IMG/VR virus record: IMGVR_UViG_3300035670_011224 | Coordinates: 88,430 to 152,429 of that record | Origin: a virus | Length of the DNA stretch: 64,000 nt | Strand: one strand, 5' to 3' | Shown: positions 1 to 64,000 of the stretch, one piece after another | How positions within the stretch are numbered: the first letter of the stretch is position 1 | Layout: the number at the start of each line of letters is the position of its first letter | Notes under the pieces: generated by a model | Seen by the model: only the letters and a program-made list of their open reading frames with translations | Database searches by the model: none | What the model was told of the DNA's origin: nothing | Made by a program: the position numbers and the translations under genes

Positions 1-235
1 GGGTCTTTGTTTGGGTGGGCGTTTTTGTAGGAGTTCTTGTTTGTGTTGGTGTTTTTGTTGGTGTTTTTGTTGGTGTTCTGGTTGGCGTTTTTGTAGGTGT
101 TCTGGTTGGATTCGGAGTTTTAGTGGGAGTTCGTGTTTGTGTTGGTGTTGGTGTGCTAGTTTTTGTTGGTGTTGGAGTAATAGTAGGTGTTAGAGTATTG
201 GTAGGAGTATTTGTTGGAGTTGGAGTTGGTGTTTT
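1..235 (-). repeat. TP-rich coding tandem repeat
   Basis: A degenerate period of about 12-18 bases encodes Thr-Pro-Thr-(Lys/Arg/Gln/Asn)-Thr-Pro units in the lectin-like gene and continues off the left edge. It is mucin-like, low-complexity coding sequence rather than a non-coding satellite. Confidence 0.85.
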
Positions 236-865
236 TGATGGTAAAATAATAGGACTAGTACTACTACAATTAATAAATAAATTACTAATAATATTAACTA
301 AATCACCATTTGTTTGTATCGGATCACTAGTATACAAAGGATTTGTCACACCTTTTTTATATAGTTTTATTATGTGATAATTATTTTCTTTACTATTTTT
401 ACTAGTATTATAATTTTTGAAATCTAATGATAAATTACAAGAACAAGGCCGAATTATTTCGGCAGATGCGCAAAAATTGCCAATATTATCAAACCATGTT
501 CCAGTATCAAAGATACCCAAATAAAGATATCCTGTTGTTGATGCTGTAAATATATGATTAGTTCCTATTGTAATACTATTATTTGTAGTAAAAGGTATTG
601 TGCTACTATTTATATTAGATATAACACCAAAAGCAGTATTATAGTACAGTCCATTGAATCCATTTGCGTCGCTATTACAAAAAGTTCCATAATAACATGA
701 TACGCATCCTCTAACATTCACAGAAACTATATCTCCAGCATTTACAAACAATGATGTGTTTTTTAAGGTTGAGCCATCATTATAGTTTAATCTGGTTTCA
801 TTATTATTACAAATTGTTTCAATAATATTAGAACAATTATTTTGTATATTATTAGTATTATTCAT
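1..865 (-). CDS. LecA-like lectin domain protein with TP-rich tail (partial)
   Basis: The reading frame opens with ATG at 865 and runs without a stop off the left edge, so the C-terminus is missing. Residues about 40-135 resemble the PA-IL/LecA galactose-binding fold: a GDIVSV strand, a TIPFTTN stretch, and a YLYLGIFD segment followed by a calcium-site-like run with D120, T123, D126 and N127, which line up with the LecA ligands D100, T104, N107 and N108. From about residue 210 the protein is a (T/S)P-rich tandem repeat with K, R, Q and N variants. No signal peptide is visible. The gene is the last of four repetitive large genes on this strand and probably encodes a carbohydrate-binding surface or fibre protein. 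The fold call comes from pattern similarity only. Confidence 0.7.
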   Translation of the reverse strand, partial: MNNTNNIQNNCSNIIETICNNNETRLNYNDGSTLKNTSLFVNAGDIVSVNVRGCVSCYYGTFCNSDANGFNGLYYNTAFGVISNINSSTIPFTTNNSITIGTNHIFTASTTGYLYLGIFDTGTWFDNIGNFCASAEIIRPCSCNLSLDFKNYNTSKNSKENNYHIIKLYKKGVTNPLYTSDPIQTNGDLVNIISNLFINCSSTSPIILPSKTPTPTPTNTPTNTLTPTITPTPTKTSTPTPTQTRTPTKTPNPTRTPTKTPTRTPTKTPTKTPTQTRTPTKTPTQTKT

Positions 866-883
866 AATGTATTACTTAAAATT

Positions 884-1765
884 TTATGTTGTAATTATTC
901 TTTCTGTCCAAGAAATTCCACTATCAGTACTGGTATAAATATGTCCGACATATACAGTGGAAACTAGTTTGGTTCCATCGGCACTACTAGTAATACGATA
1001 CCAGTTTCGATTATTTTCTCTCGCTATCCAAGACACCCCACTATCAATACTTGTATAAATTTGTCCATTTTCTACAACAGCAGCAAGTTTAGTTCCATCA
1101 CTACTACTGGTTATATCTATCCATTGTCTTTGTCCTGATGCAAATCGTGCAATCCAAGTTGCGCCACTATCGGAACTAGTATAAATATATCCATTATATA
1201 CAGTTGCTGCTAATTTAGTTCCATCACTGCTGCTGGTTATAGCAGTCCAAGCATGAACCATATTAGAAATAGATCTGACTGTCCAATTTACTCCGCTATC
1301 AGAACTAGTGTAAATATCTCCATTATTAATTGATACTGCTAATTTTACACCATCACTACTACTAGTAACTCTAATTAAACCAGCAGAAATTGTGGTTATT
1401 CTGTTCGTCCAATTAGCTCCACTATCAATACTAGTCGAGACTCCACCGCTATTACTTGCAACTAGCTTAACCCCATTAGAATTACTAGCTATATCAATCC
1501 AAAATATATAATTATTATTTTTTAGTGTCCAATTGATTCCACTATCGGAACTAGTATAAACATCACCATTACCTATAATTGCTACAAGATTATTTCCATC
1601 GTCACTACTAGCAATAGCTTTCCATTGTCGATTACTTTGTGTTGCTAGTCTTGCTATCCAGTTGGTCCCACTGTCACTACTTGTATAAATTTGTCCATTC
1701 CAAGCAACAGCAGCAAGTTTAGTTCCATCACTACTACTGGTAATATCGCTCCATGGTTTGCTATA
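884..1765 (-). repeat. Seven BNR-like coding repeats
   Basis: Seven in-frame copies of about 126 bases encode a [11 protein letters not shown]..[14 protein letters not shown] pattern. The DSG-x-x-W box recurs as DSGTNW, DSGINW, DSGANW, DSGVNW, DSGATW, DSGVSW and DSGISW. The count of seven matches a closed beta-propeller. Confidence 0.85.
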
Positions 1766-4033
1766 GTTTGTTGGAGTAACTGTTGGCGTGACTGTTGGTG
1801 TAGTGTTTGGTGTTGTCGCGGGAGTAGATGTTAGCGTAATAGTTGGCGTTGGAGTAGTTGTTTGGGTTACTGTATTTGTGGGAGTAACTGTTGGTGTTAC
1901 TGTTGGAGTAAGAGTATTAGTCTGGGTGGTTGTTGGTGTAACTGTGTTAGATGGAGTAACTGTTGGAGACACTGTTGGTGTTGCCGTATTGGTAGGAGTA
2001 ACTGTCGGTGTTACTGTGTTCGATGTAGTAACAGCTGGTGTTGCTGTAACTGTTGGCGTTGTCGTATTGGATGGAGTAACTGTTGGGGTTACAGTATTAC
2101 TCGGAGTAACTGTTGGGGTTGCAGTATTACTCGGAGTAACTGTTGGGGTTGCAGTATTACTCGGAGTAACTGTTGGGGTCGCAGTATTACTCGGAGTAAC
2201 TGTTGGAGTAACTGTGTTGGATGGAGACACCGTCGGCGTTACTGTTGGAGTAACTGTGTTAGATGGAGACACCGTTGGCGTTGCTGTTGGAGTAATACTA
2301 CTTGTAGGAGTAACTGTCGAAGTGGCTGTTGGTGTGGTGGTTGGTGTTGTTGTTGGAGTAGATGTTGGCGTAATAGTTGGTGTTGGAGTAGGCTTGGGAG
2401 TATTTAGTATAATTTTAATAGATTGATTTTTAATATCACAATAATTATTTTTAATATGAGGATTATAAGAATTTATAGTTGGTTGAATATATGATTGATT
2501 ATTACTAATAATTTTAATATGATTGCTACAAGAGATGTTATTGGATTGTACAACGTGAGGATTAATATGATTAATAGTTGGTGGAGTATACAGCATATTA
2601 TTTCCAATAATTTTTATAGAAGAGTTATTTGAACATTGTTTTTGATATGTTATTGGTTCAACATAAGGATTGTCGCATCCGTAGCATCTAGACTCTTTTG
2701 TTGATGCTTTGATAGTGCTTCCATTGGAACTAGCACAATTACCATAAATTATTATTTGATATTTATCAGTATAAAAATTAGTTATTTCAATAGGATCGAA
2801 TGTGATATTTGTAGAATTAATAACGCAATTATTTTTTTCAACATATTCTTCTACACATATATAATAACAGCATTCTCCAACACAAGACGATGGAAGCGGC
2901 GTAGATGCTGGTGTTGGCGTTGGCGTGAGTGTGGGAGTTGCTGATGGTGGTGGTCGCGGACTTGGGGACGAAGATGGTAATGGCGGAGACGGTGGACTCG
3001 GAGGACTAGGTGGCGATGGTGGACTTGGTGGACTTGGTGGACTTGGAGGCGATGGAGGACTTGGTGGGCTTGGAGGTGATGGAGGACTTGGTGGCGATGG
3101 TGGACTCGGTGGACTTGGAGGTGATGGTGGACTTGGTGGACTTGGTGGCGACGGAGGACTTGGCGGCGATGGTGGACTTGGTGGCGAAGGCGGCGATGGT
3201 GGACTTGGTGGCGAAGGCGGCGATGGTGGACTTGGTGGCGAAGGCGGCGACGGTGGACTTGGAGGCGATGGTGGACTTGGTGGACTTGGTGGACTTGGTG
3301 GACTTGGCGGCGAAGGCGGACTTGGTGGACTTGGTGGCGACGGAGGACTTGGCGGCGAAGGCGGACTTGGTGGACTTGGTGGCGAAGGCGGCGATGGTGG
3401 ACTTGGCGGCGATGGTGGACTTGGCGGTGAAGGAGGACTTGGTGGCGAAGGCGGCGATGGTGGACTCGGTGGACTCGGAGGACTAGGTGGCGACGGAGGA
3501 CCGGGTGGCGGTGGCGGTGGTGGCGGCGAACAACCCTCGCTACTACAAGAAGGACACTGAGGACAAGCAGATGCTCCGCCGCCTTCTTCTATACATTGAC
3601 CACACGTTGGACTAGAAGGATTGGTATCGCAAAATAGAAATTTAGTACAGCACGGATCTTGTTCTGGACAAGGATCCTCTGGTGTGCAGACTTTAACTAG
3701 GTTGTTCGGGCTGTTTGGGCAACAACGACTCTCAGGATTTACTCCATCAGTTTCTTGATTAAAAATTATATTACAATCGTTTTCATCTTTACCCATATAA
3801 CAACTACCTTGTACTAATCCTGTAAAAACTCCATTCTGATCTGCACAAGCTTCAAAACTTGTAGTATAGAACGGAGCACCTTGACAAGTTCTAAGACCAT
3901 TATTACAATCAACAATTTGCTCAACTGGACATTGTTGATCGCATGGTATCTGTGAAACTATTTTACAAGTGCCACATATACCTCCTTCATATTCTAAACT
4001 ATTAATAGTATCTTGTAATTGTAATTTTTTCAT
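884..4033 (-). CDS. Giant composite fibre-like protein: Cys-rich head, PPS and TP repeats, BNR propeller
   Basis: This 1049-residue protein has four visible parts. Residues 1-169 form a Cys-rich head with no signal peptide. Residues about 170-350 are PPS/PP repeats. Residues 370-540 form a middle part with [10 protein letters not shown] and three loose copies of an SIKII..N repeat. Residues 545-755 are TPTVTPSNT-type repeats. Residues about 756-1049 hold seven repeats of about 42 residues ending in DSGxxW, as expected of a seven-bladed BNR/Ycf48-like propeller. Stiff proline-rich stalks with terminal propeller or lectin domains are typical of adhesins and fibres. The gene is followed by the lectin gene after 18 bases and preceded by two other Cys-rich genes. 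Role inferred from architecture; no family name is certain. Confidence 0.75.
1766..2400 (-). repeat. TP-rich coding repeat (TPTVTPSNT units)
   Basis: Tandem Thr-Pro-Thr-Val-Thr-Pro-Ser-Asn-Thr units encode a likely extended, O-glycosylatable linker inside the 884-4033 gene. Several adjacent copies near 2090-2200 are almost identical at the DNA level, so recent copy-number change is likely. Confidence 0.85.
2985..3525 (-). repeat. PPS coding repeat
   Basis: About 180 residues of Ser-Pro-Pro units are encoded by degenerate 9-base repeats. The plus strand appears as a G/T-rich repeat. The composition is like algal or plant hydroxyproline-rich glycoproteins, which is an analogy of sequence only. 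Confidence 0.9.
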
Positions 4034-4087
4034 TTTATTTTTTAAAAATAAGAATTCTTTTTAATTAACTGTGATAATATACAGTGA

Positions 4088-5548
4088 TTATGCTCCAGGA
4101 ACATCAATACATATTCCATTTCTACAAATTTGTCGATCAGTACAGCAATTACGTCCACAACAAGGATTATGATCTGGACCGGCGATAGGACACGCCATAA
4201 AATCACAACATACGTATTCACTTTTCTTTAGACATTGTAAATTAGCAATATTAGTAATATCTCCACAACAAACTTCATTGTCTTCACAACAATTTGCGCT
4301 TCCACAACAAAATTTATTATCAGGACATATATGAGCCAACGGCGTACCAGCAAAACAACATTTGCTTCCTCTTTGCTGATAGCAACCACCACCCGGACAA
4401 CAAGTTTCACCAGGATTGCAGCTTTCGATGTCCGATCCTCCTTTATCGGGACAATTTTTACATACTCTTCTACATTTTCCATCTCCGCATACTTTTTCGC
4501 CTTGTTCGCAGCATCTAGGCTGTCCACTCCCATCTTTTCCGGCTCTACGCTCTGAACAACACTGGCCGGCATGCCATTTGTGTCCTTTAGCACAACATAC
4601 TTCTGTATTGCGCTCGGGAGCAGGAAAACACCTTTCTCCTGCTTTTGTGTTGCAGTAAGAACCTGTATCGCAATTACATCGTATAAATCCTGGATATTCG
4701 CAAAATACATTATTACACACTGGATCCCATTGGGCAGTGCCTTTTTTTCCAGATTGTGGAGGGCATGTAAAACAAGTTGGACCCTGAGGTGTGTTCTTGC
4801 AGTCTTCCCTGACACAGCATTTTCCACCACAAGAAATCTCTCTATTACTACAACACTGTTTTGTTCCATCATTTTTCTGTATAATTTTATCAGTCCTACA
4901 ACATGTTCCATTAGATAAACATGAATGTGTAGCCATATTACACGGTTTTTTATTACAGCATACAAATCCGTCCTTGAGCAATATTCCATTACAACATTGC
5001 TCTTCATCTACACAATTATCTTCGCAACATATTTGCCCACTATCAGTATCACAGCCACATCGTTGCTCTCCACACGGTCCTGCGCAATTTGCATCAGCTT
5101 GAGTTGAGAATTCTTCATTATTTACTATAAATCTATCACATTTAGTTTTTATAATTTTACCATCACAACATTCTTCGTCCAGAGCTAAAATCTTTCCGCC
5201 ACAACAGGCTGTTGATAATACGCATTGTCCATTACAACAAGTTTTTATACTATTAGTAGTATCACAACATGAGTCTCCGCAAGTTGTTAATGGAGGTTTT
5301 TGATCTTCACAAGTATGATATTCTGTTGTGCTCCACGATGTATAATGCACACATTCTCCATACTTAATATCTCCATCATTGCAACTATCTCCTAAATTAT
5401 CATTTGTGGAACAATAACAATTATCATCACAATCTTGCTCTAAAAACCACATAGGTTTGGAAAAAATTTCATTTTGAACTTCTATACTAATATGTTCTAA
5501 TGAAGGAATTCCACATCTCCACCAGCAAGAAGAATTACAATTATTCAT
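4088..5548 (-). CDS. Cysteine-rich granulin-like repeat protein
   Basis: This 486-residue protein is dominated by cysteine, with repeated CC pairs and units such as CCNGxC, CCEDNC, CCGRNCC and CCPGGGC, all spaced like small disulfide-knot modules. It has a short WW-containing N-terminus and no signal peptide or membrane segment. It lies between two other Cys-rich genes with 30-55 base gaps on the same strand, so the three are probably co-transcribed. The repeat style resembles granulin/EGF-like modules, but I cannot assign a family. Function unknown; a disulfide-stabilised virion surface protein is the simplest guess. Confidence 0.65.
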   Translation of the reverse strand: MNNCNSSCWWRCGIPSLEHISIEVQNEIFSKPMWFLEQDCDDNCYCSTNDNLGDSCNDGDIKYGECVHYTSWSTTEYHTCEDQKPPLTTCGDSCCDTTNSIKTCCNGQCVLSTACCGGKILALDEECCDGKIIKTKCDRFIVNNEEFSTQADANCAGPCGEQRCGCDTDSGQICCEDNCVDEEQCCNGILLKDGFVCCNKKPCNMATHSCLSNGTCCRTDKIIQKNDGTKQCCSNREISCGGKCCVREDCKNTPQGPTCFTCPPQSGKKGTAQWDPVCNNVFCEYPGFIRCNCDTGSYCNTKAGERCFPAPERNTEVCCAKGHKWHAGQCCSERRAGKDGSGQPRCCEQGEKVCGDGKCRRVCKNCPDKGGSDIESCNPGETCCPGGGCYQQRGSKCCFAGTPLAHICPDNKFCCGSANCCEDNEVCCGDITNIANLQCLKKSEYVCCDFMACPIAGPDHNPCCGRNCCTDRQICRNGICIDVPGA

Positions 5549-5578
5549 TTTGATAATCCTTTGAAGTTTTATTTAAAT

Positions 5579-8374
5579 TTAGCACCATTTAATACATTCG
5601 GTATAAGTATCACTATCTTCGTCAATATCACATTTCATACACCTATCTCCAAAACTACAGCCAACACAAGATCCATCAACGCATTTTCTACATAATTTTT
5701 GACTACATTGATTAATACAAACAGCAGAACCTGGAAAAATTGATGAGCTACATATCTCACATTTTGTAGTGTCGCACTTTAGTACACACTCTCCATTTTG
5801 ACACTCTTCGCATTTTTTAGGATCGCACTTAGTGACACATTGTCCATTTATACATACTTCACATTTATTTTTATCACATTTGTTAACACATCCACCTTTA
5901 TTATCACACTCTTCGCATTTTTTACTATCGCAATTGATTATACAATTACCTCTAGAGTCGCATGTTTCGCATTTAGCAGCGTCGCATTTTGCAACACATT
6001 TATTATTTTCGCACTTTTCACATAATATGCTACAATTAGGTACACAATTTCCACGTTCGCATCTTTCGCATTCGTTACATTTTGATTCGCATTTTCCTTT
6101 TCCATCACATATTTCACAATTATTGCGATTACAAACAACAACACAACCGATTGGGCCACATACTTCACATTTGTCTGGATTACATATATATATACAGTTT
6201 TTATTTATACAACTTACGCAAGGATTGTTTTTACATTGCGAAACACAATTTCCACCAATACATTCTTCACATAAAAATTCGTTACATGATGATTTACATA
6301 CTCCTTGATCGCAATATTCACATTCTTTACAAGTAGACACACAATTTCCTTTGCCATCACATTGTAAACATTGTTTTGAGTCACATCCACCATCTACACA
6401 TTGATTATTAACACAAATTTGACAGTCATTACATATGTTGGTACATTTTCCACTAAGATCACAATCCGAACAATCTCCACACTTAGGAACACACTCTCCT
6501 TTTGCATTATCGCATTTTAAACACGGAGATGCTTCCGAACATGATTTATATCCCTTATCGGTACAAACCGTACATGGTGGACCTGATTCTACACAACTTC
6601 TACTACCATTTATCATTACACATTTTCTACCGGAACATTGTGGAGTAGAACATGGATCAACACACTTTCCATTTACACAATCTAAACAAGGATCATCACA
6701 AAAACATTTTTCGTCTTTACATTTGCAAGATCCACATTCACAACAAGGGTCTTTTACACATTTTCCATCTTCACAAATTTCGCATAATAATTCATTGCAT
6801 GACGATTTACAATGTCCATTTTTACATATTTCGCAATTATCTGGTTTACAAAATATTTTACAATCACCGAATTCTTTATCGCACTCTTCACATTGTTCGG
6901 CTCTGCAAGTATATACGCATCTTCCTTGACCATCACACTCTAAACATTTTTTTGGATCACATGATGATACACACTGTCCATTTTCACATATTTCGCAATT
7001 TAGATAATCACAACTATCTTTACAAAAAGATCCAGTACATCTCAAACAATTATTACTATCGCAACTATCTACACATTTTCCATTTTCACAGTCGTAGCAG
7101 CCGTTACATTTGGGTGTACACCATCCACCAGAACAAATTTCACATTCATTGCATTGATTTTTACATACTCCGTTGTCACAAATTTCGCATTTACTTTTGT
7201 CACATTTAGAATAACATCTTCCAGATAAACATTCTAAGCAGCTTTTGGGATCGCAAGGATCTACGCATTTAGAATTACCGTCACAAACTAAACATGAATT
7301 TTTACCACCACAAGCACTTACACATTGGTCATTTTCGCACACCATACAATTTTTACCGTCACAACCATCCACGCACTGATCGTCGATACATCTTTGACAA
7401 CCACTACACGAATTGTAACATGTGCCATCGCAACGCAAACAATTACCACTACATTTTGGAACACATTCACCTGTTTGATAATTACATACTAAACACGAAG
7501 ACGCTTGAGAACATGGTAGATAACCCTGTTGTGTACAAGCTCTACAAAATCCTCCATTATCAACACACGAAGGTTCTCCATCTACTAAAACACATTTTCT
7601 ACCAGGACACTCTGGTGTAGTACATCGATCAACACACTCTCCGTCTTTACAAACTTCACAAGCACTATCACAAACACATGTTTCGTTTTCGCATTTACAA
7701 GATCCACATTCGCAGCAAGGATCTTTTACACATTCACCGTCTTCGCAAATTTCACATTCTTTACAAATTGATTCACAAACATCTCCTGCGCAACGTTGAC
7801 AATTTTCTTTCTTACAAGGATTAATGCATTTACCATTTTCACAAACATTACATCCTTTACAGATTATACCACAACATTTATCTCTATTTCCACAACAAGG
7901 ATCATTTGATCCGCAACATGGATCGGTGTTATTGCAGCATGGTCCACGACAATTTTTATATCCGCCGGGAGACGGCGGGCTTGGTGGACTTGGTGGACTA
8001 GGAGGAGACGGCGGGCTCGGAGGAGGCGGTGAAGGAGGAGGAGGTGGTGGTGGTGGTGGTGGTGGTGGTGGTGGTGGTGGTGGTGGTGGTGGTGGAGGTG
8101 GCGGGGGAGGAGGTGGAGGAGATGGCGGTGGCGGGGGTGGAGGCGAAGGAGGTGGCGACGATGAACATATTCCTCCATAAACCTGGCCATTTGTTGGGTT
8201 GGCTACTGGAGGAGGTGGACAAAAAGGTTCACATCCATCGGGACAAGGTATAGATATCATCCATGTACAAGATTGAGATCCATCATCATTGGCCACACAA
8301 ACAGCAGTGTATTGACAGTCACATCCTGGTGTGCTGGCTAGTGGTTCTATATTAAAAATATTTTTTATTTTCAT
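5579..8374 (-). CDS. Very long Cys-repeat protein with polyproline hinge
   Basis: This is a 931-residue protein. Residues 1-73 form an N-terminal module with six or more cysteines. Residues about 74-137 are an almost pure proline run ending in PPS units. Residues 140-931 are several dozen short repeats of the form CxxCxxGxCVxxCd, about 15-17 residues each. A larger block (CEICEDG.CVKDPCCECGS through GECVPKC) occurs twice, near residues 205-300 and 515-620, showing internal duplication. There is no signal peptide. The architecture suggests a long disulfide-laced rod on a proline stalk. The start overlaps the end of the neighbouring nucleotidyltransferase-like gene by four bases. I know of no named family that fits the whole protein. 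Confidence 0.7.
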   Translation of the reverse strand: MKIKNIFNIEPLASTPGCDCQYTAVCVANDDGSQSCTWMISIPCPDGCEPFCPPPPVANPTNGQVYGGICSSSPPPSPPPPPPPSPPPPPPPPPPPPPPPPPPPPPPPPPPPPPSPPPPSPPSPPSPPSPPSPPSPGGYKNCRGPCCNNTDPCCGSNDPCCGNRDKCCGIICKGCNVCENGKCINPCKKENCQRCAGDVCESICKECEICEDGECVKDPCCECGSCKCENETCVCDSACEVCKDGECVDRCTTPECPGRKCVLVDGEPSCVDNGGFCRACTQQGYLPCSQASSCLVCNYQTGECVPKCSGNCLRCDGTCYNSCSGCQRCIDDQCVDGCDGKNCMVCENDQCVSACGGKNSCLVCDGNSKCVDPCDPKSCLECLSGRCYSKCDKSKCEICDNGVCKNQCNECEICSGGWCTPKCNGCYDCENGKCVDSCDSNNCLRCTGSFCKDSCDYLNCEICENGQCVSSCDPKKCLECDGQGRCVYTCRAEQCEECDKEFGDCKIFCKPDNCEICKNGHCKSSCNELLCEICEDGKCVKDPCCECGSCKCKDEKCFCDDPCLDCVNGKCVDPCSTPQCSGRKCVMINGSRSCVESGPPCTVCTDKGYKSCSEASPCLKCDNAKGECVPKCGDCSDCDLSGKCTNICNDCQICVNNQCVDGGCDSKQCLQCDGKGNCVSTCKECEYCDQGVCKSSCNEFLCEECIGGNCVSQCKNNPCVSCINKNCIYICNPDKCEVCGPIGCVVVCNRNNCEICDGKGKCESKCNECERCERGNCVPNCSILCEKCENNKCVAKCDAAKCETCDSRGNCIINCDSKKCEECDNKGGCVNKCDKNKCEVCINGQCVTKCDPKKCEECQNGECVLKCDTTKCEICSSSIFPGSAVCINQCSQKLCRKCVDGSCVGCSFGDRCMKCDIDEDSDTYTECIKWC
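7965..8155 (-). repeat. Polyproline-coding (GGT/CCA) tract
   Basis: A near-perfect trinucleotide run near 8040-8100 and its flanks encode about 60 prolines with scattered serines. It is prone to slippage, so its length may vary between relatives and assemblies. Confidence 0.9.
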
Positions 8375-8793
8375 AGTATATTATTTTTATTCATATTAAT
8401 TGTTTCTATAAGTTTAGTTTTAGAAATAATTTTTAATTTTAGATCAAAAAAATAATCGATAATATAATTATTAGTATCAGTTAAATTAGTATAATTAATA
8501 TCTATACTTTTTTTAGAATACTTAAACATATCTATATATTCATTTGAGTCTAAAATTTTTGTTCTAATTCCATGACTACTTAGAATACTATTAGCTTCTA
8601 GTGCTCGATCATATCTATAAAGAGTATTAAATATATTTAGTAAATTATTGATACTATCTTCTATTATAAAATCCATATCGTTTGATTTACTCATTATTTT
8701 ATATCCATAATAATTAGCTGCAACACTTCCTGTTAGTATCATATTAACGTTATTATTTAATAATTCTTGTATTAATTTTAATCTTGGCGTCAT
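8371..8793 (-). CDS. Small nucleotidyltransferase-fold protein
   Basis: This 140-residue protein opens with a helix, then LTGSVAANYYG (residues about 20-30) and SNDMDFII (about 37-44). This is the G-S-x(n)-D-x-D signature of the polymerase-beta-like nucleotidyltransferase fold seen in AbiEii/MNT and tRNA-modifying enzymes. The rest is short, with no partner antitoxin gene visible. The start codon lies inside a terminator hairpin of the upstream gene, and the stop overlaps the next gene by four bases. It could be a toxin-like or host-take-over nucleotidyltransferase; the substrate is unknown. Confidence 0.55.
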   Translation of the reverse strand: MTPRLKLIQELLNNNVNMILTGSVAANYYGYKIMSKSNDMDFIIEDSINNLLNIFNTLYRYDRALEANSILSSHGIRTKILDSNEYIDMFKYSKKSIDINYTNLTDTNNYIIDYFFDLKLKIISKTKLIETINMNKNNIL

Positions 8794-8830
8794 AAAAAAT
8801 AAGCCAAGGTTATTAGCCCTGGCTTATTAT
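8793..8830 (-). terminator. Rho-independent terminator after the 8857-9384 gene
   Basis: On the minus strand an 11-12 bp stem (AATAAGCCAGGG paired with CCTTGGCTTATT) with a short AT-rich loop is followed directly by TTTTTTA. It sits just downstream of the 175-residue gene and overlaps the start of the next one. Confidence 0.85.
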
Positions 8831-8856
8831 AAACAAACTATTAGTTAAAATTATAA

Positions 8857-9384
8857 TCAGCCGGTTTTGGCTTTATAATTATCTTGAACCGGAACCTTGG
8901 CTCCTGTTTTGTATACCAATTCACCAGGAACGCTACGGGTTGGTGTTGCTGCTTCGTCTGTGCCTGGACTTTCTGTTGTGGCTGTTGGAGGAGTAGTCCA
9001 AGTGCCAGTATAGATATTCCAGTAACCAGCTCTTATAGCAGTAGCAATTTTATTAACTTTGTAACTTTCTCTTTTGTGAAGTAGTCTTAAATTACCAGGA
9101 ACAAGAGCACCACTTTGTAGAAATGGCTTACTAACTGTAGCAAGGGTTGTTGTTACTCTTTTTGCTACTGGTCTTTGATTGTCATATTTGAATGTGCCAG
9201 CGCTTAAAGATTTGTCTGTGTCTGCTCCGTCTACCACAGTAGAACCAAAAACACTAACATTTTGATCGCCTAAAGCCACATTATCAACTAGTGTTGATGA
9301 ACCAGCATTTTTCACAGCACCGCCAACATTTTTGGTGCTAGTTGCTGTTACAGCAGATGTACCATCGCTTTGAACTGTTGCCAT
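8857..9384 (-). CDS. Unknown Ala/Thr/Val-rich protein in its own transcription unit
   Basis: This 175-residue protein is rich in Ala, Thr, Val and Gly, has no cysteine, membrane segment or signal peptide, and ends in basic KAKTG. Residues about 85-120 contain a charged helix-like segment (LLHKRESYKVNK). Codon choice is less AT-biased than in its neighbours. It has a TATAAT-type promoter (9418-9427), a strong GGAGATTTTATT ribosome site and a strong terminator, so it appears to be an independent, highly expressed gene. An abundant virion protein such as a decoration or tube component is plausible, but no family is recognised. Confidence 0.6.
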   Translation of the reverse strand: MATVQSDGTSAVTATSTKNVGGAVKNAGSSTLVDNVALGDQNVSVFGSTVVDGADTDKSLSAGTFKYDNQRPVAKRVTTTLATVSKPFLQSGALVPGNLRLLHKRESYKVNKIATAIRAGYWNIYTGTWTTPPTATTESPGTDEAATPTRSVPGELVYKTGAKVPVQDNYKAKTG

Positions 9385-9417
9385 AATAAAATCTCCATTA
9401 TGTTAGGAATGCAACAG

Positions 9418-9427
9418 ATTATACACC
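9418..9427 (-). promoter_or_regulatory. Promoter element GGTGTATAAT
   Basis: GGTGTATAAT reads toward the 8857-9384 gene, about 34 bases before its ATG. The TATAAT is a perfect -10 hexamer, and the GGTG prefix recurs upstream of at least seven other genes in the window. Confidence 0.6.
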
Positions 9428-9433
9428 AAAAAA

Positions 9434-10084
9434 TTATATTGATGAAATATTTTGATTAAATAATTTTAATCCATTAATATTACTAACTCTGATGCCGGCC
9501 ATACCAGACTTGATAATATTATCTATATGTTCTTTTGTCCAAATATTTCCAGTAAGAATAATATTTATATTTACATTTTTTTTACTAATCATACTAGCAG
9601 CAATAATATTATCATTAATATCGTCTAAAAAGTATCCTGTTGATAAAAGAATAGTAGAAATACCAAAATCTAGCAAAATTTGTGTTAACTTATATAATAA
9701 TTCATAAGAATATTTCCTATATTCTAATATATATCGTATATCAATATTATGCTCTATTCCTAGATTATTAAAATTTCTAATATCCTCTCTAAATTTATCA
9801 TATTTCCTATTTCCAATAAGTTGAGCAGGAAATGTGACGTCTAGCACTCTAGCGCCATTTTTTATGGCAAATTCTCCCATAGTTAATCTTGTTTTACCAT
9901 CGTTAATACCAATGGGAAAATCTATTGGACAAATTATTGGAATATTAGTTAATTGAGCAACATTTTTTGCATAATAAGAAAAAACTGAAATATAATCGGG
10001 TTTATATTTAATAGCTTCTAGAATAATTTCTTTGTTCTCATGTTCATTGAGAGTATAATCATGTTGACAAAACTCTAGAAGCAT
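9434..10084 (-). CDS. DeoC-like aldolase fold, catalytic lysine missing
   Basis: This 216-residue TIM-barrel protein resembles deoxyribose-phosphate aldolase. It shows PIDFPIGINDGKTRLTM, then IKNGARVLDVTFP (D conserved as in DEID/IDVV), ILLSTGY where DeoC has IKTSTG, and IILTGNIWTKEH where DeoC has the KPAGGVRT segment. Both lysines used by DeoC are replaced, so the classical Schiff-base reaction is unlikely. The gene overlaps the ClpP-like gene by 26 bases. It could be a pseudoenzyme or an aldolase with changed chemistry. Nucleotide salvage is suggested only by family and by the nearby GMP reductase and deoxyribosyltransferase-like genes. Confidence 0.6.
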   Translation of the reverse strand: MLLEFCQHDYTLNEHENKEIILEAIKYKPDYISVFSYYAKNVAQLTNIPIICPIDFPIGINDGKTRLTMGEFAIKNGARVLDVTFPAQLIGNRKYDKFREDIRNFNNLGIEHNIDIRYILEYRKYSYELLYKLTQILLDFGISTILLSTGYFLDDINDNIIAASMISKKNVNINIILTGNIWTKEHIDNIIKSGMAGIRVSNINGLKLFNQNISSI

Positions 10085-10760
10085 TATTTTTATTCCTTTT
10101 TAAGGATTTTATACTGTCTATTGTTGTATAAGGTTTATGACCCAAAATACCATCTGCAAAATTATATTGTACCGCTTCTGTTGCTGTTAATATCCAGTCA
10201 CATTGGTTTGCTAGTTGTGACTGAATATGTTTTTTTGCCATTAACTTTTTCCAATTTTTACTCTTTGCCATCTCACCTTGAATACACCGTTCAGTAAATA
10301 TATCTATCATCTTATCGCATTCTCGCTCGTTCCATTTTAGACTACTTGCTGCTGCTTTACTATGTTCGCTGTCAAGACTTATACTTCCATAATGAATCAT
10401 CATTGTAACATTAGGCATAAGTATTCTAACATTAGGAGCCTGTAATATAACACTACTAGCAGACTGTACTTTTCCATAAGCTAAAATAATAGTTTTAGAT
10501 TTACTATGCTTAATTGTATCATAAATACCTAAACAGTCTTCCCAGTCACCACCGGGCATATGCATATGAATAAGAATAGGTTCGTTAGATATAAGATTTA
10601 AGTATCTCATATTTTTTTCGAATACTACAGCGCCCCTATAATCAACTCCCGGTTCTTCGTCTCCTTCACTAATATAAGAATGTAAAAAAATTTCTCTATT
10701 TTTAGCATCTAGATTATATGCGTGTATTGATAGAAGATCAGAGTCGTTATTGATGGGCAT
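10059..10760 (-). CDS. ClpP-like serine protease
   Basis: This 233-residue protein carries the Clp protease fold landmarks: HMHMPGGDW (the oxyanion glycine pair near 70), YGKVQSASS with the likely nucleophile S100, MPNVTMMIHYGS with H123, and a downstream DWILTATEAVQYNFADGIL helix/strand typical of the C-terminal part. No partner ATPase is present. Phage ClpP-like enzymes often act as prohead maturation proteases or as head-gene assembly proteases; that role is inferred. The gene overlaps both neighbours (26 and 14 bases), indicating translational coupling. Confidence 0.8.
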   Translation of the reverse strand: MPINNDSDLLSIHAYNLDAKNREIFLHSYISEGDEEPGVDYRGAVVFEKNMRYLNLISNEPILIHMHMPGGDWEDCLGIYDTIKHSKSKTIILAYGKVQSASSVILQAPNVRILMPNVTMMIHYGSISLDSEHSKAAASSLKWNERECDKMIDIFTERCIQGEMAKSKNWKKLMAKKHIQSQLANQCDWILTATEAVQYNFADGILGHKPYTTIDSIKSLKRNKNNASRVLST

Positions 10761-11193
10761 TGGTCAATTCCTTATAAACATTTTTATTAATAGTCCTCAT
10801 AACCATAGAGTCTTCAAAAGCTTTGCCAACACTAATTCTAAATCTATATCTTGTATATATATCTAATGTTTCTACACCTTCGGTAATCTCGATGGTTTCG
10901 GCAACTCTTCTAGTTATATCGAAATTGGTGTGTCCCATCCAAAAATTAAAAATTTTACTGCTAGATGTATGATCATTAACTGGAATTATTCCCATGGGTG
11001 TTGTGATAACCTTGACTCCGTAACGAATTCTTTTATCTGCTAAAAATTCTTCGATTTTACTTTTATCTTGAGTATCATCTTCGGGGTCCTCATTCTCTTC
11101 TATTGTATAATTATCAAACTCTTCTTTGATTTCCTCATCTCTACCAAAAGGATCTACCCATTTTTGCCATACAATTATATTATCATTTTGCAT
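10747..11193 (-). CDS. Hypothetical acidic phage protein
   Basis: This 148-residue soluble protein has an acidic stretch (residues about 20-45) and then a folded part with KVITTPMGIIPV and a Trp/His-containing segment. No known domain is recognised. The reading frame is supported by a GGTGTATTAG promoter-like element 38 bases upstream, an AAGGA-type ribosome site, and a 14-base overlap with the ClpP-like gene, with which it is probably co-expressed. Confidence 0.55.
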   Translation of the reverse strand: MQNDNIIVWQKWVDPFGRDEEIKEEFDNYTIEENEDPEDDTQDKSKIEEFLADKRIRYGVKVITTPMGIIPVNDHTSSSKIFNFWMGHTNFDITRRVAETIEITEGVETLDIYTRYRFRISVGKAFEDSMVMRTINKNVYKELTNAHQ

Positions 11194-11225
11194 AGTATGT
11201 TCCTTATTTGGTATATTAGCTCCAT

Positions 11226-11236
11226 ACTAATACACC
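11226..11236 (-). promoter_or_regulatory. Promoter-like element GGTGTATTAG
   Basis: GGTGTATTAG lies 38 bases upstream of the 11193 start and directly downstream of a stem-loop. It is a member of the recurrent GGTGTATWAT set. The -35 region is only T-rich. Confidence 0.45.
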
Positions 11237-11242
11237 CTTTAT

Positions 11243-11275
11243 AGTAGGCTGAAAAAATACAGAAAAAAGCCTATT
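11243..11275. other. Eight-bp stem-loop in an intergenic gap
   Basis: AGTAGGCT pairs with AGCCTATT (one G-T pair) across an A-rich 17-base loop. It is followed by TTTTCTT on the plus strand, but no plus-strand gene ends here. It may mark the end of the 11282-11713 transcript or be an RNA-processing site. Confidence 0.4.
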
Positions 11276-11281
11276 TTCTTG

Positions 11282-11713
11282 TTAAATAGATTTAAAAACA
11301 GAGGATGGTTTAATTAAAGGACCATTATCTTTTTTAGATGATTTAAATTCTTCTTGCAGTAGATTATGAAAAAATAAAATATTGTCTAATAATAAGGTTT
11401 TTTTATCATTATTCATATTGATTTTCTTAAGATCCTTGATAACTCGTAATAATTCTTTTTTCATCAAACCATTATTGATCAGCACTATAAGATTTGCTGC
11501 GTTTTCGGCTAACTGGGAGATATCTTCTACTATATCGTCTTTTACTTCTTTAGTAACAAAGACTATATCAATATTATTTTCATTAGTTAGTTTAAAACTA
11601 ACTTCGCAAACATAAGACTCTGTTTCTGTAATATTTTTAATATCTTCTGGTCTTGGAATAATAATTTTATTTTTGTAGAATAGTTTCTTAAGTAAAGTAT
11701 ATAATAATTTCAT
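11282..11713 (-). CDS. Hypothetical protein
   Basis: This 143-residue protein has a basic N-terminus (KKLFYKNK) and a likely mixed alpha/beta body, with a helical segment near residues 65-110 (EDISQLAENAANLIVLIN). No membrane segment or recognised domain. It starts one base after the sigma-factor gene's stop region (shared base at 11713), so it is probably translated from the same message. Confidence 0.5.
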   Translation of the reverse strand: MKLLYTLLKKLFYKNKIIIPRPEDIKNITETESYVCEVSFKLTNENNIDIVFVTKEVKDDIVEDISQLAENAANLIVLINNGLMKKELLRVIKDLKKINMNNDKKTLLLDNILFFHNLLQEEFKSSKKDNGPLIKPSSVFKSI

Positions 11714-12285
11714 TATGCTAATGCTCTTATTGATCCTATGGCTCTTTTAATACTTTGTCTTATTGCTTCTCTAGTTACTCCATAACACTTACCTATTTCT
11801 GCCAAGCTCATATTTTCGAAATAGTATTTGTATATTTGATCTTTTTGTTTATCACTTAGTATAGAAGAATTAAGAATAAAAGATATATCATTATGGGTGT
11901 TAGACTCTTGCTCATTCTCTATAATAATATCTAGTGGGTCTCTACTATTTTTATCGGAGATAGTAGAGTACATAGTGTTGCTATTATCGTCTAATACAAA
12001 ATCTAAACTGCTCAACTTTTTACTTTTGTATTGTTTGGTTACATATGTTTTAATCGCCCAAAGACCACACTGATTTCTGTAAGAGTACAAAGTTTTCTTT
12101 CCGTGACCGGAGCCTTCTCTATTTGGATCAAAATTTTTGTCAGCATTCATTAATGCCACAGCCACATCGCTTATAGCATCTTCATCGTTAAGCATATGCT
12201 TAACAATAAATTTTGGTGCAAACTTATTGATAATCTTTTTAGATAGCATTAAGTATGTAGATAGGCTCTCGTATTTTTTTTCCAT
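11713..12285 (-). CDS. Sigma-70 family RNA polymerase sigma factor
   Basis: This 190-residue protein shows sigma-factor layout. A helical region-2-like part (residues about 25-95, with YSYRNQCGLWAIKTYV resembling the core-binding and -10 helices) is followed by a linker, then region 4 with LSDKQKDQIYKYYFENMS, then LAEIGKCYGVTREAIRQSIKRA, a clear helix-turn-helix ending in RAIGSIRALA. It is smaller than primary sigma factors and similar in size to ECF or phage late sigmas. It may direct host RNA polymerase to phage promoters such as the GGTGTATWAT sites; this link is inference. Confidence 0.8.
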   Translation of the reverse strand: MEKKYESLSTYLMLSKKIINKFAPKFIVKHMLNDEDAISDVAVALMNADKNFDPNREGSGHGKKTLYSYRNQCGLWAIKTYVTKQYKSKKLSSLDFVLDDNSNTMYSTISDKNSRDPLDIIIENEQESNTHNDISFILNSSILSDKQKDQIYKYYFENMSLAEIGKCYGVTREAIRQSIKRAIGSIRALA

Positions 12286-12325
12286 AATCTTTTTCCTTTA
12301 AAGTATTTTCGTCTTAAAAACTAAT

Positions 12326-12817
12326 TTATTTCTTTTTTGAGTCTTTGGTTAAATTTTTCCAAGCTTCTGGATCTGGTCTATCAGGGTCTCCTTTTTTAGC
12401 GGGCTTGTACTTTTTACCTTCTCTTTCTTTTTTCTTTCGTATATTTTCCCATAGACCAGGAAGATTCTTTGCCGCTTCGGCTCCTTCTGTATCGGTTTCT
12501 GTTTCTCCGAACATGAGAAAATTGTGTATCGTTAACATATAATCTTCTGTAACAGCAATTTTACCCTGTAGCCAGCTTTCTGTCAAGCCATCTTTTATGA
12601 TCCCGTTCTCAACAGCATCAACAATAACCTGTGCATGTTTTGCAATAGATTTGATCGAACCAAGGCTCATTTGATAAAAATCATACTTGTATTCCATAAG
12701 TTCCATTTCTGGACTTTCAACTTCCATTTCTTCAACTCTTGTAAAATCATTTTCTGCTTGAGTTTTATCTTTTAAATTTTGTTGAATTTGATTTAGAATA
12801 TCATGATGTCTATTCAT
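12326..12817 (-). CDS. Conserved phage-type hypothetical protein
   Basis: This 163-residue protein is mainly helical, with a central segment (residues about 42-105) containing SIKSIAKHAQ, ESWLQGKIAVTEDYM and TIHNFLMF. That pattern is common in small proteins of T4-like and cyanophage genomes, where a W-x-Q-x-K-I-t..A-D-Y box recurs. The tail is lysine-rich. It overlaps the PAP2 gene start by eight bases. A virion or assembly role is possible but unproven. Confidence 0.55.
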   Translation of the reverse strand: MNRHHDILNQIQQNLKDKTQAENDFTRVEEMEVESPEMELMEYKYDFYQMSLGSIKSIAKHAQVIVDAVENGIIKDGLTESWLQGKIAVTEDYMLTIHNFLMFGETETDTEGAEAAKNLPGLWENIRKKKEREGKKYKPAKKGDPDRPDPEAWKNLTKDSKKK

Positions 12818-13457
12818 TGAAAATTCCTTTTAGTTTATTGAATAAGATTGTTGAGAAGATTAATGATGCGTCACAGTCACTAGGATAGTGTACTCCTTGT
12901 AACATACGAGCTTGAGTTGTTTGACTAACAATATTATCTAATTTAGTTTGATCTATTTGATTATACTTATCTTTGAGAATCAAACTTACCAATTTACTAT
13001 ACACCGTATGTCCAGAAGGATAAGCTGCTGTATGATGTGTTTTGGTAACTATTACATCTATATTCAGATTAAAATAAGATGCTAATTGATTTGGTCGTGG
13101 TCTATTATAATAGCCTTTAGTGTTTTGTAAAATAGGTCTAATAATATGATAAAATTCTTCTATGTGTGTTTTGGGATACTCTACTCCATAACTCGAGCAT
13201 AATAATTCAAATGGAGTATCCAAATCTTGATCAATATTATATACTAACTCTATTTCTTTTGGTGTTCTATTTTTTGTAAGACTAGCTAGTAACTCAAGTT
13301 CTTTTAGTGTAACTTTACTAGTATTATTCGGAGGATTACTTAGTATTTGTTTCCAGTTTATATCTTTCACTATATCAGATACTGGTTGTTCTAGATATAC
13401 GGTATCATATCCTAAAGAATCTAATTTATCTTTATGAAGATAATAGAGAAGATTCAT
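12810..13457 (-). CDS. PAP2-family acid phosphatase
   Basis: This 215-residue protein has all three parts of the PAP2/class A acid phosphatase signature: K-x(n)-RP as KGYYNRPRP (residues about 106-114), the YPSGHT loop (about 138-143), and R-x(n)-H-x(3)-D as RMLQGVHYPSDCD (about 183-195). No signal peptide or multiple membrane helices are seen, so it differs from lipid phosphatases and looks soluble. It could remove phosphate from nucleotides or lipid-linked sugars. It is close to sugar and nucleotide genes, but the substrate is unknown. Confidence 0.8.
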   Translation of the reverse strand: MNLLYYLHKDKLDSLGYDTVYLEQPVSDIVKDINWKQILSNPPNNTSKVTLKELELLASLTKNRTPKEIELVYNIDQDLDTPFELLCSSYGVEYPKTHIEEFYHIIRPILQNTKGYYNRPRPNQLASYFNLNIDVIVTKTHHTAAYPSGHTVYSKLVSLILKDKYNQIDQTKLDNIVSQTTQARMLQGVHYPSDCDASLIFSTILFNKLKGIFNE

Positions 13458-13460
13458 GGG

Positions 13461-14123
13461 TCACCAAGCTTTGCATGACCAATATCTGGCTTTCCATTTT
13501 GGGCCAGGATTATCACAATTGTGTCTTGCTCTAAAGCTTTTTCGTCGTTCCGGAATATTTTTCTTAATTTTCATATTTGGATCACCAAAATTGACCTTCA
13601 CCACATTTCCTTTTTCGTTCTTAACATAAACGCTAAATTTTTTAGGACCATCGGATGTTCTAAACGGTTTATTAAGAGTAACTTTTCTACCTTGATATTC
13701 TGATCCTTTGCCGACATATACCAAAGGACGACCATTCTTTTTATAAGTATTCATTCTATCGAAGTAGAATATTTCGTTAGTAGTTGGATCTGTATATTTA
13801 TACTTAGCTAGTGCGGATAGATCAAACTCTTCTGTTGTTTCTCCAAAATCAACATAATCTTCATTTGAAGGTATAAATAAATTAGATATTGTTAGTTCTT
13901 CTTCGTCTTCGTCATCGTCTTCCTCATACTCTTCATCTTCGCACTCTGATGAGTATTGAAGATATGCGCAAGTTTGCTGTAGCAGAAATCCTTTTGTTTG
14001 TCCAATACATATGGCATATCTTTGAGAAGAATTTTCATAATCCTTAACCATAGTATCATTGCCCATACATCTTGATAAAAAGTCTTTTTTGGATTCGTCT
14101 TTATTTGGTTTTGGTATAGGCAT
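13461..14123 (-). CDS. Phage structural-type protein with RARHxC C-terminal domain
   Basis: This 220-residue protein begins MPIPKPNKDESKKDFLSRCM and continues to QRYAICIGQ, the short motif found at the N-terminus of many phage head/prohead proteins. An acidic linker (residues about 58-75) follows. The C-terminal domain has KVNFGDPNMKIKK, then RRKSFRARHNC and a KARYWSCKAW end, a combination common in marine phage proteins of unknown function. The ribosome site AGGAG lies just after a GGTGTATAAAT element. Structural role inferred. Confidence 0.65.
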   Translation of the reverse strand: MPIPKPNKDESKKDFLSRCMGNDTMVKDYENSSQRYAICIGQTKGFLLQQTCAYLQYSSECEDEEYEEDDDEDEEELTISNLFIPSNEDYVDFGETTEEFDLSALAKYKYTDPTTNEIFYFDRMNTYKKNGRPLVYVGKGSEYQGRKVTLNKPFRTSDGPKKFSVYVKNEKGNVVKVNFGDPNMKIKKNIPERRKSFRARHNCDNPGPKWKARYWSCKAW

Positions 14124-14133
14124 ATATTATCTC

Positions 14134-15201
14134 CTATGTATTTATACACCCAAAAAGAGTTTTTGCAGAATTTAACCAACTAAATTTTTTAGCTGTTTCT
14201 ACACCATTAATATTAGTAACAATTTTATTGTTATATACATATCTCATATAATCAATTATTTCGTCTTTTTGTTTATTATCAATCTTTGCCCAATTACCTT
14301 GTCCTACAAACGCTTTGCCATCGTAAGCTTTTTCTGTTTCGTTTATATTTACAAGATAAGAGTTGTCTTCGTTACAAAACTCTGTATGAGCAGAATACTT
14401 TGTTGCTATTACTGGTTTATTCATACTCATCATTTCTAGTAGTTCTAAATTCCATCCCTCCGCTCTAGAAGGAAATAAGCCACAATCGGCATAATTAATA
14501 ACTTCGGCTATTTCTGTATGAAATTTTGTTCCATTTAGTAGCTTTACTCTTTTATCGCTAGAATACATATTTTTCCATTGTTGTAATTCTTGTTCTGATG
14601 AATAGTTATTAGTATTTTCTGATGCTAATAAACAAAGTTCAACATCTGTTTCGTCAGGAAAAGCTTTCTGAAATAATTCTAATAATATATCGTGTCCTTT
14701 TCTAATTTCCCATTTACCTATATTCATAAAAGTATATTTTTGTTTATTTGGTTTTGTATACTTTGTATCATCAAATATGTTTCTATCAACACCCAATGGT
14801 ACCACTTTAATAGGCGTATCAATACCATTTTTTTGTATAATATCCTTAGCCCAATTGCACGTTACCAATATTGTATCCGGTACTTTTAGGTGAGACAGCT
14901 CCAAACTATTAAAGGTGTCTAATTCAAAAAAAGATAGGGCATAGTAATGTCCTTTGCCAGTATGGTTGGCTAAATCGAATTGGTGCCAAATTTTTATAAA
15001 CGGAGCAAACGGATCAAAATTTGTATGACTATTCCTGTATAATTTTACTATCAGTTCATGATCATTTTTATCGTCTGCGCTTGGTTGTCCTATTGGAAAA
15101 TAGGATATATTTTCATTGATAGAATATAAATTCTTAAGAATATTCCATGAAGCTATACCATATCCAGTAGAATTTATAGCACAAGAAAAGTTTATGTTCA
15201 T
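14134..15201 (-). CDS. GT4-type glycosyltransferase
   Basis: This 355-residue GT-B enzyme. The N-terminal half has a GYGIASWN loop, and the C-terminal half has NIGKWEIRKGHDILLE and the retaining GT4 E-x7-E motif as FPSRAEGWNLELLEMM (residues about 245-260), followed by NKPVIAT. The nucleotide-sugar donor cannot be predicted. The gene overlaps GMP reductase by four bases and belongs to a long minus-strand block of sugar genes. Confidence 0.85.
   Translation of the reverse strand: MNINFSCAINSTGYGIASWNILKNLYSINENISYFPIGQPSADDKNDHELIVKLYRNSHTNFDPFAPFIKIWHQFDLANHTGKGHYYALSFFELDTFNSLELSHLKVPDTILVTCNWAKDIIQKNGIDTPIKVVPLGVDRNIFDDTKYTKPNKQKYTFMNIGKWEIRKGHDILLELFQKAFPDETDVELCLLASENTNNYSSEQELQQWKNMYSSDKRVKLLNGTKFHTEIAEVINYADCGLFPSRAEGWNLELLEMMSMNKPVIATKYSAHTEFCNEDNSYLVNINETEKAYDGKAFVGQGNWAKIDNKQKDEIIDYMRYVYNNKIVTNINGVETAKKFSWLNSAKTLFGCINT
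14140..14150 (-). promoter_or_regulatory. Promoter-like element GGTGTATAAATA
   Basis: Located in the last codons of the 14134-15201 gene, about 20 bases before the 14123 start. It contains TATAAATA, which is also the T4 late promoter core, after the recurrent GGTG prefix. Confidence 0.5.
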
Positions 15202-16313
15202 TTACGATTTATCCTTACAAATTTAGCGCATTTATTAAAATCTTTTAGATATTTAGCTCCAATATATGTTCCACAACTTCTCAAACCACCAAGTATTTCT
15301 TGCACAATATCTTCGACTGGTCCTTTATACGGAACTTTTTCTACTTTTCCTTCACTCGCTCTGTATGTTTTTTTTCCCTCTCCGTGTTTTTGTTGAGCAT
15401 AATGACTACTCATTCCATAAAACTTTAAAGATTTTTTTCTTTTTTCTGGTGGATCATAACCAGGATCATTTGGTTGCCACCATTCGTCAACTACTTCTCT
15501 GTCGTTATTTACTATTGCGCATCTGTATTCGTACTCCCATTCTCCTTCACAAGGATCTGTTCCAGAAAATAATGTTCCTAGCATTAGAAAATCAGCACCT
15601 CCACAAATGGCTTTGCATACATCTCCGCTGGTTCTACAACCGCCGTCGCTCATGATTAAACCTAGCCTACCGGTCTCTGTTTTAAGTCCATGTGCAGCAT
15701 GACCACATTCATTAACACAGCTGAATGTGCCGTAGCCAACGCCAGTAACCATTCTGGTTTGACAAAACTGGCCGGGACCGATCTGTATTTTACAAATATC
15801 TACTCCGCCATGAATAATTAGTTCTTCACAAATTTCTGGAGTTGTTACATTGCCAGCACAAATAATACTATCATTAAAAGTATTTCTGACATCTTTGCAA
15901 AATTTAACAAAACTTTCCATATATCCATTAGGTACATCGATTACTATGTTTGGATTTTTTCCTAGTTTTTCTGATACAATTTTTAATTTTTCTATATCAT
16001 CATAGGATTTTCCTATACTAATCCAAGCATAGTCTACCCCAGCCTCATTAACAATATTAACTAGCTCGTTAGCATCATAATATTTATGTAAGGCTGTGAT
16101 CATTTTGAATTTTGATAATCTTAAAGCCATATCTTTGGTGGTAAGAGGAACCATATTGGAGCATACTATGGGGATACCTGTCCATATTCTTGGACTGTGA
16201 TAAAATTTAAAATTCCTTTCAAGCACAACTTCTTTTCTACTCTCAAGTGTTGTTCGTTGTGGCACAATAAGAACATCATCAAAATCTAACTTAATATCTT
16301 GACTAATTAGCAT
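15198..16313 (-). CDS. guaC: GMP reductase
   Basis: This 371-residue TIM-barrel enzyme of the IMPDH/GMPR family converts GMP to IMP with NADPH. It has FDDVLIVPQRTT at the start, SDGGCRTSGDV for phosphate binding, and the catalytic loop GPGQFCQTR with C184 and T186. The C-terminal YGMSS, ASEGK and GPVEDIVQEILGGLRS motifs match GMP reductase rather than IMPDH, and the CBS insert of IMPDH is absent. It probably rebalances purine pools during infection, together with the adjacent deoxyribosyltransferase-like gene. It overlaps both neighbours, so translation is probably coupled. Confidence 0.88.
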   Translation of the reverse strand: MLISQDIKLDFDDVLIVPQRTTLESRKEVVLERNFKFYHSPRIWTGIPIVCSNMVPLTTKDMALRLSKFKMITALHKYYDANELVNIVNEAGVDYAWISIGKSYDDIEKLKIVSEKLGKNPNIVIDVPNGYMESFVKFCKDVRNTFNDSIICAGNVTTPEICEELIIHGGVDICKIQIGPGQFCQTRMVTGVGYGTFSCVNECGHAAHGLKTETGRLGLIMSDGGCRTSGDVCKAICGGADFLMLGTLFSGTDPCEGEWEYEYRCAIVNNDREVVDEWWQPNDPGYDPPEKRKKSLKFYGMSSHYAQQKHGEGKKTYRASEGKVEKVPYKGPVEDIVQEILGGLRSCGTYIGAKYLKDFNKCAKFVRINRK

Positions 16314-16518
16314 CTTTTATATACTCCATGAAATCACTAATATCGTAACAAAACCATTCTTTAAAAGAATCAAAGCCTTTTTCTGTTACACAAATTTTTG
16401 AACCAACTAATAAGCCTCTGTGTTTGTAATATTTTAATGTCGCAACTATCGCGTCTTTGTAGTTATCTCTATCTATAATATATCTAATATGACCAGATTT
16501 AATATAGTATTTAGGCAT
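16303..16518 (-). CDS. Small conserved phage protein
   Basis: The start is placed at the ATG at 16516-16518 (MPKYYIKSG), which overlaps the upstream stop as TAATAATG; a longer in-frame extension lies inside the neighbour. The 71-residue product contains IRYIIDRDNYKDAIVATL and GSKICVTEKGF, a layout I associate with small cyanophage and T4-like hypothetical proteins. Function unknown. Confidence 0.55.
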   Translation of the reverse strand: MPKYYIKSGHIRYIIDRDNYKDAIVATLKYYKHRGLLVGSKICVTEKGFDSFKEWFCYDISDFMEYIKDAN

Positions 16519-17044
16519 TATTAAAAAATTGCCATCTATTATGAGTTTGTATTTTTTCTGAAGAGTCAATATGATTCAAGTAATTTTTAACTTCGTCCCA
16601 TGAAGATAATATCATCTCGTGTGGTATCGTTCCAAACAACCAATCTGGAGCATTGTTTTTTCCTTGTTCCATATGAATAATTACAGGTTTTTTACTTCTA
16701 TTAGCTAAAAAAATCTCCTCATAAGTACCACAAGGATGCACATCTATATCAAGATTAACTATTAAAAAATCACTAATATCAACAAGTCTTAAGTCAACGC
16801 AACGAATATTTTTCATTATTTTTTTAAGCTCATCATACTTTTCTTGTTGTTTTAATTTTGTTTTGTATGCATGAACAGTGTGATCTTCGTTACCATCTAA
16901 ACATGGTTTCTTTATTGGATTAAATACCGTAATGCCTAGATTCATAAGAAAAGGAGTTATATTGTCTCTCCATGTTGAGCCCCTATCTGGTACTCGATCC
17001 ATAGCCCCTGCTAGATATACTCTCTGATTATATAGTCTATTCAT
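16511..17044 (-). CDS. Nucleoside 2-deoxyribosyltransferase-like protein
   Basis: This 177-residue Rossmann-like protein starts RVYLAGAMDRVPDRGSTWR. It has an internal RCVDLRLVDISDFLIVNLD stretch and CGTYEEIFLA, where the conserved Asp and Glu of 2-deoxyribosyltransferases are expected, then KPVIIHME. Such enzymes exchange bases on deoxynucleosides. Together with GMP reductase, it points to phage control of deoxynucleotide supply. A non-catalytic relative remains possible. Confidence 0.7.
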   Translation of the reverse strand: MNRLYNQRVYLAGAMDRVPDRGSTWRDNITPFLMNLGITVFNPIKKPCLDGNEDHTVHAYKTKLKQQEKYDELKKIMKNIRCVDLRLVDISDFLIVNLDIDVHPCGTYEEIFLANRSKKPVIIHMEQGKNNAPDWLFGTIPHEMILSSWDEVKNYLNHIDSSEKIQTHNRWQFFNNA

Positions 17045-17045
17045 T

Positions 17046-17192
17046 TTAGTCTATAAATAAATAAGTAAAAATATTCTTTGATGGTTTTACTCCAAGGCTT
17101 GGATTTCTTTTGACCTGTTGCATATCGTTTAGTCCTTGGAATATACCACAAATTCCAGATATAATTATTCCAACTAATATAATATAATTCAT
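17046..17192 (-). CDS. Tiny single-pass membrane protein
   Basis: This 48-residue reading frame opens at an ATGA overlap with the stop of the 17189-17953 gene and ends two bases before the next start. The N-terminus IILVGIIISGICGIF is one hydrophobic helix; the rest is polar and basic. The tight packing and good hydrophobic profile support a real gene. Function unknown. Confidence 0.6.
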   Translation of the reverse strand: MNYIILVGIIISGICGIFQGLNDMQQVKRNPSLGVKPSKNIFTYLFID

Positions 17193-17953
17193 AATATTTT
17201 TCCTAAATATCCAAAATATTGACTTCTCATAGAGTTTACTTCACCAACCATCTCTTTTAATGTTTCCGGATTAGTTGAGCGACCAGTTGGATTTTCATAG
17301 TATAGACCAACCGGATGGTTGACCATCTTTATTGTAGCACCGCCAACGGCACAACGCAACCAAAAATCTCCGTCCGCTGCTGTTTTGTAGTTTTCATCAA
17401 AGTATCCAAATCTATCGTGAAGACTTTTTTTCCATAACGGCATACAATGAGGACTATTATTTCTTAAAAGATTCTCGAAACTATGTGGAAGATAAGGATA
17501 AATTTGAGTATAATTATTATCTATGTATTTTTCATTAGCTTTGTGGGAAACGTATGTAAATCCATATATTAAATCTAGTTCTGGATCTTTGTCGAATTGA
17601 TACAATAAGATCTCCAGTCCTTCTTTATTTTTACGATCATCAATGTTCCAGTTGCCAATAATAGGCGACGAACATTTTTTTATCGCTATATTCCAACCAG
17701 CGTATAGTCCAGGATCATTGTTTAATTTAAAATATTTAATATTAGAATATTCTTGTATTAATGGTAATATATATTGTTCTTCATTTTCTGGAGAGTTACA
17801 ATTTAAAAAAATAAATTCTATATTTTTAAACACCGTTTGTTCTATCAGATTATCTAAATAAGATTCTATAAATTTTTCTCCGCGATAGAAAGAGCAAAAT
17901 AGAGAACAATAATAGTTATATATTTTTTTTTGAGTTATAAAACCATTTTTCAT
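17189..17953 (-). CDS. GT2-family glycosyltransferase
   Basis: This 254-residue GT-A enzyme shows the family-2 sequence order: CSFYRGEKFIESYLDNLIEQ at the start, EFIFLNCNSPENE, LNNDPGLYAGWN, and NWNIDDRK, where the DxD-like acidic pair for metal/nucleotide-sugar binding is expected. A later GYFDENYKTAADGDFWLR segment carries the ED-like acceptor-side residues. Acceptor and sugar are not predictable. Confidence 0.8.
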   Translation of the reverse strand: MKNGFITQKKIYNYYCSLFCSFYRGEKFIESYLDNLIEQTVFKNIEFIFLNCNSPENEEQYILPLIQEYSNIKYFKLNNDPGLYAGWNIAIKKCSSPIIGNWNIDDRKNKEGLEILLYQFDKDPELDLIYGFTYVSHKANEKYIDNNYTQIYPYLPHSFENLLRNNSPHCMPLWKKSLHDRFGYFDENYKTAADGDFWLRCAVGGATIKMVNHPVGLYYENPTGRSTNPETLKEMVGEVNSMRSQYFGYLGKIL

Positions 17954-18105
17954 ATTAGATATATTTCATTTTCAAAATTAGTAATAAATAAAAAATCACC
18001 ATTGTACCCAGCATTATAAAGACTTGATATGCATAATTTAGCCAATTTGATATAGTTGATATTATTATTTAAAGTAAAATATATTAAATGTTTATTTATG
18101 TTCAT
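17950..18105 (-). CDS. Short ORF resembling a glycosyltransferase N-terminus
   Basis: This 51-residue frame starts inside the stop region of the 18092-18715 gene and ends in an ATGA overlap with the GT2 gene. The sequence IYFTLNNNINYIKLAKLCI and SLYNAGYNGDFLFIT resembles the first beta-alpha-beta unit of a GT-A enzyme, followed directly by a stop. It is either a decayed remnant or a small protein in its own right; the ATGA overlap suggests that it is still translated. Confidence 0.5.
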   Translation of the reverse strand: MNINKHLIYFTLNNNINYIKLAKLCISSLYNAGYNGDFLFITNFENEIYLI

Positions 18106-18715
18106 AATTTTTATTTTCAGCTATAATAAAACCATTTCTATCATCAGAATCTATAAGTATGTTATAATTATTTATGTTATGTAGTATTTCTTCTCTAATT
18201 AGTTGACATTTATTAGTTTTTGTATCATCCAATGCTACTATATGTATCCTATTTTTTAATAGAATCCATTCAGGATATGTAGAATATTCTCCCCCATCAA
18301 ATAAGCAAAAATCTATATTAGTAGGTAATATACTAACTACATTAGTATTGTTGTTTATATCATTTAAATCAGATATGAGCCATGATTTATTTGATAATAT
18401 TTGTTTTTGATTAATATATTCAAAAATATCTTTGGCTTCTATAATTCTACCATGAATTAAATTTACATAAGTTAAGTATTCATTTAGATTGTGCTTGGCT
18501 TCTGTATAAAACTTTAGATTGGATTCTAAGCTAAGAAAATTACAATTTAAATTATTATATATAATAGCATCTATAATACATTTAGTTGAACCAAGACCTC
18601 TCCATGTTCCTATTTCTAGAATATTTTTGGGTTTATATTTAGATATAACTAAATGAATATTGTTACAAAAATTTGTATTAGGTAATATTTGTCCATTAAT
18701 TTGATTTGGTATCAT
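18092..18715 (-). CDS. Class I SAM-dependent methyltransferase
   Basis: This 207-residue protein has the motif I glycine loop as NILEIGTWRGLGST (residues about 34-47), an acidic FLSLES strand, and IDFCLFDGGEYSTYPEW, typical of the Methyltransf_24 group. It overlaps the exostosin-like gene by 20 bases. It probably methylates a sugar or small metabolite made by the surrounding cluster; the substrate is unknown. Confidence 0.7.
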   Translation of the reverse strand: MIPNQINGQILPNTNFCNNIHLVISKYKPKNILEIGTWRGLGSTKCIIDAIIYNNLNCNFLSLESNLKFYTEAKHNLNEYLTYVNLIHGRIIEAKDIFEYINQKQILSNKSWLISDLNDINNNTNVVSILPTNIDFCLFDGGEYSTYPEWILLKNRIHIVALDDTKTNKCQLIREEILHNINNYNILIDSDDRNGFIIAENKNYEHK

Positions 18716-19508
18716 ATAGAATTTTTTCTTTCCAGTAAAAAGAATTTAAGATTTCTAAATTATATTGTCTATTAATAATATTATCGTATTTATTTTTAAT
18801 TAGATCATAATTTAATAAATTTTCTATGTTATCTAGTATAATAATTGGCAATTCTTTATATAGTTTATATATTTTATAATCTCCAGTTTTTATAGTTACT
18901 GGTATTTTATGACTATATAACACCTCCCATAATCTGTGGGTATCAATCCCATTACCAGCTGGACAAAGAACCATTTTATGGTCTTGTATTTTTTGAAACA
19001 TATCATATAGACTCAATGTTGGATTATCCAATGTAATATATTTCGATTGTTTGGCCATATCGTATATTTTTTGTCTGTATGCCGGATTTGTTGTAATATT
19101 AAAATTACAATATAAGAATTGAGTTGGTATATAGTCTTTGTCTAGATTTTGTAGTATAGATTCTTTTAGACTAGCCCTATCTGGATATCCTATTCCATGA
19201 CCATCTCTTGTTGAAAAATATTGATTTTCTAACCCAAGAGGAATGGGCTCTACCATATTGCTATGGGTAAGAGCATTAACAGCATACCATTTTTTAATAT
19301 TTTTTGGAGCTAAAGATACTATTTGGTCCGTTATGGGATAATCAGAGTTACCTGTGATCAAAACAACTTCGTTATCTAACTTAGTAATAGTTTCAAAATC
19401 TTGTAAAAGATAATCTGTTTTACAAAAAAATACAGTTTTTCCATCATGTAAACTGGAAAGTTTATTATGTTCTAAAAAATCAGTATGGTTCATAAGATTT
19501 TTCTTCAA
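18696..19508 (-). CDS. Exostosin-like glycosyltransferase
   Basis: This 270-residue GT-B-like protein. The diagnostic stretch is MVLCPAGNGIDTHRLWEVL (residues about 185-203), followed by SHKIPVTIK, as in exostosin/GT47-like enzymes. Upstream, VEPIPLGLENQYFSTRDG forms the inter-domain part. It overlaps the DUF6165 gene by 29 bases. Sugar specificity unknown. Confidence 0.7.
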   Translation of the reverse strand: MKKNLMNHTDFLEHNKLSSLHDGKTVFFCKTDYLLQDFETITKLDNEVVLITGNSDYPITDQIVSLAPKNIKKWYAVNALTHSNMVEPIPLGLENQYFSTRDGHGIGYPDRASLKESILQNLDKDYIPTQFLYCNFNITTNPAYRQKIYDMAKQSKYITLDNPTLSLYDMFQKIQDHKMVLCPAGNGIDTHRLWEVLYSHKIPVTIKTGDYKIYKLYKELPIIILDNIENLLNYDLIKNKYDNIINRQYNLEILNSFYWKEKILYDTKSN

Positions 19509-19857
19509 TAAAACTAGATTCGCTCAGAATATTAATATCTTTTTTTATAGCAGCTCTTTTATCGTTTGTTATATAAACAGACCTAGCCAACTCTATAAAT
19601 TCTTTATCAAATATTTTTTGTTTTTCTTTTAGTCTTATATGATCTTCAATATTCCATAGTTCTTTATTTATAGTTTTTAAAGTGAAATAAAGCTGTTTAA
19701 TTTGAATATTATCTAATAGATGTAAGCATTGTTGTTTTATGTATTCTAGTTCTTTAGTAATATTAGATAATTTATCTGTTTCTTTAATGCAGTCGCTCTT
19801 GATCTCTAGTATTGTTAATTTATCTAAAATTTCGCCATTTGATATTTGTATATTCAT
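19480..19857 (-). CDS. DUF6165-family protein
   Basis: The start is set at 19857 because that ATG forms an ATGA overlap with the upstream stop. The product of about 125 residues matches the DUF6165 pattern: IQISNGEILDKLTILEIKSDCI at the N-terminus, LWNIEDHIR in the middle, FDKEFIELARSVYITNDKRA, and an EEKSY end. The family is helical, of unknown function, and typically found beside glycosyltransferases, as here. Confidence 0.75.
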   Translation of the reverse strand: MNIQISNGEILDKLTILEIKSDCIKETDKLSNITKELEYIKQQCLHLLDNIQIKQLYFTLKTINKELWNIEDHIRLKEKQKIFDKEFIELARSVYITNDKRAAIKKDINILSESSFIEEKSYEPY

Positions 19858-20498
19858 ATTATGATCCAATTTTTTTTCAAAATAAAATTGCTATGATTTT
19901 TAGATATAAAATTTTTATGATATACTAATTTGGTTTTTTTAGATGTTTCTATTCTATCTATTAGATGTATATAAGAAGAATTAATACAATGTATTTCTGT
20001 TGCATTCTGTATAAGATCTATATTATCAAAAAAATTACCATTATTACTATAAATTTTTTGTAAAGTATGATCTATTTTTGTATAATCAAGCCTATCTATG
20101 CCATCCGAGCCCATATGACATAGAAAACCATAAGGTTCATTTGGTACAGGATTTTGCGATTTCGGTTTGTTTATGAAAAAATTATTCCAAGATAATTCGT
20201 ATGAAAGACCAATTTGATAATAAAATACTTCGTCCCACATCAAATTTGAAGGAAAATTGGAATTTAATGATATTCCTAATCTAATATAGTTTGAATTTTG
20301 TAATCCAATATCGGTGGCCTCATTATCATTCTCTACACACAATATTTGTATATTAGAATTATTTTTATACATATAAGATACGTTTTGATAATTCTTATGT
20401 TTACAAAATAGTTTTATATTTTCTTTTGCTGCAATGGTTCTTATTAGTCCGTTGCATATAATATGATCTCCTAATCCTAGATGGTGATGAATTATCAT
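19854..20498 (-). CDS. GT9/heptosyltransferase-like protein
   Basis: This 214-residue protein opens HHHLGLGDHIICNGLIRTIA, the glycine loop of ADP-heptose:LPS transferase-like enzymes and of similar sequences in viral sugar clusters. The remainder is AT-rich, asparagine-rich sequence with a second-domain-like HCINSSYIHLIDRI stretch (CINSS..H..D). It is shorter than bacterial heptosyltransferases (about 330 residues). It overlaps both neighbours by four bases. Confidence 0.6.
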   Translation of the reverse strand: MIIHHHLGLGDHIICNGLIRTIAAKENIKLFCKHKNYQNVSYMYKNNSNIQILCVENDNEATDIGLQNSNYIRLGISLNSNFPSNLMWDEVFYYQIGLSYELSWNNFFINKPKSQNPVPNEPYGFLCHMGSDGIDRLDYTKIDHTLQKIYSNNGNFFDNIDLIQNATEIHCINSSYIHLIDRIETSKKTKLVYHKNFISKNHSNFILKKNWIII

Positions 20499-21277
20499 AT
20501 TTTATTTTTGATATTTTCTAGAATATTCTTTGCTTCATTTGGGTCTTTGCATCCATGAAAACAATAAAATTTAACAGGGCAATTCAACTTTAAATACGAT
20601 TCGTAGAGTTCAAAGCTGTTGTCTATATTATTAGATATATAATCTTTATATATAGTGCTGTTTGGAAAAAAATTATATCCTAGATCATAATTAACTTGGT
20701 ATTTAGCCAATAAGCAGTTGAGTATTCCTTCGTCTTCTATGTATGGGATAGAATTATTCTTATGGAATAGATCAATAGAATCTATGATTTCTTGTATGAA
20801 AGATTTATGATTTTTTATCACTAACCCACAAGCATATACATACTTCATGCTGGGCTGATTGGATGTAAACATATCAAGCATGTTTTTTAAATGATATTTA
20901 TGTATAGGATTTTCAAAAGGATTGTGTGGATGTTTTGCAAATAGTGGGAACTGACATGAAGCTATACGATTAACATTTTCATAGAATAATTTGTCTACTT
21001 CTGGTAGAGCAATCATATCTGCGTCTAACATTACTGTTAAGTCATAAGTACTATCTAATAGTGTTAACCATTTGTATTTATAAAGATGGCTGTTTGTTAT
21101 GATTCCAGTTTCTCTAATTTTTTTAGAAATAACTTGAGTGTTTTTAAAATCATAATCAAAATTTATACAGTTAACAGTTATCGGATATTCGCTAAACGAG
21201 CAGATAGAGTCTATTAGAATCTCAACTAGCGGCAGCCAATTCCTGGTGCAAAAAGTGTTGAACCCAAAATTGTTCAT
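20495..21277 (-). CDS. GT-A glycosyltransferase
   Basis: This 260-residue protein has an N-terminal FNTFCTRNWLPLVEILIDSI and a clear metal-binding DxD as VMLDADMIALPEVD (residues about 97-110). It also has YACGLVIKN and a late CPVKFYCFHGCKDP histidine, as in GT8-like fold enzymes. It sits in a run of four-base overlaps, so it belongs to one operon. Confidence 0.75.
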   Translation of the reverse strand: MNNFGFNTFCTRNWLPLVEILIDSICSFSEYPITVNCINFDYDFKNTQVISKKIRETGIITNSHLYKYKWLTLLDSTYDLTVMLDADMIALPEVDKLFYENVNRIASCQFPLFAKHPHNPFENPIHKYHLKNMLDMFTSNQPSMKYVYACGLVIKNHKSFIQEIIDSIDLFHKNNSIPYIEDEGILNCLLAKYQVNYDLGYNFFPNSTIYKDYISNNIDNSFELYESYLKLNCPVKFYCFHGCKDPNEAKNILENIKNKI

Positions 21278-21924
21278 GATGTTATGTATTTCTGGTATTC
21301 TGGATGTCTATTATTGAACTCATCAAATACGTCTCCAACAAATTCTGTATTTTGTCTTGCTGTTGGAAATGGTTGTTTATCAAAAAATTCATCATGTACT
21401 AATTTATCATCACCTATTAAAGGATACAATTCTTCTGTAAAAAATTTATAATCAGTACCATAGTTATTTGTTTTATTGAAAGATTCTAATAATATTTGCA
21501 TAGGATATTTATTGTTATTTTTATATCCCCACATACCTCCAAGAATAGGAAATTTGTGATATGGATGATCTCTCATAATATGAAAGGTTTTATTAGACTG
21601 TAACCATTCATCTACTGCATATTTTTCTCTTAGCGACAATCTACTATCGGTATCTCTAAAAATACTTACATTCACATCAATATCATACGATGCTTCGAAT
21701 CTCCAAAACATACTTCTCCAATCACCTTTGATGTTTTTTTTAATAATTTGTGTATTGGAAAAAGATTCTAGTTTTTGTATTGTTTCAATTGGAACTTCCG
21801 AATCTATATAAAATCTACACACCCAATCAGAGTATATATCTTTAGCAAGTTCTGCATTTTTTATACTACCAAAAGTATATTTTGGATTATTGCCCCAAAG
21901 ACTAAAGCTAATAATTTTATTCAT
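21274..21924 (-). CDS. Putative glycosyltransferase
   Basis: This 216-residue protein contains SFSLWGNNPKYTFGSIKNA, WVCRFYIDSEVP, FWRFEASYDIDVNVSIFRDTDSR (DxD-like) and HIMRDHPYH followed by a GGMWGYK loop. This set recurs in uncharacterised GT-A-like proteins of bacteria and viruses. Function in glycan building is inferred from these motifs and the setting. Confidence 0.65.
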   Translation of the reverse strand: MNKIISFSLWGNNPKYTFGSIKNAELAKDIYSDWVCRFYIDSEVPIETIQKLESFSNTQIIKKNIKGDWRSMFWRFEASYDIDVNVSIFRDTDSRLSLREKYAVDEWLQSNKTFHIMRDHPYHKFPILGGMWGYKNNNKYPMQILLESFNKTNNYGTDYKFFTEELYPLIGDDKLVHDEFFDKQPFPTARQNTEFVGDVFDEFNNRHPEYQKYITS

Positions 21925-22484
21925 TTTACTGGATTATATACAGTAACAAAAAATTTGCCCCATATATCGTTAATTAGTTCGCTTATAAAGTTCCAATTAC
22001 CACCAGCTAGTCCACTACCGAATTTAGGACAATGAATTTCTATTTTTTCATTTTTGTTTACGAAACCAGTATTCATATGAATATATTGAGAAACCTTATA
22101 CATGCTTTGTCCAAGAGCAAAATAATTCAATGGTCTGCTATTGTTGAAGTTCTTAACACCATTTTGAGCAATCATATTAACAAAAATTAATTTATGTCTA
22201 TATTGAGGTTCCTCATAAACTTTTATAATTTGAGAATAACCTAGATTAGCAGATAAAAAGTTTCTACCAAGAAGATGATAGTCGGCCTTGACTACCGGAT
22301 ATTTTTGACCAACTTGGTATGCGAATCCAGCATCAAATAGGTCGATATTATTACATACATGAGGAACAAAAACTGTTGCTCCATTTTCTTTTGAATGAAC
22401 TCTTTGTTCGATTATGTCGAATATATTTTTATTTGAAAGAACATATGGTTCTTTTTTTAGCACTTTTTGATTAGGCATTTTCAT
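21921..22484 (-). CDS. Macro-domain protein (ADP-ribose binding)
   Basis: This 187-residue protein shows the macro-domain outline: FVPHVCNNIDLFDAGFAYQV, a LGYSQIIKV strand, FVNMIAQNGV, and the C-terminal PKFGSGLAGGNWNFI, where the glycine-rich loop grips the ADP-ribose phosphates. Macro domains bind or remove ADP-ribose and occur in phages such as T4-like cyanophages. It could counter host ADP-ribosylation or act in NAD metabolism. It overlaps the neighbouring small gene by 14 bases. Confidence 0.8.
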   Translation of the reverse strand: MKMPNQKVLKKEPYVLSNKNIFDIIEQRVHSKENGATVFVPHVCNNIDLFDAGFAYQVGQKYPVVKADYHLLGRNFLSANLGYSQIIKVYEEPQYRHKLIFVNMIAQNGVKNFNNSRPLNYFALGQSMYKVSQYIHMNTGFVNKNEKIEIHCPKFGSGLAGGNWNFISELINDIWGKFFVTVYNPVK

Positions 22485-22713
22485 TATCCTTTTTTCTTTC
22501 TTTTATCGCTAGTATATTACTATCTTTGTCAAAAGTAAAAAGATCAATAGGATCTATTATTTCTTCCGGGCTTAACCATCTTCCATGTCCGGTTCTGAGA
22601 TTAATACAAAGTTTTTTACCGTCTTTTTTAAAGTCGCTAGTTGTTATAAAGTATTCATTACCTATAACAAAACATTCTCCTGTTGATATTTCCTCTAAAT
22701 ATTTCATGATCAA
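22471..22713 (-). CDS. Small phage-type hypothetical protein
   Basis: This is an 80-residue protein if translated from the TTG at 22711-22713, or 78 from the ATG at 22705-22707. It has FVIGNEYFITTSDFKKDGKK and LCINLRTGHGRWLSPEE, a pattern seen in short proteins of many phages (a small beta-barrel-like fold is likely). Function unknown. The TTGA overlap with the upstream stop slightly favours the longer form. Confidence 0.55.
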   Translation of the reverse strand: MIMKYLEEISTGECFVIGNEYFITTSDFKKDGKKLCINLRTGHGRWLSPEEIIDPIDLFTFDKDSNILAIKERKKDNENA

Positions 22714-22913
22714 TGATTATAATATCTGTCCCAATCTTCCCATTCTTCTTCCTGATAACTTTCTTTTATTTTTTTTAGTTCTTTTTTTGATATATTTTTT
22801 CTTTTGTTTATATCATCTTCCTCAAAATAATTATCACCATTTTGGTGTTTTTTCTTAAATTTTTCTCGTCTTTTTTCTTTTTCGTTTGAAAAATCGTTAT
22901 CGAAGTTATTCAT
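22710..22913 (-). CDS. Small charged hypothetical protein
   Basis: The start is set at 22913 (MNNFDNDF), because a longer in-frame version would cross the promoter at 22946-22973. The 67-residue product is very basic then acidic (KEKRREKFKKKH ... EEEWEDWDRYY) and probably unstructured. It is the first gene of the long minus-strand sugar operon. Function unknown. Confidence 0.55.
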   Translation of the reverse strand: MNNFDNDFSNEKEKRREKFKKKHQNGDNYFEEDDINKRKNISKKELKKIKESYQEEEWEDWDRYYNH

Positions 22914-22945
22914 AGTATTGTTTGTTTGACCGCTTGAACAGATGT

Positions 22946-22973
22946 ATAATACACCCAATCTCTGGTTTGTCAA
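22946..22973 (-). promoter_or_regulatory. Minus-strand sigma-70-type promoter
   Basis: A perfect TTGACA (22968-22973) is 16 bases from TATTAT (22946-22951), placed 33 bases before the 22913 start. The -10 lies within the recurrent GGTGTATTAT motif. It would drive the minus-strand sugar operon. Confidence 0.8.
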
Positions 22974-22996
22974 CACTAAAATTAGCATTTCGTGTC

Positions 22997-23024
22997 TTGA
23001 CAAAGATTCACATAGTACTATTAT
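22997..23024 (+). promoter_or_regulatory. Plus-strand sigma-70-type promoter
   Basis: TTGACA (22997-23002), a 16-base spacer and TATTAT (23019-23024). It is back to back with the minus-strand promoter: the two -35 boxes are 23 bases apart. It would drive the plus-strand glycosyltransferase operon. Confidence 0.8.
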
Positions 23025-23065
23025 TGGTGCAGCTGGGTGGTATTATATTTCTTAGGTCTACAATA

Positions 23066-24721
23066 GTGATAAATTCTACTATAGTAACTGGTATATGGGA
23101 TCTTAGTAGAGATTCTTTGTCTGAAGGATGGGGTAGAAATTATCAGCATTATATTGATAATTTTTCTAAATTATTATCTTCTTTACCAGATGACACACCT
23201 TTGATGGTTTTTGGAGATCAAGAATTAGAAGATCTTGTCTTTAGGCATAGAAATAAAGAAAATACAAGATTCTATATACATAAAAAAGTTGATTTTGATG
23301 GAAATTTCTTTCCTTTTTTTAAACAAGTACAGCAAATAAGACAAAGCGATAATTGGTTAAATCAAGTTGGATGGTTAAGAGATAGTACTCAAGCAAAACT
23401 AGATTACTATAACCCTATGGTAATGAGCAAAATGTTTCTTTTGCATAATGCCAAGATATTTAATCCATTTAGTACAGAGTATATATTTTGGTTGGATGGT
23501 GGAATAACTAATACTGTTCATCCTGGATATTTTAGCCATGATAAAGTTCTAAATAAATTAGAGCATATTGTTAAAAAATTTCTATTCATATGTTTTCCAT
23601 ATGAAACCACAACAGAAATTCATGGGTTCGATATCGATCAAATGAATCAAATTTGTGATGCTAGTGTTAACAGGGTAGCTAGGGGCGGATTTTTTGGTGG
23701 TCATATAGACTATATTTCTCAAGCTAGCAGTCTATACTATAGTTTATTGAGTCAAACTTTGAATAATAATCTTATGGGAACTGAAGAGAGTATATTTACA
23801 ATAATGACCTATAAAGATCCAGACACTTATACTTATGAACCTATTGAGTCAAATGGATTAATAAATACATTTTTTGAAAAACTTAAAAATAGCCAAACAT
23901 TAATAGAAACTAAAGTTCAAAGTACCAGAAAACCTTTTAAAAATAATGATACGGTTTTATATATTAATGCTTTTAATTCTCCAGACCAATTACAAATGGT
24001 ATTAGATAGTTTTGAAAAATATGATAATAATTTTATTAAACAAACTAGTAAAATATTATTAAATAATTCGACTAAAGAAGAATTATTACCTATATATGAT
24101 ATAATATGCGATAAATATAATTTTAAAGAACATCTAAAATATGGAAATAAAGGAGTTTGTGGATCTCGACAGTTTGCAGCGGAACATTTTTCCGATTCTG
24201 GATCCAGATATATGATATTTTTTGAAGATGATATGCTTTTAGATTTTAATGGATTTTGTAATTTTGGTTTTAATAAAAATATTCATAATTTATTTAATCG
24301 CATTGTTAAAATAATGAAAAATGAAGAATATGATTTTCTTAAATTTACTTTTAGTGAATTCTATGGCCATAATGGAGAACAATGGAGTTGGCATAATGTT
24401 CCTGGAGAAAAAAGATTAAAATATTTTGGTCGTACTCAAAAAAAACCAAACACAAAATTCTCTTGCATAAAATCTATAGATGGTCTTCCTTATGCCGAGG
24501 GAGAGGTTTACTACAGTAATTGGCCTCATATTATAGATCAAGAAGGTAATCAAAAGTGTTTTCTTGATACAAAATGGGATCATCCTTTCGAGCAAACATG
24601 GATGAGTCACATATACACTTTAACAATCGAGAATAAAGTAAAACCAGCAATTCTATTAGCTAGTCCAATAACACATAATAGAGTCCATTTTTATGAATCA
24701 AATGAAAGAAGAGAAAATTGA
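23066..24721 (+). CDS. Two-domain glycosyltransferase (HtrL/WlaTC-like plus GT-A)
   Basis: A GTG start at 23066 is chosen because it follows AGG and lies about 35 bases after the predicted transcription start; upstream in-frame codons would overlap the promoter. The product is about 551 residues. The N-terminal half matches HtrL/WlaTC transferases: MVFGDQEL, QAKLDYYNPMVMSKMFLLH, IFWLDGGITNTVHPGYF. The C-terminal half is a second GT-A-like domain with FFEDDMLLDFNGF and a later WSWHNVPGEKR. Such a fusion could add two sugars in sequence. It ends in a TTGA overlap with the next gene. Confidence 0.75.
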   Translation: MINSTIVTGIWDLSRDSLSEGWGRNYQHYIDNFSKLLSSLPDDTPLMVFGDQELEDLVFRHRNKENTRFYIHKKVDFDGNFFPFFKQVQQIRQSDNWLNQVGWLRDSTQAKLDYYNPMVMSKMFLLHNAKIFNPFSTEYIFWLDGGITNTVHPGYFSHDKVLNKLEHIVKKFLFICFPYETTTEIHGFDIDQMNQICDASVNRVARGGFFGGHIDYISQASSLYYSLLSQTLNNNLMGTEESIFTIMTYKDPDTYTYEPIESNGLINTFFEKLKNSQTLIETKVQSTRKPFKNNDTVLYINAFNSPDQLQMVLDSFEKYDNNFIKQTSKILLNNSTKEELLPIYDIICDKYNFKEHLKYGNKGVCGSRQFAAEHFSDSGSRYMIFFEDDMLLDFNGFCNFGFNKNIHNLFNRIVKIMKNEEYDFLKFTFSEFYGHNGEQWSWHNVPGEKRLKYFGRTQKKPNTKFSCIKSIDGLPYAEGEVYYSNWPHIIDQEGNQKCFLDTKWDHPFEQTWMSHIYTLTIENKVKPAILLASPITHNRVHFYESNERREN

Positions 24722-25368
24722 TAAATAACGAAGAACTAATTAATATATTTACAAAAAATAAGTCTGTTACTTATTTTAATAAAAAATCTTCTGATAATGA
24801 TCTTTTTCCATATTTAAATTATTGTTTAGATCATTCTTTAAAATCAAAAGACTATTTATTTATGGAATTAGGAGTGTTCACAGGAAATACATTTAGTTGT
24901 ATAAGATCCTCACTACCAGAAGATATTAATCTATATGGTTTTGATACATTTACTGGACTACCAGAGGACTGGATGATAAATGAAAAAGATGTTCTATATG
25001 CAAAAGGTACATTTGCTCTAGACTATATTCCGCATAGCACCCATAATACAGAATTTATAGTTGGAAATATAGAAAATACAATGACTCCATTTCTTCAAAA
25101 ACATGACAAAAAAATTTCTTTTGTACATTTTGATATGGATCTATATAATCCAACATTTTTTGCTTTAAAAGAAATGCATAATTATTTTTTAAATGGTACT
25201 GTTTTAGTATTTGATGATTTTTACAATTTACCTGGATGGGAAAATTATTCATTTAAAGCACTTTTAGACTATGTTAATTTTTATAATGTTGAATTCGAAC
25301 CATTATCAACAGTAGGCTGGTACGACGGATGGGCTTCTGCTGCTATTAAAATAATAAATAGGATATAA
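24718..25368 (+). CDS. TylF-like SAM-dependent methyltransferase
   Basis: Translated from TTG at 24718 (overlapping the previous stop, with AGAAGAG upstream), giving 216 residues. Motifs are FMELGVFTGNTF (SAM loop), GFDTFTGLPEDW, FVHFDMDLYNPTFFAL and VLVFDDFYNLPGW, the set typical of macrocin-O-methyltransferase (TylF) relatives, which use a divalent metal held by the aspartates. It probably O-methylates a sugar made by this operon. Confidence 0.8.
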   Translation: MINNEELINIFTKNKSVTYFNKKSSDNDLFPYLNYCLDHSLKSKDYLFMELGVFTGNTFSCIRSSLPEDINLYGFDTFTGLPEDWMINEKDVLYAKGTFALDYIPHSTHNTEFIVGNIENTMTPFLQKHDKKISFVHFDMDLYNPTFFALKEMHNYFLNGTVLVFDDFYNLPGWENYSFKALLDYVNFYNVEFEPLSTVGWYDGWASAAIKIINRI

Positions 25369-25369
25369 T

Positions 25370-26644
25370 ATGAAAAAGACAAAATTAAAAAACAATACTA
25401 TATTTATACAAATAGCCTCTTATAGGGATCCTCAATTATTACCGACCCTTAAAGATATGCTAGAAAAAGCTAAGTATGCAGAAAATCTAAGAATAGGAAT
25501 ATGTTGGCAACACTCTTCTCAAGATGAATGGGATAAACTAGATGATTATAAAAATGATTCTAGATTTAGAATTATCGATGTTCCACACACGGATAGTCAA
25601 GGTGTATGTTGGGCAAGAAATAAGGTTCAATCCCTGTACCAAAACGAAAAATATACTTTACAACTCGATAGTCACCATAGATTTGTACAAAATTGGGATT
25701 CTGAACTAATAGATATGCTAAAAAATCTTCAGAAAAAAGGACATAAAAAACCACTAATAACTTCTTATATTCCCAGTTTCGATCCTGACAATGATCCAGC
25801 AGCAAGAGTAAACGAACCTTGGAAAATGAATTTTGACAGATTTATACCAGAGGGAGCAGTATTCTTTCTTCCTGCTTCATTTGATAGTTCAGAAGATAAA
25901 ACTAGTCCATTACCAGGTAGATTTTATAGTGCTCATTTTGCTTTTACAGTAGGAGATTTTTGTAAAGAAGTTCCTCATGATCCCAATTACTATTTTCATG
26001 GAGAAGAAATCAGTATCGCTGTTAGAGCATTTACGCACGGATACGATATTTTTCATCCTCATAAAGTACTTGTTTGGCACGAATATACAAGAAAAGGCAG
26101 AACCAAACAGTGGGACGATGATAAAATTTGGGGAGACAGAAATAGCAAGAGTCATCTAAGAAATAGAAAACTTTTTGAAATGGATGGAGAAAAAAGAGAT
26201 ATTGATTTTGGTCCTTATGGTTTTGGAAATGTAAGATCATTAAAAGATTATGAGTTGTATTCTGGTCTATGTTTTTCAAGAAGAGCAATTACAAAAAGAG
26301 TACAAGAACATAAACCACCACCAGATCCTGAAACAACTGATTTGGACTATGACTCTTTTCAATCTCATTTAATGAGTATATTTAAACATTGTATAGATAT
26401 TCAATATGGACAAGTACCCGAGAACGATTATGATTTTTGGGCAGTCGCTTTTAAGAACGACAAGGGAGAAGACCTTTATAGAAAAGATGCAGATAAAGAA
26501 GAAATAGATAGAGTAAAAAACGATCCTGATGGATACTGTAAAATATGGAGAGAATTTCAAACTAATATTAAGCCTGTTAGCTGGATAGTTTGGCCGCATA
26601 GCATTAGTAAGGGCTGGGCTGATCCTATAATAGGATATCTATGA
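25370..26644 (+). CDS. GlcNAc-transferase family (GT60-like) protein
   Basis: This 424-residue protein resembles the Skp1-type polypeptide GlcNAc-transferase family (PF11397). It begins IFIQIASYRDPQLLPTL, then CWARNKVQSLY and LQLDSHHRFVQNWD (the DxH metal site), FFLPASFD, and FHGEEISIAVRAFTHGYDI with the acidic EE of the acceptor side. The C-terminal 140 residues are an extra charged region. Enzymes of this family modify hydroxyproline in eukaryotes, of note beside a prolyl-hydroxylase-like gene at 34142; transfer onto Hyp here is speculative. Confidence 0.8.
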   Translation: MKKTKLKNNTIFIQIASYRDPQLLPTLKDMLEKAKYAENLRIGICWQHSSQDEWDKLDDYKNDSRFRIIDVPHTDSQGVCWARNKVQSLYQNEKYTLQLDSHHRFVQNWDSELIDMLKNLQKKGHKKPLITSYIPSFDPDNDPAARVNEPWKMNFDRFIPEGAVFFLPASFDSSEDKTSPLPGRFYSAHFAFTVGDFCKEVPHDPNYYFHGEEISIAVRAFTHGYDIFHPHKVLVWHEYTRKGRTKQWDDDKIWGDRNSKSHLRNRKLFEMDGEKRDIDFGPYGFGNVRSLKDYELYSGLCFSRRAITKRVQEHKPPPDPETTDLDYDSFQSHLMSIFKHCIDIQYGQVPENDYDFWAVAFKNDKGEDLYRKDADKEEIDRVKNDPDGYCKIWREFQTNIKPVSWIVWPHSISKGWADPIIGYL

Positions 26645-27486
26645 TTAATTTAATATGGCAAACAAAAGATGGCGATGAAACACAATTTGAATACCAGTAT
26701 ATTACAGAATATATATTTAAAGATATACAATATAATAAATATTTTGATAATAAATCTTATTCTACTGTATTAGATAATTCTGTTATTATATATTCTAATA
26801 ATACAAATATAATAGAAAAAAATTTTAATGATTATCTATCAAGATTTGATTCATTAAAATTCAGATATTATCTTTTACATCTCTCCAACGAAAATTTAAA
26901 CCATGAAGCAGAGTATTACTCCAAAGCTCATAGAGTTTATCGTCAATATTATGACTCTACTCTTAATAAAGACAACGTAGTTTTTATACCACTAGGATTT
27001 AAATCGGGTTATTTAAATAAAAATATTAATAATAGTTTTGTTAAACTTTATGATTTTATTTTTGTTGGACAAATTAAATCTGACAGAGAAGAACTTTGTA
27101 ATATACTAAAAAATTATAAATCTTTTATTCATAATACGTATTCATGGAATTGTATATCTTCATTATCACCAGATAATTGTTCAAAAGTTTACTCTGAAAC
27201 AAAATTTGCTCCTTGTCCAATGGGATGGGTAAATCCTGACTCTTTCAGAATTATGGAATCTTTAGAACATAATTGTATTCCAATACTTAAATCTTATTAC
27301 AATAATTTTGATTATCATACAAAAGTTTGGGGAGATACTCCTATTCCACGAGTAGAATCATGGCAAGAACTAGAAAAATTTAATAAACTTTCTGATATAG
27401 AATATCAAAAGTTACATAAGTCTGTTTTTGATTGGTACACAGAGTACAAAAGTAACTTTAGCAAACTAATAAAATCAACATTATGA
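26641..27486 (+). CDS. Exostosin-like glycosyltransferase
   Basis: This 281-residue GT-B-like protein with VYRQYYDSTLNKDNVVFIPLG, FIFVGQIKSDREEL and the donor-site stretch FAPCPMGWVNPDSFRIMESL followed by HNCIPIL. It has the same layout as the minus-strand gene at 18696 but is only weakly alike in detail. Four-base overlaps join it to both neighbours in the plus-strand operon. Confidence 0.7.
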   Translation: MINLIWQTKDGDETQFEYQYITEYIFKDIQYNKYFDNKSYSTVLDNSVIIYSNNTNIIEKNFNDYLSRFDSLKFRYYLLHLSNENLNHEAEYYSKAHRVYRQYYDSTLNKDNVVFIPLGFKSGYLNKNINNSFVKLYDFIFVGQIKSDREELCNILKNYKSFIHNTYSWNCISSLSPDNCSKVYSETKFAPCPMGWVNPDSFRIMESLEHNCIPILKSYYNNFDYHTKVWGDTPIPRVESWQELEKFNKLSDIEYQKLHKSVFDWYTEYKSNFSKLIKSTL

Positions 27487-28241
27487 ATAAAAATTATAGT
27501 TTTGATATAGGAATTACCACATTTAGTTTAAGACTAGATATGCTTAAAAATCTAATAAAAGATATAAGATCTTTTACTGATAATAATATTCTTTTATGCG
27601 TTAATGGAGAAAAATATGGTAATTTCGACGATATGTATAGAAATTCAATATTAGATTTATCAAAAACATATAAAAATATTTTTCCTATTTTTTTTATAGA
27701 CCTAAGAGGTTTAGCAAAAATGTGGAATACAATCATAGTTCACGCTCTAAAAGACAATATTTTATTATTAAATGATGATATAATTATACAAAGCAGCAAT
27801 ATATTCGAAGTCGTAGAACAACATATCTCTGATAAAGAGTATAATGGACTTAGCATAATAAATGAAACTTTTTCATTTTTTGTAGTTAATAAATATTTTA
27901 TTCATGATCTAGGTTATTTCGATGAAAGACTTCTTGGTTTCGGAGAAGAAGATGGAGATATCAAGTATAGAATCAAACAAAAATATAATAAAAATATTGG
28001 TAAAATAAATTGTTCTGGTATAAATAATATTATTTCTGATATTAGGCATCCTGGTGTAAAAAACGGTATTGGTAAATATTCTTTATTTAATAGAACCTAT
28101 ATATTTAATGAAAAATATAATTGTAATGGAAATATTTATTATTTTCCAGATAATATAGAGTGTGAGAAAAAAATAGAAGATTATAACTGTTATCCATATG
28201 AAAATTTTTATCTAACAAACAAACATAAATTATTTGAATGA
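27483..28241 (+). CDS. GT-A (GT2-like) glycosyltransferase
   Basis: This 252-residue protein with DIGITTFSLRLDMLKNLI at the N-terminus, RGLAKMWNTIIVHALKDNILLLNDDI (acidic NDD metal site near residue 99), and GYFDERLLGFGEEDGDIKYR, the ED-containing acceptor loop. It belongs to the same broad group as the following gene. Sugar unknown. Confidence 0.75.
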   Translation: MNKNYSFDIGITTFSLRLDMLKNLIKDIRSFTDNNILLCVNGEKYGNFDDMYRNSILDLSKTYKNIFPIFFIDLRGLAKMWNTIIVHALKDNILLLNDDIIIQSSNIFEVVEQHISDKEYNGLSIINETFSFFVVNKYFIHDLGYFDERLLGFGEEDGDIKYRIKQKYNKNIGKINCSGINNIISDIRHPGVKNGIGKYSLFNRTYIFNEKYNCNGNIYYFPDNIECEKKIEDYNCYPYENFYLTNKHKLFE

Positions 28242-28974
28242 TAATATGTCTAAAAAAATATCTTTAAATATGAAATTTTGGCATGATGGTCAACCTAATT
28301 CTACTAGACTAAGGAATGTTATATATTGTTGGAATGAACTAAAAAAATTATCAAGATTTTTATTAGAAAATAATATAGATATTAAAACAAATATTTATGA
28401 TTTTTCAGAACATAAAATTCTAGAAGAAGCTATTCATATTTCATATCCTGTTGGAGAATATAAAAAATCTGAAAAAACTAATATTATTCTAAAAGATGAG
28501 TCTGCTTCTGATTTTTTTATGATGTTTGATAGTGATGCTTTTTTTGACGTAAAGGACTATCAAAAATTATTAAATCTAATAGAATCATTAGAGCCTGGAG
28601 ATGTTATTACTTTTGATTTAGGTAGATTGGATACTAATATAGAAAATTATTTAGTAAATAATATTTTTTATCCTGATAAAGCTGATTGGAATTTTGCTTA
28701 TTCTGGTGAAAAAATTCATGGACCTTTAGGAAGAGGCCACATAGGAGGTCTTGGTGGAGTATATTTATGTGACACTAAGCTTTTGCTAAGTCTTGGTGGA
28801 TTTGATGAAAAATATATAGGATGGGGAGGAGAAGATGGCGATATGTTAGGAAGAATTATGTATAGTAATATTCCTCATAAAATAAAACCAGAAAGAAATT
28901 TTTTTCCTTTTCATTTGCCTCATTTTATTGATTATGGTAATCCTAAATTTAGTAAAAGATTTGCTGATGAATAA
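28234..28974 (+). CDS. Galactosyltransferase-like GT-A (GT7 C-terminal type)
   Basis: This 246-residue protein, or 242 from the second ATG at 28246. It has FFMMFDSDAFFD (DxD), and GGVYLCDTKLLLSLGGFDEKYIGWGGEDGDM, the hallmark stretch of beta-1,4-galactosyltransferase C-terminal domains (key GWGGEDxD). Transfer of galactose or GalNAc is likely by family but unproven. It overlaps both neighbours by eight bases. Confidence 0.75.
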   Translation: MNDNMSKKISLNMKFWHDGQPNSTRLRNVIYCWNELKKLSRFLLENNIDIKTNIYDFSEHKILEEAIHISYPVGEYKKSEKTNIILKDESASDFFMMFDSDAFFDVKDYQKLLNLIESLEPGDVITFDLGRLDTNIENYLVNNIFYPDKADWNFAYSGEKIHGPLGRGHIGGLGGVYLCDTKLLLSLGGFDEKYIGWGGEDGDMLGRIMYSNIPHKIKPERNFFPFHLPHFIDYGNPKFSKRFADE

Positions 28975-29875
28975 AAAAGTACAAATAGAATGCTGGTGGG
29001 CATCTTCAAAAGATATAACACAAAGAACACTCGATCAGTTCTCTTTTAATAACAATACTTCTGATATAGATTTTGTTACAGATAATAACTATGATTGGCT
29101 TGTTGTATGTGGAAAATTACCTCAAAATTTTAATTCTACAAATATAAATAAATCTAGAACTATCTTTTTTGTTATGGAACCAAGTTGGTCACCAAATACA
29201 GATAAGGATGCGGCCAACTATAGCAAATATATTTGTACACATAATAAAAATATTTTTAACGATAAAAGTGCTATATTTTTTGAAGAACCTAATTATATGT
29301 TTTATGGAGGAAGAGGAGATAGCGGATGGAATATTGATACAATCACTAAATCAATATTTAATAAAACCAAAAATATTAGTTGTATTGTGACAAAAAGAGG
29401 TAATAGTTGGGGAACAAAAAATATTTACGATGAAAGGGTTGCTTTAGCTGATCTACTAAGTATAGATGATCATATAGATATCTATGGTACTTTTTGGCCA
29501 AACAATGGTAAAAATATCCACGGAGAAATATGGAATAAATTTGTAGCTTTAAACGATTATATGTTTTCTATTGGTATAGAAAATACATCAGAAAATAATT
29601 ATATTACAGAAAAATTTTATGATTGCATATTAACAGACACAATACCAATATATTTTGGGGCTCCAAATATTTCTGACTACTTCGATATGAATGGTATGGT
29701 ATATTTAGATAACATATTCGATACTAATAGATGTGCAACTAAAATCAATAATATTTATGAAAATATTTATAATGAATATAATTCTAAAATAGAATCATGT
29801 AAAAAAAATAAACTTACTTTTTTAACAAATCATAATATCATAAATAAAATTAAAGAAATAATTTATAATGAGTAA
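28967..29875 (+). CDS. GT10 fucosyltransferase-like protein
   Basis: The ATG at 28967 is preferred over an upstream in-frame ATG at 28928 inside the previous gene. The 302-residue product carries the GT10 C-terminal core: SIGIENTSENNYITEKFYD (residues about 201-219) followed by PIYFGAPNISDYF. This fits GDP-fucose-dependent alpha-1,3/4-fucosyltransferases. An N-terminal VMEPSWSP stretch is also family-like. No GDP-fucose synthesis genes are in the window, so the donor would come from the host or from outside this region. Confidence 0.75.
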   Translation: MNKKVQIECWWASSKDITQRTLDQFSFNNNTSDIDFVTDNNYDWLVVCGKLPQNFNSTNINKSRTIFFVMEPSWSPNTDKDAANYSKYICTHNKNIFNDKSAIFFEEPNYMFYGGRGDSGWNIDTITKSIFNKTKNISCIVTKRGNSWGTKNIYDERVALADLLSIDDHIDIYGTFWPNNGKNIHGEIWNKFVALNDYMFSIGIENTSENNYITEKFYDCILTDTIPIYFGAPNISDYFDMNGMVYLDNIFDTNRCATKINNIYENIYNEYNSKIESCKKNKLTFLTNHNIINKIKEIIYNE

Positions 29876-30761
29876 TTATATCGTTACGGCAATTTATGAT
29901 AATTTATTTGGAACAGATCTTGGTGGTCGTCCAGCAAGAGGAGATCACTATCGACATAGTTTGAAATCTATTGCAAAAATTAATAATGCAAAATTCAAAA
30001 TTTTTACAGATGATGTTGATGGTATCAAAAATTTTATAGATACTAATATTACTAATATCACATATGATATATACAACTTTGATCTAAGAACCACAGAGTT
30101 TTCTGATAAAATTAACAAGATTAAAAATATAGAAGAAACTAAAAAATCTGTTAGATGTATAGAATTACAATATTCTAAATTATTATGGTTAGAATTAATT
30201 GCTAAAAATATAGATGATAATGATTATATTTTTTGGTTTGATGCTGGCTTATCTTATAGTGGTTTAATACCAGAAAAATATTTAGGAAAAAATACAGAAG
30301 GATATCATAGTTTTTATTATTATTCTAATTTATTTAATAATACTTTATTAGACAATATTATATCTTTCGCAGACGATAGCATCTTTTGTGTTGCTAAAGA
30401 CAATCTAAGATTTTTTTGGGACAATGGATTACCAGAAAAATGGTTTATTAATCATAAAAAAATAATAGATTATCATATAATAGGCGGTTTATTTGGAGGT
30501 AAATGTAAAAATGTTAAAATTTTATGTGAATATTTTCGTGATTTAGCTAATAAATTATTAGACAATGAAAATATATTATATAGTGAAGAAAATATATTAA
30601 CTACAATTTATTTTAATTATACTTATCTTTTTAAACCAAAATTTTTTGATATATGGTGGCATGAAAATAATATTTCTGGAGTAATGCCAAAAGAAGAAGG
30701 TTTGGAGCTTCTAAAAAGAGTTAGAAGTTTTTATAGAGTTTTAGAGGATTTTATAGAATAG
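29868..30761 (+). CDS. HtrL/WlaTC-like glycosyltransferase
   Basis: This 297-residue protein with TAIYDNLFGTDLGGRPARGDH at the N-terminus, RCIELQYSKLLWLELIAKNI, and IFWFDAGLSYSG, the FWxDAG motif of HtrL-type transferases. IIGGLFGGKC and SEENILTTIYF follow. It is the last gene of the plus-strand operon, and its 3' end overlaps the convergent subtilisin gene by 11 bases with no obvious terminator. Confidence 0.7.
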   Translation: MSNYIVTAIYDNLFGTDLGGRPARGDHYRHSLKSIAKINNAKFKIFTDDVDGIKNFIDTNITNITYDIYNFDLRTTEFSDKINKIKNIEETKKSVRCIELQYSKLLWLELIAKNIDDNDYIFWFDAGLSYSGLIPEKYLGKNTEGYHSFYYYSNLFNNTLLDNIISFADDSIFCVAKDNLRFFWDNGLPEKWFINHKKIIDYHIIGGLFGGKCKNVKILCEYFRDLANKLLDNENILYSEENILTTIYFNYTYLFKPKFFDIWWHENNISGVMPKEEGLELLKRVRSFYRVLEDFIE

Positions 30762-31683
30762 GATATACTATACCGTATCCTTGGTATTTTTTTATAGACT
30801 CAAATCTATGGTCACGCAACGGTTTGCATGACTGCCTAAAGACCTGTATGTAGTCTTTACTAGTATTTAAAACATATTTTTTATTTACATTATTATAACT
30901 TAATAGTAATGAAGCTAATCCAACCACAAATGGATTGCTCATACTAGTTCCACTCATTTTAGCATATTTATTTCCTGGAATACATCCCATGATATTATGG
31001 CCTGGAGCTAAAAAATCTAAACTATCACCACTACAAGAAAAAGGTGTTCTTTGTAAGTTCTCATCAATTGCTCCTATAGCTATTGTATTTTCATATTTAG
31101 CCGGATACATAATATCAGCATCTGGACCACTATTTCCAGCAGCACAAAATATTATTTTACCTTTATTACTAGCATAATTTATAGCTTTTTCTATTTCTTT
31201 ATTTGGTCCAGACGATCCTAGGCTCATAGTTAAAAAATTAACTTGTGGCTGATCAGATACCCAATATATTCCTTCCACAATAGATCCAACGCCACCGTTT
31301 CCGTTGTCGCCCAATACTTTTACTGGCATAATTTTAGTTTTTGGAGCCACACCAACCATACCATATCCATTATTCGATGCTGCTATTGTTGATGAAACAT
31401 GGGTTCCATGACCATTACGATCAATAGGAAGATTATTTTTTTCAACAAAATTTTTACCTTCTATTAAATTTGATTTTATATCTGGGTGTTCCAAATCACA
31501 ACCCGTATCTAAAACAGCACACACAACTCCATCTCCTTCGCTTAATTTCCATGCATTTATAATATCAAATTTTTTAATTTCCCAACCCATTGTTTGTGGA
31601 TCAGTTGGAGATAATCCAAATAATGGCTCCGATACATATGGTAATAAACCTATTTTATTTTTTGAAAACCATTTTTTAAACAT
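30751..31683 (-). CDS. Subtilisin-family serine protease (S8)
   Basis: This 310-residue protease has an intact catalytic triad: D59 in VLDTGCD, H92 in NGHGTHV and S247 in SGTSMSNPF, plus the oxyanion N184 in AAGNSG. No signal peptide or long propeptide is seen, only about 35 residues before the fold, so it acts inside the cell or in the virion. It is directly downstream of a secreted trypsin-like gene (TAAAATG junction), so the two are co-transcribed. Phage-borne subtilases are uncommon; roles could be maturation of repetitive fibres or attack on host proteins. Confidence 0.88.
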   Translation of the reverse strand: MFKKWFSKNKIGLLPYVSEPLFGLSPTDPQTMGWEIKKFDIINAWKLSEGDGVVCAVLDTGCDLEHPDIKSNLIEGKNFVEKNNLPIDRNGHGTHVSSTIAASNNGYGMVGVAPKTKIMPVKVLGDNGNGGVGSIVEGIYWVSDQPQVNFLTMSLGSSGPNKEIEKAINYASNKGKIIFCAAGNSGPDADIMYPAKYENTIAIGAIDENLQRTPFSCSGDSLDFLAPGHNIMGCIPGNKYAKMSGTSMSNPFVVGLASLLLSYNNVNKKYVLNTSKDYIQVFRQSCKPLRDHRFESIKKYQGYGIVYPIL

Positions 31684-31684
31684 T

Positions 31685-32443
31685 TTATTCTTTCATTAAT
31701 TCTTGTGTAGTATTTTCTATCCAGTCTTTATATACACTAACCCTTGTATGAGCGCTGACTGCTCCGTATTTTGATTTTCCTTTATTGATTTTGTCTTCTA
31801 TAACACCAGAATGTATACCGGCAAGATCATTTCCTATAAATAATCCACCACCACTATCTCCTGGAGCAATGATGAATTCTAATTCTGTTTTATCTGTTTT
31901 TACCGATGGCGAACAAAATAGCAAATACTCATTTACTGCATCAATTATATTTGATCCTGCTCTTTTTTTACTTTCTTTACTAGGTAATATTCCGGTAATA
32001 AATGTTCCTGTAGAACCATATCCGGCTAAAGAACATATTGATCCATTTTCTTTGTCATCTTTATATATATTCGGATACCAATCTAACCCTATATCTCCAG
32101 AAACCAAACAAATTGCTATATCATGTCTTCCAAATTTTTCGTAATCATAATCTTTATGAACTACTATTTTTTTAATTGGTAATAATTTTGTACTAAAAAT
32201 TACAACAGCGGTTTTATTGTTATGAAATATATGAGCAGCTGTTACAACTATATTATTTTTGTATGCTACTACGGATCCAGAGTACGGCGTGTCGTCTTGT
32301 TTCCTGCCTATTATCTGGCCAATATATGGAAATTTTGATCCATAATTTATGTATTTTTCATCTGGAGTATTAGGATCTATTGTGCCAGAAAAAGATAATG
32401 TTCCGTATACTATCGCTAATAATACCAAAAATATTTTTATCAT
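31685..32443 (-). CDS. Secreted trypsin-like serine protease (S1)
   Basis: This 252-residue protein has an N-terminal signal peptide (KIFLVLLAIVYGTLSF) and the full triad H71 (VVTAAH), D108 (HDIAICL) and S197 (APGDSGGG). The S1 domain starts around residue 40. Its ATG at 32443 follows AAAGGG, and a GGTGTATTATAG element lies about 45 bases upstream inside the HNH gene, which overlaps it by 74 bases. Export to the periplasm suggests a role in lysis or envelope change. Confidence 0.85.
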   Translation of the reverse strand: MIKIFLVLLAIVYGTLSFSGTIDPNTPDEKYINYGSKFPYIGQIIGRKQDDTPYSGSVVAYKNNIVVTAAHIFHNNKTAVVIFSTKLLPIKKIVVHKDYDYEKFGRHDIAICLVSGDIGLDWYPNIYKDDKENGSICSLAGYGSTGTFITGILPSKESKKRAGSNIIDAVNEYLLFCSPSVKTDKTELEFIIAPGDSGGGLFIGNDLAGIHSGVIEDKINKGKSKYGAVSAHTRVSVYKDWIENTTQELMKE

Positions 32444-32753
32444 AAAACTGACCCTTTAAGTTATAGGGTTTGTTAAGTACTTTTCTATAATACACCTCAC
32501 TATCCTCTATAACATTCTTATTCCAACTATTCCAATCCATAAAATGCCCAAATACAAAGTGGCATGTTTTACAAAGAGTTATTAAATTATTATAATCTAA
32601 TTCTTTTGTTTTATCTATACTTACTGGTATTATATGATGAACTTGTAAATTTTTATGTGTTCCACATGCCTGACAATGAGTTTGTTTATTTAGATGATTA
32701 TTTCTAACTGTTTTCCATTTTGATGATCTTGTAGATAATAGACTATATATCAT
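32370..32753 (-). CDS. HNH endonuclease
   Basis: This 127-residue protein has a zinc-finger-like CQACGTHKNLQVHHIIPVS (HH of the HNH motif) and NLITLCKTCHFVFGHF (N and the second zinc pair). It is a free-standing homing-type nuclease. Its 3' end overlaps the trypsin gene by 74 bases, and the trypsin promoter lies inside it, which suggests insertion upstream of an existing gene. Confidence 0.8.
   Translation of the reverse strand: MIYSLLSTRSSKWKTVRNNHLNKQTHCQACGTHKNLQVHHIIPVSIDKTKELDYNNLITLCKTCHFVFGHFMDWNSWNKNVIEDSEVYYRKVLNKPYNLKGQFYDKNIFGIISDSIRNIIFFWHNRS
32487..32496 (-). promoter_or_regulatory. Promoter-like element GGTGTATTAT
   Basis: GGTGTATTATAG sits inside the HNH coding sequence, about 45 bases upstream of the trypsin ATG at 32443. 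It fits the recurrent promoter set and would give the protease genes their own transcript. Confidence 0.5.
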
Positions 32754-32763
32754 CTTTATTGTG

Positions 32764-33771
32764 CTATAATACTTGAGAAGCTATTAGACACCCTTTTGCA
32801 ACAGCATGAAGAGGATCATCAGCATGGACCACTTCTTTTATTGGTAGTGGAAAATTATTTTCTATTAATTTTTTATGAAAAGTTTCTACATATCCTTTTG
32901 CTAGTGATGTTCCACCAGCTATAACTATTTTGAGAGGTTCTTTAAATTTTGGTAATGCTTTATGATTACTTAAAGCAACACTTAAATATTTTGTAGTATA
33001 ATCTATTAATCTATCATAATAAGAGCATACTGCTTCTAAAACAGGACTCTCATTAGTTTGACCAATTACATAATCCCCTTGTTCTTTTTCTGCCTGAACA
33101 ACACTATCTGGTTCTCCCATAGCAACAGATACCATACGATCTATCCAATCTCCTGATTTTGTTGTACTAAAAGTTACCGTTGGTTCTCCATTGAGCATAA
33201 CACAAACATTCGTCATACCGGCACCACAACTCACGCCTATTCCCGTATAATCACTGTCCTCCAACCCAGCATAACACAATGCTTCTGCTTCATTAATTGC
33301 TCTAGCATCATAACCCTGTTCTGCCAAAATACTTTTTACAACATCTTCGTGATATCCAACATCAAAATCATCATCCTCTTGATCTACTGGCTGTGCTGGT
33401 TTGCAGAATATTAGTTTTTCACCTGGCTTTGATGCTGTCCCGACTACTTCTTTTAGTATAAAAGCCAATACTTTTTTTGCTTCTTTTTCTTTTGATGAAA
33501 CAACACCTTTATACATTGGTCTTTTTGCGCTATCGTTTCTTTCAATAGCTTTTTCTATAGCATCTTTTCCTAATAGTATAAATGAATTATCACTATCTTT
33601 AATAAATATTTTACCGCTTAATCCTTTTTCGATCATTTTTGTTGCAACAGGAGTTGATGGTCTTATAACATAAAAAGCATCTCTAAACTCTTTATACTCT
33701 ATATTTTCGTTTGTATGTTTAGCGAGAACTATGTAACTTGTTCCCACATCTAACCCAACTCCATCACTCAT
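32764..33771 (-). CDS. Actin/ParM-like ATPase
   Basis: This 335-residue protein of the actin/HSP70 ATPase fold. It has the phosphate-1 loop GLDVGTSY (residues 6-13), a second nucleotide segment GIGVSCGAGMTNV (about 176-188) and the adenosine-site stretch LKIVIAGGTSLAKGY (about 278-292). The size fits prokaryotic filament-forming ParM/MamK relatives. It may move or segregate phage DNA or virions, or act as a chaperone-like ATPase. A promoter-like GGTGTATTTA element precedes it. No centromere-binding partner was recognised; the next gene on the same message is HNH. Confidence 0.7.
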   Translation of the reverse strand: MSDGVGLDVGTSYIVLAKHTNENIEYKEFRDAFYVIRPSTPVATKMIEKGLSGKIFIKDSDNSFILLGKDAIEKAIERNDSAKRPMYKGVVSSKEKEAKKVLAFILKEVVGTASKPGEKLIFCKPAQPVDQEDDDFDVGYHEDVVKSILAEQGYDARAINEAEALCYAGLEDSDYTGIGVSCGAGMTNVCVMLNGEPTVTFSTTKSGDWIDRMVSVAMGEPDSVVQAEKEQGDYVIGQTNESPVLEAVCSYYDRLIDYTTKYLSVALSNHKALPKFKEPLKIVIAGGTSLAKGYVETFHKKLIENNFPLPIKEVVHADDPLHAVAKGCLIASQVL

Positions 33772-33810
33772 AACAATCTCCTTTTAATAATTTATTTTTT
33801 ATGACCAATA

Positions 33811-33820
33811 TAAATACACC
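33811..33820 (-). promoter_or_regulatory. Promoter-like element GGTGTATTTATA
   Basis: Located 44-49 bases upstream of the actin-like gene and matching the recurrent GGTGTA set with an AT-rich -10. It lies in the 62-base gap that follows the 33834-34145 gene. Confidence 0.45.
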
Positions 33821-33833
33821 TTAAATTATATCA

Positions 33834-34145
33834 TTATTCTTTTAGTTTTTTTAACTTACTTATAGAATTACTAATATTAGTGTCAGAAACAATAGTATTT
33901 CCTAAGTTATCATATTTTTTCTCTAAACTATTAGTATCAATTTTGCTAACAATTTTTTTCTCATCTATCTCAATTTTTTGAATAATATTTTTTTGTATAT
34001 CTTTTTGAGCTATATCGCCAGTATTTTTTGTGTCATATACTATATTAATCTTAGATATTTTTCCGATAAAATATCCTAATATAAAAGTTAAGATATTTAA
34101 TGTTAAAAATATTATTGTAATAATATAACTAATATCTAAATTCAT
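33834..34145 (-). CDS. Small single-pass membrane protein
   Basis: This 103-residue protein has one N-terminal membrane helix (IITIIFLTLNILTFILGYFI) and a long, charged, probably coiled C-terminal part. It overlaps the oxygenase gene by four bases. No family recognised. It could be a membrane anchor or spanin/holin-like component, but the length of the tail gives no clear match. Confidence 0.5.
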   Translation of the reverse strand: MNLDISYIITIIFLTLNILTFILGYFIGKISKINIVYDTKNTGDIAQKDIQKNIIQKIEIDEKKIVSKIDTNSLEKKYDNLGNTIVSDTNISNSISKLKKLKE

Positions 34146-34993
34146 AATAATTCTTTTAATGGTCTAGAAAAATAAAGACTATAATCTGGATCATTCTCTA
34201 TACTCCAATATTCATTTTCTTGTCTTTGTATCCATCTTTCTAGATATTTAGGATTTTTACGAAAATGTTTCCAATTTCTATTTATTATGTATGCTGGTGA
34301 CGAATGAAACCAACTAACTATTGCTGCTCTATCAAAATTTGCTCCTATAAAACCATGAAAACTATTATGACTAATCTCAAACATGAATAATCTATTATTT
34401 TTAGGTTCTATTGTTTTTATAAGCTTTCCACCATAACCATCGTATATCCCGGTTCCTCCACCATTAGTACCAATATCATCATTATTGTTTAAATAATATA
34501 GCAATGCTATGCTTCTTATCATTTTAATACTATTGGTATTAACTATCGAATCATCGGTATATACGACACCGCCAGTTGTAATAAAAGAATCGTCTGTTGG
34601 CTTATTAGAAAAAGAACATATATTCATATCTCTATGTATGAATCCGTTTTTAGATGGAGCCTTATGAAAATGAGCAGAAGGTGAGATGAATTTAGATGTT
34701 TTTATATCAAATGTTTTTTCAATAAAATCTTGTAGTTGTTGAGAAGCAAAAAAATCATAACCATTTTTTAAATCTTGTAGACCTAGTCCGGATATATAAC
34801 CCTCGTAATCGCTTGTTGCCCCAGGCTGATCCTTATAAGGCTTGGTTCTTGCTATAAACTCTGGAAATTTTTTGCATAAAGATTCGTATATTTGTTTATT
34901 AAATAAATTGTCTATTATAACATAATTAAATGGATCATTGAATTTAGATATAGAAACATATTTAGATTCATAATGGTGTATATTATATTGCAT
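34142..34993 (-). CDS. 2OG-Fe(II) oxygenase, prolyl-4-hydroxylase-like
   Basis: This 283-residue protein with the jelly-roll iron ligands: H120-R-D122 in GFIHRDMN, a distal H213 in SFHGF, and R222 (FDRAAIVSW) to bind 2-oxoglutarate. This is the pattern of prolyl hydroxylase-like dioxygenases. It is transcribed divergently from a cupin gene. Phage members of this family usually have unknown substrates; here the window encodes long Ser-Pro-Pro proteins, so peptidyl-proline hydroxylation is an attractive but untested idea. Sugar or nucleobase oxidation is an alternative. Confidence 0.78.
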   Translation of the reverse strand: MQYNIHHYESKYVSISKFNDPFNYVIIDNLFNKQIYESLCKKFPEFIARTKPYKDQPGATSDYEGYISGLGLQDLKNGYDFFASQQLQDFIEKTFDIKTSKFISPSAHFHKAPSKNGFIHRDMNICSFSNKPTDDSFITTGGVVYTDDSIVNTNSIKMIRSIALLYYLNNNDDIGTNGGGTGIYDGYGGKLIKTIEPKNNRLFMFEISHNSFHGFIGANFDRAAIVSWFHSSPAYIINRNWKHFRKNPKYLERWIQRQENEYWSIENDPDYSLYFSRPLKELL

Positions 34994-35012
34994 ATATTTA
35001 TTAGGAGAGGAT

Positions 35013-35342
35013 ATGGATAAGTTAGGTAAAATTTGGGGTTTTATCTCAAAAATTTTTTCTAATGATAATCTATCTATAGATCGTATAGAAATAATTAATA
35101 ATCAAAAATGCTCTAAACATCTTCACGAATATAAATATAATATGTTTTTTGTTGAATCTGGCAAGATAGTTGTTCATAGATGGGAGAACAATAATCTTAT
35201 TTCTACTGTACTAAATCAATACGATACAATCATAATATCTCCTAATATCTATCATCAATTTGAAGCTTTAGAAAATAGTATAGTCTATGAGATATATTAT
35301 ACTAAATTAAATGATAATGATATAATTAGAGATATAAAATAG
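35013..35342 (+). CDS. Cupin-domain protein
   Basis: This 109-residue single-domain cupin: CSKHLHEYKYNMFFVESGKI gives motif 1 with two histidines and a glutamate, and ISPNIYHQFEAL gives motif 2 histidine. It has a good AGGAG ribosome site and is the only plus-strand gene in this stretch, starting just 19 bases from the divergent oxygenase. Small cupins of this type bind a metal and often act on nucleotide sugars or other sugars. Which reaction it performs is unknown. Confidence 0.65.
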   Translation: MDKLGKIWGFISKIFSNDNLSIDRIEIINNQKCSKHLHEYKYNMFFVESGKIVVHRWENNNLISTVLNQYDTIIISPNIYHQFEALENSIVYEIYYTKLNDNDIIRDIK

Positions 35343-35351
35343 TTTATAAAA

Positions 35352-36257
35352 CTACAATGGTTTAATATGAAATCTATCAAGAATAGATTTTAGATTTCCT
35401 GTTCTTCTATCTATATTCAGTACCAATGCGCCAGCCAAAACTTTATCTATATTATTTTTTGTTGTATTTAGAGGATGCTTTCCGATAGATATTATCTTTT
35501 TTCCTAAAATTCCAGCTTCATATAAAGTAGTTGACGTTAGACCAATCACCAAGGAAGATGAGGCTGCTAACTCCATAAAAGATATTGACTTATCATTTAC
35601 TATTGAAATCCTGTCGGATGATACTAGTTTCGTATAATTATCATTCCATGATATAAAATATTTATTAAAATTATTTTTTGGATGTGTTTTAATTATAATT
35701 TTATATTTTGGATATTCTTTTATAACATCAACAATAAACTCATACATATTTTTATATTTGGTATAGTATAATATTTGACTATCATTTTCTATTTGTAAAG
35801 GTATAAGTATATAATTTTTATCGTCTATAGTATATTTTGATTGTAACAACGATCTTTGATAGTATAAATACTCTATATCAGAATTATTGATCCAAGATAA
35901 ATCATAATTTAAGATAGAATCTCCACAAAATCCCAAAGGATCAATAAAAAAATTATCAGATTGAGGAAGCATACCCCATTCTATGTAGCACTTAGGAATA
36001 TTTTTTTCATTACATAATTTAGTAATTAACGGACCATAGCATTGCATACCATTCCAAATCACTACAAAATTAGCATATTTTATTTGATTAACAAAATCCC
36101 AAAATACTGCTATTGGATATTTAATATTTTTTTGACTTAATTCCGATATGCCTTCATGTCTATACTCCAGTTCATATTCTAAAGCAAAGTTTTTTACTAA
36201 ATCTAACTCATAAGGCTGCTCATGTCCATGACCATAATGAATTAAAGTTTTTATCAT
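35352..36257 (-). CDS. Capsule-polysaccharide synthesis-type protein
   Basis: This 301-residue protein resembles Capsule_synth/KpsS-type GT-B proteins. It shows LIPLQIENDSQILYYTKYKN, YKIIIKTHPKNNFN with the H-P motif of that superfamily, and AASSSLVIGLTSTTLYEAGI (S/T-rich donor loop). It is probably a glycosyltransferase acting on a sugar of Kdo or capsule type, though the sugar cannot be read from sequence. It overlaps the epimerase-like gene by four bases. Confidence 0.65.
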   Translation of the reverse strand: MIKTLIHYGHGHEQPYELDLVKNFALEYELEYRHEGISELSQKNIKYPIAVFWDFVNQIKYANFVVIWNGMQCYGPLITKLCNEKNIPKCYIEWGMLPQSDNFFIDPLGFCGDSILNYDLSWINNSDIEYLYYQRSLLQSKYTIDDKNYILIPLQIENDSQILYYTKYKNMYEFIVDVIKEYPKYKIIIKTHPKNNFNKYFISWNDNYTKLVSSDRISIVNDKSISFMELAASSSLVIGLTSTTLYEAGILGKKIISIGKHPLNTTKNNIDKVLAGALVLNIDRRTGNLKSILDRFHIKPL

Positions 36258-36883
36258 GGTATCTGTAATATTTGATACTTATAGCAATTATTAATATTTA
36301 ATATTATGCCTAATAAGTATAAACTAAATTCTTTTACATATACACATCCATTACTTTGTGATGGTATATTATTGGTATTTTTCCAGTAAAAATTATTATC
36401 TCTATATTCGAACCTATTTGTATAGTCGTTGTGTCCGTAGATTGCACCCGGTCTAATTATGATAGAATCAATACTTAGTGATAGTACATATTTTTCTAAT
36501 TCTTTTTTATTGTAACAATACCAGTAGTAAGGATCATTCACATCTTGTTTGTTTAAAACATTATCATCTAGTACACTTTGAGTAGATATTAAAAGATATT
36601 TTTTACAGTTAATATACTGTATTGTGTTTTTATACTGTTCAACATTATAACATGAAAAATCTACCACTATATCAAAAAATTTATTCATAAGATTTGAACA
36701 AGACAATCCGTTGTTCCTATCGATATAGATATGTTCTAAATCTTTAAATATTGTTTTATTGGTTACTCCTCTATTTGCTAGTGATATATTAATATTAGTA
36801 TTTTGTATTGTTGTTTCCACAAAGTCTTTACCAACCATTTGTGTTCCGCCAAGAACTAGAATTTTTAAATTGCTATTATCCAA
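36254..36883 (-). CDS. NAD-dependent epimerase/dehydratase-like protein
   Basis: This 209-residue atypical SDR protein with the GGTQMVGKD dinucleotide loop (residues about 12-20) and YCYNKKELE providing the Y-x3-K pair, followed by IIRPGAIYGHNDYT. It is shorter than full epimerases (about 310 residues), lacking much of the substrate-binding C-terminal part. It overlaps both neighbours and probably makes a sugar-nucleotide intermediate or has lost activity. Confidence 0.65.
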   Translation of the reverse strand: MDNSNLKILVLGGTQMVGKDFVETTIQNTNINISLANRGVTNKTIFKDLEHIYIDRNNGLSCSNLMNKFFDIVVDFSCYNVEQYKNTIQYINCKKYLLISTQSVLDDNVLNKQDVNDPYYWYCYNKKELEKYVLSLSIDSIIIRPGAIYGHNDYTNRFEYRDNNFYWKNTNNIPSQSNGCVYVKEFSLYLLGIILNINNCYKYQILQIP

Positions 36884-38150
36884 TTATATCTCCTAAAATT
36901 TTACCATTATCAATAATTTTAACAGGTCTATTTCCTGGAGCTATTAGATGTTTATTATGATCAATACCTAATAGATTATATAGTGTGGCGCCCCAGTCCT
37001 CTACACTCACCGGATCGTCCTGTGGTTCGCTTGCTGTGTCGTTGCTGGAGCCGTATACCAGCCCTTTTTTAATTCCTCCCCCTGCCATGACTATAGAAAA
37101 AACACGCGGCCAATGATCTCGTCCAGCGGTTGGATTTATTTTTGGAGTACGACCAAATTCTGTGGCAACACAAACTAGTGTTGAATCTAATAGACCTTTT
37201 TCATCTAAATCGTTTATTAATGCAGAAAAAGCTTTGTCAAAAGATGGCAATTGACTGCCTATATTTAGCGCTATATTATCGTGATGATCCCATCCGCCAT
37301 AAGTTACATTCACGAATCTGACCCCGGCTTCTACCAATCTTCTGCTTAGTAGTAGCCTCATTCCCGCCGCAGTTTTACCATAAATTTCTTTGGTCTTATC
37401 GTCTTCTTTGTTAATATCGAATGCTTGTATAGCCTGAGACGAATTCATAATATTATAAGCATTTTGATAAAAAGAATTCATAGAATCCAAAGAGTCGGAC
37501 TTTTGCCTAACATTGAACTCTTTGTTGACTATTTCTAGCATCGCTTTTCTTTTATCAAATCTATTTACAGATATTCCATCTGGTAATGTTAAATCTCTAA
37601 CTTTAAAGTTTGGATCTTCTGGATTTCCACCAAGACTAAATGATGAATAACTATGACTAAGATATCCGGCACCAGCAAATTCATTAGGTACATTTGGTAC
37701 TGTTATATACGGAGGTAAATTATTCCTGACTCCTAATTGTTGACTGACTACTGATCCTAAACTTGGATACTGAATGGCTGGACTAGGACGATATCCAGTA
37801 AACATATTATTAGTTCCACGCTCATGTGCTGTTTCACTATGAGTCATGGATCTGATAATGCTAATTTTGTTCGCTATTTTTGCAGTTTCTGTTAAGTATT
37901 GACTAAAAAATATTCCAGGAATACTAGTTGATATACTATTTAAAGGACCCCTATAATCAACTGGACTATTCGGTTTTGGATCAAATGTTTCTTGATGAGC
38001 ATATCCACCAGGTAGATAAATATAAATCACTGACTGTGCTTTTGCTTCCTTCACAGAAGGTTCTTCTGCTCTTAATTTTAGGTAGTCTCCAAGATTTAGT
38101 CCTAGATATCCTAAAACACCCGTATTTACAAAGCCTCTTCTGTTAAACAT
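36876..38150 (-). CDS. DUF1501 protein (alkaline-phosphatase superfamily)
   Basis: This 424-residue protein with an N-terminal twin-arginine-like FNRRGFVNTGVLG and the DUF1501 landmarks: IYLPGGYAHQETFDPKP, SIIRSMTHSETAH, FVNVTYGGWDHHDN, TEFGRTPKIN and GRDHWPRVFS. The family is exported by the Tat system, abundant in Planctomycetes, and related to sulfatases/alkaline phosphatases. It is separated from the other two DUF1501 genes and lies between an epimerase-like gene and a glycosyltransferase. Its reaction is unknown; hydrolysis of a sulfate or phosphate ester is the family-based guess. Confidence 0.88.
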   Translation of the reverse strand: MFNRRGFVNTGVLGYLGLNLGDYLKLRAEEPSVKEAKAQSVIYIYLPGGYAHQETFDPKPNSPVDYRGPLNSISTSIPGIFFSQYLTETAKIANKISIIRSMTHSETAHERGTNNMFTGYRPSPAIQYPSLGSVVSQQLGVRNNLPPYITVPNVPNEFAGAGYLSHSYSSFSLGGNPEDPNFKVRDLTLPDGISVNRFDKRKAMLEIVNKEFNVRQKSDSLDSMNSFYQNAYNIMNSSQAIQAFDINKEDDKTKEIYGKTAAGMRLLLSRRLVEAGVRFVNVTYGGWDHHDNIALNIGSQLPSFDKAFSALINDLDEKGLLDSTLVCVATEFGRTPKINPTAGRDHWPRVFSIVMAGGGIKKGLVYGSSNDTASEPQDDPVSVEDWGATLYNLLGIDHNKHLIAPGNRPVKIIDNGKILGDIIG

Positions 38151-38183
38151 AAATATCCTTTTCTAAGTAAAATTATTATCTCA

Positions 38184-38915
38184 CTAATTATTATAGAGAA
38201 AATCTCTAGCCAAACAATCTTCTTCTTGGTTTAAATTAAGATATATCTTATGTTCTTCAAATTTTCTATAATTATTAGCTATATCTGCTCTTCCACGAAG
38301 ACATTTAGCGTATAGTTCTTGCTCCGTTCTTGAAAAATAATGATTTAATTGAGCAATAGACCAGTTTGCGCTTTTTGTATATGCTCCGTGACACTTTTCT
38401 TTATCTAGATTACACCAAGTATTCAGAATATTATGAATACTAACACAGTTGTCAATTGGTAATTTGACTATTGATTTTATGTGTTTATTTGGAATAAAAT
38501 CTACTGAACTTTTTTTAATGAATCTTTTTAAGGTACTATATTCATTAGCAATAATTTTTTTAAGATTATTATCTCCAAAAAAAGCCCAGTTTATACCCAG
38601 AGCATCACATTCGGTATAATCTTTTAAAAACGAATTGATATTATTATGTTTTTTAAGGACTAAATATTCGTCTATATCAAAAAATGCAGCCCAATCATAT
38701 CCACTGGATTTATTTTTTACAAAATCGTTGTATGCATATAGTTGTTTACCGGAACCATTTACTGAAAAAATGGAAACTTTTTCATTGTCGGATTCATACA
38801 GCCAATCATTAGTATATATAAATATATGATCAAATCCTAGCTTAGTATGATATTTTATCCATTCATCAATATAATGGTCTTCATTTTTTGCTATGCATAC
38901 AATACAAGTATTCAT
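38184..38915 (-). CDS. GT92/DUF23-like glycosyltransferase
   Basis: This 243-residue protein with CIVCIAKNEDHYIDEWIKYH, IFIYTND and FFDIDEYLVL (DxD). Towards the end is SIAQLNHYFSRTEQELYAKCLRGRAD, with a family-typical histidine. This is the arrangement of GT92/glycosyltransferase family 2-related enzymes, usually galactosyl- or other sugar transferases. It starts one base after the RuvB stop region, so the two genes may share a transcript. Confidence 0.75.
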   Translation of the reverse strand: MNTCIVCIAKNEDHYIDEWIKYHTKLGFDHIFIYTNDWLYESDNEKVSIFSVNGSGKQLYAYNDFVKNKSSGYDWAAFFDIDEYLVLKKHNNINSFLKDYTECDALGINWAFFGDNNLKKIIANEYSTLKRFIKKSSVDFIPNKHIKSIVKLPIDNCVSIHNILNTWCNLDKEKCHGAYTKSANWSIAQLNHYFSRTEQELYAKCLRGRADIANNYRKFEEHKIYLNLNQEEDCLARDFLYNN

Positions 38916-38916
38916 G

Positions 38917-39819
38917 TCATGTTTTTATATAGTTTCCTATCACTCTACCCTTTTGGGTTCGTGATATAAACTTTTTTCTAACCAAATATGGCTCTATGCT
39001 ATTTTCAATAGTTTCTACAGCAATACCAGTAAGAGAAGATATTGCTTTTAAGCCTAATGGATTACCTTTATTGCTTAGTAGTAGATTCAAATACATTCTA
39101 TCATAAGCATCCAATCCGTCTTTATCAATACCTTGAATACTAAAAATCTCATCTATAGATTCTGTAGAATTTGGATGACAGGTCTTGTAATTTTTATACC
39201 ATTGTAATCTAGAGTTTAGAATTCTAGGAGTTCCTTTGCTTCTTTTAGCAATCTCAACAAGATCAGTCTCATCAATAGAAATAGAGAGTTTATCACAGTT
39301 CGATCTTGCTAGTTTAGCTAAATCAGTATCGTTATAAAAACTAAGATGTTCTTTGATGCTGAATCTATCATAAAATGGTTGACTTAAACTACCGCCGCTA
39401 GTTGTTGCTCCTACCAAAGTAAAAGCTGGAAGATCAATAGTTTCTGGTTTTTTCTCTAGAGTAATAGTTAATACAAAGTCTTCCATAACAGGATACAAAA
39501 ATTCTTCGACCAGTTTAGGTAATCTATGAATTTCATCAATAAATAGAACTGATCGTGGTGCAATTCCCATAAGATACGGAATAATATTTTTAACACTTCT
39601 GAGATTTGCCGCGTTGGTTGTATACAGATTCACGTTCAATTCGTTGGCGATAGCACTCGCTATGGTAGTTTTGCCAAGGCCCGGTGGCCCATCTATTAAA
39701 GTATGTGGCATCACGGTTGATGTTTTTAAACAGCCCGTCACGCTGACTTTTAGCCTGTTAATCACATCATCTTGCCCAAGAATTTCGCTAAATTTAGTTG
39801 GCCTTATACCTTTAGACAT
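38917..39819 (-). CDS. ruvB: RuvB-like Holliday-junction branch-migration ATPase
   Basis: This 300-residue AAA+ protein with Walker A GPPGLGKTT (44-52), Walker B LFIDEIHR (92-99), sensor-1 GATT (137-140), arginine-finger-like YDR (152) and a C-terminal winged helix (GLKAISSLTGIAVETIENSI ... RKKFISRTQKGRV). RuvB pumps DNA through Holliday junctions with RuvA. It is slightly shorter than bacterial RuvB (about 335). The upstream gene encodes a RuvA-domain-III-like protein, and an endonuclease VII is present at 63494, so a branch-migration/resolution set is possible. Confidence 0.9.
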   Translation of the reverse strand: MSKGIRPTKFSEILGQDDVINRLKVSVTGCLKTSTVMPHTLIDGPPGLGKTTIASAIANELNVNLYTTNAANLRSVKNIIPYLMGIAPRSVLFIDEIHRLPKLVEEFLYPVMEDFVLTITLEKKPETIDLPAFTLVGATTSGGSLSQPFYDRFSIKEHLSFYNDTDLAKLARSNCDKLSISIDETDLVEIAKRSKGTPRILNSRLQWYKNYKTCHPNSTESIDEIFSIQGIDKDGLDAYDRMYLNLLLSNKGNPLGLKAISSLTGIAVETIENSIEPYLVRKKFISRTQKGRVIGNYIKT

Positions 39820-40234
39820 TTTTTATCTCCAATGATTTTAATGATAACTCAATAAGTTGTACGGCATTATCGGTTTGATTAATTAGATACGTTTTAGTTA
39901 GTATGTCTTTAGCCTCTTGGTCTTCAAAGCCATACTGAACCAGTATTTTAACACATTTGTTTAACAAGTCAACCGGAATTCTTAATTCAGATTTATTGTG
40001 TTCTATTGCATCCTCGTTTGCGTTGGGTTTTTGCTTTACTTTAGATTGATTGCTATATTTGATTTTTATGTTGTCTATTGTTTTTGGCCTAAACACTGTT
40101 CCACAATCACAAACAATCTTGAAATTTTTGGTCTTGACTTCTCGTAAAAATAACCAATGATTAGCACCACAATTTTCAGACGGACATCTATATAGAAAAG
40201 AAGCATCAACCTCAATCGGTTTCAGGTGTTTCAT
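39812..40234 (-). CDS. Zinc-ribbon protein with RuvA-domain-III-like C-terminus
   Basis: This 140-residue protein. The N-terminus is a zinc ribbon (C17, C22, C42, C44). Residues about 89-136 read LLNKCVKILVQYGFEDQEAK followed by a LIELSLKSLE end. This matches, in order, the E. coli RuvA domain III pattern x-V-x-x-LV-x-x-G-(Y/F)-x-x-x-EA-x-x ending in LI-x-x-(A/S)L-x-x-(A/S)L. It lacks the junction-binding RuvA domains I-II. It overlaps the RuvB gene by eight bases, so it is probably its adaptor. Zinc-ribbon target unknown. Confidence 0.65.
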   Translation of the reverse strand: MKHLKPIEVDASFLYRCPSENCGANHWLFLREVKTKNFKIVCDCGTVFRPKTIDNIKIKYSNQSKVKQKPNANEDAIEHNKSELRIPVDLLNKCVKILVQYGFEDQEAKDILTKTYLINQTDNAVQLIELSLKSLEIKNV

Positions 40235-40628
40235 CGTCTTTTATCCAGAAAACAAAATCATTGATTTGTTCATCATAAGCGGACTCTATCATACCCTTGC
40301 TTGCTAATGATGATAGCATATTACTAACTAGTCGTCCATTCATTTCTTCTATAATTTGTGAAAATATTTTCTCATCAATTAAGTATCTTGACTCATTTGT
40401 GATTTTATGTTTTTGTTCTTTAGCCAGACTCTTAACTATCACCAGAGATTCTTGCTGAGTTAAAATTTGATCCATCTCCTCCAAATCATCTTGACTAATT
40501 TCTGTAATAAGTTTTGTAAACTCGTCAGGATCATCTCCTATGCTTTTATCGAAACCATTGAATACAAGTTTTCTGGCCGACCTTGTAAACTCTTCTAAAT
40601 CATCTATAATATAGTTTTGTTTACCCAT
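40212..40628 (-). CDS. Hypothetical helical protein upstream of the RuvB pair
   Basis: This 138-residue, mainly helical and acidic protein. The C-terminal part (SQIIEEMNGRLVSNMLSSLA, then a MIESAYDEQINDFVFWIKDD stretch) has a winged-helix-like feel. No membrane segment. It overlaps the zinc-ribbon gene by 23 bases and so is likely translated from the same message as the RuvB pair. Function unknown; a DNA-binding helper is possible. Confidence 0.5.
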   Translation of the reverse strand: MGKQNYIIDDLEEFTRSARKLVFNGFDKSIGDDPDEFTKLITEISQDDLEEMDQILTQQESLVIVKSLAKEQKHKITNESRYLIDEKIFSQIIEEMNGRLVSNMLSSLASKGMIESAYDEQINDFVFWIKDDETPETD

Positions 40629-40642
40629 ATATTTCTCCGTAT

Positions 40643-41038
40643 TTAATTTAGGATATCAAATAATCCTTTGTAGTAATGTGGTTGTAATACAAAATGAACA
40701 GCATGACTTTGAATGTGGTTTAAGTACTCTCTGGCTAATCCAGCGTTAGCAAAGTACTCTTTTTTCCATATGGGTTGTTTCTGATAGTTAATCCCCAAAT
40801 ACTGGAAGTTTTTAGACTTCTCAGTATTGGAGAAATAACTATTCACAGGAAACGACTTTTTGGGAAAATTAACATACCACACATTTGATGATCCTTCGAC
40901 TATATCATTTAGAGCATCATATAGCATTTTACCCCAAGCGTCCCAAGCGGCGGGATCAAACTTGAAATAGTGCTTATATTTATCTTGAGCATCATCATAA
41001 TCATACTCATCGTTGTAGTTGTCATCGTCTTGGTGCAT
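40643..41038 (-). CDS. Hypothetical protein
   Basis: This 131-residue soluble protein with an acidic N-terminus (DDDNYNDEYDYDDAQD) and aromatic-rich remainder (DAWGKMLYDALND, YVNFPKK, PHYYKGLFDI). No domain recognised. Placed in the RuvB/primase transcription block by strand and small gaps. Confidence 0.5.
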   Translation of the reverse strand: MHQDDDNYNDEYDYDDAQDKYKHYFKFDPAAWDAWGKMLYDALNDIVEGSSNVWYVNFPKKSFPVNSYFSNTEKSKNFQYLGINYQKQPIWKKEYFANAGLAREYLNHIQSHAVHFVLQPHYYKGLFDILN

Positions 41039-41043
41039 AGTAT

Positions 41044-41301
41044 TTATCTATCACTATATCTGTGTTGATAGGCTACGTTTTTACGATTTCGTCCTCTACG
41101 ACCCTTAAAACCTAATCTTCTTATGATATTATTAATTGTTTGCCAACTAAGATAATACTTATTGCCATAAAAAGTATTCTTTTGAAAATAATAGTAAAGA
41201 TCTCTTGCTGATCCCGACTCATTCATTAGTTCAATAAATTTCTTTTTAGCTTCTTCATCAGTCAATAAAAGCTGTAAAAGAGGATTAATATGTCTACCCA
41301 T
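41044..41301 (-). CDS. Small basic, probably DNA-binding protein
   Basis: This 85-residue protein ending RRLGFKGRRGRNRKNVAYQH. A likely helix-turn-helix (SWQTINNIIRRLGFKG, residues about 51-67) is preceded by LTDEEAKKKFIELMNESGSA. The AAGGAGAAAACAA ribosome site is good. A long stem-loop lies just upstream and could be an operator or processing site. Function unknown; a small regulator fits best. Confidence 0.5.
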   Translation of the reverse strand: MGRHINPLLQLLLTDEEAKKKFIELMNESGSARDLYYYFQKNTFYGNKYYLSWQTINNIIRRLGFKGRRGRNRKNVAYQHRYSDR

Positions 41302-41322
41302 TTGTTTTCTCCTTATATGGTT

Positions 41323-41359
41323 GTGTCAAAGGGTATAGAGTCTCCTATACCCCTGACAC
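41323..41359 (-). other. Long imperfect stem-loop before the small DNA-binding gene
   Basis: GTGTCA pairs with TGACAC and GGGTATAG with CTATACCC, giving a two-part stem of 14 bp with small bulges and a five-base loop. There is no T-tract on either side, so a terminator is unlikely. It may be an RNA-processing site or protein-binding inverted repeat. Confidence 0.6.
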
Positions 41360-41366
41360 GGAACCC

Positions 41367-42509
41367 TCATCCAATACAAAACTTGTCACTAAGTTGATTA
41401 GCCAAATCTTTTGCAGCACTACTAAGGAAACGATTATTACTAAAGTAGAGAGGCGTTGAGACTTGATTAAGGAACTCTACAACGGTCTTTAAAAGTTTGG
41501 TCTGCTGACCATCAAGGTTTATATCCTCGTCAGGCAGAACGTCCTTTGACTCCGTAGACCCATTCTCATCGTCCATCAGAGTATCGTCATCATTCGGATG
41601 GACCGGCACTGGATCGCCATAAGTCTTATACATTTTAGTTTTCTGGAAATAAACAGCCTTCTGATTATTAAGATCCTCTGTGCTGTTTGTATAAGTCATC
41701 TGGTTGAGAATATCAGCAGCAACATTAACTGATACTGGAACACCAGTAATATCAGACTGCTTATAAGCCTTAGCATAACCCTTATACCATTCGTCGCTAC
41801 ATTTCTCAGGAATTATCTGTAGAGTAGCGGGTTGACCAGTAAGAGCAGACTTTAGATCGGCAACATTAATTGGTTGACCAGTACTACCATAAAGAATACT
41901 GGTAAAATAAGGAGCCTTCTTTTCCCATTCCTTACGCCACCAAGTATATGGTACACGATAAATCTGATTGGGCTTAATCGCCCTTGGATCGCCATCAAAA
42001 TAGTTTACCAACTTCTTTTGAAGGCCATTCCAGAAAGTTTTGTTGCTTCCAACAATTTTACGACTAGCATCATCAAAAATCCAGTAACACTGATAGCCAT
42101 TACGAGTATCAACTACCCAACTAGGCTTAACTGGAAAATCATTGATCTTTTTGAGGAATTGCTTTTTCTTAGTCATAACAACGCTGGGCTTAAAATACTT
42201 TCCGTCGCTATCACGACCAGCGTCCATATCACAAAAACAGCAAGTAAATTGGTTGATAGCATATAGTTTACGTCCACCATTTACATAAAAATAAACATCT
42301 GAGTGGTTTGAGATATTAGCCTGTAGAGCATATTCAAGATTACTAGTATGATTCATACTGCTAATCTTCTTACGAGGATTGCCATTATAAACAAAGATGT
42401 TGTTCTGTCTAAAAGAACTCAAAAACCTATGCTGTTCTGCTGCGTATCCATTAGCATGAGGATTATTATTCTTATCGAAAGGATTAAACCCAATATTATC
42501 GCTAAACAT
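41367..42509 (-). CDS. AEP-type (RepB-like) DNA primase
   Basis: The start at 42509 (MFSDNIGFN) has AAGGAATACTAAA just upstream; a longer form would run into a tRNA-like element. The 380-residue product shows FCDMDAG (residues about 92-98, metal-binding DxD of archaeo-eukaryotic primases), PSWVVDTRNGYQCYWIF (the s-x-H segment, with Q in place of H), and FDGDPRAIKPNQIYRVPYTWW, typical of RepB-family primases. The C-terminal 140 residues are acidic and probably flexible. It likely primes DNA replication. The family level is fairly sure; the polymerase activity is not. Confidence 0.7.
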   Translation of the reverse strand: MFSDNIGFNPFDKNNNPHANGYAAEQHRFLSSFRQNNIFVYNGNPRKKISSMNHTSNLEYALQANISNHSDVYFYVNGGRKLYAINQFTCCFCDMDAGRDSDGKYFKPSVVMTKKKQFLKKINDFPVKPSWVVDTRNGYQCYWIFDDASRKIVGSNKTFWNGLQKKLVNYFDGDPRAIKPNQIYRVPYTWWRKEWEKKAPYFTSILYGSTGQPINVADLKSALTGQPATLQIIPEKCSDEWYKGYAKAYKQSDITGVPVSVNVAADILNQMTYTNSTEDLNNQKAVYFQKTKMYKTYGDPVPVHPNDDDTLMDDENGSTESKDVLPDEDINLDGQQTKLLKTVVEFLNQVSTPLYFSNNRFLSSAAKDLANQLSDKFCIG

Positions 42510-42574
42510 TTTAGTATTCCTTATTTCCTTAAAATTTGTTGGGAAAGGCACCACACCTATCATAGTCAACAAAA

Positions 42575-42624
42575 GAGTGTTGGCGGGATCGAACCGCCAT
42601 AGCCCATATTTCTATTGCTCACTC
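42575..42624 (-). other. Truncated tRNA-like element
   Basis: A perfect T-arm GGCGG-TTCGATC-CCGCC (42582-42598) is followed by AACACTC, whose last five bases pair with GAGTG about 45 bases upstream (42620-42624). Only 21 bases lie between, too few for D and anticodon arms. It starts 8 bases after the rIIB stop and ends in TTTTGTT. It may be a decayed tRNA, a mini tRNA-like processing signal, or a terminator. Confidence 0.5.
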
Positions 42625-42632
42625 CGTTTTTA

Positions 42633-43496
42633 TCAAACATAATCCTGATCAGGATCATAGTCTTCATCTTCATCTTCATCTTCATCTTCGTACTGATTCC
42701 AGTAATCATCATCATACTCATCGTATAACTGCTCTTCATCGTCATCATAAGAGTCTTCGCTAAACTCAGCCTTGTAAAGAGGCTTTAGGAGTTCACCTTG
42801 ATATTCACCAACAACTTCATATCGACAAGTACGAAGTTTTTCATGATTACAATCACTAGGAACACTGACTACATCCTTGGGATTGATCTTAACGATCATA
42901 ATATGATCGCCACTATCAGCACTACCATAATTAGCCACATAGTTCAAAGCACCAGCATGAAGTCCCTGAGAGCAACCAACACTACGATTATCGTCAACCT
43001 TAGCCCTATTCATTTGGCAAACTTTGCCAACATGGTTGTCAAATGTACCAGCATACTTATCCATATAATCGCTACGAACAGCCTTATATGCTAGAAAATG
43101 ACCATCCTCAGTTATTGGCAGATGTTCATGCTCCAAGAAATCATACAGTTCCTTTTGGCTCTGCATACTAGGATTTTCCATAAGATTATTCAAGAAGTTT
43201 ACAAGAGGCTGAAACGGTAATCCCTTACTCATAAACTCTAGAATACGCTTACTAATGCTACCATGAACTTCTTCGCCATCAAAAAGCACCTTGCCGTTCT
43301 TGACTTCAACCAGACCATCACTAAATGATGATACTGCCTTTTCAATATCCACCAGATCTAGCAACTCATCATTTGTTGCTGTTGGTAGAGCCTCAAGAAT
43401 CAACTTGTAATTAATATGATCTGGAATAACTTGATAAGCCTTATTATTCAAGATCAGTGTCAAATTACCATCAACCCACATAAACGGAACGCTCAT
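42633..43496 (-). CDS. rIIB-like protein
   Basis: This 287-residue protein, directly downstream of rIIA as in T4. Residues about 120-215 carry the rIIB pattern: FLEHEHLPITEDGHFLAYKA, AGTFDNHVGKV, and RSVGCSQGLHAGALNYV. The C-terminus is an unusual acidic tail (DEDEDEDEDYD). A GAGGAG ribosome site precedes the ATG. RII proteins are membrane-associated and affect lysis timing and exclusion in T4; the same role here is inferred. Confidence 0.8.
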   Translation of the reverse strand: MSVPFMWVDGNLTLILNNKAYQVIPDHINYKLILEALPTATNDELLDLVDIEKAVSSFSDGLVEVKNGKVLFDGEEVHGSISKRILEFMSKGLPFQPLVNFLNNLMENPSMQSQKELYDFLEHEHLPITEDGHFLAYKAVRSDYMDKYAGTFDNHVGKVCQMNRAKVDDNRSVGCSQGLHAGALNYVANYGSADSGDHIMIVKINPKDVVSVPSDCNHEKLRTCRYEVVGEYQGELLKPLYKAEFSEDSYDDDEEQLYDEYDDDYWNQYEDEDEDEDEDYDPDQDYV

Positions 43497-43524
43497 TTTA
43501 ATTTCTCCTCTTTTCCTGTGAAAT

Positions 43525-46179
43525 TTATTTGATCAAAACACCTAGACTATTTCGTAACTGTTCAATACCGTTGTCATCAATAGTTATAAACCATGCTGGC
43601 GGACTATAGTAACGATTATGATGTACTCTAAGTGGATTAGAGGAACCAATTCCGTTTAATCCCGCATCAGCACCGTTTGATTCCAACGTACTGCTCACAA
43701 TATACTTGAGCATCGGCACCTTGTCAACCTCCGCTTTAAACTTTTTTCTAAGATCACTACTTTTCGTTATCGACTCACAAAAATCTTTGGATTCTTGAGA
43801 AATTGATACTATCTTAGATGTATAATCTTCGCTATACATAGTATTGATCTCGCTCTTTAAGATATTAAACTCTTGAGTTTGTTTACGAATCTTCTCAGGA
43901 TCAATACCATTCATATTATGCTTTGCTAATATTTTTGCCATAGCAGCAAAGTATTCTGACTTCTTACAAAACTTCATATCAAAACTATTATGGATAACAT
44001 GAGCAAAAAAGTAATGAATCATCCATTGATCGACCAGATTACAAAGTTCCGATCCGTCAATATACTTATGATAATCAATACCAAAAATGTTTAGAATAGC
44101 AACCGCTACTTGTCTATCTGTACGAATTCTGTAATAACCATAAGTATCATTCTTCTCGTCTGTATTATACTGTTCAGTACAGTAGTCTACAATATTCTTA
44201 TATGAACCAACTTCTCCGCAGAGTTTACTCATCATACTCTTTAATTTAGGCTTGATCCAAGCATTGAAATCAATAAGATTCAAATCTTTGATCTTACTAA
44301 CAGCACTCTGCTTGATAGCAAGAATATTCTTGTCTTTCAATAGATTGTGAAGAGTATGATTTTTATCTTTAATGATTTTGTTAAGATAAGCGATAGATGG
44401 AAATCCTTCCACCGAAGCATATCTAATAATAGGAATATAAATTGTTTCGTCTTGATCCTCAATAGTTTCGTAGGTATCTTCGTCTACTTCTCTAAGAAGA
44501 TCAGAATCATTTATTCCATTACCAGATAGCACTAGTTTATCGTTAGCGTCTGGACAATCACGAATAATAAAAACCTCACCAGCACTAATCTTACCAAAAG
44601 AAACACTGCTCTTGCGTGGTCCCTTGCTAAGTAGACTACGATAATCAGAAACATTAACTATATTGGTTTCTCCACCAATATCACTAATGATATCATCAAA
44701 ACCCTCTGTAGAATCTTCTGGATGATCACTATCCACCATAAGATAAGCAAAGCAATCATTCTGATTACAATATTTTGTCACAATCTTTTTGGCGGTTTCA
44801 GCACCCTTAATATCGCAGCGGAAAAAGATCATTTTACCACTCTTTTTAGTTCCGCTCCAATAGTATTGAGGAACTCCCTTGAGTGTTTCGTTATGAATTT
44901 TATCTGTTAGATAAACCATACGACGAGAGCGATATCCGGCTGTTCTAAAATTAAAAACATATAACTGCTTATTTTTCTTGAACTTGTATTCAAGATCTTT
45001 GCCACTAGTTAATTCGTGGGTCTTTCCAGACTGATCAGTCCATGATGCACCAGCGGTCCACCCACCGGCAAGATCGCTCAGATTATAATAAGTCTGATAA
45101 GCATCTACCAGATTAGTACACTGAGTAATCTTTTGAGTCATATCTTCTTTGAGTTGAAGATAAATATCTTGAGTTCTTTCACGCAAAACTTTAAGAACAT
45201 TCTTTGTATACTGTAAGCCTTCACGACTCACATCCATTTCCAATTCACCAATATCAAAATTGATTTCAAGATACAAGCCGGACCCTAGAACCTCCTTGAC
45301 TAGATTCTTCCAGTTATCCACATCCACCTTTTTAAAGGTACGATTCCATCTCTGGATAGCGTCATTGGAAGCATCTTTTTCTGCTTCTCCAATAATCTTT
45401 GAACTATCAACAGGATAAGCAATATTACCCATGATAGCAATAATACCACTATCAGCATTGTTGTATGCTGAAGGATATTGATCATTATTATTTGCTAGTC
45501 TACCAATCCTCCAGCCCTTACCATCAATAACAAAATTGGTATAAGAGTACGAATGATCGGACAGATTCTCCCCAAAACCACCCTCAATAATGGGCTTCAT
45601 CTTGAAGTAATGGAAAATTCTTTTTGCTTTGGTAGTAAACTCGCCAAAATCACACTGTTTAACAGCAAAACTAATTTCAAGACCATTGGCTTCCTTAGTT
45701 GGACTAATATCGAAAAGATTAAGACTAGGAACTCCGTTCTCGTCCATAGCCGCAATATAAGAATACTTAGTTCCGTTGTAATAAGATACTGTGCTAAAAC
45801 TCTTGGTATAAGCAAACGGACTCTTACTGCCTAATCCAAGACAACCAACAAAATCATTACTATCGTTCTTGTTGCTTGCACCATAAGTGGTATACAGTTC
45901 CTCCATATCTTGCTGACTAAGACCCGTACCATAATCACGCACAGTAAAAGATGGAACCGCTTGTGTTGGCAGAATAACTTTAAAAGGATTCTTGTTGCCA
46001 GCAGCAACGTGAGCATCATAAGCATTTGTGCTTAGTTCACGAATAACCGCCATAACCTTATCGGAATATAGAGAGTCCGACAGGATTTTAAACATTTTGC
46101 TCGTTTGAGCAATAGTAAATTGATTACTGCTTTCCAAACCCCTACTATGAATTTCAACCGTTCGATCTGCAAGTTTCAT
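43525..46179 (-). CDS. rIIA-like GHKL ATPase protein
   Basis: This 884-residue protein. The N-terminal GHKL (HSP90/histidine-kinase) ATPase fold has IRELSTNAYDAH (E48 and N52 of the N-box), RDYGTGLSQ (G1, residues about 81-89) and VGCLGLGSKSPF (G2, about 111-122). The long C-terminal part is T4 rIIA-like in size and position (T4 rIIA 725 residues; this one is longer). It is driven by a consensus promoter at 46213-46241 and is followed by rIIB. Together the pair is the best evidence for T4-superfamily ancestry. Confidence 0.85.
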   Translation of the reverse strand: MKLADRTVEIHSRGLESSNQFTIAQTSKMFKILSDSLYSDKVMAVIRELSTNAYDAHVAAGNKNPFKVILPTQAVPSFTVRDYGTGLSQQDMEELYTTYGASNKNDSNDFVGCLGLGSKSPFAYTKSFSTVSYYNGTKYSYIAAMDENGVPSLNLFDISPTKEANGLEISFAVKQCDFGEFTTKAKRIFHYFKMKPIIEGGFGENLSDHSYSYTNFVIDGKGWRIGRLANNNDQYPSAYNNADSGIIAIMGNIAYPVDSSKIIGEAEKDASNDAIQRWNRTFKKVDVDNWKNLVKEVLGSGLYLEINFDIGELEMDVSREGLQYTKNVLKVLRERTQDIYLQLKEDMTQKITQCTNLVDAYQTYYNLSDLAGGWTAGASWTDQSGKTHELTSGKDLEYKFKKNKQLYVFNFRTAGYRSRRMVYLTDKIHNETLKGVPQYYWSGTKKSGKMIFFRCDIKGAETAKKIVTKYCNQNDCFAYLMVDSDHPEDSTEGFDDIISDIGGETNIVNVSDYRSLLSKGPRKSSVSFGKISAGEVFIIRDCPDANDKLVLSGNGINDSDLLREVDEDTYETIEDQDETIYIPIIRYASVEGFPSIAYLNKIIKDKNHTLHNLLKDKNILAIKQSAVSKIKDLNLIDFNAWIKPKLKSMMSKLCGEVGSYKNIVDYCTEQYNTDEKNDTYGYYRIRTDRQVAVAILNIFGIDYHKYIDGSELCNLVDQWMIHYFFAHVIHNSFDMKFCKKSEYFAAMAKILAKHNMNGIDPEKIRKQTQEFNILKSEINTMYSEDYTSKIVSISQESKDFCESITKSSDLRKKFKAEVDKVPMLKYIVSSTLESNGADAGLNGIGSSNPLRVHHNRYYSPPAWFITIDDNGIEQLRNSLGVLIK

Positions 46180-46212
46180 CGTTTAAGTCTCCAAGTTTCC
46201 TGTGTGATACGC

Positions 46213-46241
46213 CAAGTATATCATCGACAATCGTCGTTGTC
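46213..46241 (-). promoter_or_regulatory. Sigma-70 promoter for rIIA
   Basis: TTGACA (46236-46241), 17-base spacer, TATACT (46213-46218), 34 bases upstream of the rIIA ATG. The leader contains CACACAGGA, shared with the DNA ligase leader. Confidence 0.88.
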
Positions 46242-46250
46242 AAGCGTTAA

Positions 46251-46556
46251 TCAAAAAGTTTCGTCATTGTCGTTATTTTCTTCTCCATAAGACTCATAAT
46301 CCTCTGAGATGTAATTATTTTCGTCATATGGCATCCACTCATCAGTATCATCATATTCTATTTCTTCATCGTCTGGTTCATCCAAAATAATTTCAAATTC
46401 TTTTACCTTTTCTGCTATCTCATCCAATCTTCTATTAATAAATTTAACAATCTTTTTTAGTTCCGATAAGTCTCTGCTATTAGCTTCCTCTATTTTTAGA
46501 ATTTCTTTATCTAGTTGTAGGATTTCTTTTAGCATTCTTTCTATATCTTTTGACAT
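46251..46556 (-). CDS. Coiled-coil acidic hypothetical protein
   Basis: This 101-residue protein. Residues 1-50 form a heptad-like helix (ILQLDKEILKIEEANSRDLS), followed by a very acidic tail (DDEEIEYDDTDEW). Likely a small adaptor or virion component. It lies directly upstream of the rIIA promoter on the same strand. Function unknown. Confidence 0.5.
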   Translation of the reverse strand: MSKDIERMLKEILQLDKEILKIEEANSRDLSELKKIVKFINRRLDEIAEKVKEFEIILDEPDDEEIEYDDTDEWMPYDENNYISEDYESYGEENNDNDETF

Positions 46557-46578
46557 AATCTTTTCCTATTAGATAGTT

Positions 46579-46609
46579 ATAATATCTAATACACCATTCT
46601 GATTGTCAA
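46579..46609 (-). promoter_or_regulatory. Promoter-like TTGACA/TATTAT with GGTGTATTAG
   Basis: TTGACA (46604-46609) and TATTAT (46579-46584) are spaced 19 bases apart, which is long. The recurrent GGTGTATTAG lies between them (46586-46595). It precedes the 46556 start. Confidence 0.5.
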
Positions 46610-46935
46610 AAATACCTTTTGTTAATGTTAGAATATTCTTTTATGTCGCCATATTCCCTAATTTTTGTATCCTCGTAAGGAGAGGCTATTCTTCTGTAGA
46701 ATTCTTGCTTTATATTCTCTAGAACACCAGTGATCATTGCTATTTTTGCATATGATTCTCTGCCCATCAAAGATGCAATGATTCTGGAAAATGAATAATT
46801 AATATCTCCAAGTATAGATGAAAAATCTTCGTTAGTCATATTTCCATTTGTAGATTTTGGGATACCCAAACAAGTAATCATTTTATCTATACAAATATCT
46901 AACTCTTTTCTAATATCTTCTTTAATGTATGGCAT
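46606..46935 (-). CDS. DUF6899-family phage protein
   Basis: The ATG at 46935 is chosen because GAGGAACCAG lies just before it. The 109-residue product has MPYIKEDIRKELDICIDKM at the N-terminus, LGDINYSFSRIIASLM, and YAKIAMITGVLENIKQEFYRRI followed by PYEDTKI near the C-terminus. This pattern is shared by many phage and bacterial DUF6899 proteins, whose function is unknown. It overlaps the upstream gene's stop by 14 bases. Confidence 0.7.
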   Translation of the reverse strand: MPYIKEDIRKELDICIDKMITCLGIPKSTNGNMTNEDFSSILGDINYSFSRIIASLMGRESYAKIAMITGVLENIKQEFYRRIASPYEDTKIREYGDIKEYSNINKRYF

Positions 46936-47455
46936 CTGGTTCCTCACATTTACAAAAATACTCGTAACAATAATAACACTGTGGACCCGGTTTTCCTAAT
47001 CCCCAAGCATCACTAGAAGGATCAAAACTTTCTAGTCCAGTATCAATACAAACTAATTTATCATCAATTAATCCAATATTATATTGATGACAATCCCAAA
47101 AGTCTAAATTAGTATGATACTTAATATCCTCAACTAAATCTTGTATCTTTTCTAATAGATGTGTATATTTTTTACTCCATCTTGTGATTGGTTCTGTGGC
47201 AAAATACCCAGCCATCTCTGTTACAAAACCATATGAACTATATAAGGATATGTCTTTAATTGGTAATTTAATCACATCGGTATATGCTATTGGAGATAAT
47301 CCATGCTTACTAAGTAGTTGTTGAAAAAATAATGCGGCCTTAGCATCTTTTTCGGATTTAAATTCTTTGAATCCTTTATTGGTTTCGTCAACCAAAGGAT
47401 AAAAGTTGCAATATCCTCCCTCATCAAACCATTCAATATCAATCGTGTAATTCAT
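46922..47455 (-). CDS. Kinase-fold-like hypothetical protein
   Basis: This 177-residue protein contains LDFWDCHQYNIGLIDDKLV followed by CIDTGLESFD, close to the D-x-H-x(2)-N-x-G and I-D-x-G pattern of the protein-kinase-like catalytic and metal sites, but without an ATP-grasping N-lobe that I can recognise. The C-terminus (CYYCYEYFCKC) may bind zinc. It resembles small phage proteins of unknown function; activity is uncertain. Confidence 0.45.
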   Translation of the reverse strand: MNYTIDIEWFDEGGYCNFYPLVDETNKGFKEFKSEKDAKAALFFQQLLSKHGLSPIAYTDVIKLPIKDISLYSSYGFVTEMAGYFATEPITRWSKKYTHLLEKIQDLVEDIKYHTNLDFWDCHQYNIGLIDDKLVCIDTGLESFDPSSDAWGLGKPGPQCYYCYEYFCKCEEPDAIH

Positions 47456-47456
47456 T

Positions 47457-47774
47457 TTAGTAAGAAATTACTATGGGATATTCTCCAGTAATATTATACA
47501 AAAAATCTTTTGCCTTTTTAAGATCAAAAAACTCCGCAATAAATACTAGAGAAGGACTAGGATTATTTTCTCTTTTTTCGCCATATATTCTATAAAACGG
47601 ATCATCAATAGCCTTATACGAATTATCCACAAAATCATTAATATTTTTTATTTCATCAATATATGTGCCACCATCATAATCATTATATTCTCGCACTGTC
47701 ATTAAAATAAAATGACTAATTGGAGATTTTGGATTATGGTTAGGAACTCTTGCATTGCATAATGTCTGAGTCAT
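47457..47774 (-). CDS. Hypothetical protein
   Basis: This 105-residue soluble protein with FILMTVREYNDYDGGTY and a PSLVFIAEFFDLKKAKDFLY segment. No family recognised. It overlaps the FkbM gene stop by four bases and shares the strand and message of its neighbours. Confidence 0.45.
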   Translation of the reverse strand: MTQTLCNARVPNHNPKSPISHFILMTVREYNDYDGGTYIDEIKNINDFVDNSYKAIDDPFYRIYGEKRENNPSPSLVFIAEFFDLKKAKDFLYNITGEYPIVISY

Positions 47775-48481
47775 TTCTCATTATTTCTATTAAAGAATAG
47801 TTCATGATAATTTTTGGCTAAGTTATGATTTATAAAAACAACATCTGCGCGAGATATAAATGCAGCACCATCAGATGCTTGGTTAATAAAACGAAAATGT
47901 TTGTATCCCTTGGGGATAAGAATTTTCTCAAATAACTCCATTGGTTTTTGAATTCCGATACGATCACCAATACAGACCTCAACCTGTATAAAGTCTATTT
48001 TAGAAGACGATATCATCTCAGAGAATCCATGTAATACCCGGATATCTTCTCCTTCGCAATCAATTTTTAAATAATTGATTCTTTCTATTTTATTTTGTAT
48101 ACAAAAATCATCTCCAGTAATTATTGGCACAATAATACTTTGATCTATTGGCGTGTTTATTATTCTATTAATTGTCACATCGGGTTGGTTTGTTATTATA
48201 GCACTTCCACTATAATCGGAGATAGCAGTTTGATGCACAAACACCCTCGAGTCTATATCTAGATCTGGAAAACCAGATAGATTTTTTTTTAATGCATTTG
48301 CTATACTAGGCACTGGTTCTAAACAATATGATTTTACTGAAGAATAAACTCGAAGAAACTGATATGTAAACCACCCAGCATTCGCACCACAATCAACCAA
48401 TACATCCATTTGATATGCTGGCATACGTTCGTGTATATACTCAGCAATATTATCTTCCAGATCGCTTTTATGAAGTTGCAT
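47771..48481 (-). CDS. FkbM-family SAM-dependent methyltransferase
   Basis: This 236-residue protein with VLVDCGANAGWFTYQFL (SAM-binding loop, residues about 27-43), YCLEPVPSIANALKKNL, and NYLKIDCEGEDIRVLHGF, all hallmark FkbM motifs. It typically O-methylates sugars or antibiotics. It is downstream of tRNA-Leu and of a consensus promoter (49002-49030), and may be transcribed with them. The substrate is probably a glycan from the transferase clusters, by context. Confidence 0.82.
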   Translation of the reverse strand: MQLHKSDLEDNIAEYIHERMPAYQMDVLVDCGANAGWFTYQFLRVYSSVKSYCLEPVPSIANALKKNLSGFPDLDIDSRVFVHQTAISDYSGSAIITNQPDVTINRIINTPIDQSIIVPIITGDDFCIQNKIERINYLKIDCEGEDIRVLHGFSEMISSSKIDFIQVEVCIGDRIGIQKPMELFEKILIPKGYKHFRFINQASDGAAFISRADVVFINHNLAKNYHELFFNRNNEK

Positions 48482-48514
48482 AGTTTATATAGTTTTATTT
48501 TATTACAAGTTAGA

Positions 48515-48597
48515 TGGGACTGGTGGGAGTCGAACCCACACTCCTAGTCGGAAATGGATTTTGAGTCCATCGCGTATGCCAATTCCGCCACAGTCCC
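48515..48597 (-). tRNA. tRNA-Leu (anticodon CAA)
   Basis: A complete 83-base tRNA. The acceptor stem GGGACTG pairs with CAGTCCC, a D-arm with GG in its loop follows, and the anticodon stem ATGGA/TCCAT encloses CTCAAAA with anticodon CAA (reads UUG). It has a long class II variable arm and T-arm GTGGG-TTCGACT-CCCAC. CCA is not encoded. It sits between the small DNA-binding-like gene and the FkbM gene. Confidence 0.95.
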
Positions 48598-48636
48598 GTT
48601 CCAACAAAATAGATTATATCTTGTTGGATTTAAACA

Positions 48637-48918
48637 TCACGAATTATGAGCAGCCTTGAGCCTTTGAAATGTCTCGACCATAGCCTCAACATTATCAACC
48701 TTGCGAACGGGCTTAGACCTTTCCATCTCAGGAAGAACCTGTCCTCTTTCCGCAAGAGTTTTCTTGGTACGAGCATAACGACTCATAGTACTGTTCAACT
48801 TTTGACCAGTCTTAGCAGCAATTTCAGCATATGTCTTGCTCGAAAAAACTGCTTCAAGAAACATCTCGTCACTGCAACGAACGCGAGTCTGCTTAACGGA
48901 AGTAGTAACCTCTGCCAT
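48637..48918 (-). CDS. Small DNA-binding-like protein
   Basis: This 93-residue basic protein with KTYAEIAAKTGQKLNSTMSR (residues about 28-47), which reads like the recognition part of a helix-turn-helix, followed by a charged KKTLAERG. The ribosome site TGGAGGATAATT is strong, and a perfect-spacing consensus promoter lies about 85 bases upstream, so it is probably well expressed and early. It could regulate early genes; no family recognised with confidence. Confidence 0.6.
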   Translation of the reverse strand: MAEVTTSVKQTRVRCSDEMFLEAVFSSKTYAEIAAKTGQKLNSTMSRYARTKKTLAERGQVLPEMERSKPVRKVDNVEAMVETFQRLKAAHNS

Positions 48919-49001
48919 AATTATCCTCCAAATATTCTTTAGTAACTCAAACGAACTTGGGCTTAGTCACCTGACCAATACAACCCTTGCTCGTTCCTAT
49001 C

Positions 49002-49030
49002 ATTCTACTCTCTAGTATCGGCTCTGTCAA
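49002..49030 (-). promoter_or_regulatory. Sigma-70 promoter upstream of tRNA-Leu operon
   Basis: TTGACA (49025-49030), 17-base spacer, TAGAAT (49002-49007). It reads into the 48637-48918 gene and probably tRNA-Leu and FkbM. Confidence 0.82.
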
Positions 49031-49075
49031 TGGCTCGACTTGAAAAATTCTTTTTTACGAGACATCGCCGTAATC

Positions 49076-49954
49076 CTATTTATCGATAAAAATATTATCG
49101 AATTCTTCCTTCAAAAATGCTCTTATTTTTGCTGCGTTTGGGCTACTTTTTAGATTTTCATATAGTTTTTCTTGACTAGAATTTCTAAAATTTTCTATCT
49201 CCATTCCTTCACCGAAAGTTTTTTCCGCTTCTATCAAAAGAAATTTAATAGTATTTTTAAATTGAGGATATGTTTTCCAATACTCGTTATCATGTTCCTT
49301 AACGGCCATAGCAAAACAAATAGCATAAATACTAAAATCCAAACACCCGCTAACAGCATCAACTCTTTCATTTAGAATACCATTATTATAATCTTCAACC
49401 GCACTTTTACTTCCTAATATATAAGAATTCCATTCGTCAATAATATATGATGGCATATCATTCCAATCCACAATATTTTTAACAAAGTAGAGATTATATC
49501 TGTATGATCTTAAGTCTGGTGGAATATATTTAGTAACTAAATGCATACTAATATTAGATTCTTCCAATACTATACAGCGAGAATTTAAAACATAAAAAAC
49601 ATTTAATTTTTTACTCAATGCTTTACTATATAAATTTCTAAGATGAGATGTTATACCATGAGAAGTTTCATGTACATTGATTCTTCTACTATCTTGATCA
49701 CCGTATGGTTTTTCAAAACTATGTGTTAATACATCTCCGTATATTGTATTTTCTTCAATTTTACGATACTTATCAACCTCCGTAAATACTAATCCGCTTT
49801 TTTCTTTTGGTTTTGGTTTATTTTCTGGAATAGTTTTAGGTTTATCATCCGGCATAATAACCACAATAGTATTGTCTGGTTGATTATTTTCATAGTAGTA
49901 ATAACCCAGTGCCGAACTTATAACTATTAGGGATAATATTTGTTTAGTTGTCAT
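49076..49954 (-). CDS. Membrane-anchored putative metallopeptidase (HExxH)
   Basis: The start at 49954 (MTTKQILSL) is preferred to an upstream in-frame codon overlapping the thioredoxin-like gene. The 292-residue product has an N-terminal hydrophobic anchor, a proline/lysine-rich linker, and VHETSHGITSHLRN with a HExxH zinc motif (residues about 95-99). The remainder is unlike families I recognise. It is the last gene of the envelope-type run, so it probably acts in the periplasm. The zinc motif alone does not prove peptidase activity. Confidence 0.55.
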   Translation of the reverse strand: MTTKQILSLIVISSALGYYYYENNQPDNTIVVIMPDDKPKTIPENKPKPKEKSGLVFTEVDKYRKIEENTIYGDVLTHSFEKPYGDQDSRRINVHETSHGITSHLRNLYSKALSKKLNVFYVLNSRCIVLEESNISMHLVTKYIPPDLRSYRYNLYFVKNIVDWNDMPSYIIDEWNSYILGSKSAVEDYNNGILNERVDAVSGCLDFSIYAICFAMAVKEHDNEYWKTYPQFKNTIKFLLIEAEKTFGEGMEIENFRNSSQEKLYENLKSSPNAAKIRAFLKEEFDNIFIDK

Positions 49955-50399
49955 GATTAATAGATTGTAGCCAATCCATGTAGTTATCATATATGTATCC
50001 TGCCTTTCTTGATTTCTCTATGTTCCTAGTCCCTGAACAATCTATAACCACAGATGTTGGTATAACATTGTACTTAAATTCTTTTGCTAATTTTTTATTA
50101 TCGTCTATATCTAGGAGACAAATAACAAACTTGTCTTTAATTTTTAGTTTATCAAAATCATTTTCTAAAATTGTACAATACTTGCACCATATACTTTTTA
50201 ATATAACTAATAATAATCTTTTTTCTTTTTTTGCAATCTCTAGCGCCTCCTTATAGTCTATATAAACTATTGATTCCTTTGGAGTATTAACTACTGGTAC
50301 TACTATAGATACTGGAATATCTTTCCTAGTAGTATGTTTTGATGTATAAAAAAACACAAAACCTAAAATTAGAATTGCTACTAAATATTTATTAATCAT
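49944..50399 (-). CDS. Membrane-anchored thioredoxin-like protein
   Basis: This 151-residue protein. Residues 3-18 form a membrane anchor (LVAILILGFVFFY). The thioredoxin-like domain has KRLLLVILKSIWCKYC with the CxxC active site (C72, C75) and NVIPTSVVID with the cis-proline. The WCKYC signature suggests disulfide exchange in the periplasm. It is directly upstream of the metallopeptidase and downstream of PspC, and could support heme or disulfide steps needed by the c-type cytochrome protein in this operon; that link is inference. Confidence 0.75.
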   Translation of the reverse strand: MINKYLVAILILGFVFFYTSKHTTRKDIPVSIVVPVVNTPKESIVYIDYKEALEIAKKEKRLLLVILKSIWCKYCTILENDFDKLKIKDKFVICLLDIDDNKKLAKEFKYNVIPTSVVIDCSGTRNIEKSRKAGYIYDNYMDWLQSINHDN

Positions 50400-50400
50400 T

Positions 50401-50580
50401 TTATTCTTTCGGCATTATAATAGCTAGTATTAAATAAATCCATAATAATAAAGTTCCTGTTGCAAAAGTTCCTAAAAAGAAAAGCAATCGTACTATTGAT
50501 GTATCCCAACCTAAATATTCCGCAATTCCAGCACAAACACCAAAAATAAATTTATTGGATGATTTTTTAAGTTTTGACAT
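50401..50580 (-). CDS. PspC-domain membrane protein
   Basis: This 59-residue protein is easily missed. FIFGVCAGIAEYLGWDTSIV followed by a hydrophobic helix (TGTLLLWIYLILAIIMP) is the PspC domain. The ATG overlaps the upstream stop (TAATG) and the stop touches the next start (TAAAATG), so it is embedded in the operon. PspC proteins sense or bind at the inner membrane; the phage role is unknown. Confidence 0.8.
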   Translation of the reverse strand: MSKLKKSSNKFIFGVCAGIAEYLGWDTSIVRLLFFLGTFATGTLLLWIYLILAIIMPKE

Positions 50581-51896
50581 TATGCTATAACTCCTTGATG
50601 AACATTACCGTAAACGTCTGTTAATCTAAAATCTCTACCACTATATCTATAGGTGAGTTTGGTATGATCAATTCCCATCAGATGTAGTATAGTAGCGTGT
50701 AAATCATGAATAGTCATTTGATTTGTTTCTAAAGAGGTATGACCAAAATCATCAGTACTACCATATCTTATACCCCCCTTTACTCCACCTCCACACAGCC
50801 ATAAACTATATCCTAAATGATTATGATCTCTACCAGTTGCTTTGTCTTGAAATCCGGGAGTTCGTCCAAATTCTCCGCCCCATATAATTAATGTATCTTC
50901 TAACATACCTCGATCTTTTAGATCACTAATTAGTGCAGATATTGGTTTGTCAACCTCTGAGCATTTGGTTATCATATTCTTTTCTATATCTGTATGAAAA
51001 TCCCAAGTTCCAATTCCTATCTCAATAAATCTCACACCCGCTTCCGCAAACTTTCTTGCTAGTAAACATTGTTTACCAAAAGCATCTGTTGGTTTTTGAC
51101 CTATACCATAATTATCTAATACTATTTTATTTTCTTTTTGTATATCTAATATTTTAGGAACCTCTGTTTGCATTTTAAATGCTAACTCATAACTATTTAT
51201 TAGTGCTTCTAATTCTGTATTCACAATATCATTGTTTAGTTGTAGCCTACCAATTTTTTGTAAAGTATCTAAATTTTTTCTTTGAACATCAGAAGAAAAC
51301 TTACCAGATAAATTAGGAATAGCATTTTTTATATTACCAGCATTTATGGAAGTTCCTTGATATGTTGCTGGTAGAAATGCACTACTATAATCACTGGCTG
51401 GTATTGTAGCATTAATAGTAATAAAGCCAGGTAGTTCTTGGTTCTCTGTTCCAAGACCATATAACATCCAAGACCCAATACTTGGTCTAACAAACTGAAA
51501 ACTTCCAGTGTGCAACAATGTTCTAGCCTGTTCATGATTTCCGGTATCTGCTTTCATACCATTAATTAAACATAAATCGTCCGCGTGTTTTTGAAGTTGT
51601 GGAAATAAATCACTAATCATAAGACCACTTTTGCCACACGGACTAAATTTGCTAATTGGCTTATATAACTTTCTATTCTTTTCTTTGGGGTCTTGTTCAC
51701 CATGTTTCTTTTCTAATTCTGGTTTATGATCAAAAGTATCCACATGCGAAACACCACCGTTCATATAAAGAAAGATTATTCTTTTAGCTTTTGGAGTATG
51801 ATGAACAACATTCTCTCCCAATAACATACTATTAAAGGCTAATCCTCCAATCCCACAGGATGCTGATTCTAGTATTTTTCTTCTAGAAAGTAACAT
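50580..51896 (-). CDS. DUF1501 protein, second copy
   Basis: This 438-residue Tat-exported-type protein (SRRKILESA at the start). It carries IIFLYMNGGVSHVDTFDHKP, CLINGMKADTGNHEQA, FIEIGIGTWDFHTDI, WGGEFGRTPGFQ and GRDHNHLGYS, all DUF1501 landmarks. It follows the PSCyt1/DUF1549/DUF1553 gene after an HNH insertion, which is the normal partner arrangement in Planctomycetes chromosomes. Family members are of unknown reaction but belong to the alkaline-phosphatase/sulfatase superfamily. Confidence 0.9.
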   Translation of the reverse strand: MLLSRRKILESASCGIGGLAFNSMLLGENVVHHTPKAKRIIFLYMNGGVSHVDTFDHKPELEKKHGEQDPKEKNRKLYKPISKFSPCGKSGLMISDLFPQLQKHADDLCLINGMKADTGNHEQARTLLHTGSFQFVRPSIGSWMLYGLGTENQELPGFITINATIPASDYSSAFLPATYQGTSINAGNIKNAIPNLSGKFSSDVQRKNLDTLQKIGRLQLNNDIVNTELEALINSYELAFKMQTEVPKILDIQKENKIVLDNYGIGQKPTDAFGKQCLLARKFAEAGVRFIEIGIGTWDFHTDIEKNMITKCSEVDKPISALISDLKDRGMLEDTLIIWGGEFGRTPGFQDKATGRDHNHLGYSLWLCGGGVKGGIRYGSTDDFGHTSLETNQMTIHDLHATILHLMGIDHTKLTYRYSGRDFRLTDVYGNVHQGVIA

Positions 51897-52437
51897 ATTT
51901 AGCTCCTTTTCTAAGATTATCTTTAGCCCATAAGGGTTGAAGATTAGTATAGTGAAAACATAATTTTTGTTCTTTTTTGAGTTTTAGATTAAAAGCAGCA
52001 CAAGGTCTAATATGGTCTATATGCCATTGTCCATAATTTTCCCAACTCATACCATCTAGAAATTTTTGTTCTATATATTGCTTAAAAGACTCCAAATCAC
52101 ATCCTAATAATTTTAGTGTACTAGCAGATTTAGTTGATCCTCTAACAATATGTCCTATTCTAACCCTAATATTACTGATTAATTTATATGTAATATTTGT
52201 TTTTCTAGTTTTTCTTTCCCATTCTCTCTTATACTTTTTTCTTTGTTCTCTTGTTCTATCAGCATATTCTTTAATTTTATCTAAATTTTTAAGTCTATAT
52301 TTTTGTTTATCTAAGTTTCTACATTTTTTACACGAACTTTTAAAAGAGTTACCTCTTTTATGAAAAAATTCATGTGTTTTAGGGAAAGTTTTTTTACAAG
52401 TTCCACATTTTTTAGTTAGACTTTTCTTTGTATTCAT
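51883..52437 (-). CDS. HNH endonuclease with zinc-finger N-terminus
   Basis: This 184-residue protein with a CxxC ... CxxC N-terminal finger (CGTCKKTFPK ... CKKCRN), a basic middle region (KIKEYADRTREQRKKYKREW), and the HNH segment WHIDHIRPCAAFNL ... HYTNLQPLWAKDNLRKG. It sits between the DUF1553 and DUF1501 genes, overlapping the DUF1501 start by 14 bases, as if a homing element had landed between two partners. Confidence 0.82.
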   Translation of the reverse strand: MNTKKSLTKKCGTCKKTFPKTHEFFHKRGNSFKSSCKKCRNLDKQKYRLKNLDKIKEYADRTREQRKKYKREWERKTRKTNITYKLISNIRVRIGHIVRGSTKSASTLKLLGCDLESFKQYIEQKFLDGMSWENYGQWHIDHIRPCAAFNLKLKKEQKLCFHYTNLQPLWAKDNLRKGAKYVTF

Positions 52438-54821
52438 TATGGGACGCTTCTAAATTCTAAAGTGGATACTAATATTTGAATAAAACCTACCATAGCAACG
52501 TCTTCTTTTTCAGCACTTTTAAAGTATTCTTCAATAATAGTTAACTCTTGTTGTGAGGGTGGTCTTGATAAACATTTAAGATAACCATATTCTATTTTAT
52601 CTTTAATAGGCTTATCTTTTAACGAGTCTATTTGTTTAGCAATTTTTTCACAATATCCTATAACTACATTATTATTCATCATATAAAGAGCTTGCGTAGT
52701 AACTATAGTTTCATTTCTATCAGCATTTAATAAATTATTGTCTGGTCTATCAAAAATATCTAAAAACTCTATAGCATAATCTCTTGGCAATGGTAGATAA
52801 ATACTTCTATATTTAGCATTAAATATTTCTTTATTAATTTCTCCAGTAATTTTTCTTTTAGAATTACCTGTCATTAAATTAGTATTATCTGGATGAGTTG
52901 GCGTTAGTTCTCCGACGAGAAATAGAAAACTATCTCTTATATTGTCAGCAATCAAAGGCTTAGTATTCATTCTCCAAAAATAAATATTATCGGAATCTTT
53001 TTCATAATTTTGTTGATTAAACTCTGTCGATTGTTTATATGCGTTGCTTGTCACAATATCTTTTATAATGAACTTAATATTAAAATCGCTATTAATAAAT
53101 TTATTAGCTAAATAATCTAGAAGTTCTGGATTAGATGGTTCTCCACCAAGATTTCCAAAGTTATCGAAACTTTCTACCAAACCTCTACCAAAAAGATAAT
53201 TCCACACCCTATTACAAAATACTCTATAGGTCAGAGGATTATTCTTATCTGCGATCCAGTTTGCTAGTTCTATTCTTCCACTACTTTTAGATACTGATGG
53301 ATTGGTTTCTGGAGAATCATTATGAAAAATTTGAGGAACATTTTTTATTGTTTCCTCACCCAAACTATTAACATTTCCTCTAATATGAACTTTGGTTTTT
53401 TCTGTAATGCTTTTATTATCTCGTAAACTCATAACAGGTTCTAAAGGACTGTCTGTGAGTATTTTTAGCAAAAGAATTTTGTTCTCGTCATCTGGAATTT
53501 TTGCTATTGCTTCCGACAATTCTTTCTCAACTTTTTCTGCTTCTTTGATCGCTTGTTTTTTATCGTTCTCATTTAGATTGGGATTATATACATGAATAGT
53601 TCTGAGTCTCTGAAACTTGTTATTTATGTCACTAAACAACTCTATAAGATCATATCTATTTGTATCAAAATATTTTCGTAAGTCATCATTAATTAGATAA
53701 TCATAATCTCCTTCGTATCCTATATTATTATTACCCCTATAAACACCATCTTTGGTTTGACAATTACTCAATATACCATACATAGAATAGTAGTCTTTTT
53801 GACTAAATGGATCAAACTTATGATCATGACATCTAGCACATGATAATGTTATTCCTAAAAATCCTCTGGAGATAACATCTATCTGTTCATCAATCGTTTC
53901 TGCCAAGTATTCTTTCGGACCTATGTTTAGGCTTTTAGTTCCAATAGACAAAAAACCAACAGCAATTAAATGATTATTGTATTCTTGAATAGATTTTGCT
54001 GGTATTAGATCACCAGCAATTTGTTCTTTAATAAAAATATTGTATGGTTTGTTACTATTAAAACAATCAATAATATAATCTCTATATCTCCAAGCATATG
54101 GATATAATACATTTTGGTCTTTACCCGTGGATTCTCCGTATCTAGCAATATCAAGCCAATATCTTGCCCATTTTTCTCCAAAACGCTTATCGTCCAAAAG
54201 ACGATCAACTAATTTAGTATATTTATCTGAAGAAGAATCGCTAACATATGATATTATTTCTTCAACAGTCGGAGGAACGCCTATTAAATCAAAGTATAGT
54301 CTCCTAATCAATACATAATCATTAGCGGGACTAGAATTGGTTAATTGTTTAGTTGTTATTTTTGATTGTATAAGACTATCTATTGAGGATCCATTATTTT
54401 CTATTAGAGGTTGTAGTGACCACAAATCATCTTTCATATCAAGTATTGATTGTGGTTGATCCCTAGGATCTATTGCCCCATTATTTATCCATATTTTAAA
54501 ATTATTTATAACTTGATCGGATAATTTTTCGTCAGGAGGCATGGAAATATCAGAATGATTTAAAGCCTGTAATAGCAGGCTATCATCTGCATTTTTGGGT
54601 ATTATTACCTGACCACTATCACCACCCTTCATCCATGCTTCTTTATGGTCTAGGGATAATCCACCTTTTGGTTCGTTTAGCGTGGAAGAATGACAAGAGT
54701 AACATTTTTCTGCTAATATTGGTCTGATATTAGTTTCAAAAAAGATTATATTCTCATCAGCATTTGTTGTGTAACAAATAAAAAGCTGTAGAATTAATAG
54801 TAATAGAAAAGAAAGTCTCAT
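52437..54821 (-). CDS. PSCyt1-DUF1549-DUF1553 planctomycete c-type cytochrome protein
   Basis: This 794-residue protein with a signal peptide (RLSFLLLLILQLFICYT). The PSCyt1 module has a heme CxxCH at C40-C43-H44, EPKGGLSLDHKEAWMKGGDS, and SDISMPPDE. The DUF1549 module has YVLIRRLYFDLIGVPPTVEE and KWARYWLDIARY, then a second CxxCH at C328-C331-H332 (SCARCHDHKFDP). The DUF1553 module has YRVFCNRVWNYLFGRGLVES and the late MMNNNVVIGYCEKIAKQI. It is typical of Planctomycetes and exported for heme attachment outside the cytoplasm. I know of no described phage-encoded copy. Confidence 0.9.
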   Translation of the reverse strand: MRLSFLLLLILQLFICYTTNADENIIFFETNIRPILAEKCYSCHSSTLNEPKGGLSLDHKEAWMKGGDSGQVIIPKNADDSLLLQALNHSDISMPPDEKLSDQVINNFKIWINNGAIDPRDQPQSILDMKDDLWSLQPLIENNGSSIDSLIQSKITTKQLTNSSPANDYVLIRRLYFDLIGVPPTVEEIISYVSDSSSDKYTKLVDRLLDDKRFGEKWARYWLDIARYGESTGKDQNVLYPYAWRYRDYIIDCFNSNKPYNIFIKEQIAGDLIPAKSIQEYNNHLIAVGFLSIGTKSLNIGPKEYLAETIDEQIDVISRGFLGITLSCARCHDHKFDPFSQKDYYSMYGILSNCQTKDGVYRGNNNIGYEGDYDYLINDDLRKYFDTNRYDLIELFSDINNKFQRLRTIHVYNPNLNENDKKQAIKEAEKVEKELSEAIAKIPDDENKILLLKILTDSPLEPVMSLRDNKSITEKTKVHIRGNVNSLGEETIKNVPQIFHNDSPETNPSVSKSSGRIELANWIADKNNPLTYRVFCNRVWNYLFGRGLVESFDNFGNLGGEPSNPELLDYLANKFINSDFNIKFIIKDIVTSNAYKQSTEFNQQNYEKDSDNIYFWRMNTKPLIADNIRDSFLFLVGELTPTHPDNTNLMTGNSKRKITGEINKEIFNAKYRSIYLPLPRDYAIEFLDIFDRPDNNLLNADRNETIVTTQALYMMNNNVVIGYCEKIAKQIDSLKDKPIKDKIEYGYLKCLSRPPSQQELTIIEEYFKSAEKEDVAMVGFIQILVSTLEFRSVP

Positions 54822-54845
54822 TGTTATTATTCCTATTGACCACTA

Positions 54846-54856
54846 TAATTTACACC
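54846..54856 (-). promoter_or_regulatory. Promoter-like element GGTGTAAATTATA
   Basis: GGTGTAAATTATAG lies 25-35 bases upstream of the cytochrome-type gene start, in the 46-base gap after the VWA gene. It is the weakest member of the recurrent set but falls inside the host-like module. Confidence 0.4.
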
Positions 54857-54866
54857 TTTTAAGAGA

Positions 54867-56741
54867 TTATATCTTATCAATTTTACGTTGTGGTTTTAAC
54901 TCTATTTTTCTTTTAATATCATCTTTTGGTAAAGGATTATTGTTATTATTAGATCCATCATTCATCTTAGGTTGCTCTTTATATGAATCAATCCATTTGT
55001 ATCCCATTGGCGTGTCCAGTTCATTTTGTGCAACTAAAGCCCAAGGGGTATCTGGAAAATCGCTAACTATTGATTGGAGATATTTAATTGCTGTGGCATA
55101 ACTCTTTTGTAACTGACTAGATTTTGTTGTAAATTCAGCATCAAACTCTAAATTCCATAAATTATTTTTTGGATCATTTTTTTGTAAACCAGTTTTTGCT
55201 TCGGCCAACATAGCATTGTATAATTCTATTCTACATTTAGTTGCCAGAATACGACCCATAGCCAAATTATAACTAGCAAGCCATCGTTTTTCATCTAACG
55301 ATTTAGATTGTGATTCTACTTCCTTGAGTATAGTATATATTCTATCTATCTGAGGCTCTATTTTTGCAGAATATTTTTGTGCTTCATTGAGTTGTTCTAC
55401 AAATTCACCCTCTGTGTATGCTGTAAAATTAATCTTTTGATTATTATTAATTTGTATAGGTATCTTACAAGCATTCAATAAAGCAGTTTTAATTTTATGT
55501 GTTTGATTCTCTTTAGTTTGTAGTAAAATACTTCGATAATCTGGTGAATATTTTTTCATCACAGCGTTATCAAAAAATACCGAGATATATGATGATAGTG
55601 GAGATATTTCTTTTTTAGATACTTGGTTTTCGTTCCTATTAGGATGAACAGCAAAATAAATTCCACCAGTATCAACACATATTTTACTTAAAGCATACGG
55701 ACCAAAACCACTATCTAGTCCAGATTCATCAATAGGTAAACTGTGAAGATCAAGAGTCATCTTAAATAATGTTTCCGGCCCTTGATTTATCTCAACCCAC
55801 TTTTCATTCTGATCAAATTTAGGATCTGGATCAACATATTTAAATTGTATAGATGATAATCCGAATGGCGCTGGAGGCCCAACAACATAAATCCTAGTTC
55901 CTTTTCTTCTTGCTTCTACAACAGTTTTGTCCAATAAATTAAGATCGTCTCCGACCTCATCTGTAAATACTACAATCATATTTCTTTTAGTTTTATATTG
56001 TTTACATAGTTGTTCTATTGATCCAAAAATATTCTCAATACCAGTTTCATCTAGGACTATGCTATCTATTGATCTATAAAGTATGTCCTTGTCATTTGTT
56101 GGATCCGAATTAATAATTGATAATGATGAGCCGAATGAACAGATAGTGTGTTTGATTGAGTGACTAGAACTATTCATCCCTATTTCTTGTATTATCTTCT
56201 CAAATCTATCTCTAATATCTTCTCTCTGTTTCGATAAACTAATTGATGCGTCAAATAACCATATTACATTAAGATCATTATTTTTAGCATTGTTTGCTAT
56301 CTCAATAGTCAATCTGTCTAAGACTCCTCCAACACTAGTATCTTGGCTTATTGATGTACCAATATTAATGTTTTGAACAACGTCGGTTTCGGATACTACG
56401 GAAAAATCTTGTACTTTTTCTAAGGAAACATCTGAAATAATATCAAGTTGAGGCATAGTGTTCAATATTTCGTTTGATACAGATAGTGGTGCTTGTGACT
56501 CTGGTTTTAATACTGTTACTTTTTGATCAAATGTTGTCATATTAATTAGTTCAACAGGCTCTTCATAATGCTCATATTCAACTGGGCTTGACTCTAAAAC
56601 TATGAGAGATTCTCTTTTATTTTCTAGCACAACAGTAATCAGAGACAATACCATAAATAGTATAACATTAACTAAGAATGATATACTAATGGATTCTAGT
56701 AGATCGGATGATAATATCTTTTTGATATTACTCATACTCAA
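54867..56741 (-). CDS. VWA-domain membrane protein
   Basis: This 624-residue protein. An N-terminal membrane helix (SISFLVNVILFMVLSLI), a long linker, then a von Willebrand factor A domain with MIDAS DASIS (D164-S168) and a later VVFTDEVGDD. A C-terminal part of about 250 residues is helical and followed by a basic tail. Membrane-anchored VWA proteins of this layout are common in Planctomycetes. It starts two bases after the following DUF1501 gene's stop region, so the pair is co-transcribed. Its partner and role are unknown. Confidence 0.82.
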   Translation of the reverse strand: MSMSNIKKILSSDLLESISISFLVNVILFMVLSLITVVLENKRESLIVLESSPVEYEHYEEPVELINMTTFDQKVTVLKPESQAPLSVSNEILNTMPQLDIISDVSLEKVQDFSVVSETDVVQNINIGTSISQDTSVGGVLDRLTIEIANNAKNNDLNVIWLFDASISLSKQREDIRDRFEKIIQEIGMNSSSHSIKHTICSFGSSLSIINSDPTNDKDILYRSIDSIVLDETGIENIFGSIEQLCKQYKTKRNMIVVFTDEVGDDLNLLDKTVVEARRKGTRIYVVGPPAPFGLSSIQFKYVDPDPKFDQNEKWVEINQGPETLFKMTLDLHSLPIDESGLDSGFGPYALSKICVDTGGIYFAVHPNRNENQVSKKEISPLSSYISVFFDNAVMKKYSPDYRSILLQTKENQTHKIKTALLNACKIPIQINNNQKINFTAYTEGEFVEQLNEAQKYSAKIEPQIDRIYTILKEVESQSKSLDEKRWLASYNLAMGRILATKCRIELYNAMLAEAKTGLQKNDPKNNLWNLEFDAEFTTKSSQLQKSYATAIKYLQSIVSDFPDTPWALVAQNELDTPMGYKWIDSYKEQPKMNDGSNNNNNPLPKDDIKRKIELKPQRKIDKI

Positions 56742-56743
56742 CC

Positions 56744-57988
56744 TCAGAACAGTTCTTTAATTACTCGTCCAGAATTAGCAATCTTCATTGGACGACCATT
56801 TTTAGATGTGAATGTTGTTTCTAATGAAATACCAACAGACTTTAGTATACTAGCCATTAAATCTTCAGAACTATATGATTCTGATACTACCTCTTTACCG
56901 TCCTGACTAGTTTCACCAACAACTACTCCACGCTTAAAACCAGCACCACCAACAACGGCACTCCAACTTCTAGCCCAATGATCTCTACCACTATTACCAT
57001 TGATATTTGGGGTACGACCAAATTCGCCCATCCATACTATGGCAGTAGTATCTAATAAACCTCTATTATTGAGATCATCAATCAAAGCACTCATTGATTT
57101 ATCTAGTTCTGGAAGTTTTTGATTTTGCAGAGTTGGAAAAATATCGCTATGATTATCCCATCCACCCAAATCAACTTCGATAAACGGGACTCCTGTTTCT
57201 ACTAATCTACGAGCCATTAAACAGCCGCGACCAAATCCAGTATTACCATATTTATCTCTAATTTCTTGAGGCTCTTTTGATACCTTAAAAGCATCCATTT
57301 GTTGGCTAGTCATAAGTTTTACTGTTTTATCGACAACTTTTTTATGCTCAATAGCAATATTCCCTCTCTTTTGAGAGATAAAATTATCTTCTATAGCCTC
57401 CAACATCTGTAATCTTTCCATTACTCTATTTTGATCAATACTACCATTTAAATCACGAATATTTCCATTACTATCAACAACAAACGGAGCATAAGTCATT
57501 CCTAAAAACCCCGGACCAATACTGCTTCCTCCAACACTAACAAATGCTGGAATTTCTAATTCTGGCACAAACTTTGAAAGTTCATGAGATACTACGCTAC
57601 CATAACTTGGATGCTCAATACTTGGGTTTGGAACAAAACCCGTATGCATATAGTATCGTCCTCTTGTGTGATCTGCTTCTCTGGTACTCATACTACGAAC
57701 AATACTCATATGGTGCATTTGCTTAGACAATAATGGTAGATGCTCACATATTTGTATACCATCAGCACTTGTGCTAATTGGCTTAAAAGGACCGCCAGTA
57801 GGAGTATCCGGTTTTAAATCCCAAAGATCAATAGTGCTGGGACCACCACCCATCCATAAAAGAATCACAGATTTCGTATTCTTTTTCATATCGGCCGCAT
57901 TAGCCAGAATAGAATCTGTAAAATTAATTGCTGGTAAAACTAATGGAGCCGCACCTACGGTATGAGATATAAAATGTCTTCTATTCAT
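56744..57988 (-). CDS. DUF1501 protein, third copy
   Basis: This 414-residue protein with a Tat-type start (NRRHFISHTVGA) and VILLWMGGGPSTIDLWDLKP, SIVRSMSTREADH, FIEVDLGGWDNHSDI, WMGEFGRTPNING and GRDHWARSWS. It is the most typical of the three copies and the first large gene of the host-like operon, with an AAGGA ribosome site. It differs strongly from the copies at 36876 and 50580, so the three are not recent duplicates. Confidence 0.9.
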   Translation of the reverse strand: MNRRHFISHTVGAAPLVLPAINFTDSILANAADMKKNTKSVILLWMGGGPSTIDLWDLKPDTPTGGPFKPISTSADGIQICEHLPLLSKQMHHMSIVRSMSTREADHTRGRYYMHTGFVPNPSIEHPSYGSVVSHELSKFVPELEIPAFVSVGGSSIGPGFLGMTYAPFVVDSNGNIRDLNGSIDQNRVMERLQMLEAIEDNFISQKRGNIAIEHKKVVDKTVKLMTSQQMDAFKVSKEPQEIRDKYGNTGFGRGCLMARRLVETGVPFIEVDLGGWDNHSDIFPTLQNQKLPELDKSMSALIDDLNNRGLLDTTAIVWMGEFGRTPNINGNSGRDHWARSWSAVVGGAGFKRGVVVGETSQDGKEVVSESYSSEDLMASILKSVGISLETTFTSKNGRPMKIANSGRVIKELF

Positions 57989-57997
57989 AGAACATCC

Positions 57998-58102
57998 TTA
58001 AATTGTTATATTACTAATCAATTCTCCTATTTCTATTGTACTAAATCCCATAACCAGCATTGTTTGTTCTAGACCTATTAACATTTGTAATTCTTGAAAC
58101 AT
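57998..58102 (-). CDS. Very small ORF before DUF1501
   Basis: This 34-residue frame starts at 58102 with a well-placed GGAG, three bases after the stop of the 58105 gene, and ends nine bases before the DUF1501 ATG. The sequence (FQELQMLIGLEQTMLVMGFS and ELISNITI) is short and helical. It could be a small phage protein or leader peptide. Confidence 0.45.
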   Translation of the reverse strand: MFQELQMLIGLEQTMLVMGFSTIEIGELISNITI

Positions 58103-58104
58103 TT

Positions 58105-58368
58105 TTACTCCAGTATTATTTTTAGCATAATATAGTTTGGCTTATCGTTGTCTATCAACTGTAGAGTTTTAACCTTTCCCTTGCCAAAAAAATCAAGACC
58201 AACGTGTATAAAAGGACCGCCTTCTAAATCTATATGATATGGAAAGCCATCATCAAATTCTGAACAAATTTTTGTTTTCTTACTTATGCCCTCTAATATA
58301 AATTCTTTATCATTAATCTGCGTAACTACTCTATTTGGAAAACATCCTTGTGTAGAATTATTTGACAC
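58105..58368 (-). CDS. Hypothetical small protein
   Basis: This 87-residue beta-rich protein with FDDGFPYHIDLEGGPFIHVG. No family recognised. It overlaps the preceding gene by 11 bases and belongs to the small-gene group leading into the host-like operon. Confidence 0.45.
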   Translation of the reverse strand: MSNNSTQGCFPNRVVTQINDKEFILEGISKKTKICSEFDDGFPYHIDLEGGPFIHVGLDFFGKGKVKTLQLIDNDKPNYIMLKIILE

Positions 58369-58558
58369 TTACTACCTCATACTCATAATCACAATCTTCT
58401 TTATTTATAGATGTTAGATTGTTAAGAACATCTTTTAGATTCTGATTTTCTTTTTCCAAAACCATAACCATATTTTGTGCCTGCGATAAAGCAGAAGATA
58501 GCACTTTTACTTTATTTGCTAGTTCATCCCCAATAAAACTATTTACATTTGATTTCAT
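58358..58558 (-). CDS. Small coiled-coil protein
   Basis: This 66-residue protein, helical with ANKVKVLSSALSQAQNMVMV and LEKENQNLKDVLNNL heptads. An AAGGAG ribosome site precedes the ATG, with an extended TGTATACT about 20 bases upstream. Function unknown. Confidence 0.5.
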   Translation of the reverse strand: MKSNVNSFIGDELANKVKVLSSALSQAQNMVMVLEKENQNLKDVLNNLTSINKEDCDYEYEVVSVK

Positions 58559-58591
58559 AATTAGTCTCCTTAAAGGATGTATTAGTATACA

Positions 58592-58873
58592 CTATTTAGT
58601 TATCAATTCGCACAGAAATTTACTAATATCTTTGATTTGTTGATGATTAATAACAATCTGATCCGTATATGGGTGCCTGTCTGTTAAAATCTTCCATATA
58701 TAGCGTATTTTCTGAAACCAACTAGAATTATTCTTATAGGCTGCATAACTTTCATACATGGCTAAGTCCAGTGTCTTAGTCTTTTCGTCATAATTTAATA
58801 CCAAAACCTCTTGATTACAATCACATAATACGCAAATAATATGATCTTTTGAGAAGTTGGTGACTGTTCCCAT
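58592..58873 (-). CDS. Conserved phage-type hypothetical protein
   Basis: This 93-residue protein. The central part SWFQKIRYIWKILTDRHPYT followed by DQIVINHQQIKDISKFL resembles short proteins found in many phages (W-x-x-K-I-x-x-x-W-K-x-L, then a DxIxL helix). Function unknown. It starts at the shared base with the methyltransferase stop. Confidence 0.6.
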   Translation of the reverse strand: MGTVTNFSKDHIICVLCDCNQEVLVLNYDEKTKTLDLAMYESYAAYKNNSSWFQKIRYIWKILTDRHPYTDQIVINHQQIKDISKFLCELITK

Positions 58874-59421
58874 TATTTTTTCCTAAGTAACCAACTAGAA
58901 TCCTCAAACAAAATTAAATCTTTTTGACTATAGTTTGAGTTTGAGATAAAAAAGTTAACAGCATCAATAACGCCCGGCCAAGACTTATTATAATCGTGTC
59001 CACATAAAAAACCACCAACCATCAACTTACTAATAGATAATTCTATATCCTGTTTTACTGAATCATAATTATGATTACCATCTATGTAAACACAATCTAT
59101 ACTATTATCTAAAAAGGATGGAAGAATTTTTTCTGAAAGATCGTTATAGATAACGCATTGATGAGTATTAATTTTACTCTCAAATTTTTTACTAAGTAAT
59201 TTACAAGAATATTCTGATTGTTCAATTATATGTATTTTTTTAATCTGAGGAAAACCCAATAATAAAGTTGATGATTCTCCTAGATGAGATCCAATTTCTA
59301 TCCAATTATTGATTGGTGATTGATGATTGATAATATAATTAATTAGATGTAAAAATCCAGTAACTTGTAATATACTAGTTTCATCCCAATCAGGAAAGAA
59401 TCTAACAGACTTGAGACTCAT
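58873..59421 (-). CDS. Class I SAM-dependent methyltransferase
   Basis: This 182-residue protein with NNWIEIGSHLGESSTLLLGF (SAM loop), IDCVYIDGNHNYDSVKQDIE and GGFLCGHDYNKSWPGVIDAV, as in the Methyltransf_24 group that acts on sugars and small metabolites. It is close to the DUF1501 module but belongs by motif to the sugar-tailoring set. It overlaps the HhH-type gene by 20 bases. Confidence 0.75.
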   Translation of the reverse strand: MSLKSVRFFPDWDETSILQVTGFLHLINYIINHQSPINNWIEIGSHLGESSTLLLGFPQIKKIHIIEQSEYSCKLLSKKFESKINTHQCVIYNDLSEKILPSFLDNSIDCVYIDGNHNYDSVKQDIELSISKLMVGGFLCGHDYNKSWPGVIDAVNFFISNSNYSQKDLILFEDSSWLLRKK

Positions 59422-60112
59422 TTATATCCTCAAATACCCATGACCAATACCTACTATCGTCTTTTTGTTGAACACTATCCCAATATAAACAACGAGCAAT
59501 ATAGGATGGAACTTTTAGTTTACCACAATTAATACTCCAGTGGCGCTCCATTTGTTTGTACATTTTAAGTCCAGCACCACTCTTGTACTTTAAATGTTCC
59601 ATACCATACAAGCGTAAAATATGAACATCTCCACAAAGAACTCGACACTCATTGGGATGAATAGTTTCTAGGGCGAAAGAAACTTTGGCCTGAGAGATAC
59701 CCTTAATTTTGTCAACAATATTATCTCGTTTCTTAACGTGATACTTTTTGGTTGTAAAATAAAAGTCTTTCGGATTGCTCCAAAACTTATTCTGAAAGTC
59801 CCAAATATATTCTGTACGATTATTATGAAGTCCAACACCGGACTTATGCAATTTGGTTCTTAGAGTTTCTTTGTCCGATATCCATTCATTAAAGTTCTTA
59901 ATAGCATTATAGCCCTTCACATTTCCTTGCCAAGTGGTATGTACAGAGCAGTATGCAAACAGATATCGTCTAAAGATTTCATCATTATTTTGAGGCTTAA
60001 CACTTTCCCAATAATCCTTATACGACACGATCTTATCTTTTGGAAAATTGGCAAAAAATTCATCAACTTTGCTAGTGGTATACTCAATCTTTTTTTCTGT
60101 TGCGTTTTCCAT
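59402..60112 (-). CDS. HhH-GPD-like DNA glycosylase-fold protein
   Basis: The ATG at 60112 (MENATEKK) is preferred: it has GGAGACAAT upstream, while the earlier ATG at 60139 would leave almost no leader after the promoter. The 236-residue product has KIKGISQAKVSFALETI, a helix-hairpin-helix-like G-I-x-x-x-K segment, and CRVLCGDVHILRLYGM with an Asp where the glycosylase Asp is expected. The fold suggestion (endonuclease III/AlkA type) comes from these features only. It could repair or modify DNA bases; activity is uncertain. Confidence 0.45.
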   Translation of the reverse strand: MENATEKKIEYTTSKVDEFFANFPKDKIVSYKDYWESVKPQNNDEIFRRYLFAYCSVHTTWQGNVKGYNAIKNFNEWISDKETLRTKLHKSGVGLHNNRTEYIWDFQNKFWSNPKDFYFTTKKYHVKKRDNIVDKIKGISQAKVSFALETIHPNECRVLCGDVHILRLYGMEHLKYKSGAGLKMYKQMERHWSINCGKLKVPSYIARCLYWDSVQQKDDSRYWSWVFEDINESQVC

Positions 60113-60146
60113 ATTGTCTCCAAATGCTGTAATGCTCATACTACTG

Positions 60147-60175
60147 ATTGTATACTACAGTTATCGGCTTGTCAA
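60147..60175 (-). promoter_or_regulatory. Sigma-70 promoter for the HhH-type gene
   Basis: TTGACA (60170-60175), 17-base spacer and TACAAT (60147-60152), reading into the 59402-60112 gene. Confidence 0.78.
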
Positions 60176-60185
60176 GTGTGTTTCT

Positions 60186-61517
60186 TTAAACTGTTCTAGC
60201 CTCGCCATGTAGAATTTTAAATGTTGGAAATCTTAGACTGATACCGCCATCTTGATTCTTGGTTTCTTCAAAATATTGAACGGTAATAACTTTGCCAAGA
60301 ATTTTCTTAGGATTATGAAAAAACTCTTGTCGTTGTTCAATAGTGAAACCACTACCAACTCTCACAAGATAATCTTTATGCTTAATAGTAACACAACTTA
60401 GCATAGTTTCTTCACACTCAGCACCATTCTTTACATAACGGAATGGTCCCATTTCGGTATCAATTACTTCATACTCATCATCAAAAAACTTCTTGACTTT
60501 GAGAAGGTCTTTACTTCGCTTACCTTTATATGGTTCATCTGCTCGTAGCATAACTCCTTCCCAACCATGATCAGCGGCTTCTTTAACCCATTCTTGAAAA
60601 TGTTCATCATTGTGAATCAATTCTTGCTCAAGCAGAGTAAGGCATGGACATTCATTTTTAGTCATAATCTCTGTCAGATTTGCCAATCTAGTAGAATACG
60701 GACGATTCTTTTCTCCGATTTTGCTATAAAATTCATCATGACTAATCATATCAAAAATCTTATATGAAGGATTGGGAATAGTATGATCCTTCTTTTTTAG
60801 TTGCTTCATAACTCCTTGGAAATCTTCATTACCATCATCATCCACAAGACAAAGTTCACCATCAAATACTACATTAGTAACATCAAGAGCCTTAATACCG
60901 CCCCTAACGATAGCAAGAGTATCAAATTCCTTTCCTGTGCGGGAGTAGAAGGTAGTATCGCCATTACTATCAACAATAGCAATACATCTAGCACCATCAA
61001 TCTTTCTGCTAACATACCATCCATCCTTCCAATCTACAATATTTGGATCATACTTATCGGCCAGAGCAACACTAAACTCTGGAATATGATCTGGAATAGC
61101 CTTGTTGATAATCTTATCACCAGCACGGGTTTTCAAATCCTTATCAATGATACAGTGAATAAGCTCCTCGTATTCTTTATTAGGAGTTTCTCCTTGCGAA
61201 GTGTCTTTGTGTATAAAAGTATTAATTGCTCCGATAGCATCATGACCTGTAATCTTACGATTTTTCAGATCATCCAACAACTCAAAAATAGAGTCATACA
61301 CAAGGCCACGAAGTTGATTCTTTTTCTTTAGATTATCGCTGGTTACGTTATATTGCCACAAGGGATGGTAAGTATAAAGTAGAATTTTCTTAGCAAAATT
61401 TGCAGCCTCAGAATTATGATTACAATAGTCCTCAATAATTCCTTGCTTGTCGATGGTGCTGCTTGTGGCCCTAAGATCACGAACCATTCCCCAAACATAA
61501 TTAAAATCGTGAGTCAT
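60186..61517 (-). CDS. ATP-dependent DNA ligase
   Basis: The start at 61517 is chosen because the promoter at 61544-61572 lies upstream; a longer form would cross it. The 443-residue product carries ligase motif I as SRKIDGARCIA (adenylated lysine about K172), the FDGELCLV motif III-like stretch, EGVMLRADEPYKGKR (motif IV) and DLLKVKKFFDDE (motif V), followed by an OB-type C-terminal domain. T4 gp30-like role in sealing nicks during replication is likely. An acidic-residue-rich helical N-terminal domain precedes the core. Confidence 0.88.
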   Translation of the reverse strand: MTHDFNYVWGMVRDLRATSSTIDKQGIIEDYCNHNSEAANFAKKILLYTYHPLWQYNVTSDNLKKKNQLRGLVYDSIFELLDDLKNRKITGHDAIGAINTFIHKDTSQGETPNKEYEELIHCIIDKDLKTRAGDKIINKAIPDHIPEFSVALADKYDPNIVDWKDGWYVSRKIDGARCIAIVDSNGDTTFYSRTGKEFDTLAIVRGGIKALDVTNVVFDGELCLVDDDGNEDFQGVMKQLKKKDHTIPNPSYKIFDMISHDEFYSKIGEKNRPYSTRLANLTEIMTKNECPCLTLLEQELIHNDEHFQEWVKEAADHGWEGVMLRADEPYKGKRSKDLLKVKKFFDDEYEVIDTEMGPFRYVKNGAECEETMLSCVTIKHKDYLVRVGSGFTIEQRQEFFHNPKKILGKVITVQYFEETKNQDGGISLRFPTFKILHGEARTV

Positions 61518-61543
61518 CCAAATAGTCTCCTGTGTGTATGTCA

Positions 61544-61572
61544 AGTATACCACAACGCTCAAACACTGTCAA
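61544..61572 (-). promoter_or_regulatory. Sigma-70 promoter for DNA ligase
   Basis: TTGACA (61567-61572), 17-base spacer, TATACT (61544-61549), inside the end of the upstream gene. The leader contains CACACAGGAGACT, close to that of rIIA. Confidence 0.88.
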
Positions 61573-62530
61573 CCTCTATATCGTCATCCTCTCTGCGAAA
61601 CTCAAGATATTGTTTTAAATCTTTGACGATAGGATGTATAATTTTCATCTCAATAACACCATCAGAGTTTTTAGAAAATTTTATTGGACCAGGAATAAAT
61701 CTATCTTGATTACCATATTCTCTATTTTTTGGATTACCATGAAATAGATGTAAACCACAATTATCTTTTAAATAATTAACATCTTTTATTGGATCGCATA
61801 TTTTTAAAACATTATTTTTATATTCAATATATCTTTCTTTTATTTCTTTAAATCTTGGAGCACAAAATAACGCACAGCAATATGGTTTGTAATCCTTGAT
61901 AAAAGAAGCCCAAAATAAAGTATCTCCTGCCGTACCGTGAGAATACTCAAAAAATCCATTAATTTTGTGATAAAAATTTCTATCAATACAGATATTATAT
62001 CCTGGACTAATAGAACTGAATTCAAAAGGAGTTTGATCTTTTATATGTTTTACAACAGTATATTTTGTATTGGTTTCGTCTAAGTTTAATATTTTGTATA
62101 AATCATCGTGATATAAATCACGATATAAATATTCGCATCCGTGAACTACCTTGTGTGTATTTAATAAATCTGATATTTTGTCTACCCAAGAAGAATCAGA
62201 ATATAGTATATCTGCATCGGTAAATATTAATTTAGTATATTTGTCTGGAATTTTAGATTCGATTATATTCCATAGATTCTCTTTTGAAAAGAAAAAAGAA
62301 TCTGCTCTTACAACATAATTTGCTTGTGGAATAGATTGTTTTTGTTGTGGATAAAGCAGTTCTATAATATAGAATGAAATATTTGTTTTTTTAAGTTCTT
62401 GAATAATTAGTTGTATATTTTTTACAATGGACTTATAGTTTAGAGCATTATAAAAACTCATTACAATACAAATATCTTCTGATTCTATATTAGAGTATCC
62501 AGTATAATTATACGATTGTTTTATTGTCAT
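61559..62530 (-). CDS. GT-A glycosyltransferase
   Basis: This 323-residue protein with DICIVMSFYNALNYKSIVKN at the start, LIFTDADILYSDSSW (DxD, residues about 107-121), and SPGYNICIDRNFYHKINGFF, then HGTAGDTLFW, as in galactosyl-type transferases of phage and cyanophage clusters. It overlaps the sulfotransferase gene by 23 bases. Acceptor unknown. Confidence 0.72.
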   Translation of the reverse strand: MTIKQSYNYTGYSNIESEDICIVMSFYNALNYKSIVKNIQLIIQELKKTNISFYIIELLYPQQKQSIPQANYVVRADSFFFSKENLWNIIESKIPDKYTKLIFTDADILYSDSSWVDKISDLLNTHKVVHGCEYLYRDLYHDDLYKILNLDETNTKYTVVKHIKDQTPFEFSSISPGYNICIDRNFYHKINGFFEYSHGTAGDTLFWASFIKDYKPYCCALFCAPRFKEIKERYIEYKNNVLKICDPIKDVNYLKDNCGLHLFHGNPKNREYGNQDRFIPGPIKFSKNSDGVIEMKIIHPIVKDLKQYLEFRREDDDIEVDSV

Positions 62531-63323
62531 GTGGAAAAATATCTATTTTAAAATGTATACCTTTATATTTTAAAAATGTGAATAATTTTTCTGATGGATC
62601 TTTTTCAATATCGAATACTAGTAGTCTATGTACGGATCTACAGAAATAGTCCATAATATTTTTATGGTGTTCTATCCAATCATTTTTCCAAATTTTTATT
62701 ATTTCAGAAATTTTATTTGTATTATAAACCTTTTTGAAAAGATCTATATACTTAATTTCATCATAAATTGGTTGTAAAAAATTATGATTAAGTCTACTTC
62801 TAATCCAATTGTCGATATTTCTAGTATTAAGAATAAATAAACTTTCAGGGTAGTTGATATCAAGAATATCAAAAAAATCCTTATATATTTGTATATATTT
62901 TATACGATTATCTTCTTGGATAAAGCATTCCATATCTCCAAAATAGATATAGTCTTTATAAGAATCTAAAGGTAGATTAGTATCAGAATAAATATTCTTA
63001 TATATTTTTGCTGCTAATGAACCATTGTCCCAATGTATAGCATTTATGCGGCTGTAATTATGAAATAAATTCCATAATGATACTGTCCCACATTTATTAA
63101 ATCCTATTTGAAATATCCTATTACAACCTGTTAAAATTTTAGAATAGCAATAATCACGGCCTTCTTTTCTTCCCCAGTTTATATAGTGATATTTTGCGAG
63201 TTTTTCAGTATCTAAGCCCGCACTTCGTATATCTGAATAATGATTGATATAGAATTCCCAATCAAAATTTTGTGGGATAAATTCTTTATATTTTTCTAAA
63301 AAATCATCTAGTGTTTTGTCCAT
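62508..63323 (-). CDS. Sulfotransferase with N-terminal glycan-associated module
   Basis: This 271-residue protein. Residues about 19-58 (FDWEFYINHYSDIRSAGLDT through NWGRKEGRDY) match a short module common at the N-terminus of glycan-linked bacterial proteins. The sulfotransferase core has FQIGFNKCGTVSL (PAPS 5' phosphosulfate loop, residues about 71-83) and FILNTRNIDNWIRSRLN (3' phosphate-binding R..W...S). It would transfer sulfate from PAPS onto a sugar or peptide, fitting the surrounding transferases. No PAPS synthase is visible here. Confidence 0.75.
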   Translation of the reverse strand: MDKTLDDFLEKYKEFIPQNFDWEFYINHYSDIRSAGLDTEKLAKYHYINWGRKEGRDYCYSKILTGCNRIFQIGFNKCGTVSLWNLFHNYSRINAIHWDNGSLAAKIYKNIYSDTNLPLDSYKDYIYFGDMECFIQEDNRIKYIQIYKDFFDILDINYPESLFILNTRNIDNWIRSRLNHNFLQPIYDEIKYIDLFKKVYNTNKISEIIKIWKNDWIEHHKNIMDYFCRSVHRLLVFDIEKDPSEKLFTFLKYKGIHFKIDIFPHDNKTIV

Positions 63324-63519
63324 TAGAGAATCTTTTATTCAGTTTTTTAACTAGATCACTACCTGTTGTTTGTAGTATACAAGGAAATATGGAATGTATA
63401 ATTAGAGAAATTCCTGCTAGGACACATAGATATCCATAAAATAAAGCAAAAAACATATGTTGACAATATGTCATTTTATTTTCTTTTAGATGCTCATTCC
63501 ATCTGTTTATTAATCTCAT
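63304..63519 (-). CDS. DUF6356-like small membrane protein
   Basis: This 71-residue protein with NEHLKENKMTYCQHMFFALF, then YGYLCVLAGISLIIHSIFPC as a membrane helix ending in a histidine/proline pair, as in DUF6356. Function unknown. It overlaps the endonuclease VII and sulfotransferase genes by about 20-26 bases. Confidence 0.6.
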   Translation of the reverse strand: MRLINRWNEHLKENKMTYCQHMFFALFYGYLCVLAGISLIIHSIFPCILQTTGSDLVKKLNKRFSNGQNTR

Positions 63520-63865
63520 TTTGTTTTCTATTTTTAGACATTATCAAATAGTTGGCAGCCTTAATAATACCTTCTAGGTTATCTCCTAGTTTTCCTATTC
63601 CAGTATTACACCTATCGCATGTCCAACCCCTAAAACTATCATCATCATGATCATGGTCTAATCTCCATTCTGATGGAATTTTACCACAACATTCACAATG
63701 TAATGGTTTCGGTGGTGCTAATTTATGTAATTTATGTCTAATTTTAGCGTGTTTTTTGATACAAGATCGACATCTCTTGTCTAGATTATCTTTAAAGTGA
63801 CAATGTTTCGGGAAAGATTTTGGATTCTTTCTTTTGCCACAATATGTACAAATTTTTCTACTCAT
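63494..63865 (-). CDS. Recombination endonuclease VII (Holliday-junction resolvase)
   Basis: The start is set at 63865 (MSRKICTYC), since a longer open frame would translate a tRNA-like segment. The 123-residue product has a CxxC zinc finger, LHCECCG, RLDHDHDDDSFRGWTC (catalytic D-H-D-H) and DRCNTGIGKLGDNLEGI, the endonuclease VII pattern known from T4 gp49. It resolves branched DNA before packaging. Together with RuvB at 38917 it forms a plausible junction-processing pair. Confidence 0.85.
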   Translation of the reverse strand: MSRKICTYCGKRKNPKSFPKHCHFKDNLDKRCRSCIKKHAKIRHKLHKLAPPKPLHCECCGKIPSEWRLDHDHDDDSFRGWTCDRCNTGIGKLGDNLEGIIKAANYLIMSKNRKQNEINKQME

Positions 63866-63873
63866 AATTTTAT

Positions 63874-63898
63874 TGGACCGGATGGGAGTCGAACCCAT
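63874..63898 (-). other. 3' half of a tRNA-like structure
   Basis: The T-arm ATGGG-TTCGACT-CCCAT (63882-63898) is followed by CCGGTCC-A (63874-63881), a perfect acceptor 3' strand with discriminator. The matching GGACCGG and the D/anticodon arms are not found in the next 100 bases to the window edge. It could be the end of a tmRNA or intron-bearing tRNA that starts beyond the edge, or an integration-site half. Confidence 0.55.
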
Positions 63899-64000
63899 GT
63901 CTTGTGATACTATTACTATAATCTCTACAAGTTTATTTTGTTCATAAGTTTTAAGAAAGACTAAAGAACAAACAACATTCATCTTTCCATACCAACTAGT

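What the first reader, a model, noticed from the sequence alone, without database searches (positions are those of the whole stretch)
42575..42624. Mini tRNA-like element between rIIB and primase
Seen: perfect T-arm (GGCGG-TTCGATC-CCGCC), 3' AACACTC and a short 5' GAGTG able to pair, but only 21 bases between, so no D or anticodon arm of normal size. It follows the rIIB stop and ends in TTTT. It may be a decayed tRNA, an RNase P/tRNase Z processing signal that separates rIIB from primase mRNAs, or a terminator.
Basis: partly seen in the sequence, partly recalled or inferred. Interest (0 to 1): 0.55.

Follow-up and report, generated by a model that had tools for sequence, protein, structure and literature searches.

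The report
Anticodon-less mini-tRNA between phage genes
A large phage carries, between two of its genes, a tiny RNA element shaped like a tRNA without its decoding arm; the shape is conserved in its relatives and recurs in other phages, probably as a mark that tells the host's tRNA-trimming enzymes where to cut the messenger RNA.

Summary
On the minus strand, 8 nt after the rIIB stop, 42575-42624 can fold as acceptor stem, small D-like hairpin with GG, T-arm (GGCGG-TTCGATC-CCGCC), acceptor; only the anticodon arm is absent. Of 147 distinct sequences downstream of related rIIB genes in IMG/VR, 130 carry such an element. The middle varies (43-116 nt in the 74); T-loop, D-like hairpin and compensatorily changing T and acceptor stems stay, while bodies swap on the rIIB tree. 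ARAGORN and Rfam do not recognise it where tested. Patterns also found elements of this plan in other phages and lactobacillus prophages, often just after stop codons; acceptor plus T-stem is 11-12 bp in 33 of 40. Best explanation: a tRNA-mimicking mRNA punctuation signal, cut by host RNase P (5') and tRNase Z or 3' nucleases. Anatomy and conservation are shown; cleavage is inferred. A plain terminator fits less well: 27 of 127 rIIB copies and 38 of 40 others lack four T in a row, and the next start codon is often within 20 nt. The downstream gene is an AEP-type primase with its own conserved leader hairpin.

The parts
42575..42624 (-). whole tRNA-like element (50 nt): acceptor, D-like hairpin, T-arm, acceptor; no anticodon arm
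42620..42624 (-). 5' strand of the acceptor stem, GAGTG (a sixth, G-U, pair of G42625 with T42574 is possible)
   Evidence: pair changes across relatives
42601..42619 (-). D-like hairpin: AGC (42617-42619), loop AATAGAAATATGG (42604-42616; GG at 42604-42605; inner ATA/TAT with GAAA), GCT (42601-42603)
   Evidence: a hairpin with GG found in 128 of 130 elements; loop variants
42582..42598 (-). T-arm: GGCGG / TTCGATC / CCGCC; a further T42599-A42581 pair is predicted
   Evidence: loop TTCGAT[TC] in 125 of 127 elements
42575..42579 (-). 3' strand of the acceptor stem, CACTC
42571..42574 (-). TTTT after the acceptor stem (possible tRNase Z trailer or terminator tail)
   Evidence: run of four or more T in 100 of 127 rIIB elements
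42536..42572 (-). conserved leader hairpin of the primase gene: TTGTTG/CAACAA and GATAGG/CCTTTC around an asymmetric internal loop
   Evidence: 55 distinct leaders, many pair types; outermost pair broken in 9 of 55
42633..43496 (-). rIIB gene, upstream neighbour in the same direction
   Evidence: phrog_609, E 1.3e-72
41367..42509 (-). AEP-type primase gene, downstream neighbour in the same direction

Best explanation
The element is a tRNA mimic that works as an mRNA punctuation mark. Transcribed with its neighbours (rIIA, rIIB and the primase gene run in one direction), it folds into the upper half of a tRNA: acceptor stem stacked on the T-arm (5-6 + 5-6 bp here; 12-14 bp in 101 of 127 relatives by a method that leans high), with a small D hairpin whose GG could dock on the T-loop to form the elbow. 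Host RNase P, which measures the distance from elbow to acceptor end, cuts at its 5' side and gives the rIIB mRNA its 3' end a few nt after the stop codon; tRNase Z or 3' nucleases free its 3' side and give the primase mRNA a 5' end just before its own leader hairpin. Shown: sequence anatomy, conservation, compensatory change, position, lack of an anticodon arm. Inferred: co-transcription, folding of the elbow, cleavage, and the consequence for the two mRNAs.
For: 130 of 147 distinct rIIB downstream sequences hold it. Two pattern scans of IMG/VR for element classes gave 54 and 40 stretches; 92 of these 94 lie directly after rIIB, the other two have only 48 and 183 nt upstream (first seen). Stems: alignment A1, 9 pairs, 100% paired, 17 two-sided cells (shuffles 5.2); A2, 15 pairs, 100%, 26 (7.8). 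The acceptor next to the D hairpin is 5 bp or more in 97% of 72 elements, against 45% when strands are swapped between elements. T-loop and D-like GG hairpin stay while bodies swap. Outside rIIB, 40 elements of the same plan, stack 11-12 bp in 33, 35 of 40 outside ORFs of 80 aa or more; 24 of 40 start -1 to 13 nt after the stop of an ORF of 60 aa or more (simple ORF rule). In 25 of 45 loci with the acidic-protein gene next, its start codon lies within 20 nt of the element, so transcription very likely passes through. RNase P is described as a ruler for acceptor plus T stem-loop that also cuts other RNAs of this shape (PMC4919913, section 4.3 read; PMC10731613 and PMC11143913, passages).
Against: No transcript data. 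No CCA is encoded, and RNase P processing of a T4 dimeric precursor prefers CCA (PMC11143913 passage). The window's acceptor is only 5-6 bp with an unpaired A before the T-stem. Most rIIB copies are followed by four or more T (100 of 127), and phages with distant rIIB genes have terminator-like hairpins at the same place (L166, L167, L169, by eye), which fits a terminator role. PMC4919913 says the D-loop seems dispensable for RNase P, so its conservation here is not explained by RNase P alone. For the plant-mitochondrial analogue, the mRNA of one t-element was unaffected by RNase P knock-down (PMC4368725 passage). 17 of 147 downstream sequences lack it at that spot. In A1 the number of pairs with two-sided change (3) and in both alignments the number of pair types are not above shuffles. 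Host unknown.
Confidence: 0.6

Rival explanations
1. An intrinsic terminator (or partial attenuator) for the rIIB transcript whose hairpin happens to look like a T-arm.
For: The tool flags T-arm plus ACACTCTTTT; run of four or more T in 100 of 127 rIIB elements; distant rIIB genes have terminator-like hairpins there (by eye); several loci without the element have a hairpin there, some with a promoter-like sequence (by eye).
Against: 27 of 127 rIIB elements lack four T, as do 38 of 40 elements elsewhere; next start codon within 20 nt in 25 of 45 acidic-gene loci; no promoter-like site between element and primase in the window; a terminator does not need TTCGAT[TC] or a D-like hairpin.
Confidence: 0.17
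2. The excised mini-tRNA is the product: a stable small RNA that acts in trans, for example as a decoy for tRNA-binding enzymes or for tRNA-attacking defence or toxin proteins (it has no anticodon to cut).
For: The T-loop sequence is kept more strictly than stem sequences; in nine large phage records the T-arm motif sits once at rIIB, otherwise in tRNAs, with one odd place.
Against: The body is replaced repeatedly between relatives; position is tied to a gene boundary.
Confidence: 0.12
3. A 3' roadblock or stabiliser that protects rIIB mRNA from exonucleases without being cut.
For: Compact structure right after the stop codon; many long-class loci also have a strong hairpin between stop and element.
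Against: Does not explain why a tRNA-like loop sequence and acceptor are kept.
Confidence: 0.07
4. Remnant of a decayed tRNA gene without function.
For: Lacks an anticodon arm; ARAGORN and Rfam do not call it.
Against: Compensatory changes and 100% pairing; the same reduced plan in other phages.
Confidence: 0.03

Closest known systems
t-elements of plant mitochondria
   Same: tRNA-like sequences at mRNA ends; RNase P and RNase Z cleavage can define transcript ends, and they are CCA-tailed but not aminoacylated (PMC11658184, passages)
   Different: [quoted passage not shown] here the anticodon arm is absent or replaced and no parent tRNA is seen
MALAT1 mascRNA / MEN-beta tRNA-like RNA
   Same: long non-coding RNAs named among non-tRNA RNase P substrates with tRNA-like structures in PMC4919913 section 4.3; the small reduced shape is recalled
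   Different: eukaryotic, at the end of long non-coding RNAs
tRNA-like domain of tmRNA
   Same: upper half of a tRNA without anticodon arm (PMC3929946, start of abstract in the listing)
   Different: no tag reading frame seen; ARAGORN calls no tmRNA in the window
phage RNAs cut by RNase P (M3 RNA, antisense C4 RNA, T4 tRNA precursors)
   Same: phage transcripts processed by host RNase P (PMC11143913, passages)
   Different: sequences not compared here; not known to me as gene-boundary elements
terminator-like hairpins after rIIB (T4-like phage mogra, PA5oct)
   Same: same place, directly after the rIIB stop
   Different: GC hairpin plus T run, no TTCGA T-arm with acceptor found there

Membership tests
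tRNA gene | cloverleaf with anticodon arm | tested here: not met
   21 nt between acceptor and T-arm; not called by ARAGORN in the window nor at the element in the 47 relatives given to it, nor by Rfam RF00005 (13 relatives)
tRNA gene | T-arm of 5 bp with TTC[AG]A loop | tested here: met
tmRNA | tag-peptide frame and tRNA-like domain read by ARAGORN | tested here: not met
   no tmRNA called in the window
RNase P substrate of the minimal (acceptor + T stem-loop) kind | coaxial acceptor plus T-stem of about 12 bp | tested here: met
   window: 5+6 bp with an unpaired A between, 12 with the G-U pair; 10-15 bp in 127 rIIB elements, 11-12 in 33 of 40 others, range 8-14. The figure of 12 for tRNA is recalled (7+5)
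RNase P substrate of the minimal (acceptor + T stem-loop) kind | elbow: T-loop docked on D-loop GG | tested here: inconclusive
   sequence capable of it in 128 of 130; no 3D or chemical evidence; pairing of GG with the T-loop is recalled from tRNA
RNase P substrate of the minimal (acceptor + T stem-loop) kind | cleavage at the 5' end | not testable with these tools
   needs an enzyme assay
t-element | homology to a tRNA gene | tested here: inconclusive
   no Rfam tRNA match with E up to 1; distant origin from a tRNA cannot be excluded
intrinsic terminator | GC-rich hairpin followed at once by a T run | tested here: inconclusive
   window: flagged by the scan; family: 27 of 127 rIIB elements without four T
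known Rfam family | match at or above gathering score | tested here: not met
   Searches (window; 13 loci each): only tRNAs, a Pistol ribozyme and a glutamine-II riboswitch, none at the elements

The most novel reading that the evidence does not exclude
Phages of many lineages use a general, so far undescribed class of anticodon-less mini-tRNAs (acceptor, D hairpin with UGG, UUCGA T-arm) as punctuation between genes, cut by the host's tRNA-maturation enzymes: the mitochondrial tRNA-punctuation principle in viruses, with the tRNA reduced to the part the enzymes measure.
Probability: 0.45. Interest if true: 0.78.

Novelty: new variant of a known kind. Interest (0 to 1): 0.62.

Why it matters
If right, it adds a viral mRNA-processing signal that ARAGORN and Rfam miss, suggests how large phages separate rIIB from the replication gene behind it without a promoter or a full terminator, and gives a natural set of minimal substrates (varied acceptor/T-stem splits, bulges, D hairpins) for testing what RNase P and tRNase Z really need. 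It also supplies a simple search rule for more such elements.

Tried and rejected
Rfam at gathering score (window) and with E up to 1 (42300-42900) gave nothing relevant. A window scan for T-arms with acceptors gave the element, the tRNA-Leu and two other matches that I take for chance. The covariance model R1, built from 16 mini-class elements, finds the window copy but only fragments of the long classes; its other weak matches (E 0.05 to 1) were not examined. Paper searches: looked for phage tRNA-like or RNase P-cut elements and their listings showed none of this kind; some searches looked for analogues (open-access library only). PMC9004378 and PMC7609411 were looked at in passages, which hold nothing on it. 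A CCA-adding enzyme (PF01743) was sought in the own record and not found (the record may be incomplete). Genes beside the 40 non-rIIB elements: 10 upstream and 10 downstream ORFs went to Pfam and 10 upstream ORFs to PHROGs; no family recurred except DUF805/DUF4352 in two lactobacillus upstream genes, and many had no hit. The host was not identified.

Weak points of my own work. In one search the primase query was translated out of frame (the rIIB query was right; rIIB linkage recounted). In one search a pattern was too strict and kept only 13 leaders; redone. Automatic annotation chooses the best-scoring acceptor, so stem lengths lean high; 3 of 130 elements were not annotated. The patterns contain the D hairpin and the inner T-arm, so outside rIIB only acceptor pairing, outer T-stem pairs and position are independent evidence. 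Many non-rIIB elements are from related lactobacillus prophages: one search counts 30 after stricter merging, 11 of lactobacillus type by a crude rule and 19 others, of which at least L421, L428 and L437 are lactobacilli too and L308/L450 are a pair; relatedness of the remaining phages was not tested. The D-like hairpin has little variation within a class (its four pairs never vary in A2; it was left out of A1, where MAFFT misplaced it; L037 breaks one pair): its support is recurrence in several sequence versions. The rIIB tree is the quick one; the careful search did not finish, and 52 of 127 inner branches are open.

Full report
What is there. The element lies on the minus strand, 8 nt after the stop codon of rIIB and 65 nt before the start codon of the next gene. 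Read 5'->3' it is an acceptor strand GAGTG, a hairpin AGC/GCT with GG just before GCT, a linker AT, a T-arm GGCGG-TTCGATC-CCGCC, AA, and the acceptor partner CACTC, followed by TTTT. The minimum-energy fold has these three helices, plus a 3-bp ATA/TAT helix with a GAAA loop inside the D-like hairpin (-15.3 kcal/mol; 8 of 200 shuffles fold as well). The single sequence alone would be modest evidence. ARAGORN and Rfam call only a tRNA-Leu(CAA) at 48515-48597 in the window.

Neighbours. The upstream gene is rIIB. The downstream gene has no match in PHROGs, Pfam, NCBIfam or the PDB sequences, but a model built from an alignment of 33 sequences, its own included (mean pLDDT 65.6), matches AEP primase-polymerases, best the cyanophage S-2L PrimPol domain (Foldseek E 3.7e-6; Z 15.7, 175 aligned, 3.0 A).

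Relatives. Three scans with rIIB queries (each capped at its best 80) and pattern scans gave 408 sources, the window included; 328 hold rIIB with its stop and reduce to 147 distinct downstream sequences. Of these, 130 have a T-arm element within 165 nt of the stop: 79 with the primase next, 47 with a gene for an acidic protein, 4 with neither in reach. 17 lack it there: 16 with the acidic gene next, 1 with the primase (L288, where about 640 nt lie between the rIIB stop and the element). Of the 16, most show by eye another hairpin, and several a promoter-like TTGAC/TATAAT pair.

Anatomy across relatives. In 127 of the 130 the stems could be annotated automatically. T-loop: TTCGATT 88, TTCGATC 37, TTCGACT 1, TTCGACC 1. 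Acceptor plus T-stem: 10 bp 12, 11 bp 12, 12 bp 30, 13 bp 42, 14 bp 29, 15 bp 2. A small hairpin with GG follows the acceptor in 128 of 130: AGC..GGGCT (the window's class), CCGC-TGG(N)-GCGG, AGTC-TGGN-GACT, GTT-TGG-AAC and variants. In the window's class the longer D-loops are A-ATA-GAAA-TAT-GG and A-AAA-GNAA-TTT-GG (loops listed): a small inner helix with a two-sided change and a GNRA-type loop. Between the D hairpin and the T-arm there may be only a linker, or tens of nt with extra helices; in L015, L030, L225, L228 and L241 a second T-arm lies inside. T-stem rows: 24 distinct, 120 of 120 pairs standard, 39 two-sided changes (shuffle mean 11.4; the inner four pairs were required by the method). 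On MAFFT alignments of two classes every named pair is kept: A1, 16 sequences, 9 pairs, 17 two-sided cells against 5.2; A2, 12 sequences, 15 pairs, 26 against 7.8; no slid version comes near. Against this, the number of pair types was not above shuffles in either, nor the number of pairs with two-sided change in A1 (3 against 2.2); the D-like pairs in A2 never vary. Acceptor strands pair better with their own partner than with those of other elements (5 bp or more in 97% against 45%; 72 elements). On a quick rIIB tree of 130 rows, seven labels (five body classes, 'other' and 'none') need 25 changes; well-supported branches alone force 4 for the AGC class, 4 for CCGC, 3 for GTC. The body is swapped, the tRNA-like frame stays.

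Is it tied to rIIB? The window's class and the CCGC class were searched as patterns in IMG/VR (54 and 40 stretches). 53 of 54 and 39 of 40 lie directly after rIIB; the other two have 48 and 183 nt upstream. In nine large phage records GGTTCGATYCC occurs at 18 places: 8 at rIIB, 9 in tRNAs called by ARAGORN, 1 in neither (L500, near tRNA genes); in the ninth record, G007, model R1 finds the element (E 3.7e-20) though the motif does not (the place at rIIB of each was read from its sequence).

Elsewhere. The GTC-TGGN-GAC class, searched as hairpin plus T-arm, also appears in other phages and in prophages. After dropping those at rIIB, 82 matches remain; 40 have a T-stem of 5 bp or more and an acceptor of 4 bp or more; acceptor plus T-stem is 8 bp 1, 9 bp 1, 10 bp 2, 11 bp 13, 12 bp 20, 13 bp 2, 14 bp 1; 5 of the 40 lie inside an ORF of 80 aa or more, against 19 of the 42 others. 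With stricter merging 70 remain: outside ORFs 26 of 47 pass, inside 4 of 23; 18 different T-stems among the 30. They sit in lactobacillus prophages (in Lactobacillus phage LBR48 at the end of a membrane-protein gene, whose annotated frame runs 14 nt into the match, about 105 nt before the integrase; JNU_P2; L. brevis ATCC 14869 with two copies) and in other phage contigs whose kinship I did not test. 24 of the 40 start -1 to 13 nt after the stop of an ORF of 60 aa or more. Among the few neighbours with a family match: upstream a helicase (L428), an SSB-like protein (L479) and a membrane moron (L421); downstream an integrase (L302), a methylase (L291), an AAA ATPase (L259), a transposase (L439). 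Only 2 of 40 have four or more T in the 16 nt from the start of the 3' acceptor strand.

How it most likely works. The kept parts are those that RNase P measures: the T stem-loop stacked on the acceptor (PMC4919913, section 4.3 read; PMC10731613, passages). That section also says the D-loop appears dispensable, so the D hairpin may serve stability or another enzyme. Bacterial RNase P cuts non-tRNA RNAs, among them phage RNAs (PMC11143913, passages). A cut at the acceptor's 5' side would leave rIIB mRNA ending close after its stop. In many long-class loci a strong hairpin lies between stop and element, which would then cap that 3' end; in 78 of 79 annotated primase loci the leader motif follows, which would cap the new 5' end. 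In 25 of 45 loci with the acidic gene next its start codon is within 20 nt of the element and in 33 within 38 nt (start codons by a simple rule), so the element is very likely read through; 10 of these 45 and 1 of 79 primase loci have a promoter-like site after the element. In the window no promoter-like site lies between element and primase. This favours processing over termination. Against it: no CCA, no transcript evidence, T runs in most rIIB copies, and terminator-like hairpins in the same place in distant relatives. A double use, partial terminator and processing site, is possible.

Known or new. Nearest in working are plant-mitochondrial t-elements (PMC11658184, passages), but one t-element mRNA was insensitive to RNase P knock-down (PMC4368725, passage), so even there the enzyme is not settled everywhere. 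Seven searches of the open-access paper library aimed at phage elements of this kind listed none. I rate it a new variant of a known kind: tRNA-like processing signals, here reduced to elbow and acceptor, in phages.

Noticed in passing
window 42536-42572 (-): Leader of the primase gene: a conserved two-helix hairpin with an asymmetric internal loop; its CCC motif is found in 78 of 79 annotated loci with the primase next, 55 distinct versions with many compensatory pair types; no Rfam match in the 13 loci searched. Candidate autoregulatory site or unknown riboswitch.
   Followed up: partly
L263:3983-4047 (+): A Pistol ribozyme about 390 nt upstream of a mini-tRNA element in a phage contig.
   Followed up: no
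L308:4034-4087 (+): A glutamine-II riboswitch aptamer about 70 nt upstream of a mini-tRNA element.
   Followed up: no
L015, L030, L225, L228, L241 (after rIIB): Elements with two T-arms, the inner one followed rather than preceded by a D-like hairpin.
   Followed up: partly
L176, L185, L197 and others without the element: After the rIIB stop a hairpin with a near-consensus sigma70 promoter partly inside it, before the acidic gene (by eye).
   Followed up: no
L288, about 640 nt after the rIIB stop: Extra sequence between rIIB and the element; the element stays with the primase leader.
   Followed up: no
L490:1109-1186 (-): ARAGORN reports a tRNA with a four-base anticodon (atct) in a phage tRNA cluster.
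   Followed up: no
L499:372-724 (-): ARAGORN reports a phage tmRNA (tag GNTQLALAA) in a record that also has the rIIB element.
   Followed up: no
L259, L321, L322, L330, L440: Two copies of the mini element about 0.5-1.7 kb apart in lactobacillus (pro)phages; one copy is followed within a few nt by a tRNA-like start, in L259 called as a tRNA at 7802-7872.
   Followed up: partly
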